Assembly: GCA_003576705.1 (NCBI GenBank)
Contig: QOZS01000010.1
Span: 1-64,000 of the forward strand
Reading direction: 5' to 3'
From: Desertibaculum subflavum
GTDB taxonomy: Bacteria > Pseudomonadota > Alphaproteobacteria > Ferrovibrionales > Ferrovibrionaceae
Length of the DNA stretch: 64,000 nt
How positions within the stretch are numbered: the first letter of the stretch is position 1; each line of letters opens with the position of its first letter. This document shows positions 1 through 64,000 of the stretch, one piece after another. The notes under the pieces were generated by a model. It made no database searches and was not told where the DNA came from. It worked only from the letters and a program-made list of their open reading frames with translations. Both the position numbers and the translations under genes were made by a program.

Positions 1-544
1 AGCGCTCCGCCGGCAGCAGCACCGGCTGGTCGTCGCCGAGGCGGCGGGCGCGCACCCAACCGCGCGAGGCGGCCGGCCAGGCGCCCGGCTCGCAGCCGGG
101 AAACGGGTCGATGCGCGGCAGGTCCGGCGGCGCCTCGGCGAGCACCTCGCCCGGCGCCTCGAACTGCGACAGATATTCGACGCCCTCGCCGATGCAGGAT
201 TCGAAGGCCGCGCGCAGGCTGGTGCCGGAGCCGGCGAGGCTGCCGACCGGCGCACCGGCATAGGCCGGGCCGAGCGCCGCGGGATCGGCCTCGCCGCCCA
301 GGAACACCAGGCCCGGCGCGGCGCGCGGATGCAGCGCGAAGACGCGCTTGAGCCGCGCAGCGGCGCGGAGCAGCGCGGCCTGGCGGTCGATCTCCGCTGC
401 CGGCGCCGTCGTCGCGGCATCGTCGCCGAGATAGTCGAGCCGCACCAGCAGCCGCCGCGCTTCCGGCTCCGCCGCGGCATCGGCGGGACGTCCCGCCAGC
501 AGGTCGGCGGCGACGGCGAAAAGCTGTTGCGCGGAGATCGTCAT
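1..544 (-). CDS. YcaO-domain protein, truncated by window edge
   Basis: Reading down from the ATG at 544 the frame stays open for 181 codons to the window edge, so the C-terminal part is missing. Around residues 105-130 it contains GSGTSLRAAFESCIGEGVEY, which matches the glycine-rich, Glu-rich signature of YcaO ATP-dependent cyclodehydratases (G-x-G-x-S plus the E-x-x-E nucleotide/Mg-binding helix). YcaO enzymes phosphorylate backbone amides to form azolines, thioamides or related groups in peptides or proteins. The gene follows the TRAP permease by 52 bp on the same strand, so it may be co-transcribed with it. The usual partners (TfuA, a leader-binding domain, a precursor peptide) would lie beyond the edge. 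Family is fairly sure; substrate unknown. Confidence 0.72.
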   Translation of the reverse strand, partial: MTISAQQLFAVAADLLAGRPADAAAEPEARRLLVRLDYLGDDAATTAPAAEIDRQAALLRAAARLKRVFALHPRAAPGLVFLGGEADPAALGPAYAGAPVGSLAGSGTSLRAAFESCIGEGVEYLSQFEAPGEVLAEAPPDLPRIDPFPGCEPGAWPAASRGWVRARRLGDDQPVLLPAER

Positions 545-596
545 GGCCGTCCCAGGCTACGCCAGGACGGCAGCGGCGGTCATATGATTCGATGGC

Positions 597-1883
597 TCAC
601 TGCGCGAAGCCGAGCAGGCGCGGCAGGAACAGCGTGAGCTCGGGCAGCACCGCGATCAGCAGCAGCACGACGACGATGGCGGCGAGGAACGGCAGCAGCG
701 GCTTGACCAGCTTCTCCATCGGCAGGCCTGAGATCGCCATGCCGACGAACAGGCAGAGCCCGACCGGCGGGGTGATATGGCCGATCGCCGAGGCGATGAC
801 GCAGACCAGGCCGAAATGGATCGGATCGACGCCGGAGGCCTGGGCGACCGGCAGCAGCACCGGAACGCTGACCAGGATGATCTCCGACGGCGTCAGGAAG
901 GTGCCGAGCAGGATGTAGAGCGCGATCACCATGAAGATGAACAGGGTCCAGTGCGGCGCGATGGCGGCGATCGCCTCGGCCACCTGATGCGGGAATTTGG
1001 AGTAGGTCAGCACCCAGCCGAAGGCGCCGACGAAGCCGATGATCAGCCCGATCACGCCGGAGAGCCGGGCGGAATCGGCGAAGATCTGCGGCAGCTCGCG
1101 CAAGGCCGGCTGGCGGTAGAAGATCGGCGGCACGATCAGCGCATAGACGACCGCCACCGCTGCGGCCTCGGTCGGCGTGAACAGGCCGAAGATGATGCCG
1201 CCCATGATGATCACCGGGATCATCAGCGCCGGCGCGGCCGCCCACAGCACGCGCATGAATTCCGGCAGGCTCGGCGGCGGCTCCTTCGGGTAGTTGCGCT
1301 TGCGGGCGATGACGAAGACCGGCACCGCCATGCCGATGCCGATCAGGAACCCCGGGATGACGCCCGCGGCGAACATCGCCGCCACCGACTGGTCGGCCAT
1401 CCAGGCATAGATCACCGCGATGATCGAGGGCGGGATGATCGGCGCCACGACAGCGGTGGCGATGGTCAGGGCGGTGGCGAAGTCGCGGTCATAGCCCTTG
1501 CGCTCCATCTGCGGGATCAGGAAGGTGCCGAGCGCCGAGACGTCGGCCACCGCGGAGCCGGAGATGCCGCCGAAGAACATGCTGTCGGCAACGTTCACAT
1601 AGGCCAGGCCGCCGCGGAACCGGCCGACCAGGGCGGTCGCCAGATCGATGATCACCCGCGCCACGCCGCCGCGCGCCGCGATATTGCCGGCCAGGATGAA
1701 CAGCGGCGCCGCCAGCAGCAGGTAGGAATCCGAGATCAGGCCGACGAAGCGGGTCGGGATGATGATCGGGTTCAGCGCCGGATAGAGCATGGCGGAAGCC
1801 AGCGCGCCGACGCCCAGCGCGATGCTGATCGGCATGCCGAGCAGGATGAAGACGACGAAGACGATCAGGAGCGTTTCTGCCAC
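597..1883 (-). CDS. dctM: TRAP transporter large permease (DctM family)
   Basis: 428-residue inner-membrane protein with about 12 hydrophobic segments, the usual length for the DctM subunit that carries the sodium-coupled transport path. Family features include the N-terminal LLGMPISIALGVGALASA segment, the FFGGISGSAVADVSALG motif and the IIPPSIIAVIYAW loop. The start overlaps the end of the small permease gene by 19 bp, typical of TRAP operons and translational coupling. It acts with DctQ and the periplasmic DctP just upstream. The substrate (organic acid, amino acid derivative or similar) cannot be read from this subunit. Confidence 0.95.
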   Translation of the reverse strand: MAETLLIVFVVFILLGMPISIALGVGALASAMLYPALNPIIIPTRFVGLISDSYLLLAAPLFILAGNIAARGGVARVIIDLATALVGRFRGGLAYVNVADSMFFGGISGSAVADVSALGTFLIPQMERKGYDRDFATALTIATAVVAPIIPPSIIAVIYAWMADQSVAAMFAAGVIPGFLIGIGMAVPVFVIARKRNYPKEPPPSLPEFMRVLWAAAPALMIPVIIMGGIIFGLFTPTEAAAVAVVYALIVPPIFYRQPALRELPQIFADSARLSGVIGLIIGFVGAFGWVLTYSKFPHQVAEAIAAIAPHWTLFIFMVIALYILLGTFLTPSEIILVSVPVLLPVAQASGVDPIHFGLVCVIASAIGHITPPVGLCLFVGMAISGLPMEKLVKPLLPFLAAIVVVLLLIAVLPELTLFLPRLLGFAQ

Positions 1884-2380
1884 AGGCTCCTCACGGCGGC
1901 GACCAGCTGGCGGAGCATGGGCAGGATGATCAGCACGGCGCCGACCGGAATGGCGGCGAACACATAGCCGAGCGGCAGTTCCAGACCGGCGCTGGTCTGC
2001 AGCTGCGCGTTCGGCACCAGGACGAAGCTGAGCTTGATCAGATAGACGAAGAGGGCGATGCCGACCACGGTGGTGAAGGCGATCACCAGCGCCCGCGAGC
2101 GCGGCCCGAGCAGGTTGATGAAGAAGTCGAGCACCGTGTGCTCGCCGCGCTGCATCGCCGCCGCGGCGCCGATCATGATCAGCCAGACGAACAGATAACG
2201 CGGCACCTCCTCCAGCCCGTCGATGCCGGTCCGGCCGAGGAAGCGCAGCACCACCTGGATGAAGACCGCCGCGGTCATGACGGCGAGAATGATCCCGCCG
2301 ACATGGCCGAGGCCGTCATAGGCGCGGCCCCAGATGCCGCCCCGTTCAGGTTCGGCCGGGCCCTCCGGATCGGCCGCCAT
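1865..2380 (-). CDS. dctQ: TRAP transporter small permease (DctQ family)
   Basis: 171-residue protein with four predicted membrane helices, the size and topology of the DctQ subunit that docks on DctM. The family pattern is visible in GLEEVPRYLFVWLIMIGAA (helix 2 region) and the following AMQRGEHTVLDFFINLL. Its ATG lies 6 bp after the dctP stop codon and its end overlaps dctM, so dctP-dctQ-dctM form one minus-strand operon. Confidence 0.93.
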   Translation of the reverse strand: MAADPEGPAEPERGGIWGRAYDGLGHVGGIILAVMTAAVFIQVVLRFLGRTGIDGLEEVPRYLFVWLIMIGAAAAMQRGEHTVLDFFINLLGPRSRALVIAFTTVVGIALFVYLIKLSFVLVPNAQLQTSAGLELPLGYVFAAIPVGAVLIILPMLRQLVAAVRSLWQKRS

Positions 2381-2386
2381 GCGGCG

Positions 2387-3391
2387 CTATTTCACCGCCA
2401 GGATGAAGTCGACCATCTTCTTGGCGTCCTTGCCGGCGGGCGTGGCGTAGAACTCCTCGTAGACGCTCTTGGTCGCGTCGCGGAACGGGCCCGCATCCGG
2501 CTTGGTGATGGTGACGCCCTTGGCCTTCACCTGATCCTGGATCGACTTGTCCTCGTCCAGGATGAACTTGCGATTGAACGTGCGTGCCTGCATCCAGGCG
2601 TCGTTGATCGCCTTCTGCCCGGCCGCGTCCTGCTTCGCCCACGACGCCTTCGACATGACCAGCGCCACCGCCTGATGCGTGTGCCGCACATCGGCGACGT
2701 ACTTCACGATGTCGTAGAACTTGTTGTGGTAGAAGGTGTTGACGCCGCCCTCGGCGAACTCGATCACCTTGGTCTGCAGCGCCGTCGCGACCTCGGGGAA
2801 GGCGATCGGCGTCGAGATCATGCCGAGCGCCTTGAAGGTGGCGACCAGGATCTTGTCCTCCTGCACCCGCACCTTCTTGCCCTTCACGTCGGCGATGCTG
2901 TTGATCGGGTGATGGCCGTAGATGCCGCGATAGCCGGCGGCGATGAAGCCGACCAGCTTGAAGCCCTTCTTGTCCAGCACGCCGGCGTAATAGCCGGTCA
3001 GCGTGTCGGAACCGTCCAGCGCTTTGAACACGTGGTCGTAGTCGCGGAAGATATAGGGCAGCTGGAACACCGACAGCTCCGGCACCAGGGTCGAGAGCGG
3101 CGCCGTGGTGATCGGGCCGAAATCGACCGCGCCGAGCTGGATCTGCTGCGCCACCTCGCGCTCGCCGCCGAGCGCGCCGGAATGGTGGTGCGTCACCTTG
3201 ATCTTGCCGCCCGAGGCCTGGCCGAGCTTGTCGATGAATTCCTGCGCGGCGAGCGAGGTGCCGTGCTTCGGCGGATTGACATTGCCCATCGTCATGTCGG
3301 CGGCCTGGGCGGTGAACTGGGCCGTGAAGGCCGTGGCGAGCGACATGGCGAGCCCGATGGCGAGCGGGCGCAACGAATGGATCGTGGTCAT
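2387..3391 (-). CDS. dctP: TRAP transporter periplasmic substrate-binding protein (DctP family)
   Basis: 334 residues from the ATG at 3391. I chose this start because a GGGGGGAG Shine-Dalgarno ends 6 nt upstream; the ATG at 3397 abuts that site and a longer frame to 3457 lacks one. An N-terminal signal peptide ends near AQA-AD (residues 24-26). The mature part has the DctP pattern: an early GEREVAQQIQLGAVDFGP segment and the conserved stretch GVLDKKGFKLVGFIAAGYRG, in which the substrate carboxylate-binding arginine is normally found. It captures the solute in the periplasm and hands it to DctQM. Specificity unknown. Confidence 0.93.
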   Translation of the reverse strand: MTTIHSLRPLAIGLAMSLATAFTAQFTAQAADMTMGNVNPPKHGTSLAAQEFIDKLGQASGGKIKVTHHHSGALGGEREVAQQIQLGAVDFGPITTAPLSTLVPELSVFQLPYIFRDYDHVFKALDGSDTLTGYYAGVLDKKGFKLVGFIAAGYRGIYGHHPINSIADVKGKKVRVQEDKILVATFKALGMISTPIAFPEVATALQTKVIEFAEGGVNTFYHNKFYDIVKYVADVRHTHQAVALVMSKASWAKQDAAGQKAINDAWMQARTFNRKFILDEDKSIQDQVKAKGVTITKPDAGPFRDATKSVYEEFYATPAGKDAKKMVDFILAVK

Positions 3392-3548
3392 GACCATCTC
3401 CCCCCTGTGCTTCGGCTGCTGCTGACGCACTCGACAGCTGCCGACAGACGGCGCCATCGCCTTTTATGCTTCGGCCACACCGGTGGCCGCGGTCGCTTGA
3501 TCGACGGGGCATCATCCTCGTGGATGGCGCGGCCTCCGGTCAAGGGTG

Positions 3549-3558
3549 TTATCGATAA
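3549..3558. promoter_or_regulatory. Possible operator palindrome upstream of dctP
   Basis: TTATCGATAA is a perfect 10-bp palindrome (extended to GTTATCGATAAT with one mismatch per side) in the 189-bp gap between the asparaginase stop and dctP. It sits about 158 bp upstream of the dctP start. An AT-rich palindrome in such GC-rich DNA is suggestive of a repressor site (GntR or LacI-like), but no regulator gene is adjacent. Confidence 0.25.
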
Positions 3559-3580
3559 TGCCCATCGCTGCAATGCCCGG

Positions 3581-4579
3581 CTAATACTCTTGAAACATGC
3601 GCGCGAGCTCCGCCTTGTCCTGCGTGCACGTCAGGCCCAGCATCAGCAGGATGCGCGCCTTCTGCGGCGTCAGGCTGTCGGCGCCGAGCATGCCCTTCGA
3701 GCGCAGGTAGTTGCGCGGGGTGACGCGGCCGCTGCCGACCCGGCTCGACTGCACCACCACGATGTCCTTCGCCGCCGCTTCCAGCGCCGCGCGCTCCAGC
3801 ACCGTCGGCATGCCCGGCGCGAAGCCGGCGGAGACGATGCCCTTGGCGCCGACGGCGATCGCCGCATTGACCATCGTCGCATCCGCCCCGGCATAGGAGA
3901 GCACGATATCGACCCGCGGCAGCTCCGCGATCCCGGCGAGGTCGAACTCGGTGTCCGGCGCATGCCGGCGTGTCGGCGCGCGGTAGAAGAACACGCCATC
4001 GCCGTCGACATGGCCGAGCGCGCCGAAATCCGGGCTACGGAAGGTTTGCAGGCGCAGGGTTGACGTTTTCGCGACGTCCCGCGCGGACTGGATCTCGTCG
4101 TTCAGGCAGACCAGCACGCCCTTGCCCCGCGCCGCCGCACTGCCGGCGACGCGCAGCGCGCCGACCAGATTCATGCCGGCATCGGTGCCGAGCGCCGAGG
4201 CCGGCCGCTGCGCGCCGACCAGCACGACGGGCAAATCGATCTTCAGCGCGAGGTGCAGGAAATAGGCGGTCTCCTCCAATGTCGCGGTGCCGTGGGTGAC
4301 GACGAAGCCGGCAAGGTCCGGCTCGCGCGCCGCCGTGTCGTGGATCAGCTTGAGCAGTTCCAGCCATTGCTTCGGCCCGATCGCCGGGCTCGGCACCGCC
4401 GAATAGCGGATCGGCAGAACGTCGGCGACCGATGCGCACTCCGGGAAGCGCGCCACCAGCGCGTCGGACTCCATCTTCTTGCCGGTGTCCGAATAGTTCA
4501 GCACATCCAGACTGTCATGCCCGATGGAGGAGATGGTGCCGCCGGTGCCGATCACCGCGACGCGGGGAAGCTTTGCCAT
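3581..4579 (-). CDS. L-asparaginase/glutaminase family amidohydrolase
   Basis: 332 residues, the usual length for bacterial asparaginases. Both catalytic regions are present: the N-terminal VIGTGGTISS (nucleophile threonine in GTGGTI) and THGTATLEETAYFL near residue 100, which supplies the second threonine of the Thr-Asp-Lys triad. The enzyme hydrolyses asparagine (sometimes glutamine) to the acid plus ammonia. No signal peptide is seen, so it is probably cytoplasmic. It lies upstream of the TRAP operon on the same strand but across a 189-bp gap with its own potential promoter, so a functional link to the transporter is only possible. Confidence 0.9.
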   Translation of the reverse strand: MAKLPRVAVIGTGGTISSIGHDSLDVLNYSDTGKKMESDALVARFPECASVADVLPIRYSAVPSPAIGPKQWLELLKLIHDTAAREPDLAGFVVTHGTATLEETAYFLHLALKIDLPVVLVGAQRPASALGTDAGMNLVGALRVAGSAAARGKGVLVCLNDEIQSARDVAKTSTLRLQTFRSPDFGALGHVDGDGVFFYRAPTRRHAPDTEFDLAGIAELPRVDIVLSYAGADATMVNAAIAVGAKGIVSAGFAPGMPTVLERAALEAAAKDIVVVQSSRVGSGRVTPRNYLRSKGMLGADSLTPQKARILLMLGLTCTQDKAELARMFQEY

Positions 4580-4680
4580 GCCCGAGAGATCCAGTTGTTC
4601 AATGCCAGGTGATTATAGCCTGCGCTGACGGCGCGGGTCGCGCCTGCTACACAGGAACATCGGAGAACAGGGCGGAACGC

Positions 4681-5943
4681 ATGCTGATCGAGGTCATCTG
4701 CACCGGCGACGAGATCCTCACCGGCAAGACCATCAACACCAATTACAGCCACACGGCGCGCCGGCTCGGCGATCTCGACCTCGAAGTGCGCTGGGGCACC
4801 ACGGTGGGCGACGACCGCGAGACGCTTCTGGCCGCGTTCCGCCAGGCCGCCACGCGCGCCGATGCGGTGATCGTCAATGGCGGCCTCGGGCCGACGGTCG
4901 ACGACCTGTCGCAGGAGATCGCCGCCCAGGCCGCCGGCGTCGAGCTCGTGCTGCACGAAGGCTGGCATGCCCGCATGCTGGAATTCTACCAGCGCCGCGG
5001 CCGCGTCATGCCGCCCAACAACCGGAAGCAGGCCATGCTGCCCGAGGGCGCGGAGATGATCGACAACCCGATCGGCACCGCTTGCGGCTTCGCGGTGACG
5101 ATCGGCAAGACGCGGTTCTTCTTCACCCCCGGCGTGCCGCGCGAGCTGCGCCGCATGCTGGACGAGCAGGTGATCCCGCGCCTGCTCGCGCAGAGCGGCC
5201 GCAAGAGCGTGACGCGCCTCAAGCGCTTCCACACTTTCGGCATCGGCGAGAGCCGCGCCGACGAGATGCTGTCGGGCGTCGAGGCATTGGCACCAGGCGG
5301 CGGCGTCAAGCTCGGCTTCCAGGCGCATTACCCGCAGCTCGAGACCAAGCTCGCCGCCCGCGGCGCCGACCAGGCCGGCCTCGACCGCGATCTCGCGCCG
5401 GTGGAGGCGGCGGTGCGCCAGCGCCTCGGCAATTTCATCATCGCCGAGGACGAGCAGACCCTCGAAGGCAACCTGCTCGCGAGCCTGGCGAAGCTGCAGG
5501 GCTCGCTCGCCGTGGCGGAGATGTTCACCGGCGGCACCGTCGCCGCGCGCATCGCGCCGCTCGACGGCGCCGAGCGCGTGTTCCGCCGCGGCGTGGTGGC
5601 GCGCGACCTGGACGAGCTCTGCCGCAGCACCGGCGCGCCTTCGCATTCGGCGGCGACGCCGGAGGCTGCCATCGCCGTCGCCCGCGCGCTGCGGGCGTCG
5701 AGCGACGCGAGCCACGCCCTCGCCGTGCTGATCGATCTCGACCAGGGCGCCGACCGGCTCGAATTCGGCGGCAATATCTGCATCGGCATCGCCGACGCCG
5801 CCACCGCCCTCGCCCGCCCGGCCCGCCTGCTCGGCGGCCGCGACTGGGTCCGCATCGGCGCCGCCGAACTCGCCCTCGACGCGCTCAGGCGCCATCTCGC
5901 CGGCCTGCCGGTCGACGAGCGGATCGATTTCGAGCGGCGGTGA
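4681..5943 (+). CDS. cinA: CinA-like protein with a degenerate PncC domain
   Basis: 420 residues, full CinA length. The N-terminal COG1058/MoCF domain is well preserved: CTGDEILTGKTINTN at residues 7-21 and NGGLGPTVDD at 66-75, as in ADP-ribose/NMN-linked pyrophosphatases of the CinA type. The C-terminal PncC domain starts near residue 265. Active NMN amidases read AESCTGG here; this protein reads AEMFTGG (residues 279-285), so the catalytic serine is methionine. The later GIAGPGG-type loop is also not recognisable. The pyrophosphatase half is probably active and the amidase half is probably dead. It is divergent from the asparaginase gene across a 101-bp gap. Confidence 0.85.
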   Translation: MLIEVICTGDEILTGKTINTNYSHTARRLGDLDLEVRWGTTVGDDRETLLAAFRQAATRADAVIVNGGLGPTVDDLSQEIAAQAAGVELVLHEGWHARMLEFYQRRGRVMPPNNRKQAMLPEGAEMIDNPIGTACGFAVTIGKTRFFFTPGVPRELRRMLDEQVIPRLLAQSGRKSVTRLKRFHTFGIGESRADEMLSGVEALAPGGGVKLGFQAHYPQLETKLAARGADQAGLDRDLAPVEAAVRQRLGNFIIAEDEQTLEGNLLASLAKLQGSLAVAEMFTGGTVAARIAPLDGAERVFRRGVVARDLDELCRSTGAPSHSAATPEAAIAVARALRASSDASHALAVLIDLDQGADRLEFGGNICIGIADAATALARPARLLGGRDWVRIGAAELALDALRRHLAGLPVDERIDFERR

Positions 5944-5950
5944 GGCAGTG

Positions 5951-6000
5951 AAAGCCCTCTCTGCCCCTCAGGGGCGGAGAGGGTTTGGGAGAGGTGGGGC
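5951..6000 (+). repeat. REP-like stem-loop element, copy 1
   Basis: An imperfect hairpin (CCCTCTCTGCCCC pairing with GGGGCGGAGAGGG, 5955-5983) is followed by a tail TTTGGGAGAGGTGGGG. The same stem-plus-tail architecture recurs inverted at 6446-6493, so the two copies bracket the DUF559 gene. It may also terminate cinA transcription. Confidence 0.6.
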
Positions 6001-6038
6001 GTGCCGCTTCTCGACGATCTCGGCTCCCAATCGCCCGA

Positions 6039-6383
6039 TCAGCCGACCACGCGCTCGATCTCCTGCACCACGCCGTCCAGGTTCGTCAGGATGTCGTAGT
6101 TCCAGAATCGAATGACCAGCCAGCCTCGCGACATCAGATCCTGCGTGCGCCGCTCGTCGGCGGCACGTTTTTCTTCGGCGTGCTGTCCGCCATCGATCTC
6201 GATGACGAGCCGTGCGCCAGGACAGGCAAGATCGGCGACATAGGGGCCGATCGGGTGTTGCCGGCGAAACTTGTGACCGTTGAGCATCTTCCGCCGCAGC
6301 AGATTCCATAGCAGCGTTTCGGCTTCCGTCGCATCGCGCCGGAGTTTCTGTGCGCGGCGTGTTCGGCCTCGAGGTTGCGGCAT
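6039..6383 (-). CDS. DUF559 (Vsr/PD-(D/E)XK-like) endonuclease-domain protein
   Basis: 114 residues, the normal size for stand-alone DUF559 proteins. Diagnostic features are RRDATEAETLLWNLLRRK near the N-terminus, KFRRQHPIGPYVADLAC (with the metal-binding Asp), LVIEIDGGQH (E-x-D, His) and RGWLVIRFWNYDI. These match the very-short-patch-repair-like PD-(D/E)XK nuclease fold. Biological role is not established for the family. The gene stands alone on the minus strand between inverted REP-like elements, which could mean that gene and repeats move or persist together. No clear Shine-Dalgarno precedes the ATG. Confidence 0.85.
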   Translation of the reverse strand: MPQPRGRTRRAQKLRRDATEAETLLWNLLRRKMLNGHKFRRQHPIGPYVADLACPGARLVIEIDGGQHAEEKRAADERRTQDLMSRGWLVIRFWNYDILTNLDGVVQEIERVVG

Positions 6384-6445
6384 TGGAGGATGATATCTCG
6401 TCTCCGCGGCGGTCGTCGGAAGTCAGCCGTTCTGCCGGCGGATGG

Positions 6446-6493
6446 CCCACCTCCCCTAAATCCCCTCCGCCCTAAGGGCAGAGGGGGCTTTAG
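6446..6493 (-). repeat. REP-like stem-loop element, copy 2 (inverted)
   Basis: On the minus strand this reads as the same element as copy 1: a hairpin of CCCCTCTGCCC with GGGCGGAGGGG followed by ATTTAGGGGAGGTGGG. It is inverted relative to the copy at 5951-6000 with the DUF559 gene in between. Confidence 0.6.
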
Positions 6494-6509
6494 TCTCTGA
6501 CGGCTAATA

Positions 6510-6538
6510 TTGCTTCTGGTGCATATTTATTGTATCAT
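6510..6538 (+). promoter_or_regulatory. Probable sigma-70 promoter of the winged-helix gene
   Basis: TTGCTT (6510-6515) and TATCAT (6533-6538) are separated by 17 nt inside a short AT-rich tract directly upstream of the gene starting at 6564. Three of six -35 and five of six -10 positions match the consensus. Confidence 0.42.
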
Positions 6539-6563
6539 ACGTCATTTCATAATGGAAGCCGCC

Positions 6564-7817
6564 ATGTCCGATGCCCATATTCCCCGGAAGCGCTCGCTGG
6601 CCGAGTGGTCCTACCTCTACCGCCGGGAGCATGTGCTCCGCGCCGTGCGCCATCCCGCCCTCACCCCGGCGGCCAAGCAGGTGCTGGTCGCGCTCAGCGT
6701 CGCGGCGGACGATCCGTTCATCCTGCCGGAGCGGCCGCCGGTCCGGGCGCTGGCGCGGCACCTGGCCTTGGCCGAGCGGACGGTGCGGCAGGCGATCGCC
6801 GAACTGGTCGAGCAGCTCTGCCTGACCTTGCGGCCGAACGGGCATTTCTTCCGCCCCGGCGAGGGGCCGCCAACAGATCCCGCCGAGCAGCCCGAGCTCG
6901 CCCGCGAATGGGCCTTCCTCGCCGAGGCCCGCGCCGACCCGAGCCGGGCGGAGCATGTCGCCATGCTGGCGAGCCTGCGCGACCGGGCGGTGGCGGCCAA
7001 GCGGATCGCCACCGCCGTCTCGGCCGAGCGGGCGCTGGGGCGGGTGTTGGCGGAACAGATGCGCCGCGGCGAGGCGCTGACGACCGAGGAACAGATGCGC
7101 CGCACGCCATCCGCCGCCGATGAGGACGAGGCCTCGCTCGGCATGCCCGAGACGGCCACCCTGATCCTGGTCGCCAAGGTCAATGCCGACCGCGCGCTCG
7201 GCCCCGCCGCGCGGCATGCCCTGATCGAGGTGATGCTCGACCGCGCCGACGACCCGGTCGATTTCCCCGAGGACGACCGCGACAAGAGCTGGTCCTACCG
7301 CATATCCCGCCGCCACGGCATCACGGTGCGGGGCGCCCGCAAGGCGCTGGCCGAGCTCGAGGATCTCCGCCTGATCGCCCAGGCCAACGGCGATGTCTGC
7401 GTCTATGAGAGCCGGCTCGAGGAACGGATGCGCCGCGGAACCGATGCGCCGTCGCGGATGCCGCTCTGCGAAGGCCTCGACCCGCTGCGCGCGCATCGCT
7501 ACCGGCTGGAGCGCCTGCGCGACCTCGCGCTGGAGCAGGGCCTCGTCTCCACCGCCCTCGTCGCCCAGCGCGCCATCGGCCGCGCGCTCGACCTCTCCGA
7601 GGCGATGACGGAAACGGCGCAGCAAGCGGCGGCGCCGATCGCAGAGCCGGCCCCCAAGCCCGCACCACAGCCGGCGCCACCGCGCATCGATGTGCTCGGC
7701 TTCGTCCGCCACCTGCTCGACATCGATCCCGCAATGGGCCCGGCGATCGCCGACGTCATGGCCGAGATCCGCAACCTGCCGCAGCCCGAACCTGCAATGG
7801 CACAGGCCGCCGAGTGA
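6564..7817 (+). CDS. Tandem winged-helix protein of unknown function
   Basis: 417 residues from the ATG at 6564, chosen because GGAAG lies 5 nt upstream. Two similar helix-turn-helix modules are visible. The first is near residues 30-95 (LTPAAKQVLVALSVAADDPF ... VRALARHLALAERTVRQAIAEL). The second is near residues 212-280 (LGPAARHALIEVMLDRADDP ... RRHGITVRGARKALAELEDL). Each resembles a MarR/replication-initiator-like winged helix, so the protein looks like an internal duplication. A charged helical region and a duplicated EQMRR motif lie between; a Pro/Ala-rich linker precedes a short C-terminal helical tail. It could be a regulator or a plasmid-type replication/segregation protein; I cannot assign a function. 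Confidence 0.65.
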   Translation: MSDAHIPRKRSLAEWSYLYRREHVLRAVRHPALTPAAKQVLVALSVAADDPFILPERPPVRALARHLALAERTVRQAIAELVEQLCLTLRPNGHFFRPGEGPPTDPAEQPELAREWAFLAEARADPSRAEHVAMLASLRDRAVAAKRIATAVSAERALGRVLAEQMRRGEALTTEEQMRRTPSAADEDEASLGMPETATLILVAKVNADRALGPAARHALIEVMLDRADDPVDFPEDDRDKSWSYRISRRHGITVRGARKALAELEDLRLIAQANGDVCVYESRLEERMRRGTDAPSRMPLCEGLDPLRAHRYRLERLRDLALEQGLVSTALVAQRAIGRALDLSEAMTETAQQAAAPIAEPAPKPAPQPAPPRIDVLGFVRHLLDIDPAMGPAIADVMAEIRNLPQPEPAMAQAAE

Positions 7818-7945
7818 AGCCCTCCCTCGGCGAAGCCGGGGGAGGGTTTGGGTGGGGGTTTTTGTGTTTTTCCTCAGCCCTCGCGCCACGGATGAGCAAA
7901 ACACAAAAACCCCCTCCCAGCCTCCCCCAACAAGTTGGGGGAGGA
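7816..7945. repeat. Inverted pair of REP-like elements; likely bidirectional terminator
   Basis: Left copy 7816-7858 (CCCTCCCTCGGC stem, then TTTGGGTGGGGG) and right copy 7910-7945 (CCTCCCCCAAC/GTTGGGGGAGG stem, same tail on the minus strand) face each other. Their inner edges contain a perfect 17-nt inverted repeat, GGGGGTTTTTGTGTTTT with its complement at 7898-7914. The T-runs on both strands would end transcription of the winged-helix gene from the left and of the phosphotriesterase-family gene from the right. Confidence 0.6.
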
Positions 7946-8000
7946 GCTGTCTCCGCGTGCCTCCGTGCTCTCCGTGTCCTCCGTGGTGAAACGAGACTGC

Positions 8001-9041
8001 CTACACGAAGGTCAGCAGCCGGCGCGGATTGCGCACCAGGATGGCGTCCACCTCGTCGTCGGTGAAGCCGCGGCGGCGCATCATCGGCACCACGTTGCGG
8101 AAGATGTGGCCGTAGCCATGGCCGCCGAACCGGGTGAGCCGCGTGAGGTAGCAGATGTCGTGCGAGATGACGACGCGATCCAGGTGGCCGTGGTCGATGA
8201 GGGAACGGATATGCCGCAGCCGATGCGCGTCGTTCGGCATGTCGATGTCGGAGAGCGCGTAGAACGAGTTCTCCTGCCCGAACAGGTCGAACTCGATGGT
8301 CACGCCGGTATCGGCGAGCTTCAGCAAACGATCGGTGTCGAAGATGGTGCGGTCGATATGGCTGATCACCACGCGGTCGAGATCGCGGCCCTGGCCGCGG
8401 ATGAAATCCGCCACTTCCTGCGGCTGGTCGGGATCGCGGCCGGGATGCACGTTGATGGCGGCGCCGGTCTCGGCCTGCGCGATCAGCGCGCCCTGCATCA
8501 CCCGGCGCTCCAGCGCCGTCCACGGCGCGCTGCAGCCGATCTCGCCGATCATGCCGGCGCGGACCGGGGTGCCCCAGGCGCCGGTCATCACCTGGCCGAT
8601 CATCTCGCTCGCGAAGTCGTCGACCGAGCGGTCGTGATTGCGCGGGTCCTGGTACGGCTCGACATAATGGCCGCAGCCCATGACGATGTTGACGCCGGTG
8701 CCTTCGGAGACGGCCATCAGGCCGAGCGGATCGGGGCGCAAGCCCCCGCAGGTCAGCTCCACGATGGCGCCGCCGCCGACATCGCGCATGCGCGCAACCT
8801 CGTCGATGGCGACGGCCACGTCTTCCAAGTGATAGTTCCGCGGATGGCTGATCTCGCCGTAATTGTACTGCCAGACGTTGTCGAGGCTGATCTCCGGCCC
8901 CTGGTCGTTGCTGCCCCGCATCTTCGGGCGGGTGATGTCCCACAGCACGTGCTCGTGCATCAGGGTCGCGCCGAGCTTCGCGGGCTCGATCGGCCCGCGC
9001 ACCGTCATGATCCTGCCGCGGATCGCATCCCGTCCTGGCAT
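8001..9041 (-). CDS. Phosphotriesterase-family metal-dependent hydrolase
   Basis: 346 residues, an amidohydrolase TIM barrel of the phosphotriesterase/lactonase family. Metal ligands are visible: HEH at residues 29-31 in MHEHVLWD, the bridging acidic residue in MIGEIGCS (Glu rather than carboxylated Lys, as in the PHP/lactonase branch), H in NVHPGRD, H in VVISHIDR and the final Asp in VVISHDICYL. Such enzymes usually hydrolyse lactones or related esters; phosphotriester activity is typically promiscuous. SD GGGGAG precedes the ATG by 7 nt. The gene sits downstream of a leader with a tiny ORF and a hairpin (9087-9295). Confidence 0.88.
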   Translation of the reverse strand: MPGRDAIRGRIMTVRGPIEPAKLGATLMHEHVLWDITRPKMRGSNDQGPEISLDNVWQYNYGEISHPRNYHLEDVAVAIDEVARMRDVGGGAIVELTCGGLRPDPLGLMAVSEGTGVNIVMGCGHYVEPYQDPRNHDRSVDDFASEMIGQVMTGAWGTPVRAGMIGEIGCSAPWTALERRVMQGALIAQAETGAAINVHPGRDPDQPQEVADFIRGQGRDLDRVVISHIDRTIFDTDRLLKLADTGVTIEFDLFGQENSFYALSDIDMPNDAHRLRHIRSLIDHGHLDRVVISHDICYLTRLTRFGGHGYGHIFRNVVPMMRRRGFTDDEVDAILVRNPRRLLTFV

Positions 9042-9086
9042 CGCTTCACTCCCCTACACACCCACGCAAATCCTAGCCCAAACGAA

Positions 9087-9114
9087 GAAGGGCCGCCCCT
9101 GCGGGCGGCCCTTC
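9087..9114 (-). terminator. 12-bp GC hairpin in the leader of the phosphotriesterase-family gene
   Basis: GAAGGGCCGCCC (9087-9098) pairs perfectly with GGGCGGCCCTTC (9103-9114) around a CTGC loop. On the minus strand it is followed by TTCGTTTG, a weak U-tract. It lies between the small ORF at 9158-9229 and the hydrolase start at 9041, so it could be an attenuator or the terminator of a short independent transcript. Confidence 0.5.
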
Positions 9115-9157
9115 CATTGTCAGACCTCGCGGCCCTCGAACAGGACCGGAGCGTCGC

Positions 9158-9229
9158 TCAGGCGGAGTGGAACTCCGCGGCGACAATCCAGGTCCCGGCA
9201 AGCGATGGCCGCAGATGACAATGAGACAC
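9158..9229 (-). CDS. Putative 23-residue leader peptide with extended Shine-Dalgarno
   Basis: GTG start at 9229, TGA at 9158. The 17 nt immediately covering and preceding the start are the exact complement of the 16S rRNA 3' end (AAAGGAGGTGATCCAG), with GGAGG 7 nt from the GTG. That is far beyond a chance ribosome-binding site. The peptide begins V/M-S-H-C-H-L-R-P and ends W-I-V-A-A-E-F-H-S-A. A promoter lies just upstream and a 12-bp hairpin 43 nt downstream. It could act in attenuation or be a stand-alone small-protein mRNA. A second, overlapping frame rich in R and D is also open, so which frame is read is uncertain. Confidence 0.42.
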   Translation of the reverse strand: MSHCHLRPSLAGTWIVAAEFHSA

Positions 9230-9265
9230 TGGATCACCTCCTTTCCTTGTTGAAGACGACGTCAC

Positions 9266-9295
9266 ACTATAGGCAACTCGGAATCCGCCCCACAA
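9266..9295 (-). promoter_or_regulatory. Probable sigma-70 promoter of the leader-peptide transcript
   Basis: On the minus strand TTGTGG (9295-9290) and TATAGT (9271-9266) are separated by 18 nt. Five of six -10 positions match. Predicted start of transcription is near 9258, about 30 nt before the GTG of the small ORF. Confidence 0.42.
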
Positions 9296-9350
9296 GTCCC
9301 AAGACAGCGCCCCGGGGCCAATATGAACAACTTTTCACCTGAGGAAGCGC

Positions 9351-10517
9351 ATGACCCAACCGCTTAAGGGCATCAAGGTTCTGGAGATCGGCCAGGCCTA
9401 TGCCGGCCCGCTGGCCGGGGCCATCCTCGGCGATATGGGCGCCGAGGTGGTGAAGGTGGAAAAGCCGGATGGCGGCGACGACGCCCGCCTCTGGGGCCCG
9501 CCCTTCATCGACGGCGACAGCCTGATGTTCCGCGCCAACAACCGGAACAAGAAGTCGGTCACGCTCGACATCAAGTCCAAGGCCGATATCGCGCGCATCA
9601 AGGCGCTGGCGGCCGAGAGCGACATTCTGATCCAGAACCTGCGCCCCGGCATCGTCGAGGAATGCGGCATCGGGCCGGAGGCGCTGCTGGCAGCGAACCC
9701 GCGGCTGATCTACTGCTCGATCTGGGCCTTCGGCTATCAGGGGCCCTTGCGTATGGCGCCCGGCTTCGATCCCCTGCTGCAGGCCTATTCCGGCCTGCTG
9801 CTGATGAACGGGCGCGAGGGCGATCCGCCCACCTTCGCCGCGCCGGCGATCAACGACGCCGCCACCGGCATGTGGTGCGTGATCGGCGCGCTCGCCGGCC
9901 TGCAACAGCGCAACTCCACCGGCCGGGGCTGCGTCATCGACACCTCCCTGTTCGAGACGGCGGCGAGCTGGGTCTCCGGCGGGCTGCACAGCTATTTCCT
10001 CAACGGCACGGTGCCGAAGCGGCACGGCGTGGCGAGCGCGGTGCTGACGCCCTATCAGACCTTCGACACCGCCGACCGGCCGATCTGCATCGCCGCCGGC
10101 AACGACCGTCTGTTCGTCAAATTGGCCCAGGTGCTGGGCCATCCGGAATGGTGCCAGGACCCGCGCTTCGCCGACGGGCGCAAGCGCACCGAGAACCGCG
10201 CCGCCATGGTCGCCACCATGCAGCCGGTGCTGAAGCAACGCACGCGCGCCGAATGGATGGCCCTGATCGAGAAGGCCGGCGTGCCCTGCGCGCCGGTCAA
10301 CGACGTCGGCGAGCTCGCACAGTCGGAGCAGCTGAAGGCGATGGACGTGATGCGCACCCTGCCGAAGAGCGGCGCCAAGGTGGTGGGCCTGCCGATCTCC
10401 TTCGATCGCCAGCGGCCGGTGCCGCGGATGGATTCACCGAAGCTCGGCGAGCACAATGACGAGATCTTGAGTGCGGTGGACGCGCGATTGACCAAGGACG
10501 CAAGCCGAACCAGATAG
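9351..10517 (+). CDS. CaiB/BaiF-type CoA-transferase (class III)
   Basis: 388 residues, normal for class III CoA-transferases, which move CoA between carboxylic acids through a mixed anhydride on an aspartate. Family hallmarks are IKVLEIGQAYAGPLAGAILGDMGAEVVKVE at the N-terminus (three glycine-rich turns), NNRNKKSVTLDIK, and the active-site segment APAINDAATGMW near residue 165 with the nucleophile Asp. The C-terminal swapped segment PRMDSPKLGEHNDEIL is also typical. GAGGAAG lies 5 nt before the ATG. It probably starts a plus-strand group with the GST and GMC genes; substrate acid unknown. Confidence 0.92.
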   Translation: MTQPLKGIKVLEIGQAYAGPLAGAILGDMGAEVVKVEKPDGGDDARLWGPPFIDGDSLMFRANNRNKKSVTLDIKSKADIARIKALAAESDILIQNLRPGIVEECGIGPEALLAANPRLIYCSIWAFGYQGPLRMAPGFDPLLQAYSGLLLMNGREGDPPTFAAPAINDAATGMWCVIGALAGLQQRNSTGRGCVIDTSLFETAASWVSGGLHSYFLNGTVPKRHGVASAVLTPYQTFDTADRPICIAAGNDRLFVKLAQVLGHPEWCQDPRFADGRKRTENRAAMVATMQPVLKQRTRAEWMALIEKAGVPCAPVNDVGELAQSEQLKAMDVMRTLPKSGAKVVGLPISFDRQRPVPRMDSPKLGEHNDEILSAVDARLTKDASRTR

Positions 10518-10550
10518 CTCGCGAGGCATTTCTAACCGAGGGGAGAGCAC

Positions 10551-11273
10551 ATGATCGAGCTGCACTACTGGCCGACGCCGAACGGCAAGAAGGTGACCAT
10601 CCTGCTGGAAGAGCTGGGCATGCCCTACAAGATCGTGCCGGTGAACATCCAGCAGGGCGCCCAGTTCGAGACGCCGTTCCTCAAGATGAACCCGAACCAC
10701 CGCATGCCGGTGATGGTGGATACGGAGCCGAAGGGCGGCGGCGCGCCGATCAGCGTGTTCGAGTCGGGCGCCATCATGATGTACCTGGCCGAGAAGGCCG
10801 GGAAGTTCTGGCCGCAGGATCCGCGCGGCAAGTACGAAGTCACGCAATGGGTGATGTGGCAGATGGCCAACCAGGGCCCGAAGCTCGGCGAGGTCGGCCA
10901 CTTCCTACGCCTCGGCGATCGCGAGGGCGATCAGACCTATGCCAACCGGCGCTTCGGCGACGAGGCGAACCGCCTCTACGGCGTGCTGAACTACCGCCTC
11001 GCCGACCGCCGCTATCTCGCCGGCGACGAGTACACCATCGCCGACATGATCTGTTACCCCTGGACGGTGAACTGGAAATTCCAGGGCCAGAACATCGAGG
11101 AGTTCAAGCACTTCAAGCGCTGGTTCGAGGAGCTCGGCGCGCGGCCCGCGGTGCAGAAGGGCATGGCGGTCGGCAGCGACCTCTCGGTCGACGTGACCAA
11201 GCTGCCGCCCGAGGAACAGGCCCGCATCCGCAAGCGCATGTACAACCAGCGCGCCATTCCCGCGCCGGCGTAA
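10551..11273 (+). CDS. Glutathione S-transferase family protein (nu/YghU-like)
   Basis: 240 residues. The N-terminal thioredoxin-like domain begins LHYWPTPNGKKVTILLEELG, the pattern of the Ure2p/YghU/nu class, in which the T-P-N element contacts glutathione. It continues with NHRMPVMVD (cis-Pro) and FESGAIMMYLAEKAG (Glu-Ser glutathione-binding pair). The C-terminal helical domain starts near residue 95. Nu-class enzymes act as disulfide-bond reductases or conjugating enzymes in the cytoplasm. GGGGAGAG precedes the ATG. It sits 33 bp after the CoA-transferase, suggesting co-transcription. Confidence 0.9.
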   Translation: MIELHYWPTPNGKKVTILLEELGMPYKIVPVNIQQGAQFETPFLKMNPNHRMPVMVDTEPKGGGAPISVFESGAIMMYLAEKAGKFWPQDPRGKYEVTQWVMWQMANQGPKLGEVGHFLRLGDREGDQTYANRRFGDEANRLYGVLNYRLADRRYLAGDEYTIADMICYPWTVNWKFQGQNIEEFKHFKRWFEELGARPAVQKGMAVGSDLSVDVTKLPPEEQARIRKRMYNQRAIPAPA

Positions 11274-11280
11274 GCAGCTC

Positions 11281-11305
11281 CCCTCTCTCTCAACGAAGGA
11301 GAGGG
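11281..11305 (+). terminator. Hairpin between GST and GMC genes
   Basis: CCCTCTC (11281-11287) pairs with GAGAGGG (11299-11305) across an 11-nt loop. No U-tract follows. It may be a degenerate relative of the REP-like elements at 5.9-7.9 kb or an mRNA-processing hairpin. Confidence 0.3.
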
Positions 11306-11336
11306 CTCAACGAAAAGAAGTGGGGGGAAACGCGCG

Positions 11337-12926
11337 ATGGAGGAGTTCGACTATGTGATCGTCGGCGCCGGCTCGGCGGGCGCGGTGCTGGCCCACCGTC
11401 TGACCGAGGACGGCAAGGCCAAGGTGCTGCTGGTCGAAGCCGGCAAGGCAAGCCATCCCTATTCACGGCTGCCGGCGAGCTTCGGCCTCTTGATCGACCA
11501 TCCCGGCGCCAACTGGCGCTTCCTCTCCGACCCGGAGCCGGGCACCGGCAACCGGCAGATCCCGGTGCCGCGCGGCAAGCTGCTCGGCGGGTCGAGCGCG
11601 ATCAACGGCCTGGTCTTCGTGCGCGGCCAGCCGCTCGACTACGACACCTGGGCGCAGATGGGCAATCGCGGCTGGAGCTATGACGACGTGCTGCCGCTGT
11701 TCCGCCGCATGGAGACCTATGAGAGCGGATCGGGCGAGCATCGCGGGACCGGCGGGCCCTTGCGGGTGAGCGTGGTGCCGGACCAGAACCCGCTCTACGA
11801 CGCCCTCTTCGCCGCGGCCGGCCATGCCGGCTTCCGCCGCAACGACGACTATAACGGCCGCGACCAGGAAGGCATCGCCAAGACCCAGGCGACCATCTCG
11901 CGCGGCCGCCGCATGAGCACTGCCTTCACCTATCTCAAGCCGGCGATGCAGCGTCCCAATCTCAAGGTGGTGACCGAGGCGCTGACCCTCGGCGTCACGC
12001 TCGACGGCCGGCGCTGCACCGGCATCCGCTACGAGCAGGGCGGGCAGGTGACGGAAGTGCGCGCCCGCCGCGAGGTGCTGCTCTGCGCCGGCGGCGTCTC
12101 CTCGCCGCAGATCCTGGAGCTTTCCGGCATCGGCAATCCGGAGCTGCTGGCCCGCCACGGCATCGCGGTGCGCCACGCGCTGCCGGCGGTCGGCGAGAAC
12201 TTCCGCGATCACATCGCCGCCCGCATCATCTGGAAGGTGAAGGTGCCGGAGGTGTCCTACAACCATCGTGCCCGCGGCCTCAGGCTGCTACGCGAGGTGG
12301 CGCATTACCTCGCTTCCGGCGGCGGCTTCCTCAGCCTGCCTTCGGCGCCGCTGGTCGCCTTCCTGAAGACGCGGTCGGAGCTCGCCTCGCCCGACATCCA
12401 GCTGCATCTCGTGCCCTATTCGGTGAAGGACCCGAAGCGGCGCAAGCTGCAGACCTTCCCGTCGATGACCGTCGCCTGCTATCAGCTCCGCCCGGAGAGC
12501 CTGGGCTCGATCCACATCCGCTCATCCGACCCCAAGGCGCAGCCGGCGATCCGCTTCAACTTCCTGTCGGATCCGATCGACCGCCGCACCATGGCCGACG
12601 GCTTCCGCATCATGCGCCGCATCGTGGAATCGCCGCCGATGGACCCCTACCGCGCCGAGGAATTCTCGCCCGGCAAGGAGGTCTCGACCGACGAGGAGAT
12701 CATCGCCTGGATGCGCGCGAAGTCGGAGACCGCCTATCACCCGATCGGCACCTGCCGCATGGGACCGGGCCCGAACGCCGTGGTAGACGAGCGTCTCAAG
12801 GTGCACGGCATCGAGGGCCTGCGCGTCGCCGACGGCTCGATCATGCCGACCATGGCTTCCGGCAACACCAACGCCGCCTGCATCATGATCGGCGAGAAGG
12901 CCGCCGACCTGGTGCGTGCGGCATGA
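11337..12926 (+). CDS. GMC-family FAD oxidoreductase (choline dehydrogenase-like)
   Basis: 529 residues. The ADP-binding beta-alpha-beta motif VGAGSAGAVLAHRLTE is at residues 8-23, GMC signature 1 is around GKLLGGSSAINGLVFVRG, and signature 2 is GVSSPQILELSGIG near residue 260. The C-terminal HPIGTCRMG carries the catalytic histidine and GNTNAACIMIGEKAADL closes the FAD domain. These enzymes oxidise alcohols such as choline, polyethylene glycol or long-chain alcohols to aldehydes. Ends with an ATGA overlap with the HD gene, so the two are translationally coupled. Confidence 0.93.
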   Translation: MEEFDYVIVGAGSAGAVLAHRLTEDGKAKVLLVEAGKASHPYSRLPASFGLLIDHPGANWRFLSDPEPGTGNRQIPVPRGKLLGGSSAINGLVFVRGQPLDYDTWAQMGNRGWSYDDVLPLFRRMETYESGSGEHRGTGGPLRVSVVPDQNPLYDALFAAAGHAGFRRNDDYNGRDQEGIAKTQATISRGRRMSTAFTYLKPAMQRPNLKVVTEALTLGVTLDGRRCTGIRYEQGGQVTEVRARREVLLCAGGVSSPQILELSGIGNPELLARHGIAVRHALPAVGENFRDHIAARIIWKVKVPEVSYNHRARGLRLLREVAHYLASGGGFLSLPSAPLVAFLKTRSELASPDIQLHLVPYSVKDPKRRKLQTFPSMTVACYQLRPESLGSIHIRSSDPKAQPAIRFNFLSDPIDRRTMADGFRIMRRIVESPPMDPYRAEEFSPGKEVSTDEEIIAWMRAKSETAYHPIGTCRMGPGPNAVVDERLKVHGIEGLRVADGSIMPTMASGNTNAACIMIGEKAADLVRAA

Positions 12927-13567
12927 GCTTCGCGCCCTACGCCGCGCTCGCCAGCGCGCTCCTGCCGCAGGTGCAGGCGGCGACCGACGGCGCGCACGAT
13001 CTCGCCCATCTGCAGCGCGTATGGGGGAACGTCCGCGCCATCAGCGCCGAAGAAGGCGGCGACGGCGAGATCCTGGCGGCGGCAAAGTTGCTGCACGACT
13101 GTGTCGGCGTCGAGAAGGATTCGCCGCTGCGCGCTCAGGCCTCGCGGCTCGCCGCTGCGCGCGCGGCCGATCTGTTGCGTGCGCGCGAATGGCCGGAAGA
13201 TCGCGTGGCGGCGGTCGCGCATGCGATCGAGGCGCATAGCTTCTCGGCCGGCATCGCGCCGACGACGCCGGAGGCCCGCATCCTGCAGGATGCCGACCGT
13301 CTGGACGCGATCGGCATGGTCGGCGTCGCACGCTGCTTCTACATCGCGGGCCGGATGGGCAGCGCGCTCTACGATGCCGCCGATCCTGAGGCGCGCCATC
13401 GCTCCTATGACGACACGCGCTTCGCCATCGACCACTTCCAGACCAAGCTCCTCGGCCTCGCCGCCGGATTTCAAACCCGTTCGGGCGCCAGGCTCGCCGC
13501 CGAGCGGCACGCCCGGCTCCGCCGTTTCCTCGACGAATTCATGCAGGAGGTCGGCTGTGCGGCATAG
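12923..13567 (+). CDS. HD-domain phosphohydrolase
   Basis: 214 residues. The HD superfamily metal ligands are visible: H in GAHDLAHLQRVW, the HD pair in AAKLLHDCVGV, and the later Asp in RILQDADRLDAIGMVG. The order and the DADRLDAIG motif match the YedJ/uncharacterised HD phosphohydrolase group that probably acts on nucleotides. Start overlaps the GMC stop by 4 bp (ATGA). Cytoplasmic; substrate not predictable. Confidence 0.87.
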   Translation: MSFAPYAALASALLPQVQAATDGAHDLAHLQRVWGNVRAISAEEGGDGEILAAAKLLHDCVGVEKDSPLRAQASRLAAARAADLLRAREWPEDRVAAVAHAIEAHSFSAGIAPTTPEARILQDADRLDAIGMVGVARCFYIAGRMGSALYDAADPEARHRSYDDTRFAIDHFQTKLLGLAAGFQTRSGARLAAERHARLRRFLDEFMQEVGCAA

Positions 13568-14805
13568 TGCTTGCAGCGCCCTCCCACGGCCTTACCTTTC
13601 GGCATGCTCTGCATCGTCGCCCCGTCGTGAACCCGCTCGCCATCGCCGTCATCGCCATGCTGGTGCAGCAGGCCTTCTCCTATATGGCGGGCCTGATCAT
13701 GCCGGTCTCGGCGCCGGTGGTGGCGCGCGAGCTCGGCCTGAATCCCGCACTGGTCGGCGCCTTCACCGGCATCACCTTTGCCGCCGGCGCCTGCTCGCAG
13801 CTCGCCTGCGGACCGTTCATCCAACGGCACGGCCCGCTCCGCATCAGCCAGGTCTGCCTCGCGACGATGGCCGCCGGATTGCTGCTGATCACCAGCGGCG
13901 CGCTCGGCCTGATCGCCGTGGCGGCAATCATGATCGGCCTCAGCGCCGCGCCGGCCACCCCGGCCAGCTCGCAGATCCTGGCGCGGCTCAGCCCGCCGCA
14001 TCTGGCGCCGCTGCTGTTCTCGATCAAGCAGACCGGCGTGCCGGTCGGCGCCATGCTCGCCGGTGCGATCGTGCCGCTGGCGGTGGCATGGCTCGGCTGG
14101 CGCGGCGGCTTCATCGTCGGCGCCGCGATCTGCCTCGCGCTTGCCGCGGCGCTGCAGCCGCTGCGCGCCGGCTTCGACAAGGAGCGCGACCCGACGGCGC
14201 GGTTCTCCGGCCATGCCGTGCTGGAGACGCTGCGCGAGGTGCTGCGCACGAGCGAGCTGCGGGTGCTCGCCATCACCGCCTTCGCCTTCGTCGGGCTGCA
14301 GTCGGTGTTCGCCTCGTTCTTCGTGATCTACCTGACCGGCCCGCTCGGCCATGACCTCGCCACCGCCGGCCTCGCCTTCTCGGTGGCGCAGGGCATCGCC
14401 ATCCCGGCCCGCATTTTCTGGGGCTGGATCGGCAGCCGCATCGCACCGCGCTTCGTCCTCGCGGGGCTCGGCATCGGCATGATCCTGTCCTCGATCGTGC
14501 TCGGCCTGACCGGCGCCGCCTGGTCGCTCACCGCCGTGATCCTTGTCGGCTGCGCCTATACCGCGACCGCGGTCAGCTGGCACGGCGTGCTGCTGTCGGA
14601 GGTGGCGCGCCTCGCGCCGCGCGAGCGGATCAGCAACACGACCGGCGGCGTCTTGTCTTTCGGCAGCGCCGGTATGGCGCTGTTCCCGCTCGGCTTCGGC
14701 GCCATCCTGGGCGCGACCGGCACCTATTCCTGGGGCTTCTTCCTGGCAGCGCTGCCGGCGACGATCGCGACCGGCCTGCTGCTCAGGCCGCCGCGCGCGC
14801 CTTGA
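13567..14805 (+). CDS. Major facilitator superfamily transporter
   Basis: Twelve hydrophobic segments; about 412 residues if translation begins at the GTG at 13567, which overlaps the HD gene's TAG stop by one base (TAGTG). A GTG at 13627 would instead begin just before the first helix; neither has an ideally spaced Shine-Dalgarno (AGGAGG ends 16 nt before 13567). The GPFIQRHGPLR loop between helices 2 and 3 is a relaxed MFS motif A. Substrate unknown; position after CoA-transferase, GST and GMC genes suggests uptake or export of the same substrate class. The 3' end overlaps the convergent MFS gene by 23 bp. Confidence 0.85.
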   Translation: MLAAPSHGLTFRHALHRRPVVNPLAIAVIAMLVQQAFSYMAGLIMPVSAPVVARELGLNPALVGAFTGITFAAGACSQLACGPFIQRHGPLRISQVCLATMAAGLLLITSGALGLIAVAAIMIGLSAAPATPASSQILARLSPPHLAPLLFSIKQTGVPVGAMLAGAIVPLAVAWLGWRGGFIVGAAICLALAAALQPLRAGFDKERDPTARFSGHAVLETLREVLRTSELRVLAITAFAFVGLQSVFASFFVIYLTGPLGHDLATAGLAFSVAQGIAIPARIFWGWIGSRIAPRFVLAGLGIGMILSSIVLGLTGAAWSLTAVILVGCAYTATAVSWHGVLLSEVARLAPRERISNTTGGVLSFGSAGMALFPLGFGAILGATGTYSWGFFLAALPATIATGLLLRPPRAP

Positions 14806-16051
14806 GCTCGTCGCTCGGCCTGATGTCCTTGGAGCGGCTGTACACCGCGACCGCGACCACCAGCACCACGGCCAACACGCCAAACAGGGTGCGGTACGCG
14901 ATCTCCGGCCGGGCGCCGCCGGGCAGCCGCTCGAAGGCGCCGATGATGAAGCCGGAGACCGACTGCATGCAGGCCACGCCGAGCATGACCGATGTGTTGA
15001 GGGTGGCGATGCCGCGGCCGACCAGCCGGTCGGCGAAGGTGGCGCGGCCATGCGCCAGCACCATGGTGCTGGACGGACTGATCAGCCCGATGCCGACGAT
15101 CACGCCCACGGCGAGCCAGAGCGGCGGCGCCGGGGTGAGCGCCATCACCGCGTTCATGCCGGCGATGACCAGGGTGCCGATGATGGCGATGCGCTTGCGG
15201 GTGTCGAACACCCGGTCAAGCGGCCCGATCACCAGCTGGCCGATCATGTAGGCCACCACGGCGGCGAGCAGCACGTTGCCGAACGCCGTCTTGGTAAGGC
15301 CGTGCACCTCCTGCAGATACGGCCCGCCCCACAGCCCCTGGATGGTGAAGGTGCAGGCGTAGTTGCAGAAGTTGAGCGCCATGATGAAGGGGAGCTGCGG
15401 GTTGCGGAACACCTCGGTGAGGCCGCGCGCGACGCTCGCGATCGACTCCCGCTCGCGGGCGAGGAAGGGATGGCCGGGCGGCGCGTCGCGCACGATCAGC
15501 CAGACCGCGATGGCGGCGATGGCGGTGAACACCACCATGCCGGCGAAGGCGGTGCGCCAGCCCACCGTCTCGCTCGCCAGCGCCAGCGGCGTGGTGGCGA
15601 TCAGGTTGCCGACCAGGCCGATCGACAGCACCATCGAGGACAGCGTGGCGAAGCGGTCGGACGGGAACCAGCGCGAGATCACCACCATGCTGCCGATCAG
15701 CATGACGCCGAAGCCGGCCCCCATCAGCGCCCGGCCGACCAGCAGCGTCGTCGGATCGCGCGCGAGGGTGAACACGGTGCCGCCGGCGATGGCGATCAGC
15801 AGCATGGCGAACACCGTGCGGCGCGGGCCGTAGCGGTCGAACAGGATGCCGCAGGGAATCTGCATCGCCGAGAAGCCGAAGAAGAAGGCGCCCGTCAGGG
15901 CGCCCAAGGCTTCCGGGCCGATGCCGATATCGCGCATCAGGTCGAGGCCGATGGTCGCGTTGGCGGCGCGGAAGAAGTGGCTGGCAACGTAAGCCGTGGC
16001 GAGCGTCGCGACGATGACGATCGCCTGGCGCCGCAGCGTGGGCGTCAGCAT
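14783..16051 (-). CDS. Major facilitator superfamily transporter
   Basis: 422 residues, 12 helices. MFS motif A is visible in CGILFDRYGPRRTVFAM after helix 2, and the symmetrical GPLDRVFDTRKRIAIIG in the second half. It is the last gene of the minus-strand operon epoxide hydrolase - luciferase-like monooxygenase - Baeyer-Villiger monooxygenase - cupin - MFS (gap to the cupin 21 bp), so it most likely imports the substrate or exports a product of that pathway. Confidence 0.9.
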   Translation of the reverse strand: MLTPTLRRQAIVIVATLATAYVASHFFRAANATIGLDLMRDIGIGPEALGALTGAFFFGFSAMQIPCGILFDRYGPRRTVFAMLLIAIAGGTVFTLARDPTTLLVGRALMGAGFGVMLIGSMVVISRWFPSDRFATLSSMVLSIGLVGNLIATTPLALASETVGWRTAFAGMVVFTAIAAIAVWLIVRDAPPGHPFLARERESIASVARGLTEVFRNPQLPFIMALNFCNYACTFTIQGLWGGPYLQEVHGLTKTAFGNVLLAAVVAYMIGQLVIGPLDRVFDTRKRIAIIGTLVIAGMNAVMALTPAPPLWLAVGVIVGIGLISPSSTMVLAHGRATFADRLVGRGIATLNTSVMLGVACMQSVSGFIIGAFERLPGGARPEIAYRTLFGVLAVVLVVAVAVYSRSKDIRPSDELKARAAA

Positions 16052-16072
16052 GCTGCTGGGTATTCTGTCTTG

Positions 16073-16483
16073 TTAGGCCAGCGTGTCCGGCTTGGCGCAG
16101 GCGACGGTGCCCATATCGGCCGGTACCGAGAGCTCCAGGATTTCGAGATCGTCGGAGGTCGCGATCTCGTTGTGCCGGAGCCCGCCGGGAATGAACAGCG
16201 ACTCGCCCTCAGCGAGGCGGATCGTCTCCCCGGTCTCGAACTCCAGGTCGACCCAGCCCTTCAGCGCGTAGACGAACTGGCCCTCGCAGGTGTGATAGTG
16301 CCAGCCGGTCGGCTCGGTCATGCCCTCGATCGCCGTCATGGTCTGGGCGCGCAGTTTGCCCTGGCTCGCGGCGCCGACGCCGAGATCGCGATAGGTGAAG
16401 AAGCGCCGCCGGCCCGGCACGGAAGGCGCCGAGGCGGCGGTCGCATGCGCCAGCTGCATCGCCGGCCTGGTCATGGTTGTCAT
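16073..16483 (-). CDS. Cupin-domain protein
   Basis: 136 residues from the ATG at 16483, which has GGAGGG 3 nt upstream; a longer frame to 16552 has no ribosome-binding site. Cupin motif 1 is WHYHTCEGQFVYALKGW (H-x-H with the Glu four residues on) and motif 2 is GESLFIPGGLRHNE, enough for a metal site. Single-domain cupins of this size may be dioxygenases, isomerases or accessory proteins. It lies between two oxygenase genes and a transporter, so a role in the same oxidative pathway is likely. Confidence 0.85.
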   Translation of the reverse strand: MTTMTRPAMQLAHATAASAPSVPGRRRFFTYRDLGVGAASQGKLRAQTMTAIEGMTEPTGWHYHTCEGQFVYALKGWVDLEFETGETIRLAEGESLFIPGGLRHNEIATSDDLEILELSVPADMGTVACAKPDTLA

Positions 16484-16503
16484 GTTCCCTCCGTTTATTC
16501 TGG

Positions 16504-18129
16504 TCAGGCGACGGCGAAGCCCTCGTAGCCGTTCGCCACCACGTCCTGGCATTTCTGCACATAGGCCGGGAAGCCGCCGATATAGGGCATGAAGATGCGC
16601 GGCTTGCCGGGGATGTTGGCGCCGACATACCAGGAACTGCAGGTCGAGCGCAGCGTCACACCGGCGACCTCGCGAACATGGCCGACCCAGGCCTCCTCCG
16701 CATCGACCGTCGCCTCAAGCTCGCGGCGGCCCTGGGCGCGAAGATGGGCCAGACAGTCGGCGATCCATTCCACATGCTGCTCGATCGAGGGCAGCATGTT
16801 GGTCAGCACCGACGGGCTGCCCGGGCCGGTGATGGTGAAGAGGTTGGGAAAGCCCGCGATGGTGAGGCCGAGATAGCTGCGCGGCCCTTCCGCCCACTTG
16901 TCCTTCAGCGGGCGCCCGCCGCGGCCGCGGATATCGATGCGGAGCAGCGCGCCGGTCATGGCGTCGAAGCCGGTGGCGAAGACGATGGCATCGACCTCGT
17001 AGTCGCGCCCCGCAACGCGGAGTCCGGTCGGCGTGATCTCCTCGATCGGCGTCTCGCTAACATCGACGAGGGTGACGTTCGGCCGGTTGAAGGTGGCGTA
17101 ATAGTCGGTATCGACGCAGAGCCGCTTGCAGCCGATCACGTTCTTGGGCGACAGCAACTCGGCCACCTTCGGGTCCTTGACGATCGCGCGGATCTTGTCG
17201 CGCACGAAGTTTGCCGCCAGCTCGTTCGCCTCCGCCTTCAGCAGCAGGTCGATATAGGAACCCATGAAGGGGATGCCGCCTTCCGCCCAGCGCCGCTCGA
17301 ACTCTTGCTGGCGCTCCTCCTCCGACACTCCCAGCGCCGAGCGCATGTTGATGCGGAGATCGATGCCGGCGGGCAAGGTCTTGGCGCGTGCGCGCATGGC
17401 GGGATAGTCCGCCTTCACGGCGCGCTTGTATTCGGGATCAAGCGGGCGGTTACGCGCCGGCACGGTGTAGTTCGGCGTGCGCTGGAACACGTAGAGGTGC
17501 TTCGCCTGCTCGGCGACGATCGGGATCGACTGGATGGCGGAAGAGCCGGTGCCGATCACCGCGACGCGCTGGTCGGAAAAGTCGACGCCTTCATGCGGCC
17601 AATGGCCGGTGTGGTAGGTCGCGCCTTTGAAGCTGTCGATGCCCTTGATGCCGGGCTTGTTGGAGGCCGAGAGGCAGCCGGTCGCCATGACCACGAAGCC
17701 GGCCGAGACGCGATCGCCCTGGTCGGTCGTGACGGTCCAACGCGCCGTGCCTTCGTCGTAATGCGCCGCGGTCACGCGGGTGTTGAAACGGATGTCGCGC
17801 TTCAGGTCGAAGCGATCGGCGACGTGATTGGCATAGGCGAGGATCTCGGGCTGCGGCGCGTAGCGCTCGGTCCATTCCCAGTCCTGCTGCAGCTCGGGCG
17901 AGAACTGGAAGGAGTACTGCATGCTCTCGACGTCGCAGCGCGCGCCGGGATAGCGGTTCCAGTACCAGGTGCCGCCGACGCCGCTGCCGGTCTCGAACAC
18001 GCGCACTGTAAAGCCCATGCCGCGCAGGCGATGCAGCATGTACATGCCGGCGAAGCCGGCGCCGACCACCACCACGTCGACCGTCTGCGTCGCGCCGTTC
18101 ACGGCTTCCTTGTTGTCTGACGCCTGCAT
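16504..18129 (-). CDS. Baeyer-Villiger-type flavin monooxygenase
   Basis: 541 residues from the ATG at 18129, preceded by GGAGGAAAT; an upstream extension to 18213 is not supported. Two Rossmann motifs are present: GAGFAG at residues 23-28 for FAD and GTGSSAIQS near 185 for NADPH. Between them lies FKGATYHTGHWP, which fits the Baeyer-Villiger fingerprint F-x-G-x-x-x-H-x-x-x-W-P. Such enzymes insert one oxygen next to a ketone, making an ester or lactone. Downstream of a luciferase-like monooxygenase and an epoxide hydrolase, it would suit breakdown of a cyclic or terpenoid compound. Confidence 0.93.
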   Translation of the reverse strand: MQASDNKEAVNGATQTVDVVVVGAGFAGMYMLHRLRGMGFTVRVFETGSGVGGTWYWNRYPGARCDVESMQYSFQFSPELQQDWEWTERYAPQPEILAYANHVADRFDLKRDIRFNTRVTAAHYDEGTARWTVTTDQGDRVSAGFVVMATGCLSASNKPGIKGIDSFKGATYHTGHWPHEGVDFSDQRVAVIGTGSSAIQSIPIVAEQAKHLYVFQRTPNYTVPARNRPLDPEYKRAVKADYPAMRARAKTLPAGIDLRINMRSALGVSEEERQQEFERRWAEGGIPFMGSYIDLLLKAEANELAANFVRDKIRAIVKDPKVAELLSPKNVIGCKRLCVDTDYYATFNRPNVTLVDVSETPIEEITPTGLRVAGRDYEVDAIVFATGFDAMTGALLRIDIRGRGGRPLKDKWAEGPRSYLGLTIAGFPNLFTITGPGSPSVLTNMLPSIEQHVEWIADCLAHLRAQGRRELEATVDAEEAWVGHVREVAGVTLRSTCSSWYVGANIPGKPRIFMPYIGGFPAYVQKCQDVVANGYEGFAVA

Positions 18130-18161
18130 ATTTCCTCCGTCACTTTCTTGCTTGTACGAAC

Positions 18162-19427
18162 TCAGCCGGCCTTCTTCGCGTCCTCCGCCGAGGGAACGAC
18201 GCCGGGACGCCACCCGCCGCCCTGCGCCTGATTCTGCATCTGCTGCATGGTGACGGCCATCGCGGCTTCCGCCGTCGCGTTGCCCTTGACCGCGGCGACG
18301 ATGGAGGCGACGCGGCCGGTCATCAGCTCCTGCTTGTTGGCGGCGAGGTATTCGGCCGAGGCCTTCTGGTTCTGCGTATAGCCGTTCAGCTCCGGCACGA
18401 CATAGCGGGCGAACAGCTCCCAGGAGCGCAGGGTCGCCTCGCGGTTGGCCCAGTCATGCGCGAAGCCCATGACGACGCCAAAGCCGCCCGTGACTTTCTG
18501 CAGATCGCGGATCGCCTTCACCAGGTCATCCGGCGTGCCGATCACCGAGGCGCCGACGCCGCTGCCGCGGGCGCCGTTCACCTGGGCCAGCAGCTCGTGC
18601 TTGTCGTCCACCGCGGTCGCGCCGGGCCGGCCGAGCACGCGGACATTGTACTCGTTGTGCCACCATTGCAGCCCGTCGATCGCCTCGCGCTCCGCCTGCT
18701 CGCGCGATTCCGCGAGGTGCCAGGACATCAGGACGCGCCAGTTGCGCCGGTCGACCGTCTTGCCGTGCTTCTTCGCCGCTTCCTCGGCAAAGCCCCACTG
18801 CACCGGCAAGGCCTGCAAGCCCTCGGTCGAGGTCGAGGCGATGGAGAGCACGCCCATGCCGTATTTGCCGGCGAGCTGCATGCCGGAGGGGCTGATCGAC
18901 GAGGCGGCCGCCATCGGGATCTCCTCCTGCAGCGGGAGAAGCTGAAGCTGGGCGTCGTTGATCTGGAACCAGTCGCACTTGTAGCTGAGCCGCTCGCCGG
19001 AGAAGAGGCGCACGATGATGCCGAGCGCCTCGTCCTGGCGGTCGCGCAACAGGGTCTGGTCGATGCCGAATGTACGCGCATCCGAAGGCAGGGCGCCCGG
19101 GCCGGAGCCGAACAGCACGCGACCGCCGGTCATGTAATCGAGCTGGACGATGCGCTGCGCCACGTTGAACGGGTGGTGATAGGGCAACGAGACCACGCCG
19201 GTGCCGAGGCGGATGCGCTGCGTGCGCTGCGCCGCCGCCGCGAGGAACATCTCCGGCGAGGCGATCATCTCCCAGCCGGAGGAATGGTGCTCGCCGCACC
19301 AGAACTCGTCGAAGCCGAGCCGGTCGAGATGCGCGACGAAGTCCAGGTCGCGCTGGAACTGCAGGGCCGGATGCTCGCCGACCGGATGGTGCGGGGCCAG
19401 AAAGGCCCCGAACTTGAGACGCTTCAC
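18162..19427 (-). CDS. Luciferase-like FMN/flavin monooxygenase (limonene monooxygenase-like)
   Basis: About 421 residues. I favour the GTG at 19427 because AAGGAGG lies 7 nt upstream of it but only 1 nt from the ATG at 19433. The TIM-barrel luciferase fold is clear: LDRLGFDEFWCGEHHS, RIRLGTGVVSLPYHHPFNVAQR, DYMTGGRVLFGSGPGALPSD. The long C-terminal part resembles LimB-type and alkane-type monooxygenases, which need a separate flavin reductase not seen in the window. It is the second gene of the catabolic operon, 82 bp from the epoxide hydrolase and 32 bp before the Baeyer-Villiger gene. Confidence 0.9.
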   Translation of the reverse strand: MKRLKFGAFLAPHHPVGEHPALQFQRDLDFVAHLDRLGFDEFWCGEHHSSGWEMIASPEMFLAAAAQRTQRIRLGTGVVSLPYHHPFNVAQRIVQLDYMTGGRVLFGSGPGALPSDARTFGIDQTLLRDRQDEALGIIVRLFSGERLSYKCDWFQINDAQLQLLPLQEEIPMAAASSISPSGMQLAGKYGMGVLSIASTSTEGLQALPVQWGFAEEAAKKHGKTVDRRNWRVLMSWHLAESREQAEREAIDGLQWWHNEYNVRVLGRPGATAVDDKHELLAQVNGARGSGVGASVIGTPDDLVKAIRDLQKVTGGFGVVMGFAHDWANREATLRSWELFARYVVPELNGYTQNQKASAEYLAANKQELMTGRVASIVAAVKGNATAEAAMAVTMQQMQNQAQGGGWRPGVVPSAEDAKKAG

Positions 19428-19509
19428 GGGCATTCCTCCTTGGCCCTTACCGGCCTTGGCCCAGATTAGGGAGCGCGGCGACGCTCCTGTCCAGATGCAT
19501 CCGCCGCCC

Positions 19510-20544
19510 TCAGCCGACCGGCCAGCCGGTGGGCGCCCAGGTGGCGAGCCAGTGCACCAGCGCCCGGTTCACTTCGAGCGGCTTTTCCTGTGCCATCCAA
19601 TGGCCGGAATTGATCACGACCCTTGTCAGGTCGCTGCATTTCTCGCCCATCGGCTCGGCCAGGCGGGAGGCGACCGCCTCGCAGACGTAATCGTAGCGCG
19701 CGGCGAGGAACAGGACCGGAATGTCCAGCCGGCCGTCGTTCAGCGCCTTGGCGGTATAGGCGGCATTGGCCTCGTGGTTCATGTACCAGGAATCCGGCCC
19801 GAAGAAGCCGTTGCGCTCCAGCGCCGCGGCATAGGTGCGAAGATCCTGCTCGGTCACCACATCGGCGTCGCGCGGCACGTCCGGCGCCGCGCCCTTGCCG
19901 CCGAACCAGCCGCTGTTCTTGCGCACATAGGCGGTCAGCGCGGGGCGCAACTGGCCTTCCCAATTGCCCTTGCGGAAGATCGCCTTGACGGTGTTGTAGG
20001 GATTGGCCTCGAAACCCTTGGTCGCCTTCTCGAAGCTCTCCTCGTAGAAGCGCATGTATTCCCACTGGCCGGCCGGAAACTCCGCTTCCGGATAGATCGC
20101 GCGATCGATCAGCGGCAGCACGGCGTCGAGGCCGCGCTCGAGAGTCCAGTACGGCACGCAGAGCGAGGCGACCGCGGTGCAGAGCTCCGGATGGTGGCTC
20201 GCCAGGCTCCACACCACCGGGCTGCCCCAATCGTGCCCGACCCAGACGGCGCGCTCGCGCCCGAGATGGGCCAGCAGCTCGCGCATATCCTCGACGATCG
20301 GCTCCAGCGCATAGTCTTCGTGCCGGGCGTAGACGCTGGAGCGGCCATAGCCCCGCATGTCCGGCGCGATGGCGCGGAAGCCGAGGGCGGCGAAGGCCGG
20401 CAACTGGTGCCGCCAGCTGAGCGAAAGCTCGGGCCAGCCATGCACGAAAATGATGAGCGGCCCGTCCTCGAGCCCGGCCGCCAGATAAAAGGTGGTGTGG
20501 CGCGACGACTTCGCCACATGCTCGGTCACGGCAATCGGATGCAT
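19510..20544 (-). CDS. Alpha/beta-fold epoxide hydrolase
   Basis: 344 residues from the ATG at 20544 (GGGAG about 10 nt upstream); the longer open frame to 20946 reads antisense to the next gene and is not used. Signature elements are FVHGWPELSLSWRHQ (oxyanion HGWP), DMRGYGRSS and GHDWGSPVVWSLA with the nucleophile Asp, the pattern of soluble epoxide hydrolases and haloalkane dehalogenases. HGWP and the large cap region favour epoxide hydrolase, giving a vicinal diol. It is the promoter-proximal gene of the five-gene operon. Confidence 0.9.
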   Translation of the reverse strand: MHPIAVTEHVAKSSRHTTFYLAAGLEDGPLIIFVHGWPELSLSWRHQLPAFAALGFRAIAPDMRGYGRSSVYARHEDYALEPIVEDMRELLAHLGRERAVWVGHDWGSPVVWSLASHHPELCTAVASLCVPYWTLERGLDAVLPLIDRAIYPEAEFPAGQWEYMRFYEESFEKATKGFEANPYNTVKAIFRKGNWEGQLRPALTAYVRKNSGWFGGKGAAPDVPRDADVVTEQDLRTYAAALERNGFFGPDSWYMNHEANAAYTAKALNDGRLDIPVLFLAARYDYVCEAVASRLAEPMGEKCSDLTRVVINSGHWMAQEKPLEVNRALVHWLATWAPTGWPVG

Positions 20545-20650
20545 GGCACTCGCTCTCCCGGCAAGAGTCGGGGCAGAGATTGAAGGCTGATGCGCGCGGA
20601 TGCCAGCCTGACGGCTTCCCGCGGCGGGCCGGGTGGGGCATATTGGCGTC

Positions 20651-21499
20651 ATGCACAAAACCAAAGGCTGGACTCTTTTGCTGGCGCTGGCGGCGCTGCT
20701 CGCGCTGTCGTTGCCGGGCGCGGCGGACGCGCGCTGCGGCGAGGTGCTGCAGATCAGCGGGGATGGCGGCGACAGCTTCCGCGCCGCACTTGCAGTACCT
20801 GAAAATGCTGCCCCGGTAGCGGCGCTGATTTTGCTGCCGGGCGGGGCCGGTGCGGTGCGGCTGGACGACGAAGGCTGCCCGCGCAGCCTGGCCGGCAACT
20901 CGCTCGTCCGTTCGATACCGCTGTTCCGCGCCGCCGGCGCCGCCACCGCGCTGGCCGACGCGCCCGCCGAGTTTCAAGGCCGCGACGGGCTGGGCGGCCA
21001 CCGCATCGAGCCGCGCCATGCAGCGGCGATCGCCGCCCTGGTGCGCGAGCTGCGCCGACGGATCGACGCGCCGGTCTGGATCGTCGGCACCAGCCGGGGC
21101 GCCATCTCGGCGGCCAATGCGGCAAGCCGCCTTGCCGGCGATGCGGCGGCGGACGGCGTGGTGCTGACCTCGCCGGTGACGGTGGGATCGCGCGGGGCGC
21201 TGCCCTGGACCTCGCAGTCGGTGTTCGACCTGCCGCTGGAGCGCATTCGCCTGCCCTTGCTGGTGGTGGGCCACGAGGGCGACAAATGCCTGCGCTCCCC
21301 GTCCTCGAACCTGGCCCGCATCGCCGCCGCCGCGTCGAGCCCGCGCAAGCAGGTGGCGGTGGTGACCGGCGGCCCCGGCTCGCGCTTCGCCACGCCCGAT
21401 CTCGGTGCCTGCGAGGGCCGTGAGCCGCACGGCTTCGTCGAGCAGGAAGCCGCCCTGGCCGCCGGCATCCTGCGCTTCGTACGCGGCGGGAATTTCTGA
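20651..21499 (+). CDS. Exported alpha/beta hydrolase
   Basis: 282 residues from ATG 20651. Residues 1-28 form a signal peptide (basic MHKTKGW, a hydrophobic Leu/Ala core, cleavage near ADA-R). The mature chain shows an alpha/beta hydrolase core: ALILLPGGAGAVRL near residue 60 and the nucleophile elbow GTSRGAIS near 153; GHEGDKC and the C-terminal PHGF supply the likely Asp and His. Probably a periplasmic esterase or peptidase-like enzyme. It is divergent from the epoxide hydrolase gene. Confidence 0.82.
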   Translation: MHKTKGWTLLLALAALLALSLPGAADARCGEVLQISGDGGDSFRAALAVPENAAPVAALILLPGGAGAVRLDDEGCPRSLAGNSLVRSIPLFRAAGAATALADAPAEFQGRDGLGGHRIEPRHAAAIAALVRELRRRIDAPVWIVGTSRGAISAANAASRLAGDAAADGVVLTSPVTVGSRGALPWTSQSVFDLPLERIRLPLLVVGHEGDKCLRSPSSNLARIAAAASSPRKQVAVVTGGPGSRFATPDLGACEGREPHGFVEQEAALAAGILRFVRGGNF

Positions 21500-21579
21500 C
21501 CTCACCTCAGCGCGGCGGGAACGGCATCAGCCGCCCACCGTTAGCCCCGCATGCACGGCAAGCACGGGGCAGGTGAGGC

Positions 21580-24090
21580 ATGACAAAGGCCCGCGCAGCG
21601 GCCGAGCAGGTGCGGGAGCGGCCCGCCCGGTCGCGACCCGGCAAGCTCGGCACCATCATCGTCACCGGCAGCGGGGGCTTCCTCGGCAATGCCATCATCG
21701 AGCGGCTGGCCGGCCGCTTCGACGTCGTGGGCCTGGACTTCAAAGTGCCGCCCCGCGCCGCGCCGGAGCTCGAGACGATCCGCACCGATCTTTCCGATCC
21801 GGGCAGCGTCAACGCTGCGGTCGACCGGATCCGCGTCTCGCGCGGGCCGCGGATCGTCGCCGTCATCCATCTCGCCGCCTATTACGACCTCTCCGGCGAC
21901 CCGAATCCGATGTACGGCAAGGTGACGGTCGAGGGCACGCGCAATCTGGTGCGCGCGCTGCGCGGGATGCAGGTGGAGCAGTTCGTCTACGCCAGCACCA
22001 TCCTGGTGCATGCGCCGACCGAGCCCGGCCGGCCGATCGACGAGGACTGGCCAATCGATCCCGCCACGCCCTACCCGCAATCGAAAGCCGAGGCGGAAGA
22101 CGTGCTGCGCGAGGAGCGCGGCGACATGCCGGTCGTCATCATGCGCTGTGCCGGTGTCTACAGCGACGACGGCGGCGCCGCCTTCCTGGCGCAGCAGATC
22201 GCCAACATCTTCGAGCAACGGATGATAAGCCGGCTCTATCCGGGCAAGCTGGAAAGCGGCCAGCCCTACCTGCATATCGACGACCTGGTGACGGCCATCG
22301 CCCAGGCAGTGGAGCGGCGTGCCGAGCTGCCGCCCGCGACCACCTTGCTGATCGGCGAGCCGGAGACGCTGTCCTATGGCGAGCTGCAGGCGCGGATCGG
22401 CGAGCTGATCCACGGGCAGCCCTGGGACACGCGCGAGATCCCGCCGGAATTCGCCGAGTTGGGGCAGTGGCTGCAGGAAGACGTGCTGGACCTGGATCCC
22501 TTCGTGCAGCCCTGGATGATCGACCAGGCGAGCTATCACCTGGAGCTCGACATCGCGCGCGCCAGGAAGCTGCTCGGCTGGACGCCGAAGCATTCGCTGC
22601 GCGAGACGCTGCCGACGATGATCGCGCGGCTGAAGGAAGATCCCGCTGGCTGGTACCGGCGCAACAAGTTGAACCCGGCGGCCGTCGCGGCGGCGCGGAT
22701 CGACCGGCGCGAAAGCGGAAGGTCGGACGAGGCGCAGCAGCGCCGCGCCGAGCGAAAGATGCGCGAGGCGGATGCGCGGTCGCGCTGGGCCGCACTCGCC
22801 AATGCCGGGCTGGGCCTGTGGCTAATCGGCAGCCCCTTCGTGTTCGGCCTGTTCGGCGCCGCGGCCCCGGGCGACCGCCTGACAGGATGGAACGAGCTCG
22901 CCTGCGGCGCTCTGCTGGCGGCGCTGGCCGTACTCGCGCTCGACGAGCGGCGGCGCTGGCTCGATTGGGCGATCGCTCTGCTCGGCACCTGGCTGATGAC
23001 GGCACCGCTGGTGTTCTGGACCACCAGTGCGGCCGCCTATGCGAATGACAGCGCCGCCGGCGCCCTGGCGGTGCTGTTCGCCGTGGTGCTGCGCCGGCCG
23101 CCCGGCATCGCGCCGGAAGCGCTCGCCGCGGCGAGCGACATGCCGGCGGGATGGACCTATTCGCCCTCGCTCTATTCGCAGCGCCTGCCGATCGTGGCGC
23201 TGGCCCTGATCGGCTTCCTCGTCTCGCGCTATCTGGCGGCGTTCCAGCTCGGCCATATCGACGCCGTGTGGGATCCGTTCTTCGGCCAGGGGACAGAGCG
23301 CATCATCACCTCCTATGTCTCGGAGGCCTGGCCCATCCCGGATGCCGGCGTCGGCGCGGTGACCTACCTGATCGAGGCGATGACCGGCCTGATCGGCGAC
23401 CGCCGGCGCTGGCGCACCATGCCGTGGCTGGTGCTGGCCTTCGGCCTGATGATCGTGCCGCTCGGCGGTGTCAGCATCTTCTTCATCATGATCCAGCCGG
23501 TGCTGCTCGGCGACTGGTGCACGATCTGCCTCGCCACCGCGGCAATCAGCGTGATCATGATCCCCTATTCGCTGGACGAGCTGCTGGCCACGGCGCAGTT
23601 CCTGCTGCGCGCCCGCCGCGCCGGGCTGCCGTTCTGGCGCACCTTCTGGCGCGGCGGCGTCCTGCCCGGCGAGCCGAGCGACCCTTCGCCCGATATCGAT
23701 GCGCCGGCGGGCCAGGTGGTGCGCGATTTTCTGGTCGGCGGCGTCATGTTTCCGCCGAACCTGGTGGCCTGCATCGCGATCGGCGTCCTGCTGATGCTGA
23801 CCCGCATGCTGACCGGGGCCGAGGGCGCGCTGGCCGATAGCGACCATCTGGTCGGCTGCTTCGTCATCACCCTGACGGTGGTCGCGCTGGCCGGCATGGC
23901 GCGGGCAGTGCGGTTCGCGAACCTGCCGCTTGGCGCCTGGCTGATCGCCTCGCCCTTCCTGCTGAGCGGGGGCAGCACATCGGCCATGGCGTTCGACATC
24001 GTGGCCGGTCTTCTGCTCATCGCGCTGAGCCTGCCGCGGGGCGACCTCGGCGGCGATCACTATGGCGGATGGGACAGAGCGGTCGTGTGA
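21580..24090 (+). CDS. NAD-dependent epimerase fused to SPW-repeat and VKOR-like membrane domains
   Basis: 836 residues, an unusual fusion. Residues 20-330 are an extended short-chain epimerase: VTGSGGFLGNAI (NAD site), VIHLAAYYDLSG, and YPQSKAEAE in place of the usual Y-x-x-x-K. After a charged linker (around 360-400) comes a membrane part. WAALANAGLGLWLIGSPFVFG is an SPW repeat, a second SPW-like segment LPLGAWLIASPFLLSG is near the C-terminus, and between them is a VKOR-like four-helix region with the redox pair WCTIC near residue 650. The membrane half may form or transfer disulfides; the soluble half suggests a quinone-, sugar- or steroid-linked step. Function unknown. Confidence 0.8.
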   Translation: MTKARAAAEQVRERPARSRPGKLGTIIVTGSGGFLGNAIIERLAGRFDVVGLDFKVPPRAAPELETIRTDLSDPGSVNAAVDRIRVSRGPRIVAVIHLAAYYDLSGDPNPMYGKVTVEGTRNLVRALRGMQVEQFVYASTILVHAPTEPGRPIDEDWPIDPATPYPQSKAEAEDVLREERGDMPVVIMRCAGVYSDDGGAAFLAQQIANIFEQRMISRLYPGKLESGQPYLHIDDLVTAIAQAVERRAELPPATTLLIGEPETLSYGELQARIGELIHGQPWDTREIPPEFAELGQWLQEDVLDLDPFVQPWMIDQASYHLELDIARARKLLGWTPKHSLRETLPTMIARLKEDPAGWYRRNKLNPAAVAAARIDRRESGRSDEAQQRRAERKMREADARSRWAALANAGLGLWLIGSPFVFGLFGAAAPGDRLTGWNELACGALLAALAVLALDERRRWLDWAIALLGTWLMTAPLVFWTTSAAAYANDSAAGALAVLFAVVLRRPPGIAPEALAAASDMPAGWTYSPSLYSQRLPIVALALIGFLVSRYLAAFQLGHIDAVWDPFFGQGTERIITSYVSEAWPIPDAGVGAVTYLIEAMTGLIGDRRRWRTMPWLVLAFGLMIVPLGGVSIFFIMIQPVLLGDWCTICLATAAISVIMIPYSLDELLATAQFLLRARRAGLPFWRTFWRGGVLPGEPSDPSPDIDAPAGQVVRDFLVGGVMFPPNLVACIAIGVLLMLTRMLTGAEGALADSDHLVGCFVITLTVVALAGMARAVRFANLPLGAWLIASPFLLSGGSTSAMAFDIVAGLLLIALSLPRGDLGGDHYGGWDRAVV

Positions 24091-24105
24091 TGGTCACAAA
24101 CGAAA

Positions 24106-24133
24106 GGCCGGCCGCCCTTGCGGACGGCCGGCC
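24106..24133. terminator. Hairpin terminator between convergent genes
   Basis: GGCCGGCCG (24106-24114) pairs with CGGCCGGCC (24125-24133). On the minus strand the hairpin is followed by TTTCGTTTG, so it can terminate the small secreted-protein gene and possibly the fusion gene from the other side. Confidence 0.6.
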
Positions 24134-24154
24134 TGCTGCTGGGTTGGACCGCGC

Positions 24155-24601
24155 TCAGCCGCTCACTTCGCGCACGGCGCCGGTGCGGGCATCGATCTCC
24201 ACCACGACCATCCTGCCGTCGCGCGTGGCACGGCCGCGATAGGTATCGCCGGTACGGACCAGACCTAGGACATTGCTGTAGCCGCGCGATTGCAAGGCGG
24301 TGCTGGCTTCCGAAGGCGTGTTGACCGGCCCGCTGGCGCGTGGCTGGGTGGTGCCGGGCGAGGTCGTGCCCGGTGACGTGGTGCCCGGCGAAGCGCCATC
24401 GGTGCCGCGCGGGCTGTTCTGCAGCGCGCCGCCCGGCGCCGGCTGCGTTCCCATGCCGGGATTGGTGCCGGGGCCGGATGGCGCGCCGGAACCGCTGCCC
24501 CCGCCGGCGCCGCCGCTGCTGCCGGCACCTGCCGCGAAGGCGGCCGGCGCCGCGCCCAACATCAAGGCAACCACGGAAAGTGCTGCAAATCGCTTCATCA
24601 T
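24155..24601 (-). CDS. Small secreted protein with low-complexity linker and PepSY-like end
   Basis: 148 residues. A signal peptide (MMKRFAALSVVALMLGAAPAAFA) is followed by a Gly/Ser/Pro/Thr-rich segment with a threefold S-P-G-T-T repeat. A 55-residue C-terminal domain contains ALQSRGYSNVLGLVRTGDTYRGRATRDGR and VVVEIDARTGAV, the pattern of PepSY-like modules that bind or inhibit periplasmic partners. GGAG lies 7 nt before the first ATG. No clear neighbour relationship. Confidence 0.7.
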   Translation of the reverse strand: MMKRFAALSVVALMLGAAPAAFAAGAGSSGGAGGGSGSGAPSGPGTNPGMGTQPAPGGALQNSPRGTDGASPGTTSPGTTSPGTTQPRASGPVNTPSEASTALQSRGYSNVLGLVRTGDTYRGRATRDGRMVVVEIDARTGAVREVSG

Positions 24602-24748
24602 GAGACTACTCCACTGAATTGAACGATCGGGCGATGCACGACGGCCACAGCCGCCCGCCGCCGCGACCGCTCAATGAACGCTGCAATGCTTCGTTCCTAC
24701 GGCCGTGCCAGGGCCACGACGTGGTCACACCGCTCTCACGGCGGAGGT

Positions 24749-25192
24749 TCAGGCCGCCGGCGCGATGAGGGCGAGGCCGCTTTCCGGATCGTGCTTCTTG
24801 CGGAGATGCACGGGCGATTCGGTGAGGATCACTTCCAGCGTGGGGCGCACATGTGCCTCGGCCAGGTGGCCGGCCATGGCCGTGCCGTCGCGCCGGCCGA
24901 CCACGAGGTGGATATGCACGGCCGGCTTGCCGTCCGGGCCCAGCGCCACGTCGCCGATCAGGGACGCGACCTCGACCTGCTCACGCACGGGGATGTGCTG
25001 GTACTGCTTGGCCTGCCAGTCGAAATAGGCGAGCACGACATCGCTGAGCGCGCCGATGGCGGTGATCTGCGCCGCCGACAGGCGCTCGCGCGCGGCGAAA
25101 TCCCTCAGGGTGCTCATCACCTCGTCGCCGGTCTGCATGATCACGGCGAAGGTGCGCTGGCCTTCATCCTGGTGCAGCAGCTTGGTCTGCAT
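24749..25192 (-). CDS. PPC/DUF296 domain protein
   Basis: 147 residues from ATG 25192 with GGGAG upstream. The PPC fold pattern is visible: FAVIMQTGDEVMSTLRDFAARERLSAAQITAIGALSDVVLAYFD, SLIGDVAL, and the metal-binding HIHLVVGRRDGTAMAGHLAEAHV. In bacteria these stand-alone PPC proteins have a conserved His cluster and unknown activity; in plants the same domain occurs in AT-hook proteins. It lies 59 bp downstream of nnrS on the same strand and may belong to the nitrate cluster. Confidence 0.85.
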   Translation of the reverse strand: MQTKLLHQDEGQRTFAVIMQTGDEVMSTLRDFAARERLSAAQITAIGALSDVVLAYFDWQAKQYQHIPVREQVEVASLIGDVALGPDGKPAVHIHLVVGRRDGTAMAGHLAEAHVRPTLEVILTESPVHLRKKHDPESGLALIAPAA

Positions 25193-25251
25193 GGCTGGCT
25201 CTCCCGCGGCTGAGCCAGAGTCAACGCGAGGCGGCGGGGGTGGTTCCCGGG

Positions 25252-26472
25252 TCAGCCCTCGCGGCCGTCGGCGCGCGGGCCGACCAGGACGGGGAAATAG
25301 ACGATGGCGAAGAGCAGAAAGCCGAGCGCCCAGAGCGCGGCGGCCGCCACGGTCGCCACGAGATAGCTTTCGCCGGGCGCCAGCGCGCTCAGCACCCGGC
25401 CCAGCGCGCCGGCGATCACCAGCAGATAGATCGCGACGATGGCGGGCGAGGATTGCAGCAGCCTTCCGGTATGCCCGAGCGAGGCGCGCGTCATCACTGC
25501 CACGATCATGGTGGCCATGGCGCCGGCGGTGATGGCATGCAGGCCGGCCGCCGCCGGCACCAGGCCCAACGCGCCGGCCGCGCGCAGCGCCAGGCCGGCC
25601 ACCAGCCAGAGATAGGCGACGTGCAGCACCCAGACCAGCGGCAGCCGCCAGGCAAGCCAGCCTTGCCAGCGCAACAGCCGGGCGGCGTGAATCGCGACGG
25701 CGACGCAGAGAATGGCGGCCGCGAATTGGCCATCGAGCCCGATCAGATCGACCGCGACCACCGCCATGATCGACAGGATGGCGGCGCGATCGAGCCAGGG
25801 CGCCGCCGCGATGGTGACCATGTTGCCGGCCATGCGCAGGCCCGATTGGGTGAAGCCCGGCACGATGCGGCCGCCGATCACCGTCAGCGCCACGAGCATC
25901 AGGTCGATCGCCACATGCAGGGCGGCCAGGCCGTCGATGTCGAAGCCGAGCGCGGCGGCATGATAGGCGGCGTTGGCGGCGGCGAAGGCGAGCGGCAGCA
26001 CGATGAAGGCGCCGTTGCGGGCGCGCGAGCGGGTGAAGACCGGCAGCCCGATGGCGAGCGCCAGCGCCGGCAGGAAGGCGAGGTCCACTGCCGCCTGTGC
26101 CACCGGCGGCACCAGGTCCGGCAGCCACATGACGACGCGGCCGGCGAGCCAGAGCGCGAACAGGCCGGCGAGCGGCGCGCCGTGCAGCCGCGTGGTGCCG
26201 GTCCAGTTCGGCACCGCGGTCAGCAGGAAGCCGGCGAACGCCGCGGCCAGAAAGCCGAACATCATCTCGTGGCCGTGCCAGAGCATCGGCTGGTCGCCGC
26301 CGACCGACCACCATCCGGCGAAGCTGCCGATCCAGGCCATGAGCGCGACCGGCGGGTAGATCCCGGCCGCGAGGAAAAACGGCCGGAAGCCATAGGCGAA
26401 CAGCATGAAGCCGGACGTGGGCGCGAGGCGCCGGCCCTGCGGCAGCGGCTCTTCAATGCGGATGGTGGCCAT
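25252..26472 (-). CDS. nnrS: NnrS family heme-copper-type membrane protein
   Basis: 406 residues, about 12 membrane helices. NnrS features are visible: LFAYGFRPFFLAAGIY near the N-terminus, WHGHEMMFGFLAAAFAGFLLTAVPNWTGT (His-rich helix) and LHAITAGAMATMIVAVMTRASLGHTGR. NnrS proteins accompany denitrification and nitric-oxide stress genes and help cells tolerate NO and iron nitrosylation. Location at the 3' end of the nar operon agrees with that role: nitrate reduction generates nitrite and NO. Confidence 0.92.
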   Translation of the reverse strand: MATIRIEEPLPQGRRLAPTSGFMLFAYGFRPFFLAAGIYPPVALMAWIGSFAGWWSVGGDQPMLWHGHEMMFGFLAAAFAGFLLTAVPNWTGTTRLHGAPLAGLFALWLAGRVVMWLPDLVPPVAQAAVDLAFLPALALAIGLPVFTRSRARNGAFIVLPLAFAAANAAYHAAALGFDIDGLAALHVAIDLMLVALTVIGGRIVPGFTQSGLRMAGNMVTIAAAPWLDRAAILSIMAVVAVDLIGLDGQFAAAILCVAVAIHAARLLRWQGWLAWRLPLVWVLHVAYLWLVAGLALRAAGALGLVPAAAGLHAITAGAMATMIVAVMTRASLGHTGRLLQSSPAIVAIYLLVIAGALGRVLSALAPGESYLVATVAAAALWALGFLLFAIVYFPVLVGPRADGREG

Positions 26473-26475
26473 GCC

Positions 26476-27039
26476 TCAGTCCTCCTTCGCGGCGACGCCG
26501 CGGCGCCGCGCCATGGCGCGCGACAGGCGGCGCAGATCGCCGCGACCGAGCCTGGCACGGGCGAGCGGCAGCACCATGTCGGTCTCCGCCAACAGGTCGC
26601 GGCGCTGCACGGCGATGAACGATGCCACCGCGGCCGCGAAGCGGTCGCCGAGCGACTTCCGCGCGACAGCAAGCTCCGATAGCTCGCCGGCGATGCCGCT
26701 CGCCATTCCCAGGCCGGTGGCATGCGCCTCACGCAGCGCGGCACAGACGGGCGCAATGCCGTCCTCAGGCATACAGCGCCGGCCGAGCAGCGGCAGCAGA
26801 TCCTTGTCCAGATCGTCGACGTGATCGCGCAGATCGATGGCAAGGTATTGCCGGAGCGCGGGCGCAAGCCGGGCCCGCGCCTGCGCCGGCAGGCCCCGGA
26901 TGAACGATTCGAGCTGGGCCAGGACGACACGACGGCGGTTGTTCTCGGCCTCGATATAGTCGAGCGGGCTCGCCAGCAGCGCGGGATCGATCCGGCCGAT
27001 GGCCGGCACCGTGTCCTGCGTTCCCGTGCCGCCGCACAT
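26476..27039 (-). CDS. HHE/hemerythrin-like helical protein of the nar cluster
   Basis: 187 residues, nearly all helical. The early segment DYIEAENNRRRVVLAQLE and the second AIDLRDHVDDLDKDLLPLL have the spacing of an HHE (hemerythrin-like) domain as found beside narGHJI. Only two histidines occur in the protein, fewer than a di-iron hemerythrin site needs, so metal binding may be altered or lost. It lies 6 bp after the ppiC-like gene and 3 bp before nnrS. Hemerythrin-type proteins in this setting are thought to handle NO or repair iron; here I infer the fold only. Confidence 0.55.
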   Translation of the reverse strand: MCGGTGTQDTVPAIGRIDPALLASPLDYIEAENNRRRVVLAQLESFIRGLPAQARARLAPALRQYLAIDLRDHVDDLDKDLLPLLGRRCMPEDGIAPVCAALREAHATGLGMASGIAGELSELAVARKSLGDRFAAAVASFIAVQRRDLLAETDMVLPLARARLGRGDLRRLSRAMARRRGVAAKED

Positions 27040-27045
27040 GCCGGG

Positions 27046-27822
27046 CTACTGCACCAGCGGCGTCTCGGCGCCGCCCAGATCGATGCCTTCGACGCGGGCC
27101 TGGCCGGCCAGGATCTGCACGTACTGCGCCACGCCGCGCCGCCAGGCGGTTTCCGCCAGATAGGCGGCGATGCGCTGATGCACCGCCGCGAACGGCAGCT
27201 CTTCGCCGCCCGACCGGCCGGTCAGCCGCACCACATGGAAGCCGTAGCGCGTCTCCACCGGGCGCGGGCAGATCTCGCCGGGATCGAGGCTCATCAGGAA
27301 GGTCTCGAATTCCGGCACCGTGCTGCCGCGGCCGATGCGCCCGAGCCGGCCGCCCTCGTCGCGCGAGGGGCAGGCCGAGTGGTCGCGGGCGAGCTCGGCG
27401 AAGCGCTCCGGTGCCGCATCAAGCGCCGCGATGGCGGCGGCGCAGGCGGCCTTGGCCGCGTCGCGGCCTTCCCGGTCGTCGGGCGCCGCGGCGAACAGGA
27501 TGTGCTCGGCCTCGAACAATTCGGGGGCGCGGAAGCGCTTGCGGTTGTTATCGTAGTAGCGGCGGCAAACCGCCTCGTCGGCGCTCGGCACCGCCACCGC
27601 TTCGGCCAGCAGACGGCGGATCGCCGCCTCCTCCGGCAGCTCGTCGGCTTCCGGCGCGTCTTCGATCGCGAGCCGGCGGGCCTCCTGCAGCAGCAGCTCG
27701 CGCACGACCAGCGCTTCCAGCGCCTGCCGGAACGCGCCCTCGCGGCTCGGCGCGGGGTGGTGCTGCATCTCGGCCAGCACCGCCGCTTCGGCGATCTCGA
27801 CGCCGTTGACCTGGGCCAGCAT
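27046..27822 (-). CDS. PpiC-type peptidyl-prolyl isomerase (parvulin) of the nar operon
   Basis: 258 residues from ATG 27822, which overlaps the narI stop (TGATG). The parvulin domain lies around residues 105-205: FEAEHILFAAAPDD, the conserved FAELARDHSACPSRDEGGRLGRIGRG, VPEFETFLMSLDPGEI and ETRYGFHVVRL. A helical SurA/NifM-like N-terminal region precedes it. No signal peptide, so it is cytoplasmic, unlike SurA. Parvulins of this kind are often the fifth gene of alphaproteobacterial nar operons and probably help fold or mature the nitrate reductase. Confidence 0.88.
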   Translation of the reverse strand: MLAQVNGVEIAEAAVLAEMQHHPAPSREGAFRQALEALVVRELLLQEARRLAIEDAPEADELPEEAAIRRLLAEAVAVPSADEAVCRRYYDNNRKRFRAPELFEAEHILFAAAPDDREGRDAAKAACAAAIAALDAAPERFAELARDHSACPSRDEGGRLGRIGRGSTVPEFETFLMSLDPGEICPRPVETRYGFHVVRLTGRSGGEELPFAAVHQRIAAYLAETAWRRGVAQYVQILAGQARVEGIDLGGAETPLVQ

Positions 27823-28532
27823 CACTCACCCCCGATCGGCAATGTGCGGCCGGAACCGCGCCGGCGCACCACCTGCGGCTTCCGCAGCACGTACCAGACC
27901 GGCGCGCTCCAGATATGCACCAGCCGGCTGAACGGGAAGACCAGGAAGATGGTGAGGCCGAAGAAGAGATGCAGCTTGAACGGCCAGTCGACGCCGAGGA
28001 TCAGATCGGCCGCGCCGCCACGGAAGGTGACGATCCGCTGCGCCCATTCCGACAGCGCCAGCATGACCGAGCCGTCGGAATGCGACAGCGAGAACGGCAG
28101 GGTCACCATGCCGAGCACCAGCTGGATCCAGAGCAGGAACAGGATCGCGATATCCATGGGCGAGCTGGTGGCGCGGATGCGGGCATCGAACAGCCGCCGA
28201 TGCAGCAGCATGGTGAGCCCGATGAAGCACACCGTGCCGGCGATGCCGCCGGAGACCACGGCCATCAGCTGCTTTGCCTGCGCGGTGATGACAAGCTCGT
28301 AGACGACATGCGGCGTCAGCAGGCCGACGAAATGCCCGGCGAACAGGAACAGGATGCCGATATGGAACAGGTTCGAGCCCCAGCGCAGCTGGCGCGCGCG
28401 CAGCAGCTGGCTCGATCCGGAGCGCCACGTGTACTGCTCGCGGTCGAACCGGACCAGGCTGCCGATCAGGAAGGCCGACAGGCAGATATAGGGATAGATG
28501 CCGAAGAAGAACTGGTGGAGATAGCCGGCCAT
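27822..28532 (-). CDS. narI: Respiratory nitrate reductase gamma subunit
   Basis: 236 residues with five membrane helices, the diheme cytochrome b that takes electrons from quinol and passes them to NarH. Heme-ligand histidines are recognisable in LRWGSNLFHIGILFLFAGHFVGLLTPH (helix 2) and KLHLFFGLTIFLVFPFSRLVHIWSAP (last helix). It follows narJ by 15 bp and is coupled to the parvulin gene. Confidence 0.97.
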   Translation of the reverse strand: MAGYLHQFFFGIYPYICLSAFLIGSLVRFDREQYTWRSGSSQLLRARQLRWGSNLFHIGILFLFAGHFVGLLTPHVVYELVITAQAKQLMAVVSGGIAGTVCFIGLTMLLHRRLFDARIRATSSPMDIAILFLLWIQLVLGMVTLPFSLSHSDGSVMLALSEWAQRIVTFRGGAADLILGVDWPFKLHLFFGLTIFLVFPFSRLVHIWSAPVWYVLRKPQVVRRRGSGRTLPIGGE

Positions 28533-28547
28533 CGGTGCCTCCCTCGC

Positions 28548-29228
28548 TCAGGTCGTGTGCATGCGGCGGAGGATCTCCGCCGCCTTGCCGCAGCCATCGG
28601 CAGCGCCCGCGCCTTGCGGCGCCGCGGCGGGACCGAACAGCACCTCGGCATCCTCCCAGGCGCGGTCAATCGCCGCGAAGTCGTCCGGATCGACATCCTC
28701 GGTGACCGGCGCCGGCGCCGGGAGGTGATCGGCCAGCGCGAGCAGCGCGTCGAACAGCGCGGCATAGGCGCTGCCCCGCTTCAGCAGGCGGTCGCGCAGC
28801 GCCTGCGTGATATGGGCGACCTCGCCGAGCAGCTGCTTCGCCTCCGCCCGGTCGACGACCGAAAGGTATTCGAGGAAGAGCGGCAGATAGTCCGGCAGCT
28901 CGTTGCCGGCGATCATCAGCCCGTGGTCGAGATAGGTCTTGGCGAGCTCGACCATGGCCGGCCCGCGCTCGCGGCCGTCGCCGTGCACATGCTCGAACAG
29001 GTGCAGCGAGAGCGTGCGGGTGCGGTCGAACAGACCGACATAGCGCTCCTGCACGTCGAGCAGGTCGTCGACCTCGAGCTCGCGGATCAGCCGGCCGACG
29101 GCCGCGCAGCGGGTCGGGTCCAGGACCCGTTCGGTCTCGAGCACGTAGCGGATCTCCGGCAGCGCTTCGATGGTCGCCGCCTCCGGATAGGCCATCAGCG
29201 CGGCCAGCGCCTTGAGGGTTCGCATCAC
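28548..29228 (-). CDS. narJ: Nitrate reductase molybdenum cofactor assembly chaperone
   Basis: 226 residues, helical NarJ/DmsD-type chaperone needed for Mo-bis-MGD insertion into NarG. Typical elements: the N-terminal LKALAALMAYPEAATIEALPEI, the middle LSLHLFEHVHGDGRERGPAM (conserved H-x-H of the chaperone family) and NELPDYLPLFLEYLS. The start overlaps narH by 4 bp. Confidence 0.95.
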   Translation of the reverse strand: MMRTLKALAALMAYPEAATIEALPEIRYVLETERVLDPTRCAAVGRLIRELEVDDLLDVQERYVGLFDRTRTLSLHLFEHVHGDGRERGPAMVELAKTYLDHGLMIAGNELPDYLPLFLEYLSVVDRAEAKQLLGEVAHITQALRDRLLKRGSAYAALFDALLALADHLPAPAPVTEDVDPDDFAAIDRAWEDAEVLFGPAAAPQGAGAADGCGKAAEILRRMHTT

Positions 29229-30748
29229 ACTTTCTCCAGCGATTTGGTGCCGGCGGGCTTCTTCGAGCCGAACAGGCTCGGCTTGCTGGCGCCGTCGGAG
29301 CAGCCGTTGCCGAAGCTGAAGCCGCAGGACGAGCGCAGATCGAAGGCGTTCTCGGCGTATTCGCGATGCGTGGTCGGGATGACGAAGCGATCCTCGTAAT
29401 TGGCGATCGCCATCGTCTTGTACATGTCCTCGATATGGGCAGCCGTGAGGCCGACCTGATCGAGAACCTTGCTGTTCACGCGGCCTTCGACATGGCGGTC
29501 GCGCATGAAGACGCGCATCGCCATCATGCGGTTCAGCGCCCGCTCGACCGAAGGCTCGTCGCCGGCGGTGAGCAGGTTGGCGAGATAGCGGACGGGGATG
29601 CGCAGCTTCTTGATGTCCGGCAACTCGCCGTCGAAGCCGATCGTACCCGCCTCCGCAGCCGACTGGATCGGCGAGAGCGGCGGCACGTACCAGACCATCG
29701 GCAGGGTGCGGTATTCCGGGTGCAGCGGCAGCGCCACCTTCCAGTCGATCGCCATCTTGTAGGTCGGCGAGTTGCGCGCGGCCTCGAGCCAGTTCTCCGG
29801 CACGCCGTCCTTGCGCGCCTGCTCGATCACCTTCGGATCATGCGGGTCGAGGAACAGCGAGAGCTGAGCCGGGTAGAGGTCCTTCTCATCGGCGACGGAA
29901 GCGACTTCCTCGATGCGGTCGGCGTCGTACAGCAGCACGCCAAGATAGCGGATACGGCCGACGCAGGTCTCCGAGCACACGGTCGGCTCGCCCACCTCGA
30001 TGCGCGGGTAGCAGAAGATGCACTTCTCCGCCTTACCCGATTGCCAGTTGTAATAGATTTTCTTGTACGGGCAGGCCGAGACGCACATGCGCCAGCCGCG
30101 GCACTTGTCCTGGTCGATCAGGACGATGCCGTCCTCTTCGCGCTTGTAGATCGAGCCGGACGGGCAGGCGGCGACGCAGGCCGGGTTGAGGCAGTGCTCG
30201 CAGAGCCGGGGCAGGTAGAACATGAAGGTGTTCTCGAACTGCCCGTAGATCTCCTTCTGGATGTTGTCGAAGTTCTTGTCCTTCGAGCGCTTGGCGAATT
30301 CGGTGCCGAGGATCTCTTCCCAGTTCGGCCCCCATTCGATCTTTTCCATGCGCTGGCCGGTGATCAGCGAGATCGGACGCGCCACCGGCATGGCCTGGCT
30401 CTCGGGCGCCGTCTGCAGGTGCTCGTAATCGAAGGTGAAGGGCTCGTAGTAGTCGTCGATCTCCGGCATCTGCGGGTTGGCGAAGATGTTGGCGAGCACG
30501 CGCCACTTGCCGCCGATGCGCGGCTGGATGCGGCCGTTGCGCTTGCGCTCCCAGCCGCCCTTCCACTTCGCCTGGTTCTCCCATTCCTTGGGATAGCCGA
30601 TGCCGGGCTTGGTCTCGACGTTGTTGAACCAGGCGTATTCGACGCCGTCGCGGTTGGTCCAGACGTTCTTGCAGGTGACCGAGCAGGTGTGACACCCGAT
30701 GCACTTGTCGAGGTTCAGCACCATCGCGATCTGGGCACGGATCTTCAT
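29225..30748 (-). CDS. narH: Respiratory nitrate reductase beta subunit
   Basis: 507 residues, the usual length. Four iron-sulfur cluster motifs are visible: CIGCHTCSVTCKNVW at residues 16-30, CEHCLNPACVAACP near 184, DKCRGWRMCVSACPY near 216 with Trp replacing the second cysteine (the [3Fe-4S] cluster of NarH), and CIFCYPRIEVGEPTVC downstream. It relays electrons from NarI to NarG on the cytoplasmic side of the membrane. Confidence 0.98.
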   Translation of the reverse strand: MKIRAQIAMVLNLDKCIGCHTCSVTCKNVWTNRDGVEYAWFNNVETKPGIGYPKEWENQAKWKGGWERKRNGRIQPRIGGKWRVLANIFANPQMPEIDDYYEPFTFDYEHLQTAPESQAMPVARPISLITGQRMEKIEWGPNWEEILGTEFAKRSKDKNFDNIQKEIYGQFENTFMFYLPRLCEHCLNPACVAACPSGSIYKREEDGIVLIDQDKCRGWRMCVSACPYKKIYYNWQSGKAEKCIFCYPRIEVGEPTVCSETCVGRIRYLGVLLYDADRIEEVASVADEKDLYPAQLSLFLDPHDPKVIEQARKDGVPENWLEAARNSPTYKMAIDWKVALPLHPEYRTLPMVWYVPPLSPIQSAAEAGTIGFDGELPDIKKLRIPVRYLANLLTAGDEPSVERALNRMMAMRVFMRDRHVEGRVNSKVLDQVGLTAAHIEDMYKTMAIANYEDRFVIPTTHREYAENAFDLRSSCGFSFGNGCSDGASKPSLFGSKKPAGTKSLEKV

Positions 30749-30761
30749 GGGATGACCCTCC

Positions 30762-33700
30762 TCACTCGGCGGCCGCGGGGATATCCCGCGCCGGCCCGTC
30801 CAGCCAATCGACCTTCGCCATCTTGCGGACGATGACGAACTCGTCGCGGTTGGTGCCGATCGTGCCGTGATAGTTGAAGCCGTAGGATTGCTGCGCGTAG
30901 CCGCCGATCATGTGGGTCGGCTTCAGGCAGGCGCGGGTGACCGAGTTGTGGATGCCGCCGCGGGCATGGGTGATCTCGCTGCCCGGCACGTTCACGATCT
31001 TCTCCTGCGCGTGGTACATCAGCACCATGCCCTTAGGCACGCGCTGGCTGACCACGGCGCGGGCGACCAGCGCGCCGTTCAGGTTGAAGGCCTCGATCCA
31101 ATCGTTGTCCTCGATGCCGATCGACTGGGCATCGATCTCGCTGAGCCAGACGATCGGCCCGCCGCGCGACAAGGTCAGCATCATCAGGTTGTCGGTATAG
31201 GTGGAGTGGATGCCCCACTTCTGATGCGGCGTGATGAAGTTGAGCGCGATCTCCTTGTTGCCGTTGCTGCGCTTGCCCAGCATCGGCGTGGTCGCCTTGG
31301 TGTCGATCGGCGGCCGGTAGACGCAGAGGCCTTCGCCGAAGGCCAGCATCCAGGGATGGTCCTGGTAGAGCTGCTGCCGGCCGGTGAGCGTGCGCCAGGG
31401 GATCAGCTCATGCACGTTGGTGTAGGAGGCGGTGTAGCTCACCTTCTCCGATTCCAGGCCCGACCAGGTCGGCGAGGAGATGATCTTCCTCGGCTGCGCC
31501 TGCACGTCACGGAAACGGATCTTGTCGTCCTCGCGGGGCAGCGCGAGATGCGTGTGGTCGATGCCGGTCGCTTTGCCCAGCGCCTGCCAGGCCTTGACCG
31601 CGACATGGCCGTTGGTCTCCGGCGCGAGCGTCAGGATCACCTCGGCCGCGTCGATATCGCTGTCGATCCGCGGCAGGCCCTTGGTCGGGCCTTCCTCGGC
31701 CACGGTGCCGTTCAGCTCGCCGAGGAACCTGACCTCGTCCTCGGTCTTCCAGCTGATGCCCTTGCCGCCATTGCCGATCCTGGTCATCAGCGGCCCGAGG
31801 GCGGTGAAACGCTTGTAGGTGTTCGGGTAGTCGCGCTCGACCACGGTGAGCGACGGCATGGTCTTGCCGGGGATCGGGTCGCACTCGCCCTTGGTCCAGT
31901 CCTTCACCGCGAAGGGCTGGCCAAGCTCGCCGGGGCTGTCATGCATCGACGGGTTGAGCACGAGGTCCTTCTCGACGCCGAGATGGCCCGGTGCCGCCGC
32001 CGAGAAGGCCTTGGCGATGCCCTTGAAGATCTCCCAGTCGCTGCGCGCCTGCCAGGCCGGGTCCACCGCCGCCGAGAGCGGGTGGATGAAGGGATGCATG
32101 TCCGAGGTGTTGAGGTCGTGCTTCTCGTACCAGGTGGCGGTGGGCAGCACGATGTCGGAATACATGCAGGTGGTCGACATGCGGAAGTCGATGGTCACCA
32201 GCAGGTCGAGCTTCCCTTCGGCGCCGTGCTCGTGCCAGACCACCTCCTGCGGCTTGGCACGGCCTTCGACGCCGAGATCCTTGCCCTGCACGCCGTGCTG
32301 GGCGCCCAGCATGTATTTCAGGAAGTACTCGTGCCCCTTGCCCGACGAGCCGAGCAGGTTGGAGCGCCAGACGAACATATTGCGCGGGAAGTTCTTCGGG
32401 TTGTCCGGATCGGTGCAGGAAAGCTTGATGCCGCCGGACTTCAGCTGCTTGACCAGATAGGGGCCGGGTTCCTCGCCCGCCTTGGCGGCGTCCCTGGTCA
32501 CCTGCAGCGGGTTGACCTCGAGTTGCGGCGCGGAAGGCAGCCAGCCCATCCGCTCGGCCCGCACGTTGAAATCGATCAGGCTGCCCTGCATGGATGTCTT
32601 GTCAGCGGTCGGCGACAGGATCTCCTCGACGCCGAGCGTCTCGTGCCGCCACTGGCTGGTATGGGCGTAGAAGAACGAGGTGGAGTTCTGCTGCCGCGGT
32701 GGCCGCACCCAGTCGAGCGCGAAGGCGAGCGGGGTCCAGCCGGTCTGCGGGCGCAGCTTCTCCTGGCCGACATAATGCGACCAGCCGCCGCCCGACTGGC
32801 CGACGCAGCCGCACATCACCAGGAGGTTGATGATGCCGCGGTAGATCATGTCGCCGTGGTACCAGTGGTTCACCGCGGCGCCGAGGATCACCATCGACTT
32901 GCCGTTGGTCTGCGCGGCGTTGTCAGCGAAGGCGCGGGCGGTGGCGATGACGCGCTCGCGCGGCACGCCGGTGATTTTCTCCTGCCAGGCCGGCGTATAA
33001 GGCGCGTCATCGTCGTAGGACCTGGCGATGTTCTCGCCGCCCAGGCCGCGGTCGACGCCGTAATTGGCCATGAACAGGTCGTAGACGGTGGCGACCAGGG
33101 TCTCGCCGTCGGCCAGCTGCAGCTTCTTCACCGGCACGTTGCGCATCAGCACGTCGGGATGCGGCGAATGCGGGAAGTGCTCGTGCGTCTGGCCGCCGAA
33201 ATAGGGGAAACCGACCGGCACGACGTCGTCGCGCGCGTCGATCAGCGAGAGGCGCGGCTTGATGGCAGCGCCATCGGCCGCCTTCTCCTCCAGGTTCCAC
33301 TTGCCCTGCTCGCCCCAGCGGAAGCCGATCGAGCCCTGCGGCGGCACGATCTTGCCGGTATTCTCGTCGATGCAGACCGTCTTCCAGTCCGGATTGTTCG
33401 CCTGATCGAGCTTGTCCGCAAAGTCGGAGGCGCGCACCAGGCGGTCAGCGACATAGCGGCCGTCGCGCTGCACCAAGCGCACCAGGTGCGGCATGTCGGT
33501 GTATTGCCGGCAATAATCGGCGAAGTATGGCACCGTCTTGTCGGCGTGGAACTCCTTCAGGATGACGTGGCCCATGGCCATAGCCATGGCCGCATCCGTG
33601 CCCTGCTTCGGCGCCAGCCAGACATCGGCGAATTTCGACGCCTCGCTGTAATCCGGCGTCACCACTACGACCTTGGCGCCCTTGTAGCGGACCTCGGTCA

Positions 33701-34502
33701 TGAAATGCGCGTCGGGCGTCCGCGTCTGCGGCACGTTGGAGCCCCAGAGCATCAGGAAGTTCGAGTTGTACCAGTCGGCCGATTCCGGCACGTCGGTCTG
33801 CTCGCCCCAGGTCTGCGGACTCGACGGCGGTAGGTCGCAATACCAGTCGTAGAACGACATGCAGACGCCGCCGATCAGCGACAGATAGCGCGAGCCGGCG
33901 GCATAGGAGACCATCGACATGGCCGGGATCGGCGAGAAGCCGATGATGCGGTCGGGGCCATAGGACTTCGCGGTGTAGACATTGGCCGCGCCGATAATCT
34001 CGTTGACCTCGTCCCAGGTGGAGCGGACGAAGCCGCCGCGGCCGCGGATCGCCTTGTAGGATTGCGTCTTCGCCGGATCCTCGACGATCGAGGCCCAGGC
34101 CAGAACCGGATCCTTGTGCTGCACCTTGGCCGACCGCCACATGCGGATCAGCCGGCCGCGCACCATCGGGTACTTCAGTCGGTTGGCGCTGTACAGGTAC
34201 CAGGAGTAACTCGCGCCGCGCGAGCAGCCACGCGGCTCGTGGTTCGGCAGGTCGGGCCGGGTGCGCGGATAGTCGGTCTGCTGCGTCTCCCAGGTGACGA
34301 TGCCGCCCTTGACGTAAATCTTCCACGAGCAGGAACCGGTGCAGTTGGCGCCGTGGGTCGAGCGCACGATACGGTCATGCGCCCAGCGGTTCCGGTAGGC
34401 GTCTTCCCAGGAGCGGTCCTCGTTGGTGACCACGCCATGGCCGTTGGAGAAGCTGTCGACGTTCTTGCGGAAGAACAGCAGCCGGTCGAGAAAGTGGCTC
34501 AT
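30762..34502 (-). CDS. narG: Respiratory nitrate reductase alpha subunit
   Basis: 1246 residues, full length. The FS0 iron-sulfur site reads H-G-A-N-C-T-G-S-C with a later RGCSRGAS (His ligand variant, residues about 49-92). The molybdenum-ligating Asp lies in the DVPESADWYNS segment near residue 220. It reduces nitrate to nitrite in the cytoplasm with a Mo-bis-MGD centre; no Tat signal is present, as expected for Nar. It follows the narK fusion by 20 bp and precedes narH by 13 bp. Confidence 0.98.
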   Translation of the reverse strand: MSHFLDRLLFFRKNVDSFSNGHGVVTNEDRSWEDAYRNRWAHDRIVRSTHGANCTGSCSWKIYVKGGIVTWETQQTDYPRTRPDLPNHEPRGCSRGASYSWYLYSANRLKYPMVRGRLIRMWRSAKVQHKDPVLAWASIVEDPAKTQSYKAIRGRGGFVRSTWDEVNEIIGAANVYTAKSYGPDRIIGFSPIPAMSMVSYAAGSRYLSLIGGVCMSFYDWYCDLPPSSPQTWGEQTDVPESADWYNSNFLMLWGSNVPQTRTPDAHFMTEVRYKGAKVVVVTPDYSEASKFADVWLAPKQGTDAAMAMAMGHVILKEFHADKTVPYFADYCRQYTDMPHLVRLVQRDGRYVADRLVRASDFADKLDQANNPDWKTVCIDENTGKIVPPQGSIGFRWGEQGKWNLEEKAADGAAIKPRLSLIDARDDVVPVGFPYFGGQTHEHFPHSPHPDVLMRNVPVKKLQLADGETLVATVYDLFMANYGVDRGLGGENIARSYDDDAPYTPAWQEKITGVPRERVIATARAFADNAAQTNGKSMVILGAAVNHWYHGDMIYRGIINLLVMCGCVGQSGGGWSHYVGQEKLRPQTGWTPLAFALDWVRPPRQQNSTSFFYAHTSQWRHETLGVEEILSPTADKTSMQGSLIDFNVRAERMGWLPSAPQLEVNPLQVTRDAAKAGEEPGPYLVKQLKSGGIKLSCTDPDNPKNFPRNMFVWRSNLLGSSGKGHEYFLKYMLGAQHGVQGKDLGVEGRAKPQEVVWHEHGAEGKLDLLVTIDFRMSTTCMYSDIVLPTATWYEKHDLNTSDMHPFIHPLSAAVDPAWQARSDWEIFKGIAKAFSAAAPGHLGVEKDLVLNPSMHDSPGELGQPFAVKDWTKGECDPIPGKTMPSLTVVERDYPNTYKRFTALGPLMTRIGNGGKGISWKTEDEVRFLGELNGTVAEEGPTKGLPRIDSDIDAAEVILTLAPETNGHVAVKAWQALGKATGIDHTHLALPREDDKIRFRDVQAQPRKIISSPTWSGLESEKVSYTASYTNVHELIPWRTLTGRQQLYQDHPWMLAFGEGLCVYRPPIDTKATTPMLGKRSNGNKEIALNFITPHQKWGIHSTYTDNLMMLTLSRGGPIVWLSEIDAQSIGIEDNDWIEAFNLNGALVARAVVSQRVPKGMVLMYHAQEKIVNVPGSEITHARGGIHNSVTRACLKPTHMIGGYAQQSYGFNYHGTIGTNRDEFVIVRKMAKVDWLDGPARDIPAAAE

Positions 34503-34522
34503 GATGCGCTCCTATTCTTCGC

Positions 34523-37261
34523 TTACTGGGCAGGGGCCGGATGCGGCGCGGGCGGCGCCTTGCCGCGCTCGACGTCGTAGAGCAGGCCGCCGCGGCGCGT
34601 ATAGGCCCACCAGGTCAGCGCGACGCAGCTCGCATAGAAGACGAGGAAGCCCCACAGCGCCGCCTCCGGCCCGCCGGTCATCGAGATCGAGGTGCCGTAG
34701 CTGCGCGGGATGAAGAAGGCGCCGTAGGCGGCGATCGCCGAAGTGAAGCCGATGATGGCCGCCGATTCCTTCTCGGCCTGGCGGACCTGATCGACCGGCG
34801 ACATGCCGGGTTCGAGCCGGGGGATCTCCTTCCGCATGATCGCGGGGATCATCTGGAAGGTGGAGGCGTTGCCGACGCCGGTCGCCGCGAAGAGCAGCAG
34901 GAACATGACGAGGAAGCCCCAGAAGGCATACGCCTGGTCCTTGATGCCGAGGAAGTACAGCACGCCCAGGACGCCCAGCATCATGGTGACGAACACCCAG
35001 AAGGTGACGCGCCCGCCGCCATACTTGTCGGACAGCCACCCCGTCGCCGCCCGCGAGAAGGCGCCGACCAGGGGGCCGAGGAACGCGTAATGCAGCGGAT
35101 CGACACTGGGGAACTGGGTCTTGGTCAGCAGCGGAAAGCCCGCCGAGTAGCCGATGAACGACCCGAAGGTGCCGACATAGAGCCAGCACATGTACCAATT
35201 GTGCCGACGGGTGAAGATCACCGATTGCTCGGCGAAGGACGCCTTCATCGAGGCGATATCGTTCATGCCGAACCATGCGGCGATGCTGGACACCAGGATG
35301 AACGGCACCCAGATGAAGCCCGCGTTCTGCAGGTAGAGCGATGCCTGGCCCGCCGCCTGCGGCGCACCGCCGATCGCGCCGAACACCCCCAAGGTGATCA
35401 CGAGCGGAACCACGAACTGCACCACGCTGACACCGAGATTGCCGAGGCCGGCATTGAGCGCGAGCGCGTTGCCCTTCTCCGCCTTGGGGAAGAAGAAGGA
35501 GATGTTCGACATCGAGGAGGCGAAGTTGCCGCCGCCGAAGCCGCAGAGCAGCGCGAGAGCGAGGAACATCCAGTAAGGCGTCGTCGGATCCTGCACCGCG
35601 AAGCCGATGCCGACCGCCGGAATCAACAGCGAGGCGGTCGACAGCGTCGTCCACAGCCGCCCCCCGAAAATCGGCACGATGAAGGAGTAGAAGATGCGGA
35701 GTGTCGCGCCCGAGAGGCCAGGCAACGCCGCAAGCCAGAAGAGCTGGTCCGTCGTGAACTTGAAGCCGACCGAAGGCAGCTTGGCGACCACGACCGACCA
35801 CACCATCCAGACCGCGAAGGCGAGCAGGAGGCAGGGGATGGAAATCCAGAGATTGCGCCGGGCGATGGCACGGCCCGTGGTCTGCCAGAAGGTCGCATCC
35901 TCGGGCCGCCAGTCAGCGAGCACATGGGCGCCGAGGGCACCGACATGCTTCGGCTCGTGGATCGGCGCCATTTCCGGCAGCTCGGGCAGCTTGCGCAACA
36001 CCTCGCCCGCCGCCTCGCGCTCCATCTGCCGGATCGCAACGTGCATCCACACCAGCGCGCCGGCGACCAGGAAGAACAGCAGCATGAAGCAGCTCTGCCA
36101 GACGCCGGTCAGGTCGTTGAGCAGGCCGAAGGCGATCGGCAGCACGAAGCCGCCGAGCCCGCCGATCAGGCCGACCAGACCGCCGACGGCGCCGACATGG
36201 CCCGGGTAGTAGACCGGGATGTGCTTGTAGACCGCCGCCTTGCCGAGCGACATGAAGAAGCCGAGCACGAAGACGACGACGGTGAAGCCGACCACGCCCA
36301 TTTCGAGCGTGAAGGTCATCGGGCCCTTGATGCCCTTCACCACGTAATCGGTCGGCGGATAGGAAAGCAGGAACGTGCAGATGACCGAGACGAAGAACGT
36401 CCAGTACATCACCCGCCGGGCGCCGAACTGGTCGGACAGCTTACCGCCATAGGCGCGGAAGATGCTGGCCGGGATCGAATAGGCGGCGCCGATCATGCCG
36501 GCGGTCTTGATGTCGAGGCCGTAGACGCCGATCAGGTAGCGCGGCAGCCACAGCGCCAGCGCCACGAAGGCGCCGAACACGAAGAAGTAGTAGAGCGAGA
36601 AGCGCCAGACCTGGACGTTCTTCAACGGGGCGAGCTGGGCGAAGAAGGGCTCGGGCTTGGCCTTCGTCCGCCGGCGCTCGGCCAGCGAGGGATCGTCCTT
36701 GGTGGTGAAGAAGAACACCGCCGCCATGACCAGCAGCGCCAGCGCCCAGACCTGCGCCACGGCGGTCCAGCCATAGGCGACCATCACGAAGGGGGCGACG
36801 AACTTGGTCACCGCGGCGCCGACATTGCCCATGCCGAAGATGCCGAGCGCGGTGCCCTGGCGCTCCCTCGGATACCACTTCGAGACATAGGCGACGCCGA
36901 CCGCAAAGGAGCCGCCGGCAAGGCCGACGCCGAGCGCGGCGAGCAGGAAGGTCGGATAGTCGTAGGCGAAGGTCAGCAGCCAGGTCGCGATCGCCGCCGC
37001 CACCATGACCACCGTGTAGACGATGCGGCCGCCATACTGATCGGTCCAGATGCCGAGCGCGAGGCGCACCAGCGAGCCGGTCAGGATCGGCGTCCCGACC
37101 AGAAGGCCGAACTGGAACTCGTTGAGGCCGAGATCCTGCTTTATCTGAATGCCGATGATGGAGAAGATCGTCCATACTGCGAAGCAGACGGTGAAGGCGA
37201 CGGTGGAAAGCGTCAGTGCCTGGGTCTGGTCGCTGCCGGTCGGGGCGGCGGAAGTGGGCAT
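34523..37261 (-). CDS. narK: NarK1-NarK2 fused nitrate/nitrite transporter
   Basis: 912 residues from ATG 37261: two complete MFS nitrate/nitrite porter modules in one chain, about 24 helices. The first (residues 20-430) has the nitrate signature GLAGGSFAVGVAYVSKWYP and a KRxxG-type loop; the second (470-890) has FGGGNFASSMSNISFFFPKAEKGNALALN. They are joined by a hydrophilic linker containing ELPEMAPIHEPKH. In Paracoccus-type fusions NarK1 acts as a nitrate/proton symporter and NarK2 as a nitrate/nitrite antiporter. It is promoter-proximal in the nar operon, with an FNR-type box 81 bp upstream. Confidence 0.96.
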   Translation of the reverse strand: MPTSAAPTGSDQTQALTLSTVAFTVCFAVWTIFSIIGIQIKQDLGLNEFQFGLLVGTPILTGSLVRLALGIWTDQYGGRIVYTVVMVAAAIATWLLTFAYDYPTFLLAALGVGLAGGSFAVGVAYVSKWYPRERQGTALGIFGMGNVGAAVTKFVAPFVMVAYGWTAVAQVWALALLVMAAVFFFTTKDDPSLAERRRTKAKPEPFFAQLAPLKNVQVWRFSLYYFFVFGAFVALALWLPRYLIGVYGLDIKTAGMIGAAYSIPASIFRAYGGKLSDQFGARRVMYWTFFVSVICTFLLSYPPTDYVVKGIKGPMTFTLEMGVVGFTVVVFVLGFFMSLGKAAVYKHIPVYYPGHVGAVGGLVGLIGGLGGFVLPIAFGLLNDLTGVWQSCFMLLFFLVAGALVWMHVAIRQMEREAAGEVLRKLPELPEMAPIHEPKHVGALGAHVLADWRPEDATFWQTTGRAIARRNLWISIPCLLLAFAVWMVWSVVVAKLPSVGFKFTTDQLFWLAALPGLSGATLRIFYSFIVPIFGGRLWTTLSTASLLIPAVGIGFAVQDPTTPYWMFLALALLCGFGGGNFASSMSNISFFFPKAEKGNALALNAGLGNLGVSVVQFVVPLVITLGVFGAIGGAPQAAGQASLYLQNAGFIWVPFILVSSIAAWFGMNDIASMKASFAEQSVIFTRRHNWYMCWLYVGTFGSFIGYSAGFPLLTKTQFPSVDPLHYAFLGPLVGAFSRAATGWLSDKYGGGRVTFWVFVTMMLGVLGVLYFLGIKDQAYAFWGFLVMFLLLFAATGVGNASTFQMIPAIMRKEIPRLEPGMSPVDQVRQAEKESAAIIGFTSAIAAYGAFFIPRSYGTSISMTGGPEAALWGFLVFYASCVALTWWAYTRRGGLLYDVERGKAPPAPHPAPAQ

Positions 37262-37342
37262 GGAACCTGTCCTCGCGGCTCTGCCGGCGGATCTGTGGCC
37301 GGCGATCACGCAAGGATTTCAAGGAAGCGAGCGCCGCCCTCG

Positions 37343-37356
37343 TTGACTCAGGTCAA
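37343..37356. promoter_or_regulatory. FNR/DNR-type box upstream of narK
   Basis: TTGACTCAGGTCAA is a perfect inverted repeat TTGAC-N4-GTCAA, one position per half away from the FNR/FixK/DNR consensus TTGAT-N4-ATCAA. It ends 81 bp before the narK ATG, a plausible distance for a class II activator site. Confidence 0.68.
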
Positions 37357-37435
37357 GTTCCCGGCGGTCGCGCGAGTAAAATGCGACGGGATTGTCGAAT
37401 TCCATTTCCTATTCTGACATTTGACCTGTCCACAA

Positions 37436-37449
37436 TTGATATTTGTCAA
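37436..37449. promoter_or_regulatory. FNR/DNR-type box upstream of the Crp/Fnr gene
   Basis: TTGATATTTGTCAA fits TTGAT-N4-GTCAA: the left half-site is perfect and the right differs at one base from ATCAA. It lies in an AT-rich stretch 67 bp before the GTG of the regulator gene, suggesting autoregulation or control by FixK. It may also help narK from a distance. Confidence 0.68.
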
Positions 37450-37516
37450 TTTTATCCGACGCGCATTCATCGGCTATGAAGGGTGCCATGCCGGGCTTCG
37501 GCATCGGGGAGGGGCG

Positions 37517-38227
37517 GTGCGGTCAGAAGATCTCGAACAGCTGCGTCACGCGAAACTGTTCGCGGGCCTGATGACGGAGGACATCACCCGCATCACGCGG
37601 GGCGCCTTCGTCCAGACCCTGCCGAAGGGGGCCGAGCTTTTTCACCGGGGCGATGCGCCGGATTTCCTGCATGTGATCCTAACCGGCCGCGTGGCCCTGA
37701 CCGGCAATCTCACCGGTTCCACGGAGGTCGTGGTCGATTTCTTCAGCGCCGGCGACACCATCATCGCGCCGGCGGTGATGCTGGAAGCGCCCTACCTGAT
37801 GTCGGCCCGCATCGTCACCGATGCGCGGATCCTGATGCTGCCGGCCGAGAGCTTCCGCAATCAGCTGGCCGGCGATGTGAAGCTGGCGCATGCCACGGCA
37901 ATGATGCTGGCACGCTATTGGCGGCGCCTCGTGCGCCAGATCATGGAGCTGAAGCTGCGCTCGGCGCCGGAACGGCTCGCCGCCTATCTGCTGGCCCTGA
38001 CGCGAAGATCCGAAGGCGCGGCGACCGTGACCCTGGTCGAAGAGCGCCGGCTGATCGCCGGCCGGCTCGGCATCACGCCCGAGAGCCTGTCGCGCGCCTT
38101 CGCCACGCTGAAAAGCCAGGGCGTGACGGGACGGGGCAACGAGGTCCGCATCGCCGATGTCGCGCAGCTGCGCGGCTACAGCCGCGCCGACGAGTTCATC
38201 GACGAGCGCGAGGACGGCCTCGCCTGA
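37517..38227 (+). CDS. Crp/Fnr-family regulator beside the nar operon (DNR/NarR-like)
   Basis: 236 residues from a GTG at 37517, preceded by GGGGAGGGG; a longer frame to 37421 has no ribosome-binding site. The N-terminal half is a cyclic-nucleotide-type beta-roll (LPKGAELFHRGDAPDFLHVILTG), then a dimer helix, then a HTH with ITPESLSRAFATL. E-x-x-S-R is the FNR-type recognition helix that reads TTGAT half-sites. The protein contains no cysteine, so it cannot carry an FNR [4Fe-4S] cluster; a heme/NO or nitrite-responsive DNR/NarR type is more likely. Divergent from narK, with two matching boxes between. Confidence 0.88.
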   Translation: MRSEDLEQLRHAKLFAGLMTEDITRITRGAFVQTLPKGAELFHRGDAPDFLHVILTGRVALTGNLTGSTEVVVDFFSAGDTIIAPAVMLEAPYLMSARIVTDARILMLPAESFRNQLAGDVKLAHATAMMLARYWRRLVRQIMELKLRSAPERLAAYLLALTRRSEGAATVTLVEERRLIAGRLGITPESLSRAFATLKSQGVTGRGNEVRIADVAQLRGYSRADEFIDEREDGLA

Positions 38228-39432
38228 CGGCCGAGCCATGCCGCCGCGCCGAGGCCCGCGGCGCGGCCGCCGGCGAAGCAGGCGGTGAGCAGGTAGCCGC
38301 CGGTCGGCGCCTCCCAGTCCAGCATCTCGCCAGCGCAAAACACGCCGGGAAGCGCGCGGAGCATCAGCCGCTCGTCGAGTGCCTCGAAGGCGACGCCGCC
38401 GGCGGTGCTGATCGCCTCGGCGAGCGGGCGCGGGCGCAGCAGGCGGAGCGGCAGCGACTTGATCGCTTTGGCGATGCGCGCCGGCGACGCCAAGTCCTCG
38501 GGCTTCGCCAGCTCGCGCAACAGGCCCGCTTTGGCGCCGGTGAGGCCGATGGTCTTGCGCAGATGGTTGGCGAGGGAGGCGTTGCCGCGCGGGCGCGACA
38601 GAGCCTCGGCGAGACGCGCCGGCTCGCGCTCCGGCACGAGGTCGAGCGCAACGGTCACGCTGCCCTCCGCCTCGATGGCGTCGCGTAATCCGGCCGAAAG
38701 AGCATAGACGAGGCTGCCCTCGACACCGGCCGCGGTGACCACGAACTCGCCCTGCCGGCCGTCGATGGCGACGCGCTTGACCGGCTGGCCGGCGAAGCGA
38801 GTGCGGAAATGCTCGCTCCAATCGGTATCGAAGCCGCAATTGGCCGGCCGCAGCGGCGCGATGGCGATGCCGAGCGATTGCAGCACCGGCAGCCAGGCGG
38901 CGTCGGCGCCGAGCTTGGGCCAGCTGCCGCCGCCGAGCGCGAGCACCACCACATCGGCGCGCGCCTCTTTATCTCCCTCCGGCGTCGCGAAGCTGAGCCG
39001 AATGCCGTGATCGGCCTGCTCCAGCCCTTGCCAGCGATGCCGCATGTGAAAGCGAACGCCTGCGCCGCGCAGCCGGTGCAGCCAGGCACGCAGCAACGGC
39101 GCCGCTTTCATCTCCGCTGGGAACACCCGCCCCGACGTGCCGACGAAGGTCTTGATGCCGAGACGGTGAACCCAGGCGCGCAGTTCGTCGGGGCCGAAGC
39201 CCGCCAGCAACGGCGCGATCCGCGGCGCGCGCGCGCCATAGCGGGCGAGGAACTTCTCCGGCGGATCGGTATGCGTGATGTTGAGGCCTCCGCGGCCGGC
39301 CATCAGGAACTTGCGGCCGGCCGAGGGCATGGCGTCATAGAGATCGACGCTGATCCCGTGCTCCGCCAGCATCTCCGCGGCCATCAGGCCGGCGGGGCCG
39401 CCGCCGATCACCGCCGCCGAAGGCGCGCTCAG
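38176..39432 (-). CDS. YhiN/HI0933-family flavoprotein
   Basis: About 418 residues. FAD-binding GGGPAGLMAAEML is at the N-terminus, followed by the family hallmark GRKFLMAGRGGLNIT. Also present are VVLALGGGSWPKLGADA, a central TAAGVEGSLVYALS region and the C-terminal FCAGEMLDWEAPTGGYLLTACFAGGRAAG. HI0933 proteins are FAD-dependent oxidoreductases of unsettled function. No ATG exists at the right place: a CTG at 39432 overlaps the upstream hydrolase stop (CTGA) and has GAGG 7 nt upstream; a GTG at 39411 would cut into the FAD motif. The 3' end overlaps the convergent regulator gene by 52 bp. Confidence 0.87.
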   Translation of the reverse strand: MSAPSAAVIGGGPAGLMAAEMLAEHGISVDLYDAMPSAGRKFLMAGRGGLNITHTDPPEKFLARYGARAPRIAPLLAGFGPDELRAWVHRLGIKTFVGTSGRVFPAEMKAAPLLRAWLHRLRGAGVRFHMRHRWQGLEQADHGIRLSFATPEGDKEARADVVVLALGGGSWPKLGADAAWLPVLQSLGIAIAPLRPANCGFDTDWSEHFRTRFAGQPVKRVAIDGRQGEFVVTAAGVEGSLVYALSAGLRDAIEAEGSVTVALDLVPEREPARLAEALSRPRGNASLANHLRKTIGLTGAKAGLLRELAKPEDLASPARIAKAIKSLPLRLLRPRPLAEAISTAGGVAFEALDERLMLRALPGVFCAGEMLDWEAPTGGYLLTACFAGGRAAGLGAAAWLGRQARPSSRSSMNSSARL

Positions 39433-40223
39433 CGGCCGGCCTCGATGAAGCCGACAACGCGGTCGAGCATGGCGACGTCCTGCGCGATCAGGCGATGGCC
39501 GAGCCCGTCGGCCAGCGCGAGCTTCGCGCCCGGCCACAGGCCGCGCAGCGCCTCGGCATCCTCGACCGGGCATTGCTCGTCGTCCACCGCGTGCAGGAAC
39601 AAGGCGGCGGCCGTCATCTTCGCCGCGGCGGCCTGCAGATCGAAGGGCGGCGCCGCCGCGTCCGGCCGCTGCGCATAGAGTTCGGCCGCGCGCGCGATCA
39701 CCTCCTCCGGCACGCCGGCGCGGCGGGCGCGGTTCCAGCGGTTTCCCGGCTTCGGCACCGGGCTCGCGATGAAGGCCGCCCGCCGGATGTCGAGCCCCCC
39801 CGCCATTGCCTGCATGGCGACGGCGCAGCCGAAGGAATGGCCGACCACCGCGTCGATCGGCCCGAGCGCCGCCGCCACGGCGCGCACGCCAGCGACCGCC
39901 GATCCCGCCGACGGATCTTCCGCCCGCGAGAAGCCGTGGCCCGGCAGGTCGAGCGCGACGACCGGCCGGCCAACCTCGCCGAACTTGTCGATCAGCGGGC
40001 CCCAGAGGCAGTTGTCGTCATCCCAGCCGTGGATCAGCAGCACGGCAGGCCCCTTGCCCAGGCGCCAGGCGCGCACCGGGCCGGACGGCGTGTCCACGTC
40101 ATGCTCCGAGGCGGCGCGCAACGGCTCTGCAAGGCGCGGGCGGACCCGGCGCTTCGGGATGGTCAGCGCGTCGATCAGCTCTTCCGCCTCGGCGTCGAGC
40201 TCGCTCTGCTCCGGACTGCTCAT
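39429..40223 (-). CDS. Alpha/beta hydrolase
   Basis: 264 residues. Oxyanion motif LLIHGWDDDNCLWGP at about residue 62, nucleophile elbow VVGHSFGCAV near 130, and late acid/base residues in HAVDDEQCP and GLGHRL. An N-terminal segment of about 30 residues rich in Glu and Ala precedes the core. Substrate not predictable. Its end overlaps the probable start of the flavoprotein gene, so the two are translationally coupled. Confidence 0.87.
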   Translation of the reverse strand: MSSPEQSELDAEAEELIDALTIPKRRVRPRLAEPLRAASEHDVDTPSGPVRAWRLGKGPAVLLIHGWDDDNCLWGPLIDKFGEVGRPVVALDLPGHGFSRAEDPSAGSAVAGVRAVAAALGPIDAVVGHSFGCAVAMQAMAGGLDIRRAAFIASPVPKPGNRWNRARRAGVPEEVIARAAELYAQRPDAAAPPFDLQAAAAKMTAAALFLHAVDDEQCPVEDAEALRGLWPGAKLALADGLGHRLIAQDVAMLDRVVGFIEAGR

Positions 40224-40300
40224 GTTTCCTGACCCTTTTTTGTCGCTGCCGGCCGATGCATGAGGCGCGGGCGCATCGCTATCATGCCGCGGAATTCAAC

Positions 40301-41695
40301 ATGGTGCGCGCTCCGATGAGGCAGGCAGGTCACGGCGGATTTCTCGACAGGTGGCGTTTTTACCGGCCGACAGGGGACCGGCAGCGCCAGGCCGTCATTG
40401 CCGAGGAGCAGGCCGGCCGCGCGGTGGCGTTCCGGGCGCGCGGCTTCGCCGTCGCCGCCGTCATGCTGTGCCTGCCGCTGCTGACCGTGCCGCCGCGCCT
40501 ATGGTACTACCTCGCCGCCGCGGCCCTGTTCTTCCTGCTCGGCCTGGTGCCGCATCTGCTGCGCCGGCATCGATATGCCGCGGCGATCCAGGCGGTGTTC
40601 GTCGTGCTGGATGCGGCGCTCATCACCACCGTCATCATCATGCCGCCACCCGGTGGCCTCGATATCGGCTGGCCGGTACAGACGCGGCTGCGCTCCTCGG
40701 AGTTCCTCTATCTCATCGTGCTGCTGGTCGGCGCCGCCCTCTCCTATTCGCCCTGGCAGGTGATCTGGACCGGCATCAGCATCATCGCGACCTGGAGCGC
40801 CGGCGTGGCCGCGGTCTACTGGCGCGCCGACACGCTGCACTATGACGGCGGGCTGGAGAGCATGCCGGTGGACGCCGCGATGAAAGTGTTCCTCGACCCC
40901 CATTTCGTCAGCGGCGGCACCCTGCTGAACCAGGTGATCCTGACCGCGATCGCGACCGGCGTGCTGGCCGCCGCCGTGCATCGCTCGCGCCTGATGCTGC
41001 TGCGCCATACGCGGGCCGAGATCGCCCGCTCCGCCCTCGCCCGCTACGTCTCGGCCGATCTTGCCGATGCCATCCTGCGGTCGGAGCGGCGCTTCGACAC
41101 GCCGGCGACCCGCGAGGTGGCGGTGCTGTTCGCCGATATCGTCGGCTTCACCGGCCTGTCGGAGCGCACGCCGCCGGAACGCATCGTGGCTCTGCTGAAG
41201 AGCTTTCACGAGCGCTGCTGCCGCGTGGTGTTCCGCCATGGCGGATCGCTCGACAAATATATCGGCGACGGCTTTCTCGCCACCTTCGGCGCCATCGGCG
41301 ACATGCCGGATGCCGCGGCACGCGCGCTGCGCTGTGCCGTCGAGCTGCAGCAGGAGATCGACCGCTGGAACGGCAAGCGCGCCGCCCGCGGCGCCGCCGG
41401 CATACCGCTGTCGATCGGTCTCCATTTCGGGCCGGCGGTGGTCGGCAATACCGGCACCGAGGAGCGGCTGGAATTCACCGTCATCGGCGACACGGTCAAC
41501 ATCGCCAGCCGTCTGGAAGGATTTACGCGGGAAGCGCGTTGCCGCATCGCGGCGTCCGAGGCCTGCCTTGCCGCGGCCCACGCCGCCGGCGGCACATTGC
41601 CCGCCTTTCGCCATTTCGGACCGGTCGCCGTGCGCGGCCGGGGGGAACCGGTCGATGTCCATATCTGGCCGGCGGCCCCGATCGGCGCACCATAA
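40301..41695 (+). CDS. Membrane-bound class III adenylate/guanylate cyclase
   Basis: 464 residues from ATG 40301. A membrane sensor half with about six helices (residues 35-245) is followed by a class III cyclase domain. Catalytic residues are visible: first metal Asp in VAVLFADIVGFTG, second metal Asp in KYIGDGFLATFG, and the transition-state N-x-x-x-R in VIGDTVNIASRLE. The short linker ALARYVSADLADAILRS is the usual cyclase transmission element. It makes cAMP (or cGMP) in response to an unknown membrane signal. Two Crp-type regulators in the window look FNR-type and are not obvious cAMP receptors. Confidence 0.92.
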   Translation: MVRAPMRQAGHGGFLDRWRFYRPTGDRQRQAVIAEEQAGRAVAFRARGFAVAAVMLCLPLLTVPPRLWYYLAAAALFFLLGLVPHLLRRHRYAAAIQAVFVVLDAALITTVIIMPPPGGLDIGWPVQTRLRSSEFLYLIVLLVGAALSYSPWQVIWTGISIIATWSAGVAAVYWRADTLHYDGGLESMPVDAAMKVFLDPHFVSGGTLLNQVILTAIATGVLAAAVHRSRLMLLRHTRAEIARSALARYVSADLADAILRSERRFDTPATREVAVLFADIVGFTGLSERTPPERIVALLKSFHERCCRVVFRHGGSLDKYIGDGFLATFGAIGDMPDAAARALRCAVELQQEIDRWNGKRAARGAAGIPLSIGLHFGPAVVGNTGTEERLEFTVIGDTVNIASRLEGFTREARCRIAASEACLAAAHAAGGTLPAFRHFGPVAVRGRGEPVDVHIWPAAPIGAP

Positions 41696-42007
41696 GCGGA
41701 ACGTGCCCCACAAATGTCACTCTAATATTACAGTCGATACATGGACTCTCCCTTCAAGAGAGAATGTAATCGCAGCTGGGCCGTGGGGACGGTACAGGTA
41801 ATTACAATCCGGCATCTACCCCATATAGGGTATTCCCGATCTCGACCATCAGGCAGCATCGCAAGATTGGCGCCAGGATTTTATTATTTTCGCCGAAGCG
41901 ACGAAGATGTTTTTCGACTCCGAAGTAATTTCGCCATGAAATTGTAGCGGAAATCTTGGCCGCCTCCCCCGGCCCTCTTGCTTGGCGACATGCCAAGGGG
42001 GAATGCC
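41696..42007. other. AT-richer intergenic region before the giant-protein genes
   Basis: 312 bp without a convincing gene, visibly richer in A and T than its surroundings. It holds the inverted repeat TACCCCATATAGGGTA (41817-41832; perfect 5-bp arms) and a weak hairpin CTCTC/GAGAG (41746-41762). It probably contains the promoter of the giant-gene pair, but I cannot place -35/-10 boxes with confidence. A 68-codon open frame here has no ribosome-binding site and is not called. Confidence 0.5.
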
Positions 42008-45000
42008 ATGGCCACCAAGGGGAAGAAGGGCGGCGAGTCGGCCGCGGGGAAATCCGGCAAGACCGCATCGCGGAACGCCAAGACGGCGGCGAAAGCCCCG
42101 GCCGCGCGTGCGGCGGCGGCCAAAGCGGCGACGGCGAAGCCGGCGGCGGCGACAACCCGCACGGCCGCGGCAACCGTGGTCGCCGCCACCGATCGGGTCA
42201 GCGCCGTCGCTGCGGTCGGCGGCGTCACCGCCGGGCCGCTCGACCGAGGCACGATCGTCACTGGCCCGATCGTCACTGGCCCGACCGTCACCGGGCCCAT
42301 CGTCGCGGGCCCGATTACCGACGGCCCGATCATCGCCATCCCGGTGCTGGACTTCACCGGCAACCTGTTCGAGGCCGGGCGGCCGGGCACAGCCGTGGTG
42401 CGGCCGGACGATCTGCTGGCGCTCCGGGTGGAGCGGCGCAACCTGAACATCGTGCCGGGCACGCCGCCGCGCCTGGTCAAGGCCGGCAGCGGCAGCGCCT
42501 TCCTGATCCTGCATTTCCCGCCGCAGGCGATCACCGAGGAGACCTTCTTCGAGGCGGCGCCGCCGGCGGTGAGCAACCCGCCGCCGCAGCGCCCCGACGA
42601 GCCGGCCAAGCCCGATCCGCCGGGCGGCACCGAGGACCCGCGGGTGCCGCCGATCCGCGCCCGCATCGCCGGCGAATCGCGCGTCGCCTTCCAGGTGCCG
42701 GACGGGTTCGACATTCCCTACACCTTGGAAGGCGTGCTGGAGGCCTGCCGCACGTTGGCGCTCAGCGTCGCGGCCAATGCACGTCTACCAGGGCCGACCA
42801 TCTCGGTCGTGCAGGTCAGCGATCTGTTCAATGTCAGCGCGGTGAAGGCGCTGAAGCCGCAGCAACGCGCGGCGCTTTCGAGCTTCGCCGCGCGCAGCGT
42901 GCAGATCGGCGCGATCCAGGGCGACAGCGCGACCCTGCGCATGCGGCAGTTCACGGCGGGGCCGGCGACCAGGGCATTCGCCGTTCAGGTGGGGCGCATT
43001 CCGGATCTGAGCATAAGGCCGAATCCGCCGCGGCCGGCCTTGCCCGCTTCGACCGCGACATCGATCGAGTTCCCCTGGCGGCTGATCCTGTCGCCGCATG
43101 CCGACGAGCGCTGGCATCATGCATCAGCGCCCGCCACCTCGCCGGCGACGGGACGGACCGAGCTCTGGCATTCCCGGCTGGTCGCGCCGAACAGCAAGGG
43201 TGAGGTGATCGAGCCGCCCTATCCCGACCCGCAGCGCACGGTGCGGGCAATCTGGGCGCTGACCGGCGAGAGCTCGACCAGGAACATGCAGAGCGCCTGG
43301 CCGGACCCGTCGGCGGATCTGCCGCCGCCGAGCACCAGCCCGTTCCGCATGCCGATGGACGATTTCGACCGCTTCCAGATCGCCCATCTGTCCTCGAACT
43401 TCTCGGTCTCGGGCTATTCGCCGAATGCGGTCAACACCGACCTGATGATGCTGTCCTCGCTCGGCGCCTGGCTCGATTCGCGCGGCGTCTGGGACCCGCC
43501 GGGCCTGTCGGTCGAGGAATGGGTGCACCGCGCCAGCATGGCGCGCGACCACTACGTGCGTATCGTCTATCGCGGCTTCCTGTACCCGTTCGGCCACCGC
43601 GTCTCGTTGGTCAAGGTGAGCGAGCGCAAGTTCCACAACGGCAAGGCGACGACCGAGCAGAAGCCCGGCAACCCCGCCTATCTGCGCCAGCGCCTGTTCA
43701 TAATCGTGCGCGAGCGCGAGCGGATGTTCGACGACCCGCGCTACCAGAACATTCGCGACATGGCGGGCAACGTCTTCTACATCCGCCAGTTCCCGTTCTC
43801 GAGCGTGCGCATCCTCACCCAGGTGACGCCCAACCTGGACCAGCCGAATGTCGGGCCGTCCAAGATTGACAATTTCGGCCAGCTGATGTTCTGGCCGCAT
43901 GTCGGCGGCCAGCCGTTCAAGTTCCAGTGCGTCGCCACCGATCTCGACGGGCACCGCATCGCCTTCGACCTGCCCATGATCTTCATGGACAACACGCTGG
44001 CCTGCCCGCGCAGCTTCAATCCCACGACCAAGAAGCTGGAGCCGCAATTCGCCGCCGCCGAGACCAACGCGATCGCGGCTCGCAACGCATTCGACGCCGG
44101 CGGCGGCAAGAACATCGCCGGCATCAAGCAGCAGCGCGTCGCCCTGGCGACCAGCCTGAAGCCCGGCGACACCTCGGTGCAGGTGGAGAACATCATCTTC
44201 GGCGGCGAGGCGGAGCAGAACAATACATTCCTGCGGAACATCAGCGACGACCTGTCGCGGCCGGTCTTCTTCCCCAAGATTCGCGAGACACGCGCCCGCA
44301 TCGGCGCGCTGGCGCATCTGACCGGCAGCGCGAAATCGAACAAGCTGCTCTGGAACGCGCATTACCTGAAGCACGGCTTCGACACGAACAAGGGCCAGGT
44401 CTTCGTCGACGTGGCGAACGAATCGGGCATGGCGACGCTCGACTTCTCCGCCCAGGGCGACCGCTCCGGCGGCTATGTGCAGCCGAATATGAAGCCGAAC
44501 GCGCTGTCGCGCTTCGCCGGCCCGGTCATGGGCGATGTCGGCCAGTTCATCGCCGGCACGGTGCCGGATGGCGGCGGCTTCCCCACCTCGATCAGCGATT
44601 TGCCGCTGCCGCTGCTGTTCGGCTGCATCCCGCTCGGCGAGCTGATCAAGGCGGTCGTCGACCTGGTGGACGCACCGGACAAGATCCCGAAATTCGGCAG
44701 CGAGGCGGCGAACCAGGTCGAGAGCTTCATCAATGGCCTGGCGCGGCTCTACGGCTTCGTCATCGATCTCGCCGCCAAGCCCGGCAGCATCGCCGATGCC
44801 GCCATGGCGGCGTTCAAGGCGACGCTGACCGATCTGCTGCAGCAGGGGCAGGCCTATGCGGCGGCGCAGATGGCGCCGGTGCAAGCGGCGGCGAACCAGC
44901 TGACCGCAGCGCTGAACGACGTCATCGCCAAGGTGCAGCCGCTGATCGACGCGGCGATCGACGGCGCGCCGGCGTTGCCCGCGCTCGGCCAGCTGCCGGC

Positions 45001-46489
45001 CTCGATCACCCAGGCGCGCGCCCGCGTGGCGGACCTGAAGAACGCTGCCAACGCCAATGTCGGCGGCGCGACACTGCCTTCGGGCCTGCGCCAATCGATC
45101 CTGAGCTTCGCGCAAGGCCTGGATGGCTTCCTGGCCGACCTGCAGGCCTTCCCGACCCTGGTCACGCAAGGCAAGGCGCTGTTCGACGCGCTGGACGCCA
45201 TCGTCGGCCAGCCGGACCAGATCGGCACCCTGTTCTCCGATCCCGGCGCCTTGCAGACGCGTGTCGAGGCCGTCGCCAACGCCATCGGCCCGCTGAAGAC
45301 GACGGTCGGCGGGATCAAGCTGCTCGACGGCGCGCCGCGCAAGGCGATCGTCGAGGCGATGAGCGCGGTGGAGCAGGTGCTGGGCGGCGTCGCCGACCTG
45401 CTGCAGCTGGTCGAGATGCTGACCGGCGAGGAGCTGACCATCCGCTTCGACTGGAATCCGCAGATCGACAATTGGTGGCTGCCCGGCGTCAGCCACTCGG
45501 AAGACCCGATCTTCCGCGCCAACGACAAGCGCGGCTTCCTGGTCGCGGTCGAGGCCAAGGTGAAGAAGACCGGCGGCTCGACGCCGAAGATCAACGTCAC
45601 CTGCGGGCTGAAGCATTTCGACCTGATCCTGATCGCGCCGGCGAGCTTCATGGAGCTGAACTTCGAGAAGATCGAATTCACCGTCGACAGCGCGGCGAAG
45701 ATGGATGTCGACGTGCTGCTGAGCGACATCAAGTTCGTCGGCCCGCTTTCCTTCGTCGAGACCTTGCGCGACCTGATCCCGCTCGACGGGTTCAGCGACC
45801 CGCCCTTCCTCGACATCTCGCCGCAGGGCATCGATGCCGGCTTCAACATTGCGCTGCCGGGCATCACCGTCGGCGTGATGAGCCTGACCAATCTCAGCCT
45901 CGGCGCCGGCTTCACCATTCCCTTCATCGGCCAGCCGCTCAGCGTCCGCTTCAACTTCTGCACCCGCGAGCAGCCGTTCTGCCTCACCGTCTACATGTTC
46001 GGCGGCGGCGGCTTCTTCGGCGTCACCATCGATCCGCACGGCGTGCAGATCCTGGAAGCCTCGTTCGAGTTCGGCGCCTCGATCTCGATCGACCTGGGCG
46101 TGGCATCCGGCGGCGTCTATGTGATGGCCGGCCTCTATTTCCGTATGGAGCAGGATGCCGCCTCGCTGACCGGCTATTTCCGGCTGGGCGGCCATGTCGA
46201 CGTGCTCGGCATCATCACCGCCTCGCTCGAGCTCTATCTGGAGCTGCGCTTCGAGTTCGAGAGCGGCAAGTGCGTCGGCAAGGCGAGCCTGACCATCGAG
46301 ATTTCGGTCTTCATCTTCTCCGGCAGCGTCACCGTCACCTGCGAGCGCAAGTTCGCCGGCGCCAACGGCGATCCGAGCCTGCGGCAGATGCTGGGCTTCC
46401 AGCCGGAGCTGCCGCTGGATGACGAGCTGGCATTGATCGACGCGAACACCGACTACGCGTGGCGCGAACACTGCGAGGCATTCGCCTAA
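42008..46489 (+). CDS. Giant protein A of unknown function, paired with protein B
   Basis: 1493 residues from the ATG at 42008 (AAGGGGG 7 nt upstream). Residues 1-60 form a Lys/Ala-rich histone-H1-like tail. Residues 81-110 are six pentapeptides of the type G-P-I-V-T. Residues 110-860 are a mixed, mainly beta region with several Trp/Arg-rich blocks, for example WVHRASMARDHYVRIVYRGF. Residues about 870-1130 are helical and Ala/Gln-rich. Residues 1150-1460 are alternating hydrophobic strands ending in SGSVTVTCERKFAGANGDPS. No signal peptide, RTX repeat or catalytic motif is recognised. Protein B follows after 14 bp. I do not know its function; the strand-rich end could form an amphipathic sheet. 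Confidence 0.8.
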   Translation: MATKGKKGGESAAGKSGKTASRNAKTAAKAPAARAAAAKAATAKPAAATTRTAAATVVAATDRVSAVAAVGGVTAGPLDRGTIVTGPIVTGPTVTGPIVAGPITDGPIIAIPVLDFTGNLFEAGRPGTAVVRPDDLLALRVERRNLNIVPGTPPRLVKAGSGSAFLILHFPPQAITEETFFEAAPPAVSNPPPQRPDEPAKPDPPGGTEDPRVPPIRARIAGESRVAFQVPDGFDIPYTLEGVLEACRTLALSVAANARLPGPTISVVQVSDLFNVSAVKALKPQQRAALSSFAARSVQIGAIQGDSATLRMRQFTAGPATRAFAVQVGRIPDLSIRPNPPRPALPASTATSIEFPWRLILSPHADERWHHASAPATSPATGRTELWHSRLVAPNSKGEVIEPPYPDPQRTVRAIWALTGESSTRNMQSAWPDPSADLPPPSTSPFRMPMDDFDRFQIAHLSSNFSVSGYSPNAVNTDLMMLSSLGAWLDSRGVWDPPGLSVEEWVHRASMARDHYVRIVYRGFLYPFGHRVSLVKVSERKFHNGKATTEQKPGNPAYLRQRLFIIVRERERMFDDPRYQNIRDMAGNVFYIRQFPFSSVRILTQVTPNLDQPNVGPSKIDNFGQLMFWPHVGGQPFKFQCVATDLDGHRIAFDLPMIFMDNTLACPRSFNPTTKKLEPQFAAAETNAIAARNAFDAGGGKNIAGIKQQRVALATSLKPGDTSVQVENIIFGGEAEQNNTFLRNISDDLSRPVFFPKIRETRARIGALAHLTGSAKSNKLLWNAHYLKHGFDTNKGQVFVDVANESGMATLDFSAQGDRSGGYVQPNMKPNALSRFAGPVMGDVGQFIAGTVPDGGGFPTSISDLPLPLLFGCIPLGELIKAVVDLVDAPDKIPKFGSEAANQVESFINGLARLYGFVIDLAAKPGSIADAAMAAFKATLTDLLQQGQAYAAAQMAPVQAAANQLTAALNDVIAKVQPLIDAAIDGAPALPALGQLPASITQARARVADLKNAANANVGGATLPSGLRQSILSFAQGLDGFLADLQAFPTLVTQGKALFDALDAIVGQPDQIGTLFSDPGALQTRVEAVANAIGPLKTTVGGIKLLDGAPRKAIVEAMSAVEQVLGGVADLLQLVEMLTGEELTIRFDWNPQIDNWWLPGVSHSEDPIFRANDKRGFLVAVEAKVKKTGGSTPKINVTCGLKHFDLILIAPASFMELNFEKIEFTVDSAAKMDVDVLLSDIKFVGPLSFVETLRDLIPLDGFSDPPFLDISPQGIDAGFNIALPGITVGVMSLTNLSLGAGFTIPFIGQPLSVRFNFCTREQPFCLTVYMFGGGGFFGVTIDPHGVQILEASFEFGASISIDLGVASGGVYVMAGLYFRMEQDAASLTGYFRLGGHVDVLGIITASLELYLELRFEFESGKCVGKASLTIEISVFIFSGSVTVTCERKFAGANGDPSLRQMLGFQPELPLDDELALIDANTDYAWREHCEAFA
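42248..42337 (+). repeat. Pentapeptide tandem repeat in giant protein A
   Basis: Six consecutive 15-bp units encode GTIVT, GPIVT, GPTVT, GPIVA, GPITD and GPIIA (residues 81-110). The same repeat type occurs near the C-terminus of the neighbouring protein B at 50983-51027. Confidence 0.85.
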
Positions 46490-46503
46490 GGGGGGCGCAG
46501 ACC

Positions 46504-49500
46504 ATGGCCAAGCAGACAATCCTCTGGACGGTGCTGCCGCACGGACGGGTCGAGGAAGGCCCGATGAAGGGCCGGCGCCGGGTCAGCGTGGTGGTGTCGC
46601 CGCGGCTGACGCCGCAGGCCGCCGACGAGCAGGTGCTGAAGGCCTTTCCGGAATTCCTCGACTGGCCGGCGACGCTCGCCGCGGCGAAGTTCCGCCTGGT
46701 GCTGGGTCCCGTCACTGTCGGCCTGATTCCACTCAACGGCGGCGATTCCACATTGTGGGGCAAGCTGTTCGATGCCGACACGCCGGTCGCCGGCTTCCAG
46801 TTCAAGGATATGAGCAAGGTCAACCTGCGCAGCTTCCAGGTGCGCAACGTGCTCGGCTTCCTGCGTCGGCATTACGGCCGGCTGGCGGTGCAATCGACCG
46901 CGAACCACCCGACCTTGCTGCCCTGGCGCAACGCACATCCCGACCTGAAGGGCATGCTGGGCGCGCTGGGCACGCGCACGCAGAAGTTCAATTTCGGCGA
47001 CCGCAGCGTGGAGGTGGCGCTGCCCGGCTTCTCGCGCTTCTTCAACGACGATGCGCGGGACTCGATCGAAGGCCGGCTCAAGCGCCAGGTCTTCGCCGCC
47101 GAGGGACTTTATCGCGTGCCGGTTCCCGCGATCGATGCGCCGGAAGCGGGCTCGCCGCCCCAGGCCGGCGATGCCGTGCTGCGCGTATTGCCGGCGGATT
47201 GGCACGACCCGGCGGGCGGCGGGCCCGATGCCGGCCTGATGAGCCAGTTCGCCGGCGCCGACGAATACGCCTTCTACCAGGCCGACCGGTTCTACCGCCG
47301 CGAGCCGCCGAGCGACGCGCAGCGCAAGATGCGGCGCCCATCGTATCAGGACATCCCGGCGCCGCCGAAAGTGCCGGACTACGACTTCCACCGCACCGTC
47401 GCATCCTATGCGGACTATCCGCTGCTGCTGCGCGCGCTCGGCCTGATCGTCGATTGCGCGCTGGAGGATGACGGACCGATCGACGCCAAGGTCGCGGCCG
47501 GCGGCGGCACCGGCAAAGGCCTGATCTCGCTGCAGATCGGCTGGGCCAGCAACCACAACCCGGCCGACGACACCACGCCGCGCACCGCCTGGACCGCCGA
47601 CAAGGAGCGATTCTTCACCCGCCCGCGCCGCAACGAGTTCGACCGTGGCCTGCTGCGGCTGGAACAATCCGACGACGGCTGGGGCGTGAAGGGCAAGGAC
47701 AAGCCCGGCCTGTTCGACATCTATCAGGTCGATCCGGACGGCGCCTCGCTGAAGACCGTCGGCTTCACCTTGTCGGCGCAGAACCTGGTCGCCAAGAGCC
47801 TGAGCCTGCGCCAGATCGACGGCGAGGTGACCTATACGACCGGCGACAAGCAGCCGGTGGCCGCCTTGCGCTCCGGCGGGCTCGGCGTGTCGAAGCACGG
47901 CCGGGCGACCCAGGTGGCGCAGGATGCCGCCGCCGCCGCGCTGAAGAACCACGTGGTGGATCAGGGCAATGGCGGCAACGTCGTGTTCTTCGCCGAGGAC
48001 GTGCTGCGCGGCTATCGCATCGACGTCGCGCCGGTGCCGGACCCCGCCGCGCCCGGCAAGTGGCTGACGCTCTGCGCCCGGGCCGGCAATTACCGCCTGA
48101 TCGAGGCGAACGAGATCCTGAGCCTGCCGCCGGACGAGGGCTATGTCTCCGGCGCCTCGACCTCCAGCACGGCGAGCGCCAATGTCGACCCCGACGACCA
48201 CTACCTGCACGAATCGCTGTTCCGCTGGACCGGCTGGAGCCTGTGCACGCCGAGGCCCGGCCTGGTGCTGCGCGCGAAGCCGGTCGACGACACCCAGCTG
48301 CAAGCCGAGGAACCGACCCAGGTGAAGGACGAGGCGGCGAACGGCAATGGCCTCGCCGTCGAGTTCAAGGCGCTGAAGGGAACCTTGCCGCGGCTGCGCT
48401 TCGGCCAGCTCTATCGGTTCCGGGCGCGCGTGGTCGATCTCGCCGGCAACAGCCTGTCGAAGGACGACCCAACCTTGGGCGATCTGGAGCAGGCGAGCGA
48501 TGCGGTCGGCTATTGGCGATTCGAGCCGGTCGACCCGCCGGCCATGGTGCAGCGCGGACGGCTGAGCGAGGGCGAATCGCTCGAGCGCCTGGTGATCCGC
48601 AGCAATTACGACGCCGACACCGCGAACTATCCGGCGACGGCGGATTTCGCCGCCGCCATCGCCCTGCCGGCTTCGCAGGATTTCGAATATCCGCCGGAGA
48701 ACGAACGCCACCTGGTGCCGCCGAAATCCTCGCAGCAGCAATGCGAGGGCCACGGCATGTTCGATCCCTTCTTCGCCGATCCGCTGACCATCAAGGACGG
48801 CTATGCCATCGCGGCGCGCGAGGCGGGGACGCTTTACGATCCGACGCCGGGCGCGCAGGTCGAGCTGGTGACGCCGGCCTCCCTCACCGAGGTCGCGACC
48901 ACGGCGGCGGTGCCGCCGGCCCTGCCGGCGCCGGACAACCCGGTCGGCGACCGGCTGCGCGGCGGGCAATACGTCATCCACCGCGAGGAGCTGATCGAGA
49001 CGCCCTATCTGCCGGATGCCGCCGCCGGTGGCATCGCGCTACGCGCCGCGCCGGGCCATGCCATCCCCGGTGTCGCCGGCGAGATGGTGCTGGGGCCGAG
49101 CTGCGTGATCCGCTTCGCGCCGAACCAGGAACTGGTGCTGCTGGTCTCGCACCGGAACGACTGGCCGAAATCGCAAGGCTTCCGCCTGATCCTGGCCGAG
49201 CGCCAGGCGGCGCTGGTTGATCTGCCCTGCGCCGAGACCTTCACTGACGCCGGCGCACCGGTCTGGGACGAGGACGCACGCACACTGACGCTGTTCGTCG
49301 CCAAGGGGCGCATCGTGCGCCTGGTCTATTCGAGCTTCGCCCATCCGGCGCTGATCAAGACCTTCGGCGTGCCGCACTGGACCCAGAACGATGCCGAGCG
49401 CGAATTCGTCATGGGCATGGCGGTGATGGGCGCGAGCTGGATGCTGACGCCGTTCCGCCACCTCACCCTGGTGCATACGACGCAGCAGCCTATCTGCCTG

Positions 49501-51222
49501 CCGGAACTGCTGTTCCTGTCGGCGCCGCGCGAGATCGGGGCACATCACACCGACCTGTTCTGCCGCATCGTGCGCCTGCACGGGCCATCGACCGGCAAGT
49601 TCGAGATCGAGGCCGACTGGCACGAGTGGACCGACGACCTGGACAAGGACGCGCCCGAGCGCATCCCGCATAAGGGCCAGCTCGGCGAGATCCAGCTCGC
49701 CGAGAACCATGTCAACGAGTTCAACCTGGGCGCTGCCGTCGAGGCCTCGCGCATCGCCGACGACGACAATCCGCAGGGCTTCAACCAGGAGCGCCAGCGC
49801 GCCCGCGGCGACCGGCACGATTTCGGCGATACCCGCTTCCGCCTGGTGCATTACCGCGTGCGGGCGACGACGCGGTTCCGCGAGTACCTGTCGCGCGCCC
49901 TCTATGCGCAACGGGACCTGGTCACCCGGCTCGGCCCCGTCGCGCTCGGCGAGCGGGTGAAATTCGGCGCCGAGGACGATCCCGGCGCGCCGGTGCTGAC
50001 CGATCCGACCGGCGGCGAGGAACAGACCCTGGTGCGGGCGACCGCGCCGCCGGACGATCCGCGCGTGCTCTACATCGTGCCGACCTTCCGCTGGCAGCGG
50101 AGCGACAGCGCCGATACGCGCCAGGTCACACGCTTCGGCAACGGCCTGCGCGTCTGGCTCGATCGGCCGTGGTTCAGCTCCGGGGATGGCGAGCTGCTCG
50201 GCGTCGTCCTGTTCGGCGACGGCGCGCGCTTTACCGACGTGCCGCCACATATGCAGGCGCTGGTCACGCAATGGGGCCTGGACCCGCTGTGGGACACCGC
50301 GCTGCCGAAATCGAAGACCAGCATCGCCGATTTCGCGGCGCGCGTGCGGGCCGAGGCGGTTCCGCTGCAGGAGCGGCCGAACGATCCCTTGGTCCAGGTG
50401 GTCGGGCATCGCGTGCACTGGGATGCTGGCCGCAAGCTCTGGTATTGCGATATCGAGCTCGATCCGGGCACCACGTACATGCCGTTCGTGAGGCTGGCCC
50501 TGGTGCGCTATCAGCCGAACGCGCTGCCGAACGCCAAGGTCTCCAAGGTGGTGCTGGCGGAGTTCGCCCAGGTGCTGCCGCGCCGGCGCGCCGTGCTGAA
50601 GCGCCAGGGCGCCGCGACCGGCATCACCCTGCACGGCGCCGTGCCGCATTTCGGGCCGATGAAGTTCCCGGTCGATTCCGAATATCAGGACATCTCCTTC
50701 ATCCAGGGCGCGCACGAGACCGGGCGCAACCGGGTCGAGCTGGTGCTGCAGACCCGCGACCCGGCAATCGACAGCGACCTCGCCTGGAGCGACACGGCGA
50801 CGCTCGGCAATGCCATCGTCGGCGAGGGCGACAGCGGCACCAATCCCGGCGGCATCTTCGCCGAACCGTTCGTTGCCGCCGCGGCGACCCGCGTGGTGCA
50901 GCCCCGCGCCGGCAGCGCCGTCCGGCTTGCTTCGGAAGTGGAGCTGCAGGCGGCGGTCGGCATCCGCGACCGCGTCGCCGGCGGCCCCGTCGTCGCCGGA
51001 CCGATCGTCACCGGGCCGATCGTCACGCTCGACCCGCCGATCTGGACCGCGACGGTGACGGTGCCGGGCACCGGCGGCAAGCCGGGCCGCCTGGTGCTGC
51101 GCGAATTCGAACGCTACTACACCGATCGCACGGTGCCGGAGAACCGCGCAGGCGCCGTTCGCCGCCGCCGCGTCATCGAGGAGCGGCTGGTCTATGCGGC
51201 GATCTTCGACCTGCCGGTCTAG
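46504..51222 (+). CDS. Giant protein B of unknown function, paired with protein A
   Basis: 1572 residues from ATG 46504 (GGGGGG 8 nt upstream), 14 bp after protein A. No signal peptide or membrane helix is obvious. Recognisable blocks are the N-terminal VVVSPRLTPQAADEQ and FPEFLDWPATLAAAKFRL, and a well-ordered FHRTVASYADYPLLLRALGL near residues 296-315. Much of residues 350-1490 is beta-rich with many Trp, Arg and Asp. Residues 1494-1508 are three GPIVT-type units, followed by about 65 residues ending in a basic RRRRVIEERL and FDLPV. No known domain is recognised. It ends 2 bp before the convergent HlyD gene's stop. A and B probably form a complex or act in succession. Confidence 0.8.
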   Translation: MAKQTILWTVLPHGRVEEGPMKGRRRVSVVVSPRLTPQAADEQVLKAFPEFLDWPATLAAAKFRLVLGPVTVGLIPLNGGDSTLWGKLFDADTPVAGFQFKDMSKVNLRSFQVRNVLGFLRRHYGRLAVQSTANHPTLLPWRNAHPDLKGMLGALGTRTQKFNFGDRSVEVALPGFSRFFNDDARDSIEGRLKRQVFAAEGLYRVPVPAIDAPEAGSPPQAGDAVLRVLPADWHDPAGGGPDAGLMSQFAGADEYAFYQADRFYRREPPSDAQRKMRRPSYQDIPAPPKVPDYDFHRTVASYADYPLLLRALGLIVDCALEDDGPIDAKVAAGGGTGKGLISLQIGWASNHNPADDTTPRTAWTADKERFFTRPRRNEFDRGLLRLEQSDDGWGVKGKDKPGLFDIYQVDPDGASLKTVGFTLSAQNLVAKSLSLRQIDGEVTYTTGDKQPVAALRSGGLGVSKHGRATQVAQDAAAAALKNHVVDQGNGGNVVFFAEDVLRGYRIDVAPVPDPAAPGKWLTLCARAGNYRLIEANEILSLPPDEGYVSGASTSSTASANVDPDDHYLHESLFRWTGWSLCTPRPGLVLRAKPVDDTQLQAEEPTQVKDEAANGNGLAVEFKALKGTLPRLRFGQLYRFRARVVDLAGNSLSKDDPTLGDLEQASDAVGYWRFEPVDPPAMVQRGRLSEGESLERLVIRSNYDADTANYPATADFAAAIALPASQDFEYPPENERHLVPPKSSQQQCEGHGMFDPFFADPLTIKDGYAIAAREAGTLYDPTPGAQVELVTPASLTEVATTAAVPPALPAPDNPVGDRLRGGQYVIHREELIETPYLPDAAAGGIALRAAPGHAIPGVAGEMVLGPSCVIRFAPNQELVLLVSHRNDWPKSQGFRLILAERQAALVDLPCAETFTDAGAPVWDEDARTLTLFVAKGRIVRLVYSSFAHPALIKTFGVPHWTQNDAEREFVMGMAVMGASWMLTPFRHLTLVHTTQQPICLPELLFLSAPREIGAHHTDLFCRIVRLHGPSTGKFEIEADWHEWTDDLDKDAPERIPHKGQLGEIQLAENHVNEFNLGAAVEASRIADDDNPQGFNQERQRARGDRHDFGDTRFRLVHYRVRATTRFREYLSRALYAQRDLVTRLGPVALGERVKFGAEDDPGAPVLTDPTGGEEQTLVRATAPPDDPRVLYIVPTFRWQRSDSADTRQVTRFGNGLRVWLDRPWFSSGDGELLGVVLFGDGARFTDVPPHMQALVTQWGLDPLWDTALPKSKTSIADFAARVRAEAVPLQERPNDPLVQVVGHRVHWDAGRKLWYCDIELDPGTTYMPFVRLALVRYQPNALPNAKVSKVVLAEFAQVLPRRRAVLKRQGAATGITLHGAVPHFGPMKFPVDSEYQDISFIQGAHETGRNRVELVLQTRDPAIDSDLAWSDTATLGNAIVGEGDSGTNPGGIFAEPFVAAAATRVVQPRAGSAVRLASEVELQAAVGIRDRVAGGPVVAGPIVTGPIVTLDPPIWTATVTVPGTGGKPGRLVLREFERYYTDRTVPENRAGAVRRRRVIEERLVYAAIFDLPV
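50983..51027 (+). repeat. Pentapeptide repeat in giant protein B
   Basis: Three consecutive units GPVVA, GPIVT, GPIVT (residues 1494-1508), matching the N-terminal repeat of protein A in sequence and in codon choice (CCG ATC GTC ACC). Confidence 0.8.
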
Positions 51223-51224
51223 AT

Positions 51225-52541
51225 TCAGTTCTCGCGCAGCGCGCGGTTCATCGAGTCGCTGATCGGGCGGAACAGATAGGCGAACAGGGTCTGCGATCCG
51301 GTGCGGACCATGGCCTCCACGGGCATGCCGGGATAGAGGTCCTGCCCCGCGGGCAGCGCCGCGCGCTCTACCACGACGATGCGCAGCAGATAAAACGACG
51401 CGCCGGTGCGCGGATCGCTCACCCGGTCGGGTGACACCTTGAGCACGCGTCCTTCGACGGGGCGGGTGCTGCGCTGGTTGAACGCGGTGAAGTGCAGCTC
51501 GACTGGCAGGCCCGGCTGCACCAGGTCGATATCGCCGGTCGACATCTGCGCCTCGACGATCAGCTGCTCCTCCGCCGGCACGATCTCCATGATCGCCTCG
51601 CGCGGCGGTACGACGCCGCCGACCGTATGCACCTTCAGCCCCTGGATGCGGCCGGAGACCGGTGCGCGGATCTCGGTGCGCCGGAGCACGTCCTCGGCGG
51701 CATAGATCTTCTCCCGCGTGTCGAGAATGCGCGCCTCCTCGTCGCGCAATTTCTGTGTCGCCTCCGACAAGAGCTGCGCCTTCAGGTCCAGGGCGCGCAT
51801 CTCGTTCTCGCCGATCAGCTGCCGGCCGCGGGCGATGCGGGCGACGTTCTGCGCCCGCCGGCCTTCGATATCGGCCGCCGTGCGTTGCAGCGCCAGCAGG
51901 CGCGGCCGCCGCTCCAGGCCCTTGGCCATCAAGGTCTCCACGTCCTCGGTCTCCTCGCGGATCAGCCTGATCTGGCGGTCCTGCGCCCTGATCTCGTCGG
52001 CGAGACCGCGCAACTCCTCGTGCACCTGGGCCGTGCGCTGGCCGAGAATGCGGATCTGCCCGTCGATCTGCTCGCGGCGCGCCTCGAAGATGCGCTGCTC
52101 CGCATGCATCAGGTCGGCCACCGCCGGATCGCCCGCCGCTCGCGTCAGCTCGACGGGAAAGGCGATCGCCGCCGCCCCGTCGCGCTCGGCCCGCAGGCGG
52201 GCCTGCAGGGCGAGCGCGGCGTTGAGCTGGCCGCGCAGCCGGTCGACGGCCGACTGCACGATGGTCTGGTCGAGCGCCACCAGAAGCTGGCCGCTCTGCA
52301 CCTCGTCGCCCTCCCGCACCAGCAGGCGGCCGACGACGCCCCCTTCCAGGTGCTGGACGGCCTTGCGGTTGGTATCGACCACCACGGTGCCGGGGGCGAT
52401 GGCCGCGCTTTCGAGTGGCGCCAGCGCCGACCAGGCGCACATGCCGCCGAAGAAAGCCGCCGCTGTCGCCGAAGCCAGCAGCAGGGGCCGTGCCACACCG
52501 ACCGCGCGCCGCATCTCCATCCGATTCGATTCGTCGGACAT
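51225..52541 (-). CDS. Type I secretion periplasmic adaptor (HlyD/PrtE family)
   Basis: 438 residues from ATG 52541, with AGGAGG 6 nt upstream; it overlaps the ABC transporter stop by one base (TGATG). One N-terminal membrane helix (around residues 14-35) is followed by a lipoyl-like half-motif (VDTNRKAVQHLEGGVVGRLLVREGDEVQSGQLLV), long coiled-coil helices (residues 85-260) and the second lipoyl/beta-barrel half (IRAPVSGRIQGLKVHTVGGVVPPREAIMEIVP). It bridges the inner-membrane ABC transporter to a TolC-type outer-membrane channel, which is not in this window. Confidence 0.93.
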   Translation of the reverse strand: MSDESNRMEMRRAVGVARPLLLASATAAAFFGGMCAWSALAPLESAAIAPGTVVVDTNRKAVQHLEGGVVGRLLVREGDEVQSGQLLVALDQTIVQSAVDRLRGQLNAALALQARLRAERDGAAAIAFPVELTRAAGDPAVADLMHAEQRIFEARREQIDGQIRILGQRTAQVHEELRGLADEIRAQDRQIRLIREETEDVETLMAKGLERRPRLLALQRTAADIEGRRAQNVARIARGRQLIGENEMRALDLKAQLLSEATQKLRDEEARILDTREKIYAAEDVLRRTEIRAPVSGRIQGLKVHTVGGVVPPREAIMEIVPAEEQLIVEAQMSTGDIDLVQPGLPVELHFTAFNQRSTRPVEGRVLKVSPDRVSDPRTGASFYLLRIVVVERAALPAGQDLYPGMPVEAMVRTGSQTLFAYLFRPISDSMNRALREN

Positions 52542-54286
52542 CACTCACCTCCTGCCGCGGCACGGGCGCCGGCGGCAACCATCCGATTGGCCGGCACGCG
52601 CAGCACGCGGCCGCGTTCGTCCGCCGCGGCCAGCACGGCGTCGCGCGGACCGAAGGCCTCGACACGGCCGTCACGCAGCTTGAGCACGAGATCGACCAGG
52701 GCGAGCACCGAGAGCCGCTGCGCCACCAGCACGACGGTGACCGCGCGCTCCTTGAGGGCGCGCATCGCCGCTTGCAGCGCCTGCTCGCCTTCGGCGTCGA
52801 GATGCGCGTTCGGTTCGTCGAGCACCACCAGGCGCGGATCGCCGAACAGCGCCCGCGCCAAGCCGATGCGCTGGCGCTGGCCGCCGGAGAGCGCGACCCC
52901 GCCGGGCCCGACGATGGTGGCGTAGCCCTGAGGCAGGCGAAGGATCATCTCATGCGCGCCGGCGAGCTGGGCTGCCTGCACCACCTCCTCGTCCGAGGCG
53001 TCGGTAAAGCGGGCGATATTGTCGCGCACGCTGGCGTTGAACAGCTCCACGTCCTGCGGCAGGTAGCCGATATGGCGCTGCTTGTCGGCTTCGGCCCACT
53101 CCGCCACCGCGCCACCGTCGAGGCGCACCTGCCCCGCCAGCGGCACCAGGCTGCCGACCAGCAGTCGCAGCAAGGTGGTCTTGCCGGCGCCGGAGGGGCC
53201 GAGGATGGCGAGGGCCTGCCCGGGCTCCAGCGCAAAGGAAGCCTGGCGGACGATCGGCGCCGTGCCGGGGCCCGCGCCGAAACTCGCGCGCTCGACCGTC
53301 AGCCTGCCGGCCGGACGCGGCAGCCGCATGCGCTCCGGGCCGTTGCCGGCGGCATTCAGCAGCTGGCAGACCCGCGACCAGGCCGCCTGCCCGGTGACGA
53401 TCGAGCGCCAGGCGACGATCGATTGCTCCAGCGGGGCGACGGCGCGGGCGACGATGATCGAGGCCGCCACCATGGCGCCCGGGCTGAGCTCGGCCCGGAC
53501 GGCGAGATAGGCGCCGAGACCCAGCGTCGCCACCTGCAGGCCGAGCCGCACGGCCTTGGCCACCGCGCCGAGCAGCGCCGACCGGTGGCCGGCGCAGAGG
53601 AGGTGCGCCAGCGCCCCGTCGCTTGCCGCCGACCAGCGGCGGAGGAAGCTCGGCAGCAGGCCCATGGCCAGCATGGCATCGGCATTGCGGATCGCCGCAT
53701 CGGCCTCGCCGAGGGCGCCGGCGCTCTTCTGGCCGGCCGCCTTCAATTGCCGCCGGCTCGCCAGCTCGTTGGCGCCGGCGACGGCGAGCAGCAGAAGACC
53801 GCCGGCAACGGCGCACCAGCCGAGCCAGGGATGGATCAGGAAGACGACGCCGTAGAACAGCAGGCTCCACGGCGCGTCGAGCACGGGCCAGAGCGCACCG
53901 CCGGCGAGCATGCCGCGGACATTGGCAAGATCGCGCAAGGCCGGCACGCCGCGGCCGCCGCCCGATGCTTGCGCGATCCCGGCCGTCGCGGCGACGACCG
54001 GCGCCGCCAGGCGGCGCTCCAGCCAGGCGCCGAGGCGAATGCCCACCACGGAGCGCACGCCTTCCAGCACGCCATAGACGGCGAGCGCCGCCGCCGCCAT
54101 CAGCGTCAGATAGAGCAGCGTGTCGAGATGGCGCGCCGCGATGACCCGGTCATAGACCTGCAGCATGTAGAGCGGGCCGGTCAGCATCAGCAGGTTGATT
54201 CCTGCGCTGACCGCGAAGGCCGAGAGCAGCACGGCGCGCGCCGTGCGCCGCGCGCCGCCGAGCAGCCGATCGGAAGACGATGGCAT
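52541..54286 (-). CDS. Type I secretion ABC transporter (PrtD family)
   Basis: 581 residues: six-helix membrane domain (residues 20-300) and an ATPase. Walker A GPSGAGKTTLL is near residue 365, the ABC signature LSGGQRQRIGLARAL near 470, Walker B LVVLDEPNAHLD, and an H-loop. It lacks the N-terminal C39-like domain of HlyB, so it is a PrtD/AprD-type exporter that recognises uncleaved C-terminal signals. The start is preceded by GGGGGAG. It follows the RTX gene on the same strand after a strong hairpin, so that protein is its likely substrate. Confidence 0.94.
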   Translation of the reverse strand: MPSSSDRLLGGARRTARAVLLSAFAVSAGINLLMLTGPLYMLQVYDRVIAARHLDTLLYLTLMAAAALAVYGVLEGVRSVVGIRLGAWLERRLAAPVVAATAGIAQASGGGRGVPALRDLANVRGMLAGGALWPVLDAPWSLLFYGVVFLIHPWLGWCAVAGGLLLLAVAGANELASRRQLKAAGQKSAGALGEADAAIRNADAMLAMGLLPSFLRRWSAASDGALAHLLCAGHRSALLGAVAKAVRLGLQVATLGLGAYLAVRAELSPGAMVAASIIVARAVAPLEQSIVAWRSIVTGQAAWSRVCQLLNAAGNGPERMRLPRPAGRLTVERASFGAGPGTAPIVRQASFALEPGQALAILGPSGAGKTTLLRLLVGSLVPLAGQVRLDGGAVAEWAEADKQRHIGYLPQDVELFNASVRDNIARFTDASDEEVVQAAQLAGAHEMILRLPQGYATIVGPGGVALSGGQRQRIGLARALFGDPRLVVLDEPNAHLDAEGEQALQAAMRALKERAVTVVLVAQRLSVLALVDLVLKLRDGRVEAFGPRDAVLAAADERGRVLRVPANRMVAAGARAAAGGE

Positions 54287-54307
54287 TTCCGGTTCTCCCC
54301 CTGGCCT

Positions 54308-54339
54308 GCGGCCGGCACCGGCTCGCCGGTGCCGGCCGC
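54308..54339 (-). terminator. 14-bp hairpin between RTX and ABC transporter genes
   Basis: GCGGCCGGCACCGG (54308-54321) pairs perfectly with CCGGTGCCGGCCGC (54326-54339) around a CTCG loop. There is no U-tract on either strand. It lies 8 bp after the RTX stop. It may stabilise the RTX mRNA or reduce transcription into the exporter genes, as described for other RTX operons. Confidence 0.6.
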
Positions 54340-54347
54340 GGCGTTCG

Positions 54348-57248
54348 CTAGATCAGGAAGCTGTCGGCCTGCAGCGAGGCGAGGGAGTGGTCGGCGATCG
54401 TCATCTTGGTGCCGTCGTCGAAATCGATGACGATGTCGCTGCCGATCTCCTTCGCCAGAGCCAGCAGGGCGGCATAGTCGCCGATATCCTTGCCGCGCAG
54501 GTCGATCAGGTCCTCGCCGACGGTGAAGCCCTGGATCTCGATGTCATCGCCTTCGCCGCCATCGATGATGTCGATGCCGAGCCCGCCGAGCAGCACATCG
54601 TGGCCGGCACCGCCGATCAGGATATCGTTGCCGTCGCTGCCGATCAGCACGTCGTCGCCATCGCCGCCATTGAGGGTAAGGCCGATCGCGCCGACCGCGA
54701 CCCCGGAGGCTTCGATCACATCGTCGCCGTCGCCGGCGTTGATGACGAGGCGGTCGTTGGCCGCCTCGGCGCCGGTGATGTTCAGCTGCGCGGCGAGACC
54801 CAGCACGCTGACCCCGCCCGCATCGCCGACCACCAGGATCACGTCGTCGGCATTCGTCGCGTTCGCGGTCACCGTATCCGGCTGCGCGTCCCCGAGGCCG
54901 TTCGACGCCGCCAGGTTGACGTTGACCTCGGTAACATCGGTGCCGGTGAGGTCGTTCATGACGATGTTGTCGGCGCCGCCGAGGGCATCGAAGTCGATGC
55001 TCTCGACGTCGTTCAGGTCCATGGTGACAGTGGCGACGTTGCGGAAGAAGATTGCCCGACCGCCATTGGCCGAGATGGTGATGTTCTCCGCCACGTTGGC
55101 GCCGTTGAAGTCCATCGTGTCGAAGCCGTCCTGGCCTTCGAGCGTGTCGTTGTCGTCGCCGGGGTTCCAGGTGAAGCGGTCGTCGCCGGCGCCCATCAGG
55201 GCAAGGTCGTTGCCGTCGCCGCCGGTGAACAGGTCGCCGCCCTCGCCGCCGATGAGAACGTCGTCACCGAGGCCGCCGTTCATGGTGAGCTGGATGCCGT
55301 CGGCCTCCAGGCTGGTCGCGTCGATCACGTCGTCGCCGCCGAGCCCGTTGAGGGTCAGCCGGTCGTTCGCCACTTCGGCGAAGAAGGCATTCACCGTGGC
55401 CTGCAGCCCGAAGACAGTGATGCCGCCGGCATCGCCGGCAACGCCGAACACGTCGTCGCCGTTGGTACCGTTGGCCGTGATGGTGTCGGCCGCGCCGTCG
55501 CCGCCGCCATTGGGCCCGCGGAGATCGATGCCGATCTGGGTGACGTCGGTGCCGGAGAGATCGCCGATGACGATGTTGTCGGCACCGCCAAGGGCCCGGA
55601 ACTCGATGTTCTCGACGTCATTCAGGTCCATGGTGACGTTGGCGACGTCGCGGAGGAACAGCGCGCGCCCGCCATTGGCCACGAGGTTGATGGCCTCGCT
55701 GGCATTGCTGCCGAAGAACAGCATGGTGTCGGTGCCGGCCTGGCCTTCGATGACATCGCTGCCGTCGCCCGGGTCCCACTGGAACACGTCGTTGCCGGAT
55801 CCCAGCAGGGCCACGTCGTTGCCGTTATCGCCGAACACGAAGTCGTTGCCGCTGCCGCCGAGGATCACATCGGCGCCCTGGCTGCCGAGGATGGTGTCGT
55901 TGCCGGCGCCGCCGTCGAGCGTCAGCTTGATGACGCCTGCCGGCATGGTGGTCGCGGTGATCCCGTCGTCGCCATCGAGCCCGTTGATCACCAGAGAGTC
56001 GTTCGCCCCTTCGCTGTTGGTGACGTTGATCTGCGCCGCCAGTCCGACAACCGAGACAGAGGTGCCGGCGCCGAACACGTCGATGATGTCGTTGCCATTG
56101 GTTGCATTGGCGATCACCACATCGGCCGCCGCATCGCCCGTATTGCCGCCGATCGTCCCCGCCAGGTTGACATTCACCTGCGTGACGTCGGTGCCGGACA
56201 GGTCGTTGACGATGATGGTGTCGGTATTGCCGAGCGCGTTGAGATCGATCTTCTCGACATCGTCCAGGTCCATGACGATGTTGCCGAGATTGCGGGTGAA
56301 CGACACCCGCCCGCCATTTGCCGAGGCCTGGAAGATTTCCGCGCCGGCGCTGCCGTTGAACAGCATGGTGTCGGTGCCGCCCTGGCCCTCGACCACGTCG
56401 CTGCCGTCGCCCGGGTCCCATTGGAAGGTGTCGTTGCCGGCGCCGAGCAGGGCCACGTCGTTGCCCTGCTGGCCGTCGATGAAGTCGTTGCCCTCGCCGC
56501 CGATCAGCAGGTCGACGCCGTTGCTGCCGAGGATGGTGTCGTTGCCGGCGCCGCCATCGACGGTGATCTTGATCAGCGCCGCGAGATTGCCGGTGGCGCT
56601 GAAGCTGTCGTCGCCGCCGCCCATATTGACGACGATGTTCTCCATCGTGCCGATGTCGAGGGCGAAGGGCGCCGGATTCAGCCGATCGAAGCGCACGCGC
56701 GTGCCGTTGGCGGTGATGGTGAACTGCTCGGCGCCGCCGCCGCCATTCACCTCCACCGTGTCGATGCCCGCGCCGCCTTCCATCAGGTCGGTATCGTCGC
56801 CGGGGTTCCAGATGAAGCGGTCGTTGCCGCTTTCGCCGAACATCTGATCGCTACCGTCGCCGCCGATCAGCACGTCGTCATCGGCGCCGCCGAACAGGAA
56901 ATCATTGCCGCCCTTGCCTTCGAGGCGGTCGTTACCGGACTGGCCGAACAGAAAGTCGTTTCCCGAGCCGCCGATTGCGGTGTCGTTGCCGGTGCCGCCG
57001 AATATCTGCACAGCGGGCAGAGCGCCGTTCGATTCGTCGACCACCAGATTGTCGTCGCCGCCCTGGCCGAAAATGTTGATCTTGGCGGTGTTGGCGACCG
57101 TCGGCGTGCCGCCCGCGACGACGACCGCGCCACCATTGACCAGGATCTGGCCCGCGGCGTTGCGGCTGATCGTGGTTGTATTGTCCAGGGCATCGCCCAG
57201 CACGGAAAGCTGTCCGCTGGTGGGAATGAAGAATGCCGCTATAGCCAT
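54348..57248 (-). CDS. RTX calcium-binding protein, type I secretion substrate
   Basis: 966 residues, very rich in Asp, Gly and Asn and nearly free of Lys and Cys. Multiple RTX nonapeptides of the form G-G-x-G-x-D-x-L-x are present, for example GGSGNDFLFG and GGAGHDVLLGG. They are arranged with beta segments (AEQFTITANG-type) in three long repeats of 214, 212 and 203 residues (residues 228-856), with a partial copy before them. Residues 920-966 form a non-RTX end finishing in LASLQADSFLI, which fits the acidic-hydrophobic C-terminal type I signal. No enzymatic domain is recognised; it is likely an adhesin, S-layer or matrix protein. AGGAGA lies 8 nt before the ATG. Confidence 0.92.
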   Translation of the reverse strand: MAIAAFFIPTSGQLSVLGDALDNTTTISRNAAGQILVNGGAVVVAGGTPTVANTAKINIFGQGGDDNLVVDESNGALPAVQIFGGTGNDTAIGGSGNDFLFGQSGNDRLEGKGGNDFLFGGADDDVLIGGDGSDQMFGESGNDRFIWNPGDDTDLMEGGAGIDTVEVNGGGGAEQFTITANGTRVRFDRLNPAPFALDIGTMENIVVNMGGGDDSFSATGNLAALIKITVDGGAGNDTILGSNGVDLLIGGEGNDFIDGQQGNDVALLGAGNDTFQWDPGDGSDVVEGQGGTDTMLFNGSAGAEIFQASANGGRVSFTRNLGNIVMDLDDVEKIDLNALGNTDTIIVNDLSGTDVTQVNVNLAGTIGGNTGDAAADVVIANATNGNDIIDVFGAGTSVSVVGLAAQINVTNSEGANDSLVINGLDGDDGITATTMPAGVIKLTLDGGAGNDTILGSQGADVILGGSGNDFVFGDNGNDVALLGSGNDVFQWDPGDGSDVIEGQAGTDTMLFFGSNASEAINLVANGGRALFLRDVANVTMDLNDVENIEFRALGGADNIVIGDLSGTDVTQIGIDLRGPNGGGDGAADTITANGTNGDDVFGVAGDAGGITVFGLQATVNAFFAEVANDRLTLNGLGGDDVIDATSLEADGIQLTMNGGLGDDVLIGGEGGDLFTGGDGNDLALMGAGDDRFTWNPGDDNDTLEGQDGFDTMDFNGANVAENITISANGGRAIFFRNVATVTMDLNDVESIDFDALGGADNIVMNDLTGTDVTEVNVNLAASNGLGDAQPDTVTANATNADDVILVVGDAGGVSVLGLAAQLNITGAEAANDRLVINAGDGDDVIEASGVAVGAIGLTLNGGDGDDVLIGSDGNDILIGGAGHDVLLGGLGIDIIDGGEGDDIEIQGFTVGEDLIDLRGKDIGDYAALLALAKEIGSDIVIDFDDGTKMTIADHSLASLQADSFLI
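54681..56567 (-). repeat. Three long tandem repeats in the RTX gene
   Basis: Units at 55926-56567, 55290-55925 and 54681-55289 (214, 212 and 203 codons). Each begins LTxDGGxGNDTILG or a close variant, runs through WDPGDGSD-type and LSGTDVTQ-type blocks, and ends before the next xTLNGG. They are diverged, so the expansion is not recent. Confidence 0.8.
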
Positions 57249-57607
57249 GACGCAGTTCTCCTGTTGGCGCGCGCCGAGGCACGGCGCCGCCGCCGATGCC
57301 TGCCGCTGGTTGCTGGGATCGATGCTCTAGAGGGAAGGTCGTCGCCGACCGGCGTGGCGGAGAGATCGGCATCGGCGATGAGCCCGGCTCATCGCGCGGC
57401 ACGTTCGCCTTGATATGTCGGTATCGTCGCCCATCGTCCCACCCTTCGCCGAACGTGATCGGCGTGACGATGCTTCTAGGCTGCGGCGGACGGCGCCGCT
57501 GTGAGTTGGTTCACATCGGGCCGAACAGCATCACACCGGCCGCTTGCGAGACGGCCGGTGCATCTGGACGAAATGCATCGGTGGCGGGCGGCGGCGGACG
57601 CCGGCGC
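57249..57607. other. Intergenic region upstream of the RTX gene
   Basis: 359 bp with no convincing gene. It must hold the promoter of the RTX gene on the minus strand. A GC hairpin CACCGGCC/GGCCGGTG (57534-57541 and 57553-57560) lies about 48 bp past the end of the fixK-like gene and may terminate it, though no U-tract follows. I could not identify FNR/FixK or FixJ boxes here. Confidence 0.45.
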
Positions 57608-58327
57608 TCAGGCGGCGAGAGGCACGGCGCCTTCGGAGAGCCCGGCCAGACGGTCGAGGTCGACCAGCTGGACATCGTGCGCACCGACCAGCTTGATCCA
57701 ACCGCGCGCCCGGAACTTGGTGAAGGTGCGGCTGACGGTCTCGATGGTCAGGCCGAGATAGTCGCCGATATCCGCGCGCGTCATGGGCAGCGGCAGCAGC
57801 CGGCCATTCTCGCTGCGGCCGGCGAAGCCGATCAGGAAGGCGGCCAGGCGCTCCTCGGCCGACAGGCGCGCCAGCAGCATGCCGCGCGCCCGCGCCTTGG
57901 CGAAGCCGGCGCCGATCGCCCGGCGCAGCAGGTTGCAGGCGCCGAGGTCGCGCTCCGCCACCGCTTCCAGCTGCAGGCGCGGATGGCGCTTCAGCACCGT
58001 CGGCGTGATGGCTTCCGCGGTGCCGTCGTATTCGTCGGTCGCCGTGAAGCCGAAGAAATCCCCCGGATAGAGAAAGTCGACGACGTGGCGACGGCCGTCG
58101 GACAAGGTCTTCGACACCCGGACGCAGCCGGATTCGATGCGGAAGCAGGCCTCGGCCTCGTCACCGTCGTGGCAGATCGTCTCGCCGCGCGCGGCATGGA
58201 TCGTGGTTGCGATCCGGTCCAGCGCCGTGTCCTTGGCGACGGCGCGGCGAGCCTCCAGCATCGACGGCTGGAAGGCCATCGGGATGACGGAGCGGACCGC
58301 CGGAATGTGCTGCTGCAAGGTCGCCAT
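57608..58327 (-). CDS. fixK: FixK-type Crp/Fnr transcription regulator
   Basis: 239 residues from ATG 58327, chosen because GGGAG lies 6 nt upstream; the ATG at 58333 is too close to it. The beta-roll (GETICHDGDEAEACFRIESGCVRVSK, GDFFGF) is followed by a HTH with LTIETVSRTFTKF, the E-x-x-S-R recognition helix for TTGAT-N4-ATCAA. The N-terminal cysteine array of FNR/FnrN is absent, favouring a FixK type that is controlled by abundance rather than by direct oxygen sensing. It is downstream of fixLJ on the same strand, with a FixJ-like site 74-90 bp ahead of its start. It probably activates microaerobic and nitrate genes. Confidence 0.85.
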   Translation of the reverse strand: MATLQQHIPAVRSVIPMAFQPSMLEARRAVAKDTALDRIATTIHAARGETICHDGDEAEACFRIESGCVRVSKTLSDGRRHVVDFLYPGDFFGFTATDEYDGTAEAITPTVLKRHPRLQLEAVAERDLGACNLLRRAIGAGFAKARARGMLLARLSAEERLAAFLIGFAGRSENGRLLPLPMTRADIGDYLGLTIETVSRTFTKFRARGWIKLVGAHDVQLVDLDRLAGLSEGAVPLAA

Positions 58328-58401
58328 CTGCATCTCCCTGGGTAAGCCGATGGCCAGTGATAGCAGCGGCGGATAGCGCGAAATATTCGGGCTTGTACGT
58401 A

Positions 58402-58417
58402 TAAGTAGTTGCCCTTA
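58402..58417. promoter_or_regulatory. FixJ-binding site in the fixK promoter
   Basis: TAAGTAGTTGCCCTTA matches the published FixJ consensus TAAGTAATTTCCCTTA, as I recall it, at 14 of 16 positions. It overlaps the stop codon of the single-domain response regulator gene and ends 74 bp before the fixK start, a suitable distance for an activator. Confidence 0.72.
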
Positions 58418-58786
58418 CCGCACCTGCTGTGCCAGCGCCTGCTCGATCGAGCCGATCAGCACGACATCGCCGAACGGCTTCTCCAGCAAGGCAACGGCGC
58501 CATTGTCGAGCGCCTGCGCCCTGGCCGCCTTGTCGCCGCGGCCGGTGATCATGATGACCGGAAGATCCGGCCAGCGCGCCCGGACGGCGTCCAGCACCTG
58601 CAGGCCGTCCATGCCGGGCATGTTGATGTCGAGAATCAGGCAGGCCCCCCGTCGGCCGTCGAAACGGGAGAGGAAATCCGGCCCGGCCGCGAAGATCTGC
58701 ACGTCATAGCCGTGCGCTTCCAGCAGGATCTGCGCCGAATCGCGAACCGCCTCGTCGTCATCGACTATGTAGATGCTGGCGCTCAA
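58415..58786 (-). CDS. Single-domain response regulator (FixJ-like receiver)
   Basis: 123 residues, a receiver domain only. Acidic triad DDD at residues 9-11, phosphoacceptor Asp53 in LDINMPGMDG, Thr in MITGRGD and Lys in LEKPFGD. It has no output domain, so it may act as a phosphate sink or modulator of the neighbouring FixL-FixJ pair. The only upstream start codon is TTG at 58786, preceded by a weak GGCGGA. It lies 105 bp after fixJ and just ahead of fixK. Confidence 0.87.
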   Translation of the reverse strand: MSASIYIVDDDEAVRDSAQILLEAHGYDVQIFAAGPDFLSRFDGRRGACLILDINMPGMDGLQVLDAVRARWPDLPVIMITGRGDKAARAQALDNGAVALLEKPFGDVVLIGSIEQALAQQVR

Positions 58787-58891
58787 GCTGTTCCGCCGTC
58801 CGGCAAAGGGCGCACGCTGGCCCCGCGCCGGACTTACGCGGACTCGTAACGATTTGGTATCCGTAAGAACCCGTATCGGCTCAGGCTTGGA

Positions 58892-59503
58892 TCAGGCGAG
58901 CCCGACCGCGAGAGCCGCCCGCACCAAGTCGGACAGGCTGCGCGCCGCCATCTTCTCCAGCACCCGGGCGCGATGGATCTCCACCGTGCGCGGGCTGATG
59001 CCGAGCTCGAGCGCAATCACCTTGTTCTGCTTGCCCTGCGCCAGGCAGACCAGCACCTCGCGCTCGCGGGCGGTCAGGTCGTCGACGCGCTGCCGCATCT
59101 CGGCCGTCTCGGCATCGCGGCTCTGCGCTTCGCGGCTCAGCCGGATCGCCCGGTCGATCGCGGCGAGCAATGTCTCCTCCTCGAACGGCTTTTCAATGAA
59201 GTCCACGGCGCCGGCCTTCATGGCGGTCACCGCGACCGGGACGTCGGCATGGCCGGTGATGAACATCAGCGGCAGCTGCAGCTCGCGCGCTTTCAGCGCC
59301 GATTGCAGCTGCAGGCCGTCGAGGCCCGGCATGCGGATATCGCTGACGACGCAGCCGACCGGCGCGAGCCGGACCAAGGCGAGAAAGGCGTCGCCGGAGG
59401 CAAAACTCTCGACCCGGAAGGCGCGCGATTCGAGCAGCGCGTGCAGCGAATCGCGTACCGCGTCGTCGTCATCGACGATGTAGACGACCGCATCAGGCGG
59501 CAT
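58892..59503 (-). CDS. fixJ: FixJ response regulator
   Basis: 203 residues, normal FixJ length. Receiver domain with DDDD at 11-14, phosphoacceptor Asp55 in SDIRMPGLDG, Thr in FITGHADVPVAVTAMKAGAVDFIEKPF. C-terminal LuxR-type HTH: LTAREREVLVCLAQGKQNKVIALELGISPRTVEIHRARVLEKM. Phosphorylated by FixL at low oxygen, it activates fixK. Starts 11 bp inside the fixL 3' end. The FixJ-like site at 58402-58417 gives direct support for a fixK target. Confidence 0.94.
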   Translation of the reverse strand: MPPDAVVYIVDDDDAVRDSLHALLESRAFRVESFASGDAFLALVRLAPVGCVVSDIRMPGLDGLQLQSALKARELQLPLMFITGHADVPVAVTAMKAGAVDFIEKPFEEETLLAAIDRAIRLSREAQSRDAETAEMRQRVDDLTAREREVLVCLAQGKQNKVIALELGISPRTVEIHRARVLEKMAARSLSDLVRAALAVGLA

Positions 59504-60809
59504 CGTCGTCCTCCTTCTCCCCCTCCTCGTCCATCAGCGGCACGGTAAAGAAAAACGTGGCGCCCGGACCCGGCTCGCCGCCCGCCTCGAGCACGCCGCC
59601 ATGCGCCTCGATGATCGAGCGACAGATTGAAAGCCCGAGCCCCATGCCGGTCGCCTTGGTGGTCGCGAAGGGCTGAAACAGCTTCTCCCGTATGCCGTCA
59701 GACAGGCCAAGGCCGGTATCGCGCACGATGACACGCGCCCAGCCGGGTGTGCCCAAGGCGGTGCTGACCGTCAGCTCGCGATGCGTCACCTCCTCCATCG
59801 CCTCCATCGCGTTGCGGACCAGGTTCAGCACCACCTGCTGGATCTGAACCCGATCGATCAGCGCAGGAGGAAGGTCCGGCGCCGGGTCCAGGTTGAACTT
59901 GATCTGCCGCTGCTTGGCGCCCACCAAAGCGAGCGCGCTCGCCTCCTCCACCGTCTGATTCAGATCCTCGGGCTTGCGCTGGGCGCCGGTACCGCCGATG
60001 AAGCCGCGCAGCCGCCGGATGATCTGGCCGGCGCGCTCGATCTGTTCGGTCGCCTTGCCCATGTGCTGGACGATCTTGTCGCGATCCTCAGGCCGGCCCG
60101 TACCCAGCAGATGCCGGCTCGCGTTCACGTAATTGCTCACGGCGGCGAGCGGCTGGTTCAGCTCATGCGCCAGGGTCGAGGCCATCTGGCCCATGGTGCT
60201 GAGGCGCGAGACATGCAGCAGCTCCTGCTGCATCTCGTGCAGGCGGCGCTCGGCTTCCTGCCGCTCCGTCAGGTCGCGCACGAAGCCGGTGAACAGCCGC
60301 CTCTGGCCTCCCGCGACCTCGCCGACGGACAACTCCATCGGGAAGGTCGATCCGTCCTTGCGCTGCCCGACCACGACCCGGCCGATGCCGATGATGCGTC
60401 GCTCGCCGGTCGTCCGGTAGCGCTCCAGATACCGGTCGTGGTTATCGCGATAGGGCGAGGGCATCAGCATCTTGACGTTCTTGCCGATGACCTCGGCCTC
60501 GGAATAGCCGAACAACCGTTTCGCCGCGGGGCTGAACGATTCCATCAGCCCCTGTTCGTCGATGACGATGATCGCATCGGGGTCGGTTTCCAGCACGACG
60601 CGGAGCCGCGCCGCGGTTTCGGCCAGCAGCGCCTCCGATTGCCGATGCCGCTCGACGTTCTGGCGCAGCGCCTCCAGCGCCTCGGCAAGCAGGCCCAGTT
60701 TGTCAGCGCGGCCAAGGCCGGGCACTTGCACGTCCAACCGATCTTTTGCCAGCGCGCGGATGGTCTCGACGAAGCTGTCGAGCAGCGCCTCCGTCTCGTC
60801 CAATGACAT
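59493..60809 (-). CDS. fixL: FixL oxygen-sensing heme histidine kinase
   Basis: 438 residues from ATG 60809. A short N-terminal helical part with no membrane helix, so it is a soluble FixL, precedes one PAS domain (residues 70-185). The heme ligand is His124 in YRDNHDRYLERY, with Arg130 and Arg144 (in IIGIGRVV) at the positions of the Bradyrhizobium FixL Arg206 and Arg220. After it lies the H-box His215 in LAHELNQPLAAVSNYV, then N, G1 and G2 boxes (NLVRNAMEAM, DTGLGL, GMGLGLS). At low oxygen it phosphorylates FixJ. The gene is first in the fixLJ unit. Confidence 0.94.
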   Translation of the reverse strand: MSLDETEALLDSFVETIRALAKDRLDVQVPGLGRADKLGLLAEALEALRQNVERHRQSEALLAETAARLRVVLETDPDAIIVIDEQGLMESFSPAAKRLFGYSEAEVIGKNVKMLMPSPYRDNHDRYLERYRTTGERRIIGIGRVVVGQRKDGSTFPMELSVGEVAGGQRRLFTGFVRDLTERQEAERRLHEMQQELLHVSRLSTMGQMASTLAHELNQPLAAVSNYVNASRHLLGTGRPEDRDKIVQHMGKATEQIERAGQIIRRLRGFIGGTGAQRKPEDLNQTVEEASALALVGAKQRQIKFNLDPAPDLPPALIDRVQIQQVVLNLVRNAMEAMEEVTHRELTVSTALGTPGWARVIVRDTGLGLSDGIREKLFQPFATTKATGMGLGLSICRSIIEAHGGVLEAGGEPGPGATFFFTVPLMDEEGEKEDDDAA

Positions 60810-60948
60810 GCCGAAATCAAATCCCCTGAGAGGACGGAAAATACCAGTAGATATGCCCTGCGGAAAGCTTGTGGCACCGGTTTGCGCGGCGTGATGTGTC
60901 GCGATATCCGTATTCTCGTTGTGCTTATAAACCGGATGGGAGAGGAAC

Positions 60949-61806
60949 GTGACCGTCGATATCGATGCGCTGCGCCGCCATATCGGCCGGAAGAAGGTCG
61001 ACCACGATATCTGCGCGCCGGCCCAGGCCGCGGCGCTCGCCCTGATCTTCGGCCGGCCGCAGGATGCGCCGGAGCGCAGCGATGTGATGCAGCCGGGCTG
61101 GCACTGGGCGTATTTCTGGGCGATGTCGCCGCGCAGCGAACTCGGCCTCGACGGGCTGCCGGTCGAGGACGCCGTGATGCCGAAGATGCCTTTCCCCCGC
61201 CGGATGTTTGCCGGCTCGACGCTTACCTTCCATGCCCCGATCCGGATCGGCGAGAAGATCCGGCGCGAGACCGAGCTGACCGATCTCTCGCTCCGGACTG
61301 GCAGTTCCGGCAACCTGATCTTCGCCACCACCACGATGCGCATCTTCGGCCCCGACGGCCTCGCCATGGTGGACGAGCGGCACGGCGTGTTCCGCGAGGA
61401 AGTGCCGGCCGGCGCCAAGACCGTGCCGCCGAAGCGCGAGGCGCCGCCCGCCGGGACGCCCTGGCAACGCACTGTCGAAGTCGACGTGGTGACCTTGTTC
61501 CGCTATTCCGCCGTCACCTTCAACCCGCACCGCATCCATTACGACCGGCCCTATGCGACCGGGGTGGAGGGCTATCCCGGCCTGATCGTGCACGGGCCGT
61601 TCGTGCAGCAATGCCTGCTCGACTTCGCCCGCGATCACAATCCGGGCCGGCGCATCGCGCGCTTCGAGATGCGCGCCCGCGCGCCCTTGTTCGATACGGC
61701 GCCGTTCACGCTGGTCGGCCGTCCCGCCGACGACACGGCCTGCGAGCTCTGGGCGGTGACGCCGGAAGGCACCATCGCCATGTCGGCCAACGTCACCCTA
61801 GCCTGA
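60949..61806 (+). CDS. MaoC-like hydratase (mesaconyl-C4-CoA hydratase/HTD2-like)
   Basis: 285 residues from a GTG at 60949 with GAGAGG upstream. Two hot-dog halves: an N-terminal degenerate half and a C-terminal catalytic half with the R-x-SAVTFNPHRIHYDRPYA motif, which carries the Asn-His hydratase pair, and GLIVHGPF. The arrangement resembles 3-methylfumaryl-CoA/mesaconyl-C4-CoA hydratases and fungal-type HTD2. It probably hydrates a short-chain enoyl-CoA. Divergent from fixL; convergent with, and overlapping by 9 bp, the SelA-like gene. Confidence 0.82.
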   Translation: MTVDIDALRRHIGRKKVDHDICAPAQAAALALIFGRPQDAPERSDVMQPGWHWAYFWAMSPRSELGLDGLPVEDAVMPKMPFPRRMFAGSTLTFHAPIRIGEKIRRETELTDLSLRTGSSGNLIFATTTMRIFGPDGLAMVDERHGVFREEVPAGAKTVPPKREAPPAGTPWQRTVEVDVVTLFRYSAVTFNPHRIHYDRPYATGVEGYPGLIVHGPFVQQCLLDFARDHNPGRRIARFEMRARAPLFDTAPFTLVGRPADDTACELWAVTPEGTIAMSANVTLA

Positions 61807-63000
61807 CCGCCCCAGCAGCGCCGCGAGACGCGCGCCGGCGACGCGGCCCTCGCCCGGCTGCAGCGCCATCGGGTTGAAGCGGATGATGCCGGCGCGTAAA
61901 GCGGTCGGGTCGACATGCACCGACGGCATGCTGTTCTGCAGCGCGATCACCAGGTCGAGCACGTCATGGCCGGCGCCCGGATCGAGCCGGGCGTCGAGCA
62001 CCGGCACGGTATCGCCGCCGGCATCGACCAGGGTCAGCTGGACCTGGTTGGCGCTGCGCAGCGCGTCCTGCACCTCGGCGAGGCGGGCGAGCCAGGCGGC
62101 ATGGCGCGCCGCCGGATCCTCGGCGACGAAGCGGCGCAGCGCCACCAGCAGGCCGACGACCTGCTCCTTGCCCACCTTGCAGGGCCGGCCGATGCCGTGC
62201 TGCGGCAGGCCTTTCAGGCGGCGCTTGTCGAACAGCGCGGGCGGCGGGTTCCACTGCCGGAACAGGATGTCCTGGTCGAGCATCTGCAGCGCCGCCGACT
62301 GCACCAGATCACGCCGGCCGCAGAGAATGCCGCTCGCCTGCGGTCCCAGGATCGCCTTGCCGCCGGAGAAGGCGACCAGATCGGCGCCCTCGGCGATGAA
62401 GCGGCGCAGGTTACCGGCCGGCGGCAGCTGCCCGGCGGCATCGACAATCACCGGCACGCCGCGCGCATGCGCCACCGCCACCATCTCGGCGAGTGAGGGC
62501 TCGGATTGCGGGTTCGCCACATGGAGCACGCAGGCGGTGCGCTCGGTGATCGCATCGGCGACCTCCCAGGCCTCGGCATCGCGCAGGCCGGCGCCGGCAT
62601 AGCGGTCGGCCAGGCCGACCTCGACCAGGCGCGCGCCGGCCTGGCGCACCGCATGGTCGTAGAGATTGCGCTGGCTCCGCACCACGACGACCTCGTCCTT
62701 GAGGCCCGTCGTGTCGGGCAGGCGGTTCATCAGCGAGGGATCGAGGCCGGCGATGCAGGCGGCGGTGCCGAGCATCAGCCCGGCGGCCGCGCCGGCGGTG
62801 ACGATGCCGGCCTCTGCCCCCGTCACCTCGGCGATGATCTCGCTGGCGCGGCCCTGCAGGGTCGGCATGTCGACGCAGGCCTGCGTCGCCTGGCGCATCG
62901 CCTCCGCCACTTCCGCCGGCAGGATGCCGCCGGAGACGCGGGTCGAGGTGCCCTTGGCGTTGATGATGGTGGGGATGCCGAGCTGTTCGAACACGTTCAC
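61798..63000 (-). CDS. SelA-like PLP-dependent enzyme
   Basis: 400 residues. The fold-type I PLP pattern of the SelA/DgaE (D-glucosaminate-6-phosphate ammonia-lyase-like) group: INAKGTSTRVSGGILPAEV near the start, GAEAGIVTAGAAAGLMLGTAACIAG, VPVIVDAAGQLPP (Asp for the pyridine nitrogen), and DLVAFSGGKAILGPQASG with the Schiff-base lysine. Most members are aldolases, lyases or racemases on amino acids or sugar acids. A GTG start at 63000 overlaps the upstream hydrolase stop by 4 bp (GTGA), so the two enzymes are coupled and likely share a pathway. Confidence 0.85.
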   Translation of the reverse strand: MNVFEQLGIPTIINAKGTSTRVSGGILPAEVAEAMRQATQACVDMPTLQGRASEIIAEVTGAEAGIVTAGAAAGLMLGTAACIAGLDPSLMNRLPDTTGLKDEVVVVRSQRNLYDHAVRQAGARLVEVGLADRYAGAGLRDAEAWEVADAITERTACVLHVANPQSEPSLAEMVAVAHARGVPVIVDAAGQLPPAGNLRRFIAEGADLVAFSGGKAILGPQASGILCGRRDLVQSAALQMLDQDILFRQWNPPPALFDKRRLKGLPQHGIGRPCKVGKEQVVGLLVALRRFVAEDPAARHAAWLARLAEVQDALRSANQVQLTLVDAGGDTVPVLDARLDPGAGHDVLDLVIALQNSMPSVHVDPTALRAGIIRFNPMALQPGEGRVAGARLAALLGRSG

Positions 63001-64000
63001 GGCTGCATCTCCGCGAGCCAGGCGGCGAGGATGCCGGTCGCCATCAGGAAATCATCGATCTCCATCGCCTCCGCCGGGTTGTGGCTGCCATTGGCGTTGC
63101 GCACGAACAGCATGCCGGTCGGGATGCCGGCCGCCGCGAAGGCCGCCGCATCGTGCGAAGCCGGCGATTCGAGACGGCGATGCACGATGCCGGCGGCATT
63201 AGCGATGCGTTCGAAATCGCCGCGGATGCCGGGATCGATCACGCCGGGCGCCGCCGAGGTGCGGCGGCCGAATTCGAAGCGCACGCCGCGCCGGGCGGCA
63301 ATCTCCTGCGCCTTGGCGTGCAACAGCGCCTCCAGCTCCTTAAGCGCCGCCGGATCGCAGCTGCGGATGTCGAGGCTGAAGCGGAGCTCGCCCGGCACCT
63401 TGGTCAGCGCGTGCAGCTCGGGATCGGTGAAGAACTGGCCGATGGTGACCGCCATCGATCGCCCCTGGCGCTCCCATTCCTGCCAGGTCGCGTCCAGCGC
63501 GACGGCGAGCTCGGCCGCCGCCAGCATGGCGTCGTGGCGGTAGCCGCGCAGCAGGCCGACATGGCCGTACTCGCCGATGACCCGCGCCTCCGGGTGGCGG
63601 AAATTTCCGGGGATGCCGGTGACGATGCCTACGGCCAAGCCTTCGCGGTCGAGGATCGGGCCCTGCTCGATATGCAGCTCCAGGAAGGCGCGCACGTTCT
63701 CGGTCGTCATCCAGGCATCGCCGGCGGCGATGCGGGCCGGGTCGCCGCCAGCCGCCGCGATATGGCGCGACAGCGACCGGCCGGTATCCACCCGCTGGGT
63801 CGCCATCGCCTCCACGCTCAGCACGCCGAGCGCGGCGCGGGAGCCGATATAGGAGACGTTGAACCAGGCGCTTTCCTCGGCCCGGATGCCGAGCACGGCG
63901 ATGTCGCAGGGAGGCGTGATGCCGGCCCGCTGCAGCGCCTCGACCGCCAAGAGCCCGGCCACAACGCCGGCCGCGCCGTCGAAATTGCCGCCCTGCTTCA
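62997..64000 (-). CDS. M20-family amidohydrolase (carbamoylase/allantoate type), truncated
   Basis: The frame is open through the right edge, so the N-terminus and start are missing; 334 codons are present. Edge residues read QGGNFDGAAGVVAGL, the first metal Asp region. Then come IRAEESAWFNVSYIGSRAALG (metal-binding Glu pair), FLELHIEQGPILDREG (His ligand) and SHDAAAFAAAGIPTGMLFV with GSHNPAE near the end. This is the hydantoinase/carbamoylase family, covering N-carbamoyl-L-amino acid, beta-ureidopropionate and allantoate amidohydrolases; the exact substrate cannot be told. Coupled to the SelA-like gene downstream. Confidence 0.9.
   Translation of the reverse strand, partial: KQGGNFDGAAGVVAGLLAVEALQRAGITPPCDIAVLGIRAEESAWFNVSYIGSRAALGVLSVEAMATQRVDTGRSLSRHIAAAGGDPARIAAGDAWMTTENVRAFLELHIEQGPILDREGLAVGIVTGIPGNFRHPEARVIGEYGHVGLLRGYRHDAMLAAAELAVALDATWQEWERQGRSMAVTIGQFFTDPELHALTKVPGELRFSLDIRSCDPAALKELEALLHAKAQEIAARRGVRFEFGRRTSAAPGVIDPGIRGDFERIANAAGIVHRRLESPASHDAAAFAAAGIPTGMLFVRNANGSHNPAEAMEIDDFLMATGILAAWLAEMQP

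Follow-up and report, generated by a model that had tools for sequence, protein, structure and literature searches.

Constant pairing of two giant proteins of no recognized family, and a possible export of the pair through the twin-arginine translocase

Two adjacent genes of Desertibaculum subflavum, here designated A and B, encode giant proteins that are kept together: A is found directly upstream of B, on the same strand, at 61 of the 61 loci at which this could be tested, across five phyla or more. Neither protein matches a known family. The proposal of an undescribed two-component unit, made in the initial annotation, is thus supported, and it is this pairing, and not the pentapeptide repeat that the two proteins share, that is the real finding. 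Large, constant in its order, thinly widespread and without a known domain, the pair points to a real, unstudied molecular machine. Judging from sequence comparisons, there is a good probability that the pair encodes two subunits of one obligate complex. The best explanation overall, toward which we lean, is that of an obligate A-B complex, ancestrally exported by the twin-arginine (Tat) translocase, with B riding on A.

Under this explanation, the tightly linked genes would encode the two components of a single large heteromer, obligate in nature; in the ancestral state, the twin-arginine signal of A would carry the already folded B through the Tat translocase (hitchhiker export), and the exported complex would have its place of action in the periplasm, at the envelope or extracellularly, accompanied in some lineages by a secreted hydrolase or by other proteins that are exported. 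In the alpha/beta-proteobacterial clade of the window, the complex would be devoid of a signal and probably cytoplasmic or exported by another route, A starting with a basic, Pro/Gly/Ile-rich stretch instead. We infer the physical complex, the co-export, the ancestral state and a structural rather than an enzymatic role.

The gene pair, its constancy and its distribution

In the window, by which we mean the whole stretch of 64,000 nucleotides analyzed (contig QOZS01000010.1), gene A occupies positions 42008..46489 (1493 aa, calculated mass 159 kDa) and gene B positions 46504..51222 (1572 aa, 172 kDa), both on the plus strand, as are all the features of the pair mentioned below. The sizes of 1493 and 1572 codons and the 14-bp gap originally reported were all confirmed, the gap (46490..46503) containing a GGGGGG stretch. 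Both genes start with ATG (at 42008 and 46504), with a purine-rich stretch ahead of each, and their G+C contents are 0.678 (A) and 0.695 (B), versus 0.685 for the whole window.

As to the pairing, 63 loci were inspected, comprising the window, 14 loci from a scan of genome contigs, 4 distant loci, 15 and 17 further ones, a contig from IMG/VR and 11 plasmid regions; two of these (L008 and L012) start within B, and at the 61 testable ones the pair is intact, the homologues thus being far from widely unpaired. Outside the 63 were two B fragments on separate contigs (G670 and G1417), three plasmid records, in which A and B are paired by match coordinates, and three further records. Gaps were tabulated for 55 A loci, of which 53 have the pair delimited on one locus. 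All 53 delimited pairs are co-oriented, with A directly upstream of B. Their nominal gap has a median of 14 nt, stays within 50 nt in either direction in 48 of them, and spans -137 to +406 nt overall, the value of +406 at L144 being due to A being split in two ORFs. Seen from the side of A, 14 of the 14 plasmid records with A have B alongside. The pairwise identities of A and B are correlated (r 0.89 for 1220 pairs; r 0.64 for the 1155 pairs under 50% identity), which would fit joint inheritance, for a correlation that compares A with B only.

The distribution of the homologues is sporadic and includes plasmids. The scan of genome contigs produced 14 loci with a B relative, including Rhizobium, Elioraea, Pelomonas, Pseudoxanthomonas, a mycobacterium and Litorilinea, as well as bins from metagenomes that bear titles such as Acidobacteriaceae and Ignavibacteria. 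A bin titled Bradyrhizobiaceae (L013) is probably mislabelled or mis-binned, as its A is nested within the Ignavibacteria clade. With the B profile, at E values up to 1e-10, the positive genomes number 5 of 398 in the phylum of the window, 8 of 346 in the mycobacterial phylum, 7 of 201 in the Litorilinea phylum, 7 of 199 in the Acidobacteriaceae phylum, and 13 of 296 in the phylum of the Ignavibacteria genome, each count including one or two genomes known beforehand. Neither protein was detected by single-protein search in a sample of 60 genomes related to that of the window. In the Litorilinea phylum, G882 (L095, L096) and G860 (L094, L099) are genomes with two pairs each. Among plasmid records, 10 contain B and 14 contain A; B was found in no phage record, and phage structural proteins, for which there was also no significant PHROG match, were rejected as an identity. 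One IMG/VR contig (L160) contains both A and B; the ORFs beside the pair on this 'viral' contig resemble, by eye, terminase and HNH genes, and it is perhaps a prophage edge. Overall, the pair is rare and widespread, and it has probably been transferred between lineages.

A distant subfamily (L028/L047, L029/L048, L030/L049, L031/L050, L165-L167, L169, and L170) is represented by A proteins of 2275-3311 aa and by B proteins of 1537-2002 aa, the B of L166, which is split, being the exception. Its A proteins score at E values of 3e-126 to 6e-85 with the A profile, and its B proteins at 7e-74 to 1e-21 with the B profile (5e-13 for the first piece of the L166 B). The two profiles recognize 55 of 55 A and 55 of 55 B-type sequences given to them.

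Searches of Pfam, NCBIfam, PHROGs, PADLOC and the PDB sequences gave nothing significant for either A or B, the best rows, all insignificant, having E values of 0.2 (Pfam), 0.011 (PHROG) and 0.11 (NCBIfam). The original statement that the two proteins have no recognizable catalytic domains thus held in these searches, neither protein having a confident match to a well-known family, and no obvious catalytic set was seen, by eye, among the highly conserved positions. A 12-member alignment of B matched no profile, and a 12-member alignment of A gave coiled-coil/apolipoprotein-type signals only. PADLOC returned no families at E values up to 1 for four proteins (A and B of the window and of L047/L028), and a known anti-phage defence system was rejected on these grounds. 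No alpha-2-macroglobulin match was found for B in Pfam, while Foldseek gave weak rows for a Salmonella alpha-2-macroglobulin (E 1.3e-3, probability 0.13) and for complement C3 (probability up to 0.54). Among the papers listed by keyword searches of the literature, none describes the pair in its title or the start of its abstract, and the passages that three terms retrieved from a Cupriavidus genome paper do not concern it. In terms of annotation, A and B each define a family missing from the libraries searched.

Sequence features and the GPIVT repeat

The N-terminus of A (42008..42247), which corresponds to the Tat-signal region of many homologues, is Lys/Ala-rich, with 9 K, 4 R, 28 A and 2 D/E among the first 70 residues, and possesses no Tat signal. 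An H1-like basic tail had been described for A; the basic region is indeed present, but it is the N-terminus and not a tail, and it is not conserved. The amphipathic alternation suggested for the strand-rich C-terminal region of A was borne out by hydropathy autocorrelation over residues 1246-1450 (45743..46357), a conserved long-strand amphipathic beta region (z of -4.5 at lag 1 and +3.8 at lag 2, versus shuffles), and the same test found no alternation of comparable size in six other stretches of A and B. Residues 890-1110 of A (44675..45337) display a helical pattern in this test and make up an amphipathic insert that is poorly conserved, gapped in L009 and L014, with a coiled/apolipoprotein-type profile signal in some homologues. 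At the very end of A (residues 1485-1493; 46460..46486) is a motif, W-x2-[YH]-[CA]-x-A-F, whose strict form is found in 33 of 55 A sequences, with and without the Tat signal, with variants in other main-family sequences; it is absent from the distant subfamily, and with the strict form at this frequency it was dropped as a universal feature. In B, residues 1312-1318 (LWYCDIE; 50437..50457) lie in a conserved block by which the distant subfamily, too, is retrieved, and a literature search for this motif found no paper.

The GPIVT-type repeats were present as described, six in A (GTIVT-GPIVT-GPTVT-GPIVA-GPITD-GPIIA) and three in B (GPVVA-GPIVT-GPIVT). At the DNA level, they are encoded by tandem arrays of a 15-bp unit, at 42248..42315 in A (4.5 copies, score 87) and at 50990..51026 in B (2.5 copies, score 60), the latter preceding the last conserved segment of the protein (residues 1514-1572; 51043..51219), and the unit is nearly identical between the two arrays. 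That the shared repeat would dock A to B, as originally suggested, might be argued from this near identity, from both linkers belonging to the clade of the window, and from the GPI repeats in both proteins of Pelomonas L007. However, within this alpha/beta-proteobacterial clade of 10 members, the linkers, at the N-terminus of A and before the last conserved segment of B, are rich in Gly, Pro, Ile and Val and variable in sequence. The GP[IVT] counts in A and B are five and three in the window, three and five in L007, and at most one per protein in the other eight of the 10 members (the count for L164 being for the first 150 residues), and the Cupriavidus B has GAI repeats instead. Both linkers are missing from the aligned members outside the clade, and the repeat lies outside the conserved core. 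The array in A is not conserved, and, but for L007, the repeats are largely absent outside this strain. Homologues thus keep the pairing and do not keep the repeats. As judged by its composition and variability, the GPIVT repeat is a low-complexity linker and not a conserved docking code, and we consider docking through it very improbable.

Twin-arginine signals and the genomic neighborhood

Many A homologues start with a twin-arginine signal, one example being SRRKFLSYAGILGATPVIG in L142. Using a script that requires the motif and an uncharged hydrophobic core, a Tat-like signal was recognized in 28 of 55 A and in none of 53 B. The background was 3 of 510 internal A windows and 9 of 241 other neighboring ORFs of 300 aa or more, a rate that may be too low, since the neighbor set comes from a simple ORF caller and has some wrong frames. 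The signals of L093, L096, and L170 were accepted by eye, for a total of 31 of 55 A, and near the start of B an uncharged hydrophobic signal core was found in none of the 53. In many lineages, A has the only export signal, and as this is of the Tat type, for folded cargo, B most likely leaves as a passenger; as A carries this folded-protein export tag in many relatives, A and B probably form one very large complex that formerly left the cell. The Tat signals of the relatives argue better for a physical A-B complex than the shared repeat does.

Neither A of the window nor the A of the other nine members of its clade possesses a Tat signal (0 of 10), and the window pair is thus not classed as Tat-exported. 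The signal is also lacking in A of the mycobacterial group, L009, L088, L089, L098, L146/L147/L160, and L156-L158; with several clades lacking it, export would not be needed everywhere. It is present in nine of nine members of the distant subfamily and in 22 of the remaining 45 A, on many deep branches. On a tree of 54 A proteins, rooted at the midpoint and with 15 of 51 branches open (L087, being short, was omitted, and L162 is broken), the Tat state changes six times, versus a mean of 17.8 when shuffled, with none of 500 shuffles as low. The simplest reading would be an ancestral Tat signal with several losses, the reverse order being also possible with a root that is the midpoint.

The summed nominal mass of the Tat-type pairs (28 pairs, L092 being omitted as incomplete, L166 as split, and L050 as having B on another slice) is 259-572 kDa, which is above the cargo of about 150 kDa that is given for Tat in a passage of a review (PMC6708511). 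In L165, a Sinorhizobium meliloti plasmid, a 55-aa TatA-family gene follows B by 49 nt (PF02416, E 2.4e-9), and on the 436-kb contig of L030 a TatA-family ORF lies downstream of B with one gene in between (PF02416, E 2.2e-8); A is of about 3000 aa in both. Three PF02416 genes are present in the L030 genome, of which two lie side by side at another site and one is in the A-B cluster, and four other genomes tested, including that of the window, have two each. A simple TatA pattern missed both of the clustered genes, the one in L165 being known from annotation and the one in L030 from a phmmer search with it. No third tatA was found by phmmer with the first as a query at loci longer than 7000 bases, a search that a divergent TatA could escape, so that the count is 2 of 61 loci with a single query. 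As L165 and L030 are in one starred clade, the clustering may be one event. That A-B is an undescribed class of giant exported complex, with Tat moving a folded heteromer of ~260-570 kDa in the Tat-bearing lineages and a dedicated TatA helping in one sublineage, is a tentative and somewhat doubtful proposition. If true, Tat would move a cargo far larger than has been reported for it, and the complex would be a novel type of envelope structure; if B rides A through Tat, the maximum folded cargo and the role of the dedicated TatA copies become testable.

Other neighbors vary. Genes for peptidases overlap or touch the end of B in L028 (trypsin-type, its signal judged by eye), L030 (M35) and L168 (astacin). 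In L167 a gene overlapping the end of B encodes a small protein with a signal-like start, a Zn-dependent phospholipase C being encoded upstream, and the L030 cluster includes a DUF4403 gene, seen in this one cluster only. Nine loci (L010, L013, L148-L154) have two further linked genes that themselves belong to no known family, the first with RCC1 repeats in its long form (L010), the second with the look, by eye, of an outer-membrane barrel. In the clade of the window, no neighbor family recurs in three or more loci. The window itself has a guanylate/adenylate cyclase upstream and, downstream, at 51225..57248 on the minus strand and convergent with A-B, genes for a HlyD-type adaptor, a PrtD-type exporter and a 966-aa RTX-repeat protein with nine PF00353 stretches, which together are an ordinary type I secretion locus. 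Overall, with neighboring hydrolases that vary from locus to locus, the neighborhood agrees with an envelope or extracellular role and offers no constant partner. As a separate observation, the distant pairs of L166, L169, and L170, on Rhizobiaceae plasmids, are near DNA-modification or restriction-like genes (dpdE/dpdF; an N-6 DNA methylase with PD-(D/E)XK and UvrD; a gene with an HsdR N-terminus).

Predicted structures, alternative explanations and known systems

AlphaFold models were obtained for A of L014, a short homologue of 987 aa, from residue 99 on (mean pLDDT 55.9, pTM 0.38) and for residues 1-1200 of B of L009 (pLDDT 65.5, pTM 0.54), with 13 alignment rows each, and the structure comparison effectively covered model residues 756-987 and 559-920, respectively; the models being too weak, fold assignment from them was dropped. 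Residues 817-951 of the A model, at its C-terminal end, form strands of 13-20 residues that come closest, in structure comparison, to outer-membrane barrels (BtuB, Z 10.2, rmsd 3.8, 171 aligned). The model is of low confidence, and similar scores are obtained with many barrels, as might be the case for any meander. Residues 785-920 of the B model match single FnIII domains (Z about 8), with no other trustworthy structural match. The models thus suggest an amphipathic sheet of long strands at the C-terminus of A and at least one FnIII-like sandwich in B. Our guess would be that the sheet and helices of A hold a membrane or a lipid ligand while B serves as a beta-sandwich scaffold, i.e., an envelope or lipid-handling scaffold.

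Three other explanations need to be weighed. One is that the complex is cytoplasmic, structural or enzymatic, and that the Tat signals are lineage-specific additions and not ancestral. The core is conserved though the clade of the window and several others lack the signal, and the root of the tree is a midpoint only; however, the presence of the signal throughout the distant subfamily, and in about half of the others on many deep branches, argues against it, and we regard it as unlikely. Quite unlikely, in our view, is that A is a pore or barrel former inserting its C-terminal strands, with B as a soluble partner and the linked peptidases and phospholipases activating or cooperating. The long strands with barrels as their nearest structures, the alternation in A of the window and the hydrolase neighbors point this way, but the model is of low confidence, barrels score alike, and homologues are present in Streptomyces and Chloroflexota, which are not known to have a classical outer membrane.

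The third explanation, of a lipid-binding or lipid-transfer particle, draws on an apolipoprotein profile matched by three of 12 A members (best E 9e-6), on P47 (TULIP) and microsomal triglyceride transfer protein among the weak Foldseek rows (E 0.011-0.089, probability up to 0.23), on the phospholipase C of L167 and on the DUF4403 gene of L030, DUF4403 being a TULIP family according to a passage in PMC6791001. As amphipathic-helix profiles are unspecific, the helical insert is missing in short homologues, and DUF4403 was observed once, we find it distinctly improbable. The obligate complex with B riding on A, ancestrally through Tat, is the explanation we retain.

Compared with known systems, the pair resembles several in part. 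RTX/type I secretion substrates are neighbors of the window pair, but A and B have no PF00353 nonapeptide (RTX) repeats and the HlyD/PrtD/RTX locus is on the other strand; A and B were rejected as substrates of this type, and beside the inspected homologues no RTX/type I secretion genes were found. The C-terminus of A, whose low-confidence model shows antiparallel strands that are long and amphipathic, is reminiscent of outer-membrane beta-barrel proteins, though without a sequence match, and B of L009 is reminiscent of FnIII/Ig-type multidomain proteins, also without a sequence match, a likeness that may be in the common sandwich arrangement only. Amphipathic helices and a sheet in A, and the one DUF4403 neighbor, recall the TULIP/apolipoprotein-type lipid carriers, though no homology of A to these is supported. 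Tat hitchhikers are a further comparison. Hydrogenases are such complexes. Another example is PaoABC of Escherichia coli (PMC4273604), and heterodimers of this kind are mentioned in PMC10924467. Unlike these, A-B has no recognized cofactor or redox domain, both partners are giant, and several clades, that of the window included, have no signal; like PaoABC, many relatives of the pair have a twin-arginine signal on one subunit and a partner without one, the two being encoded together.
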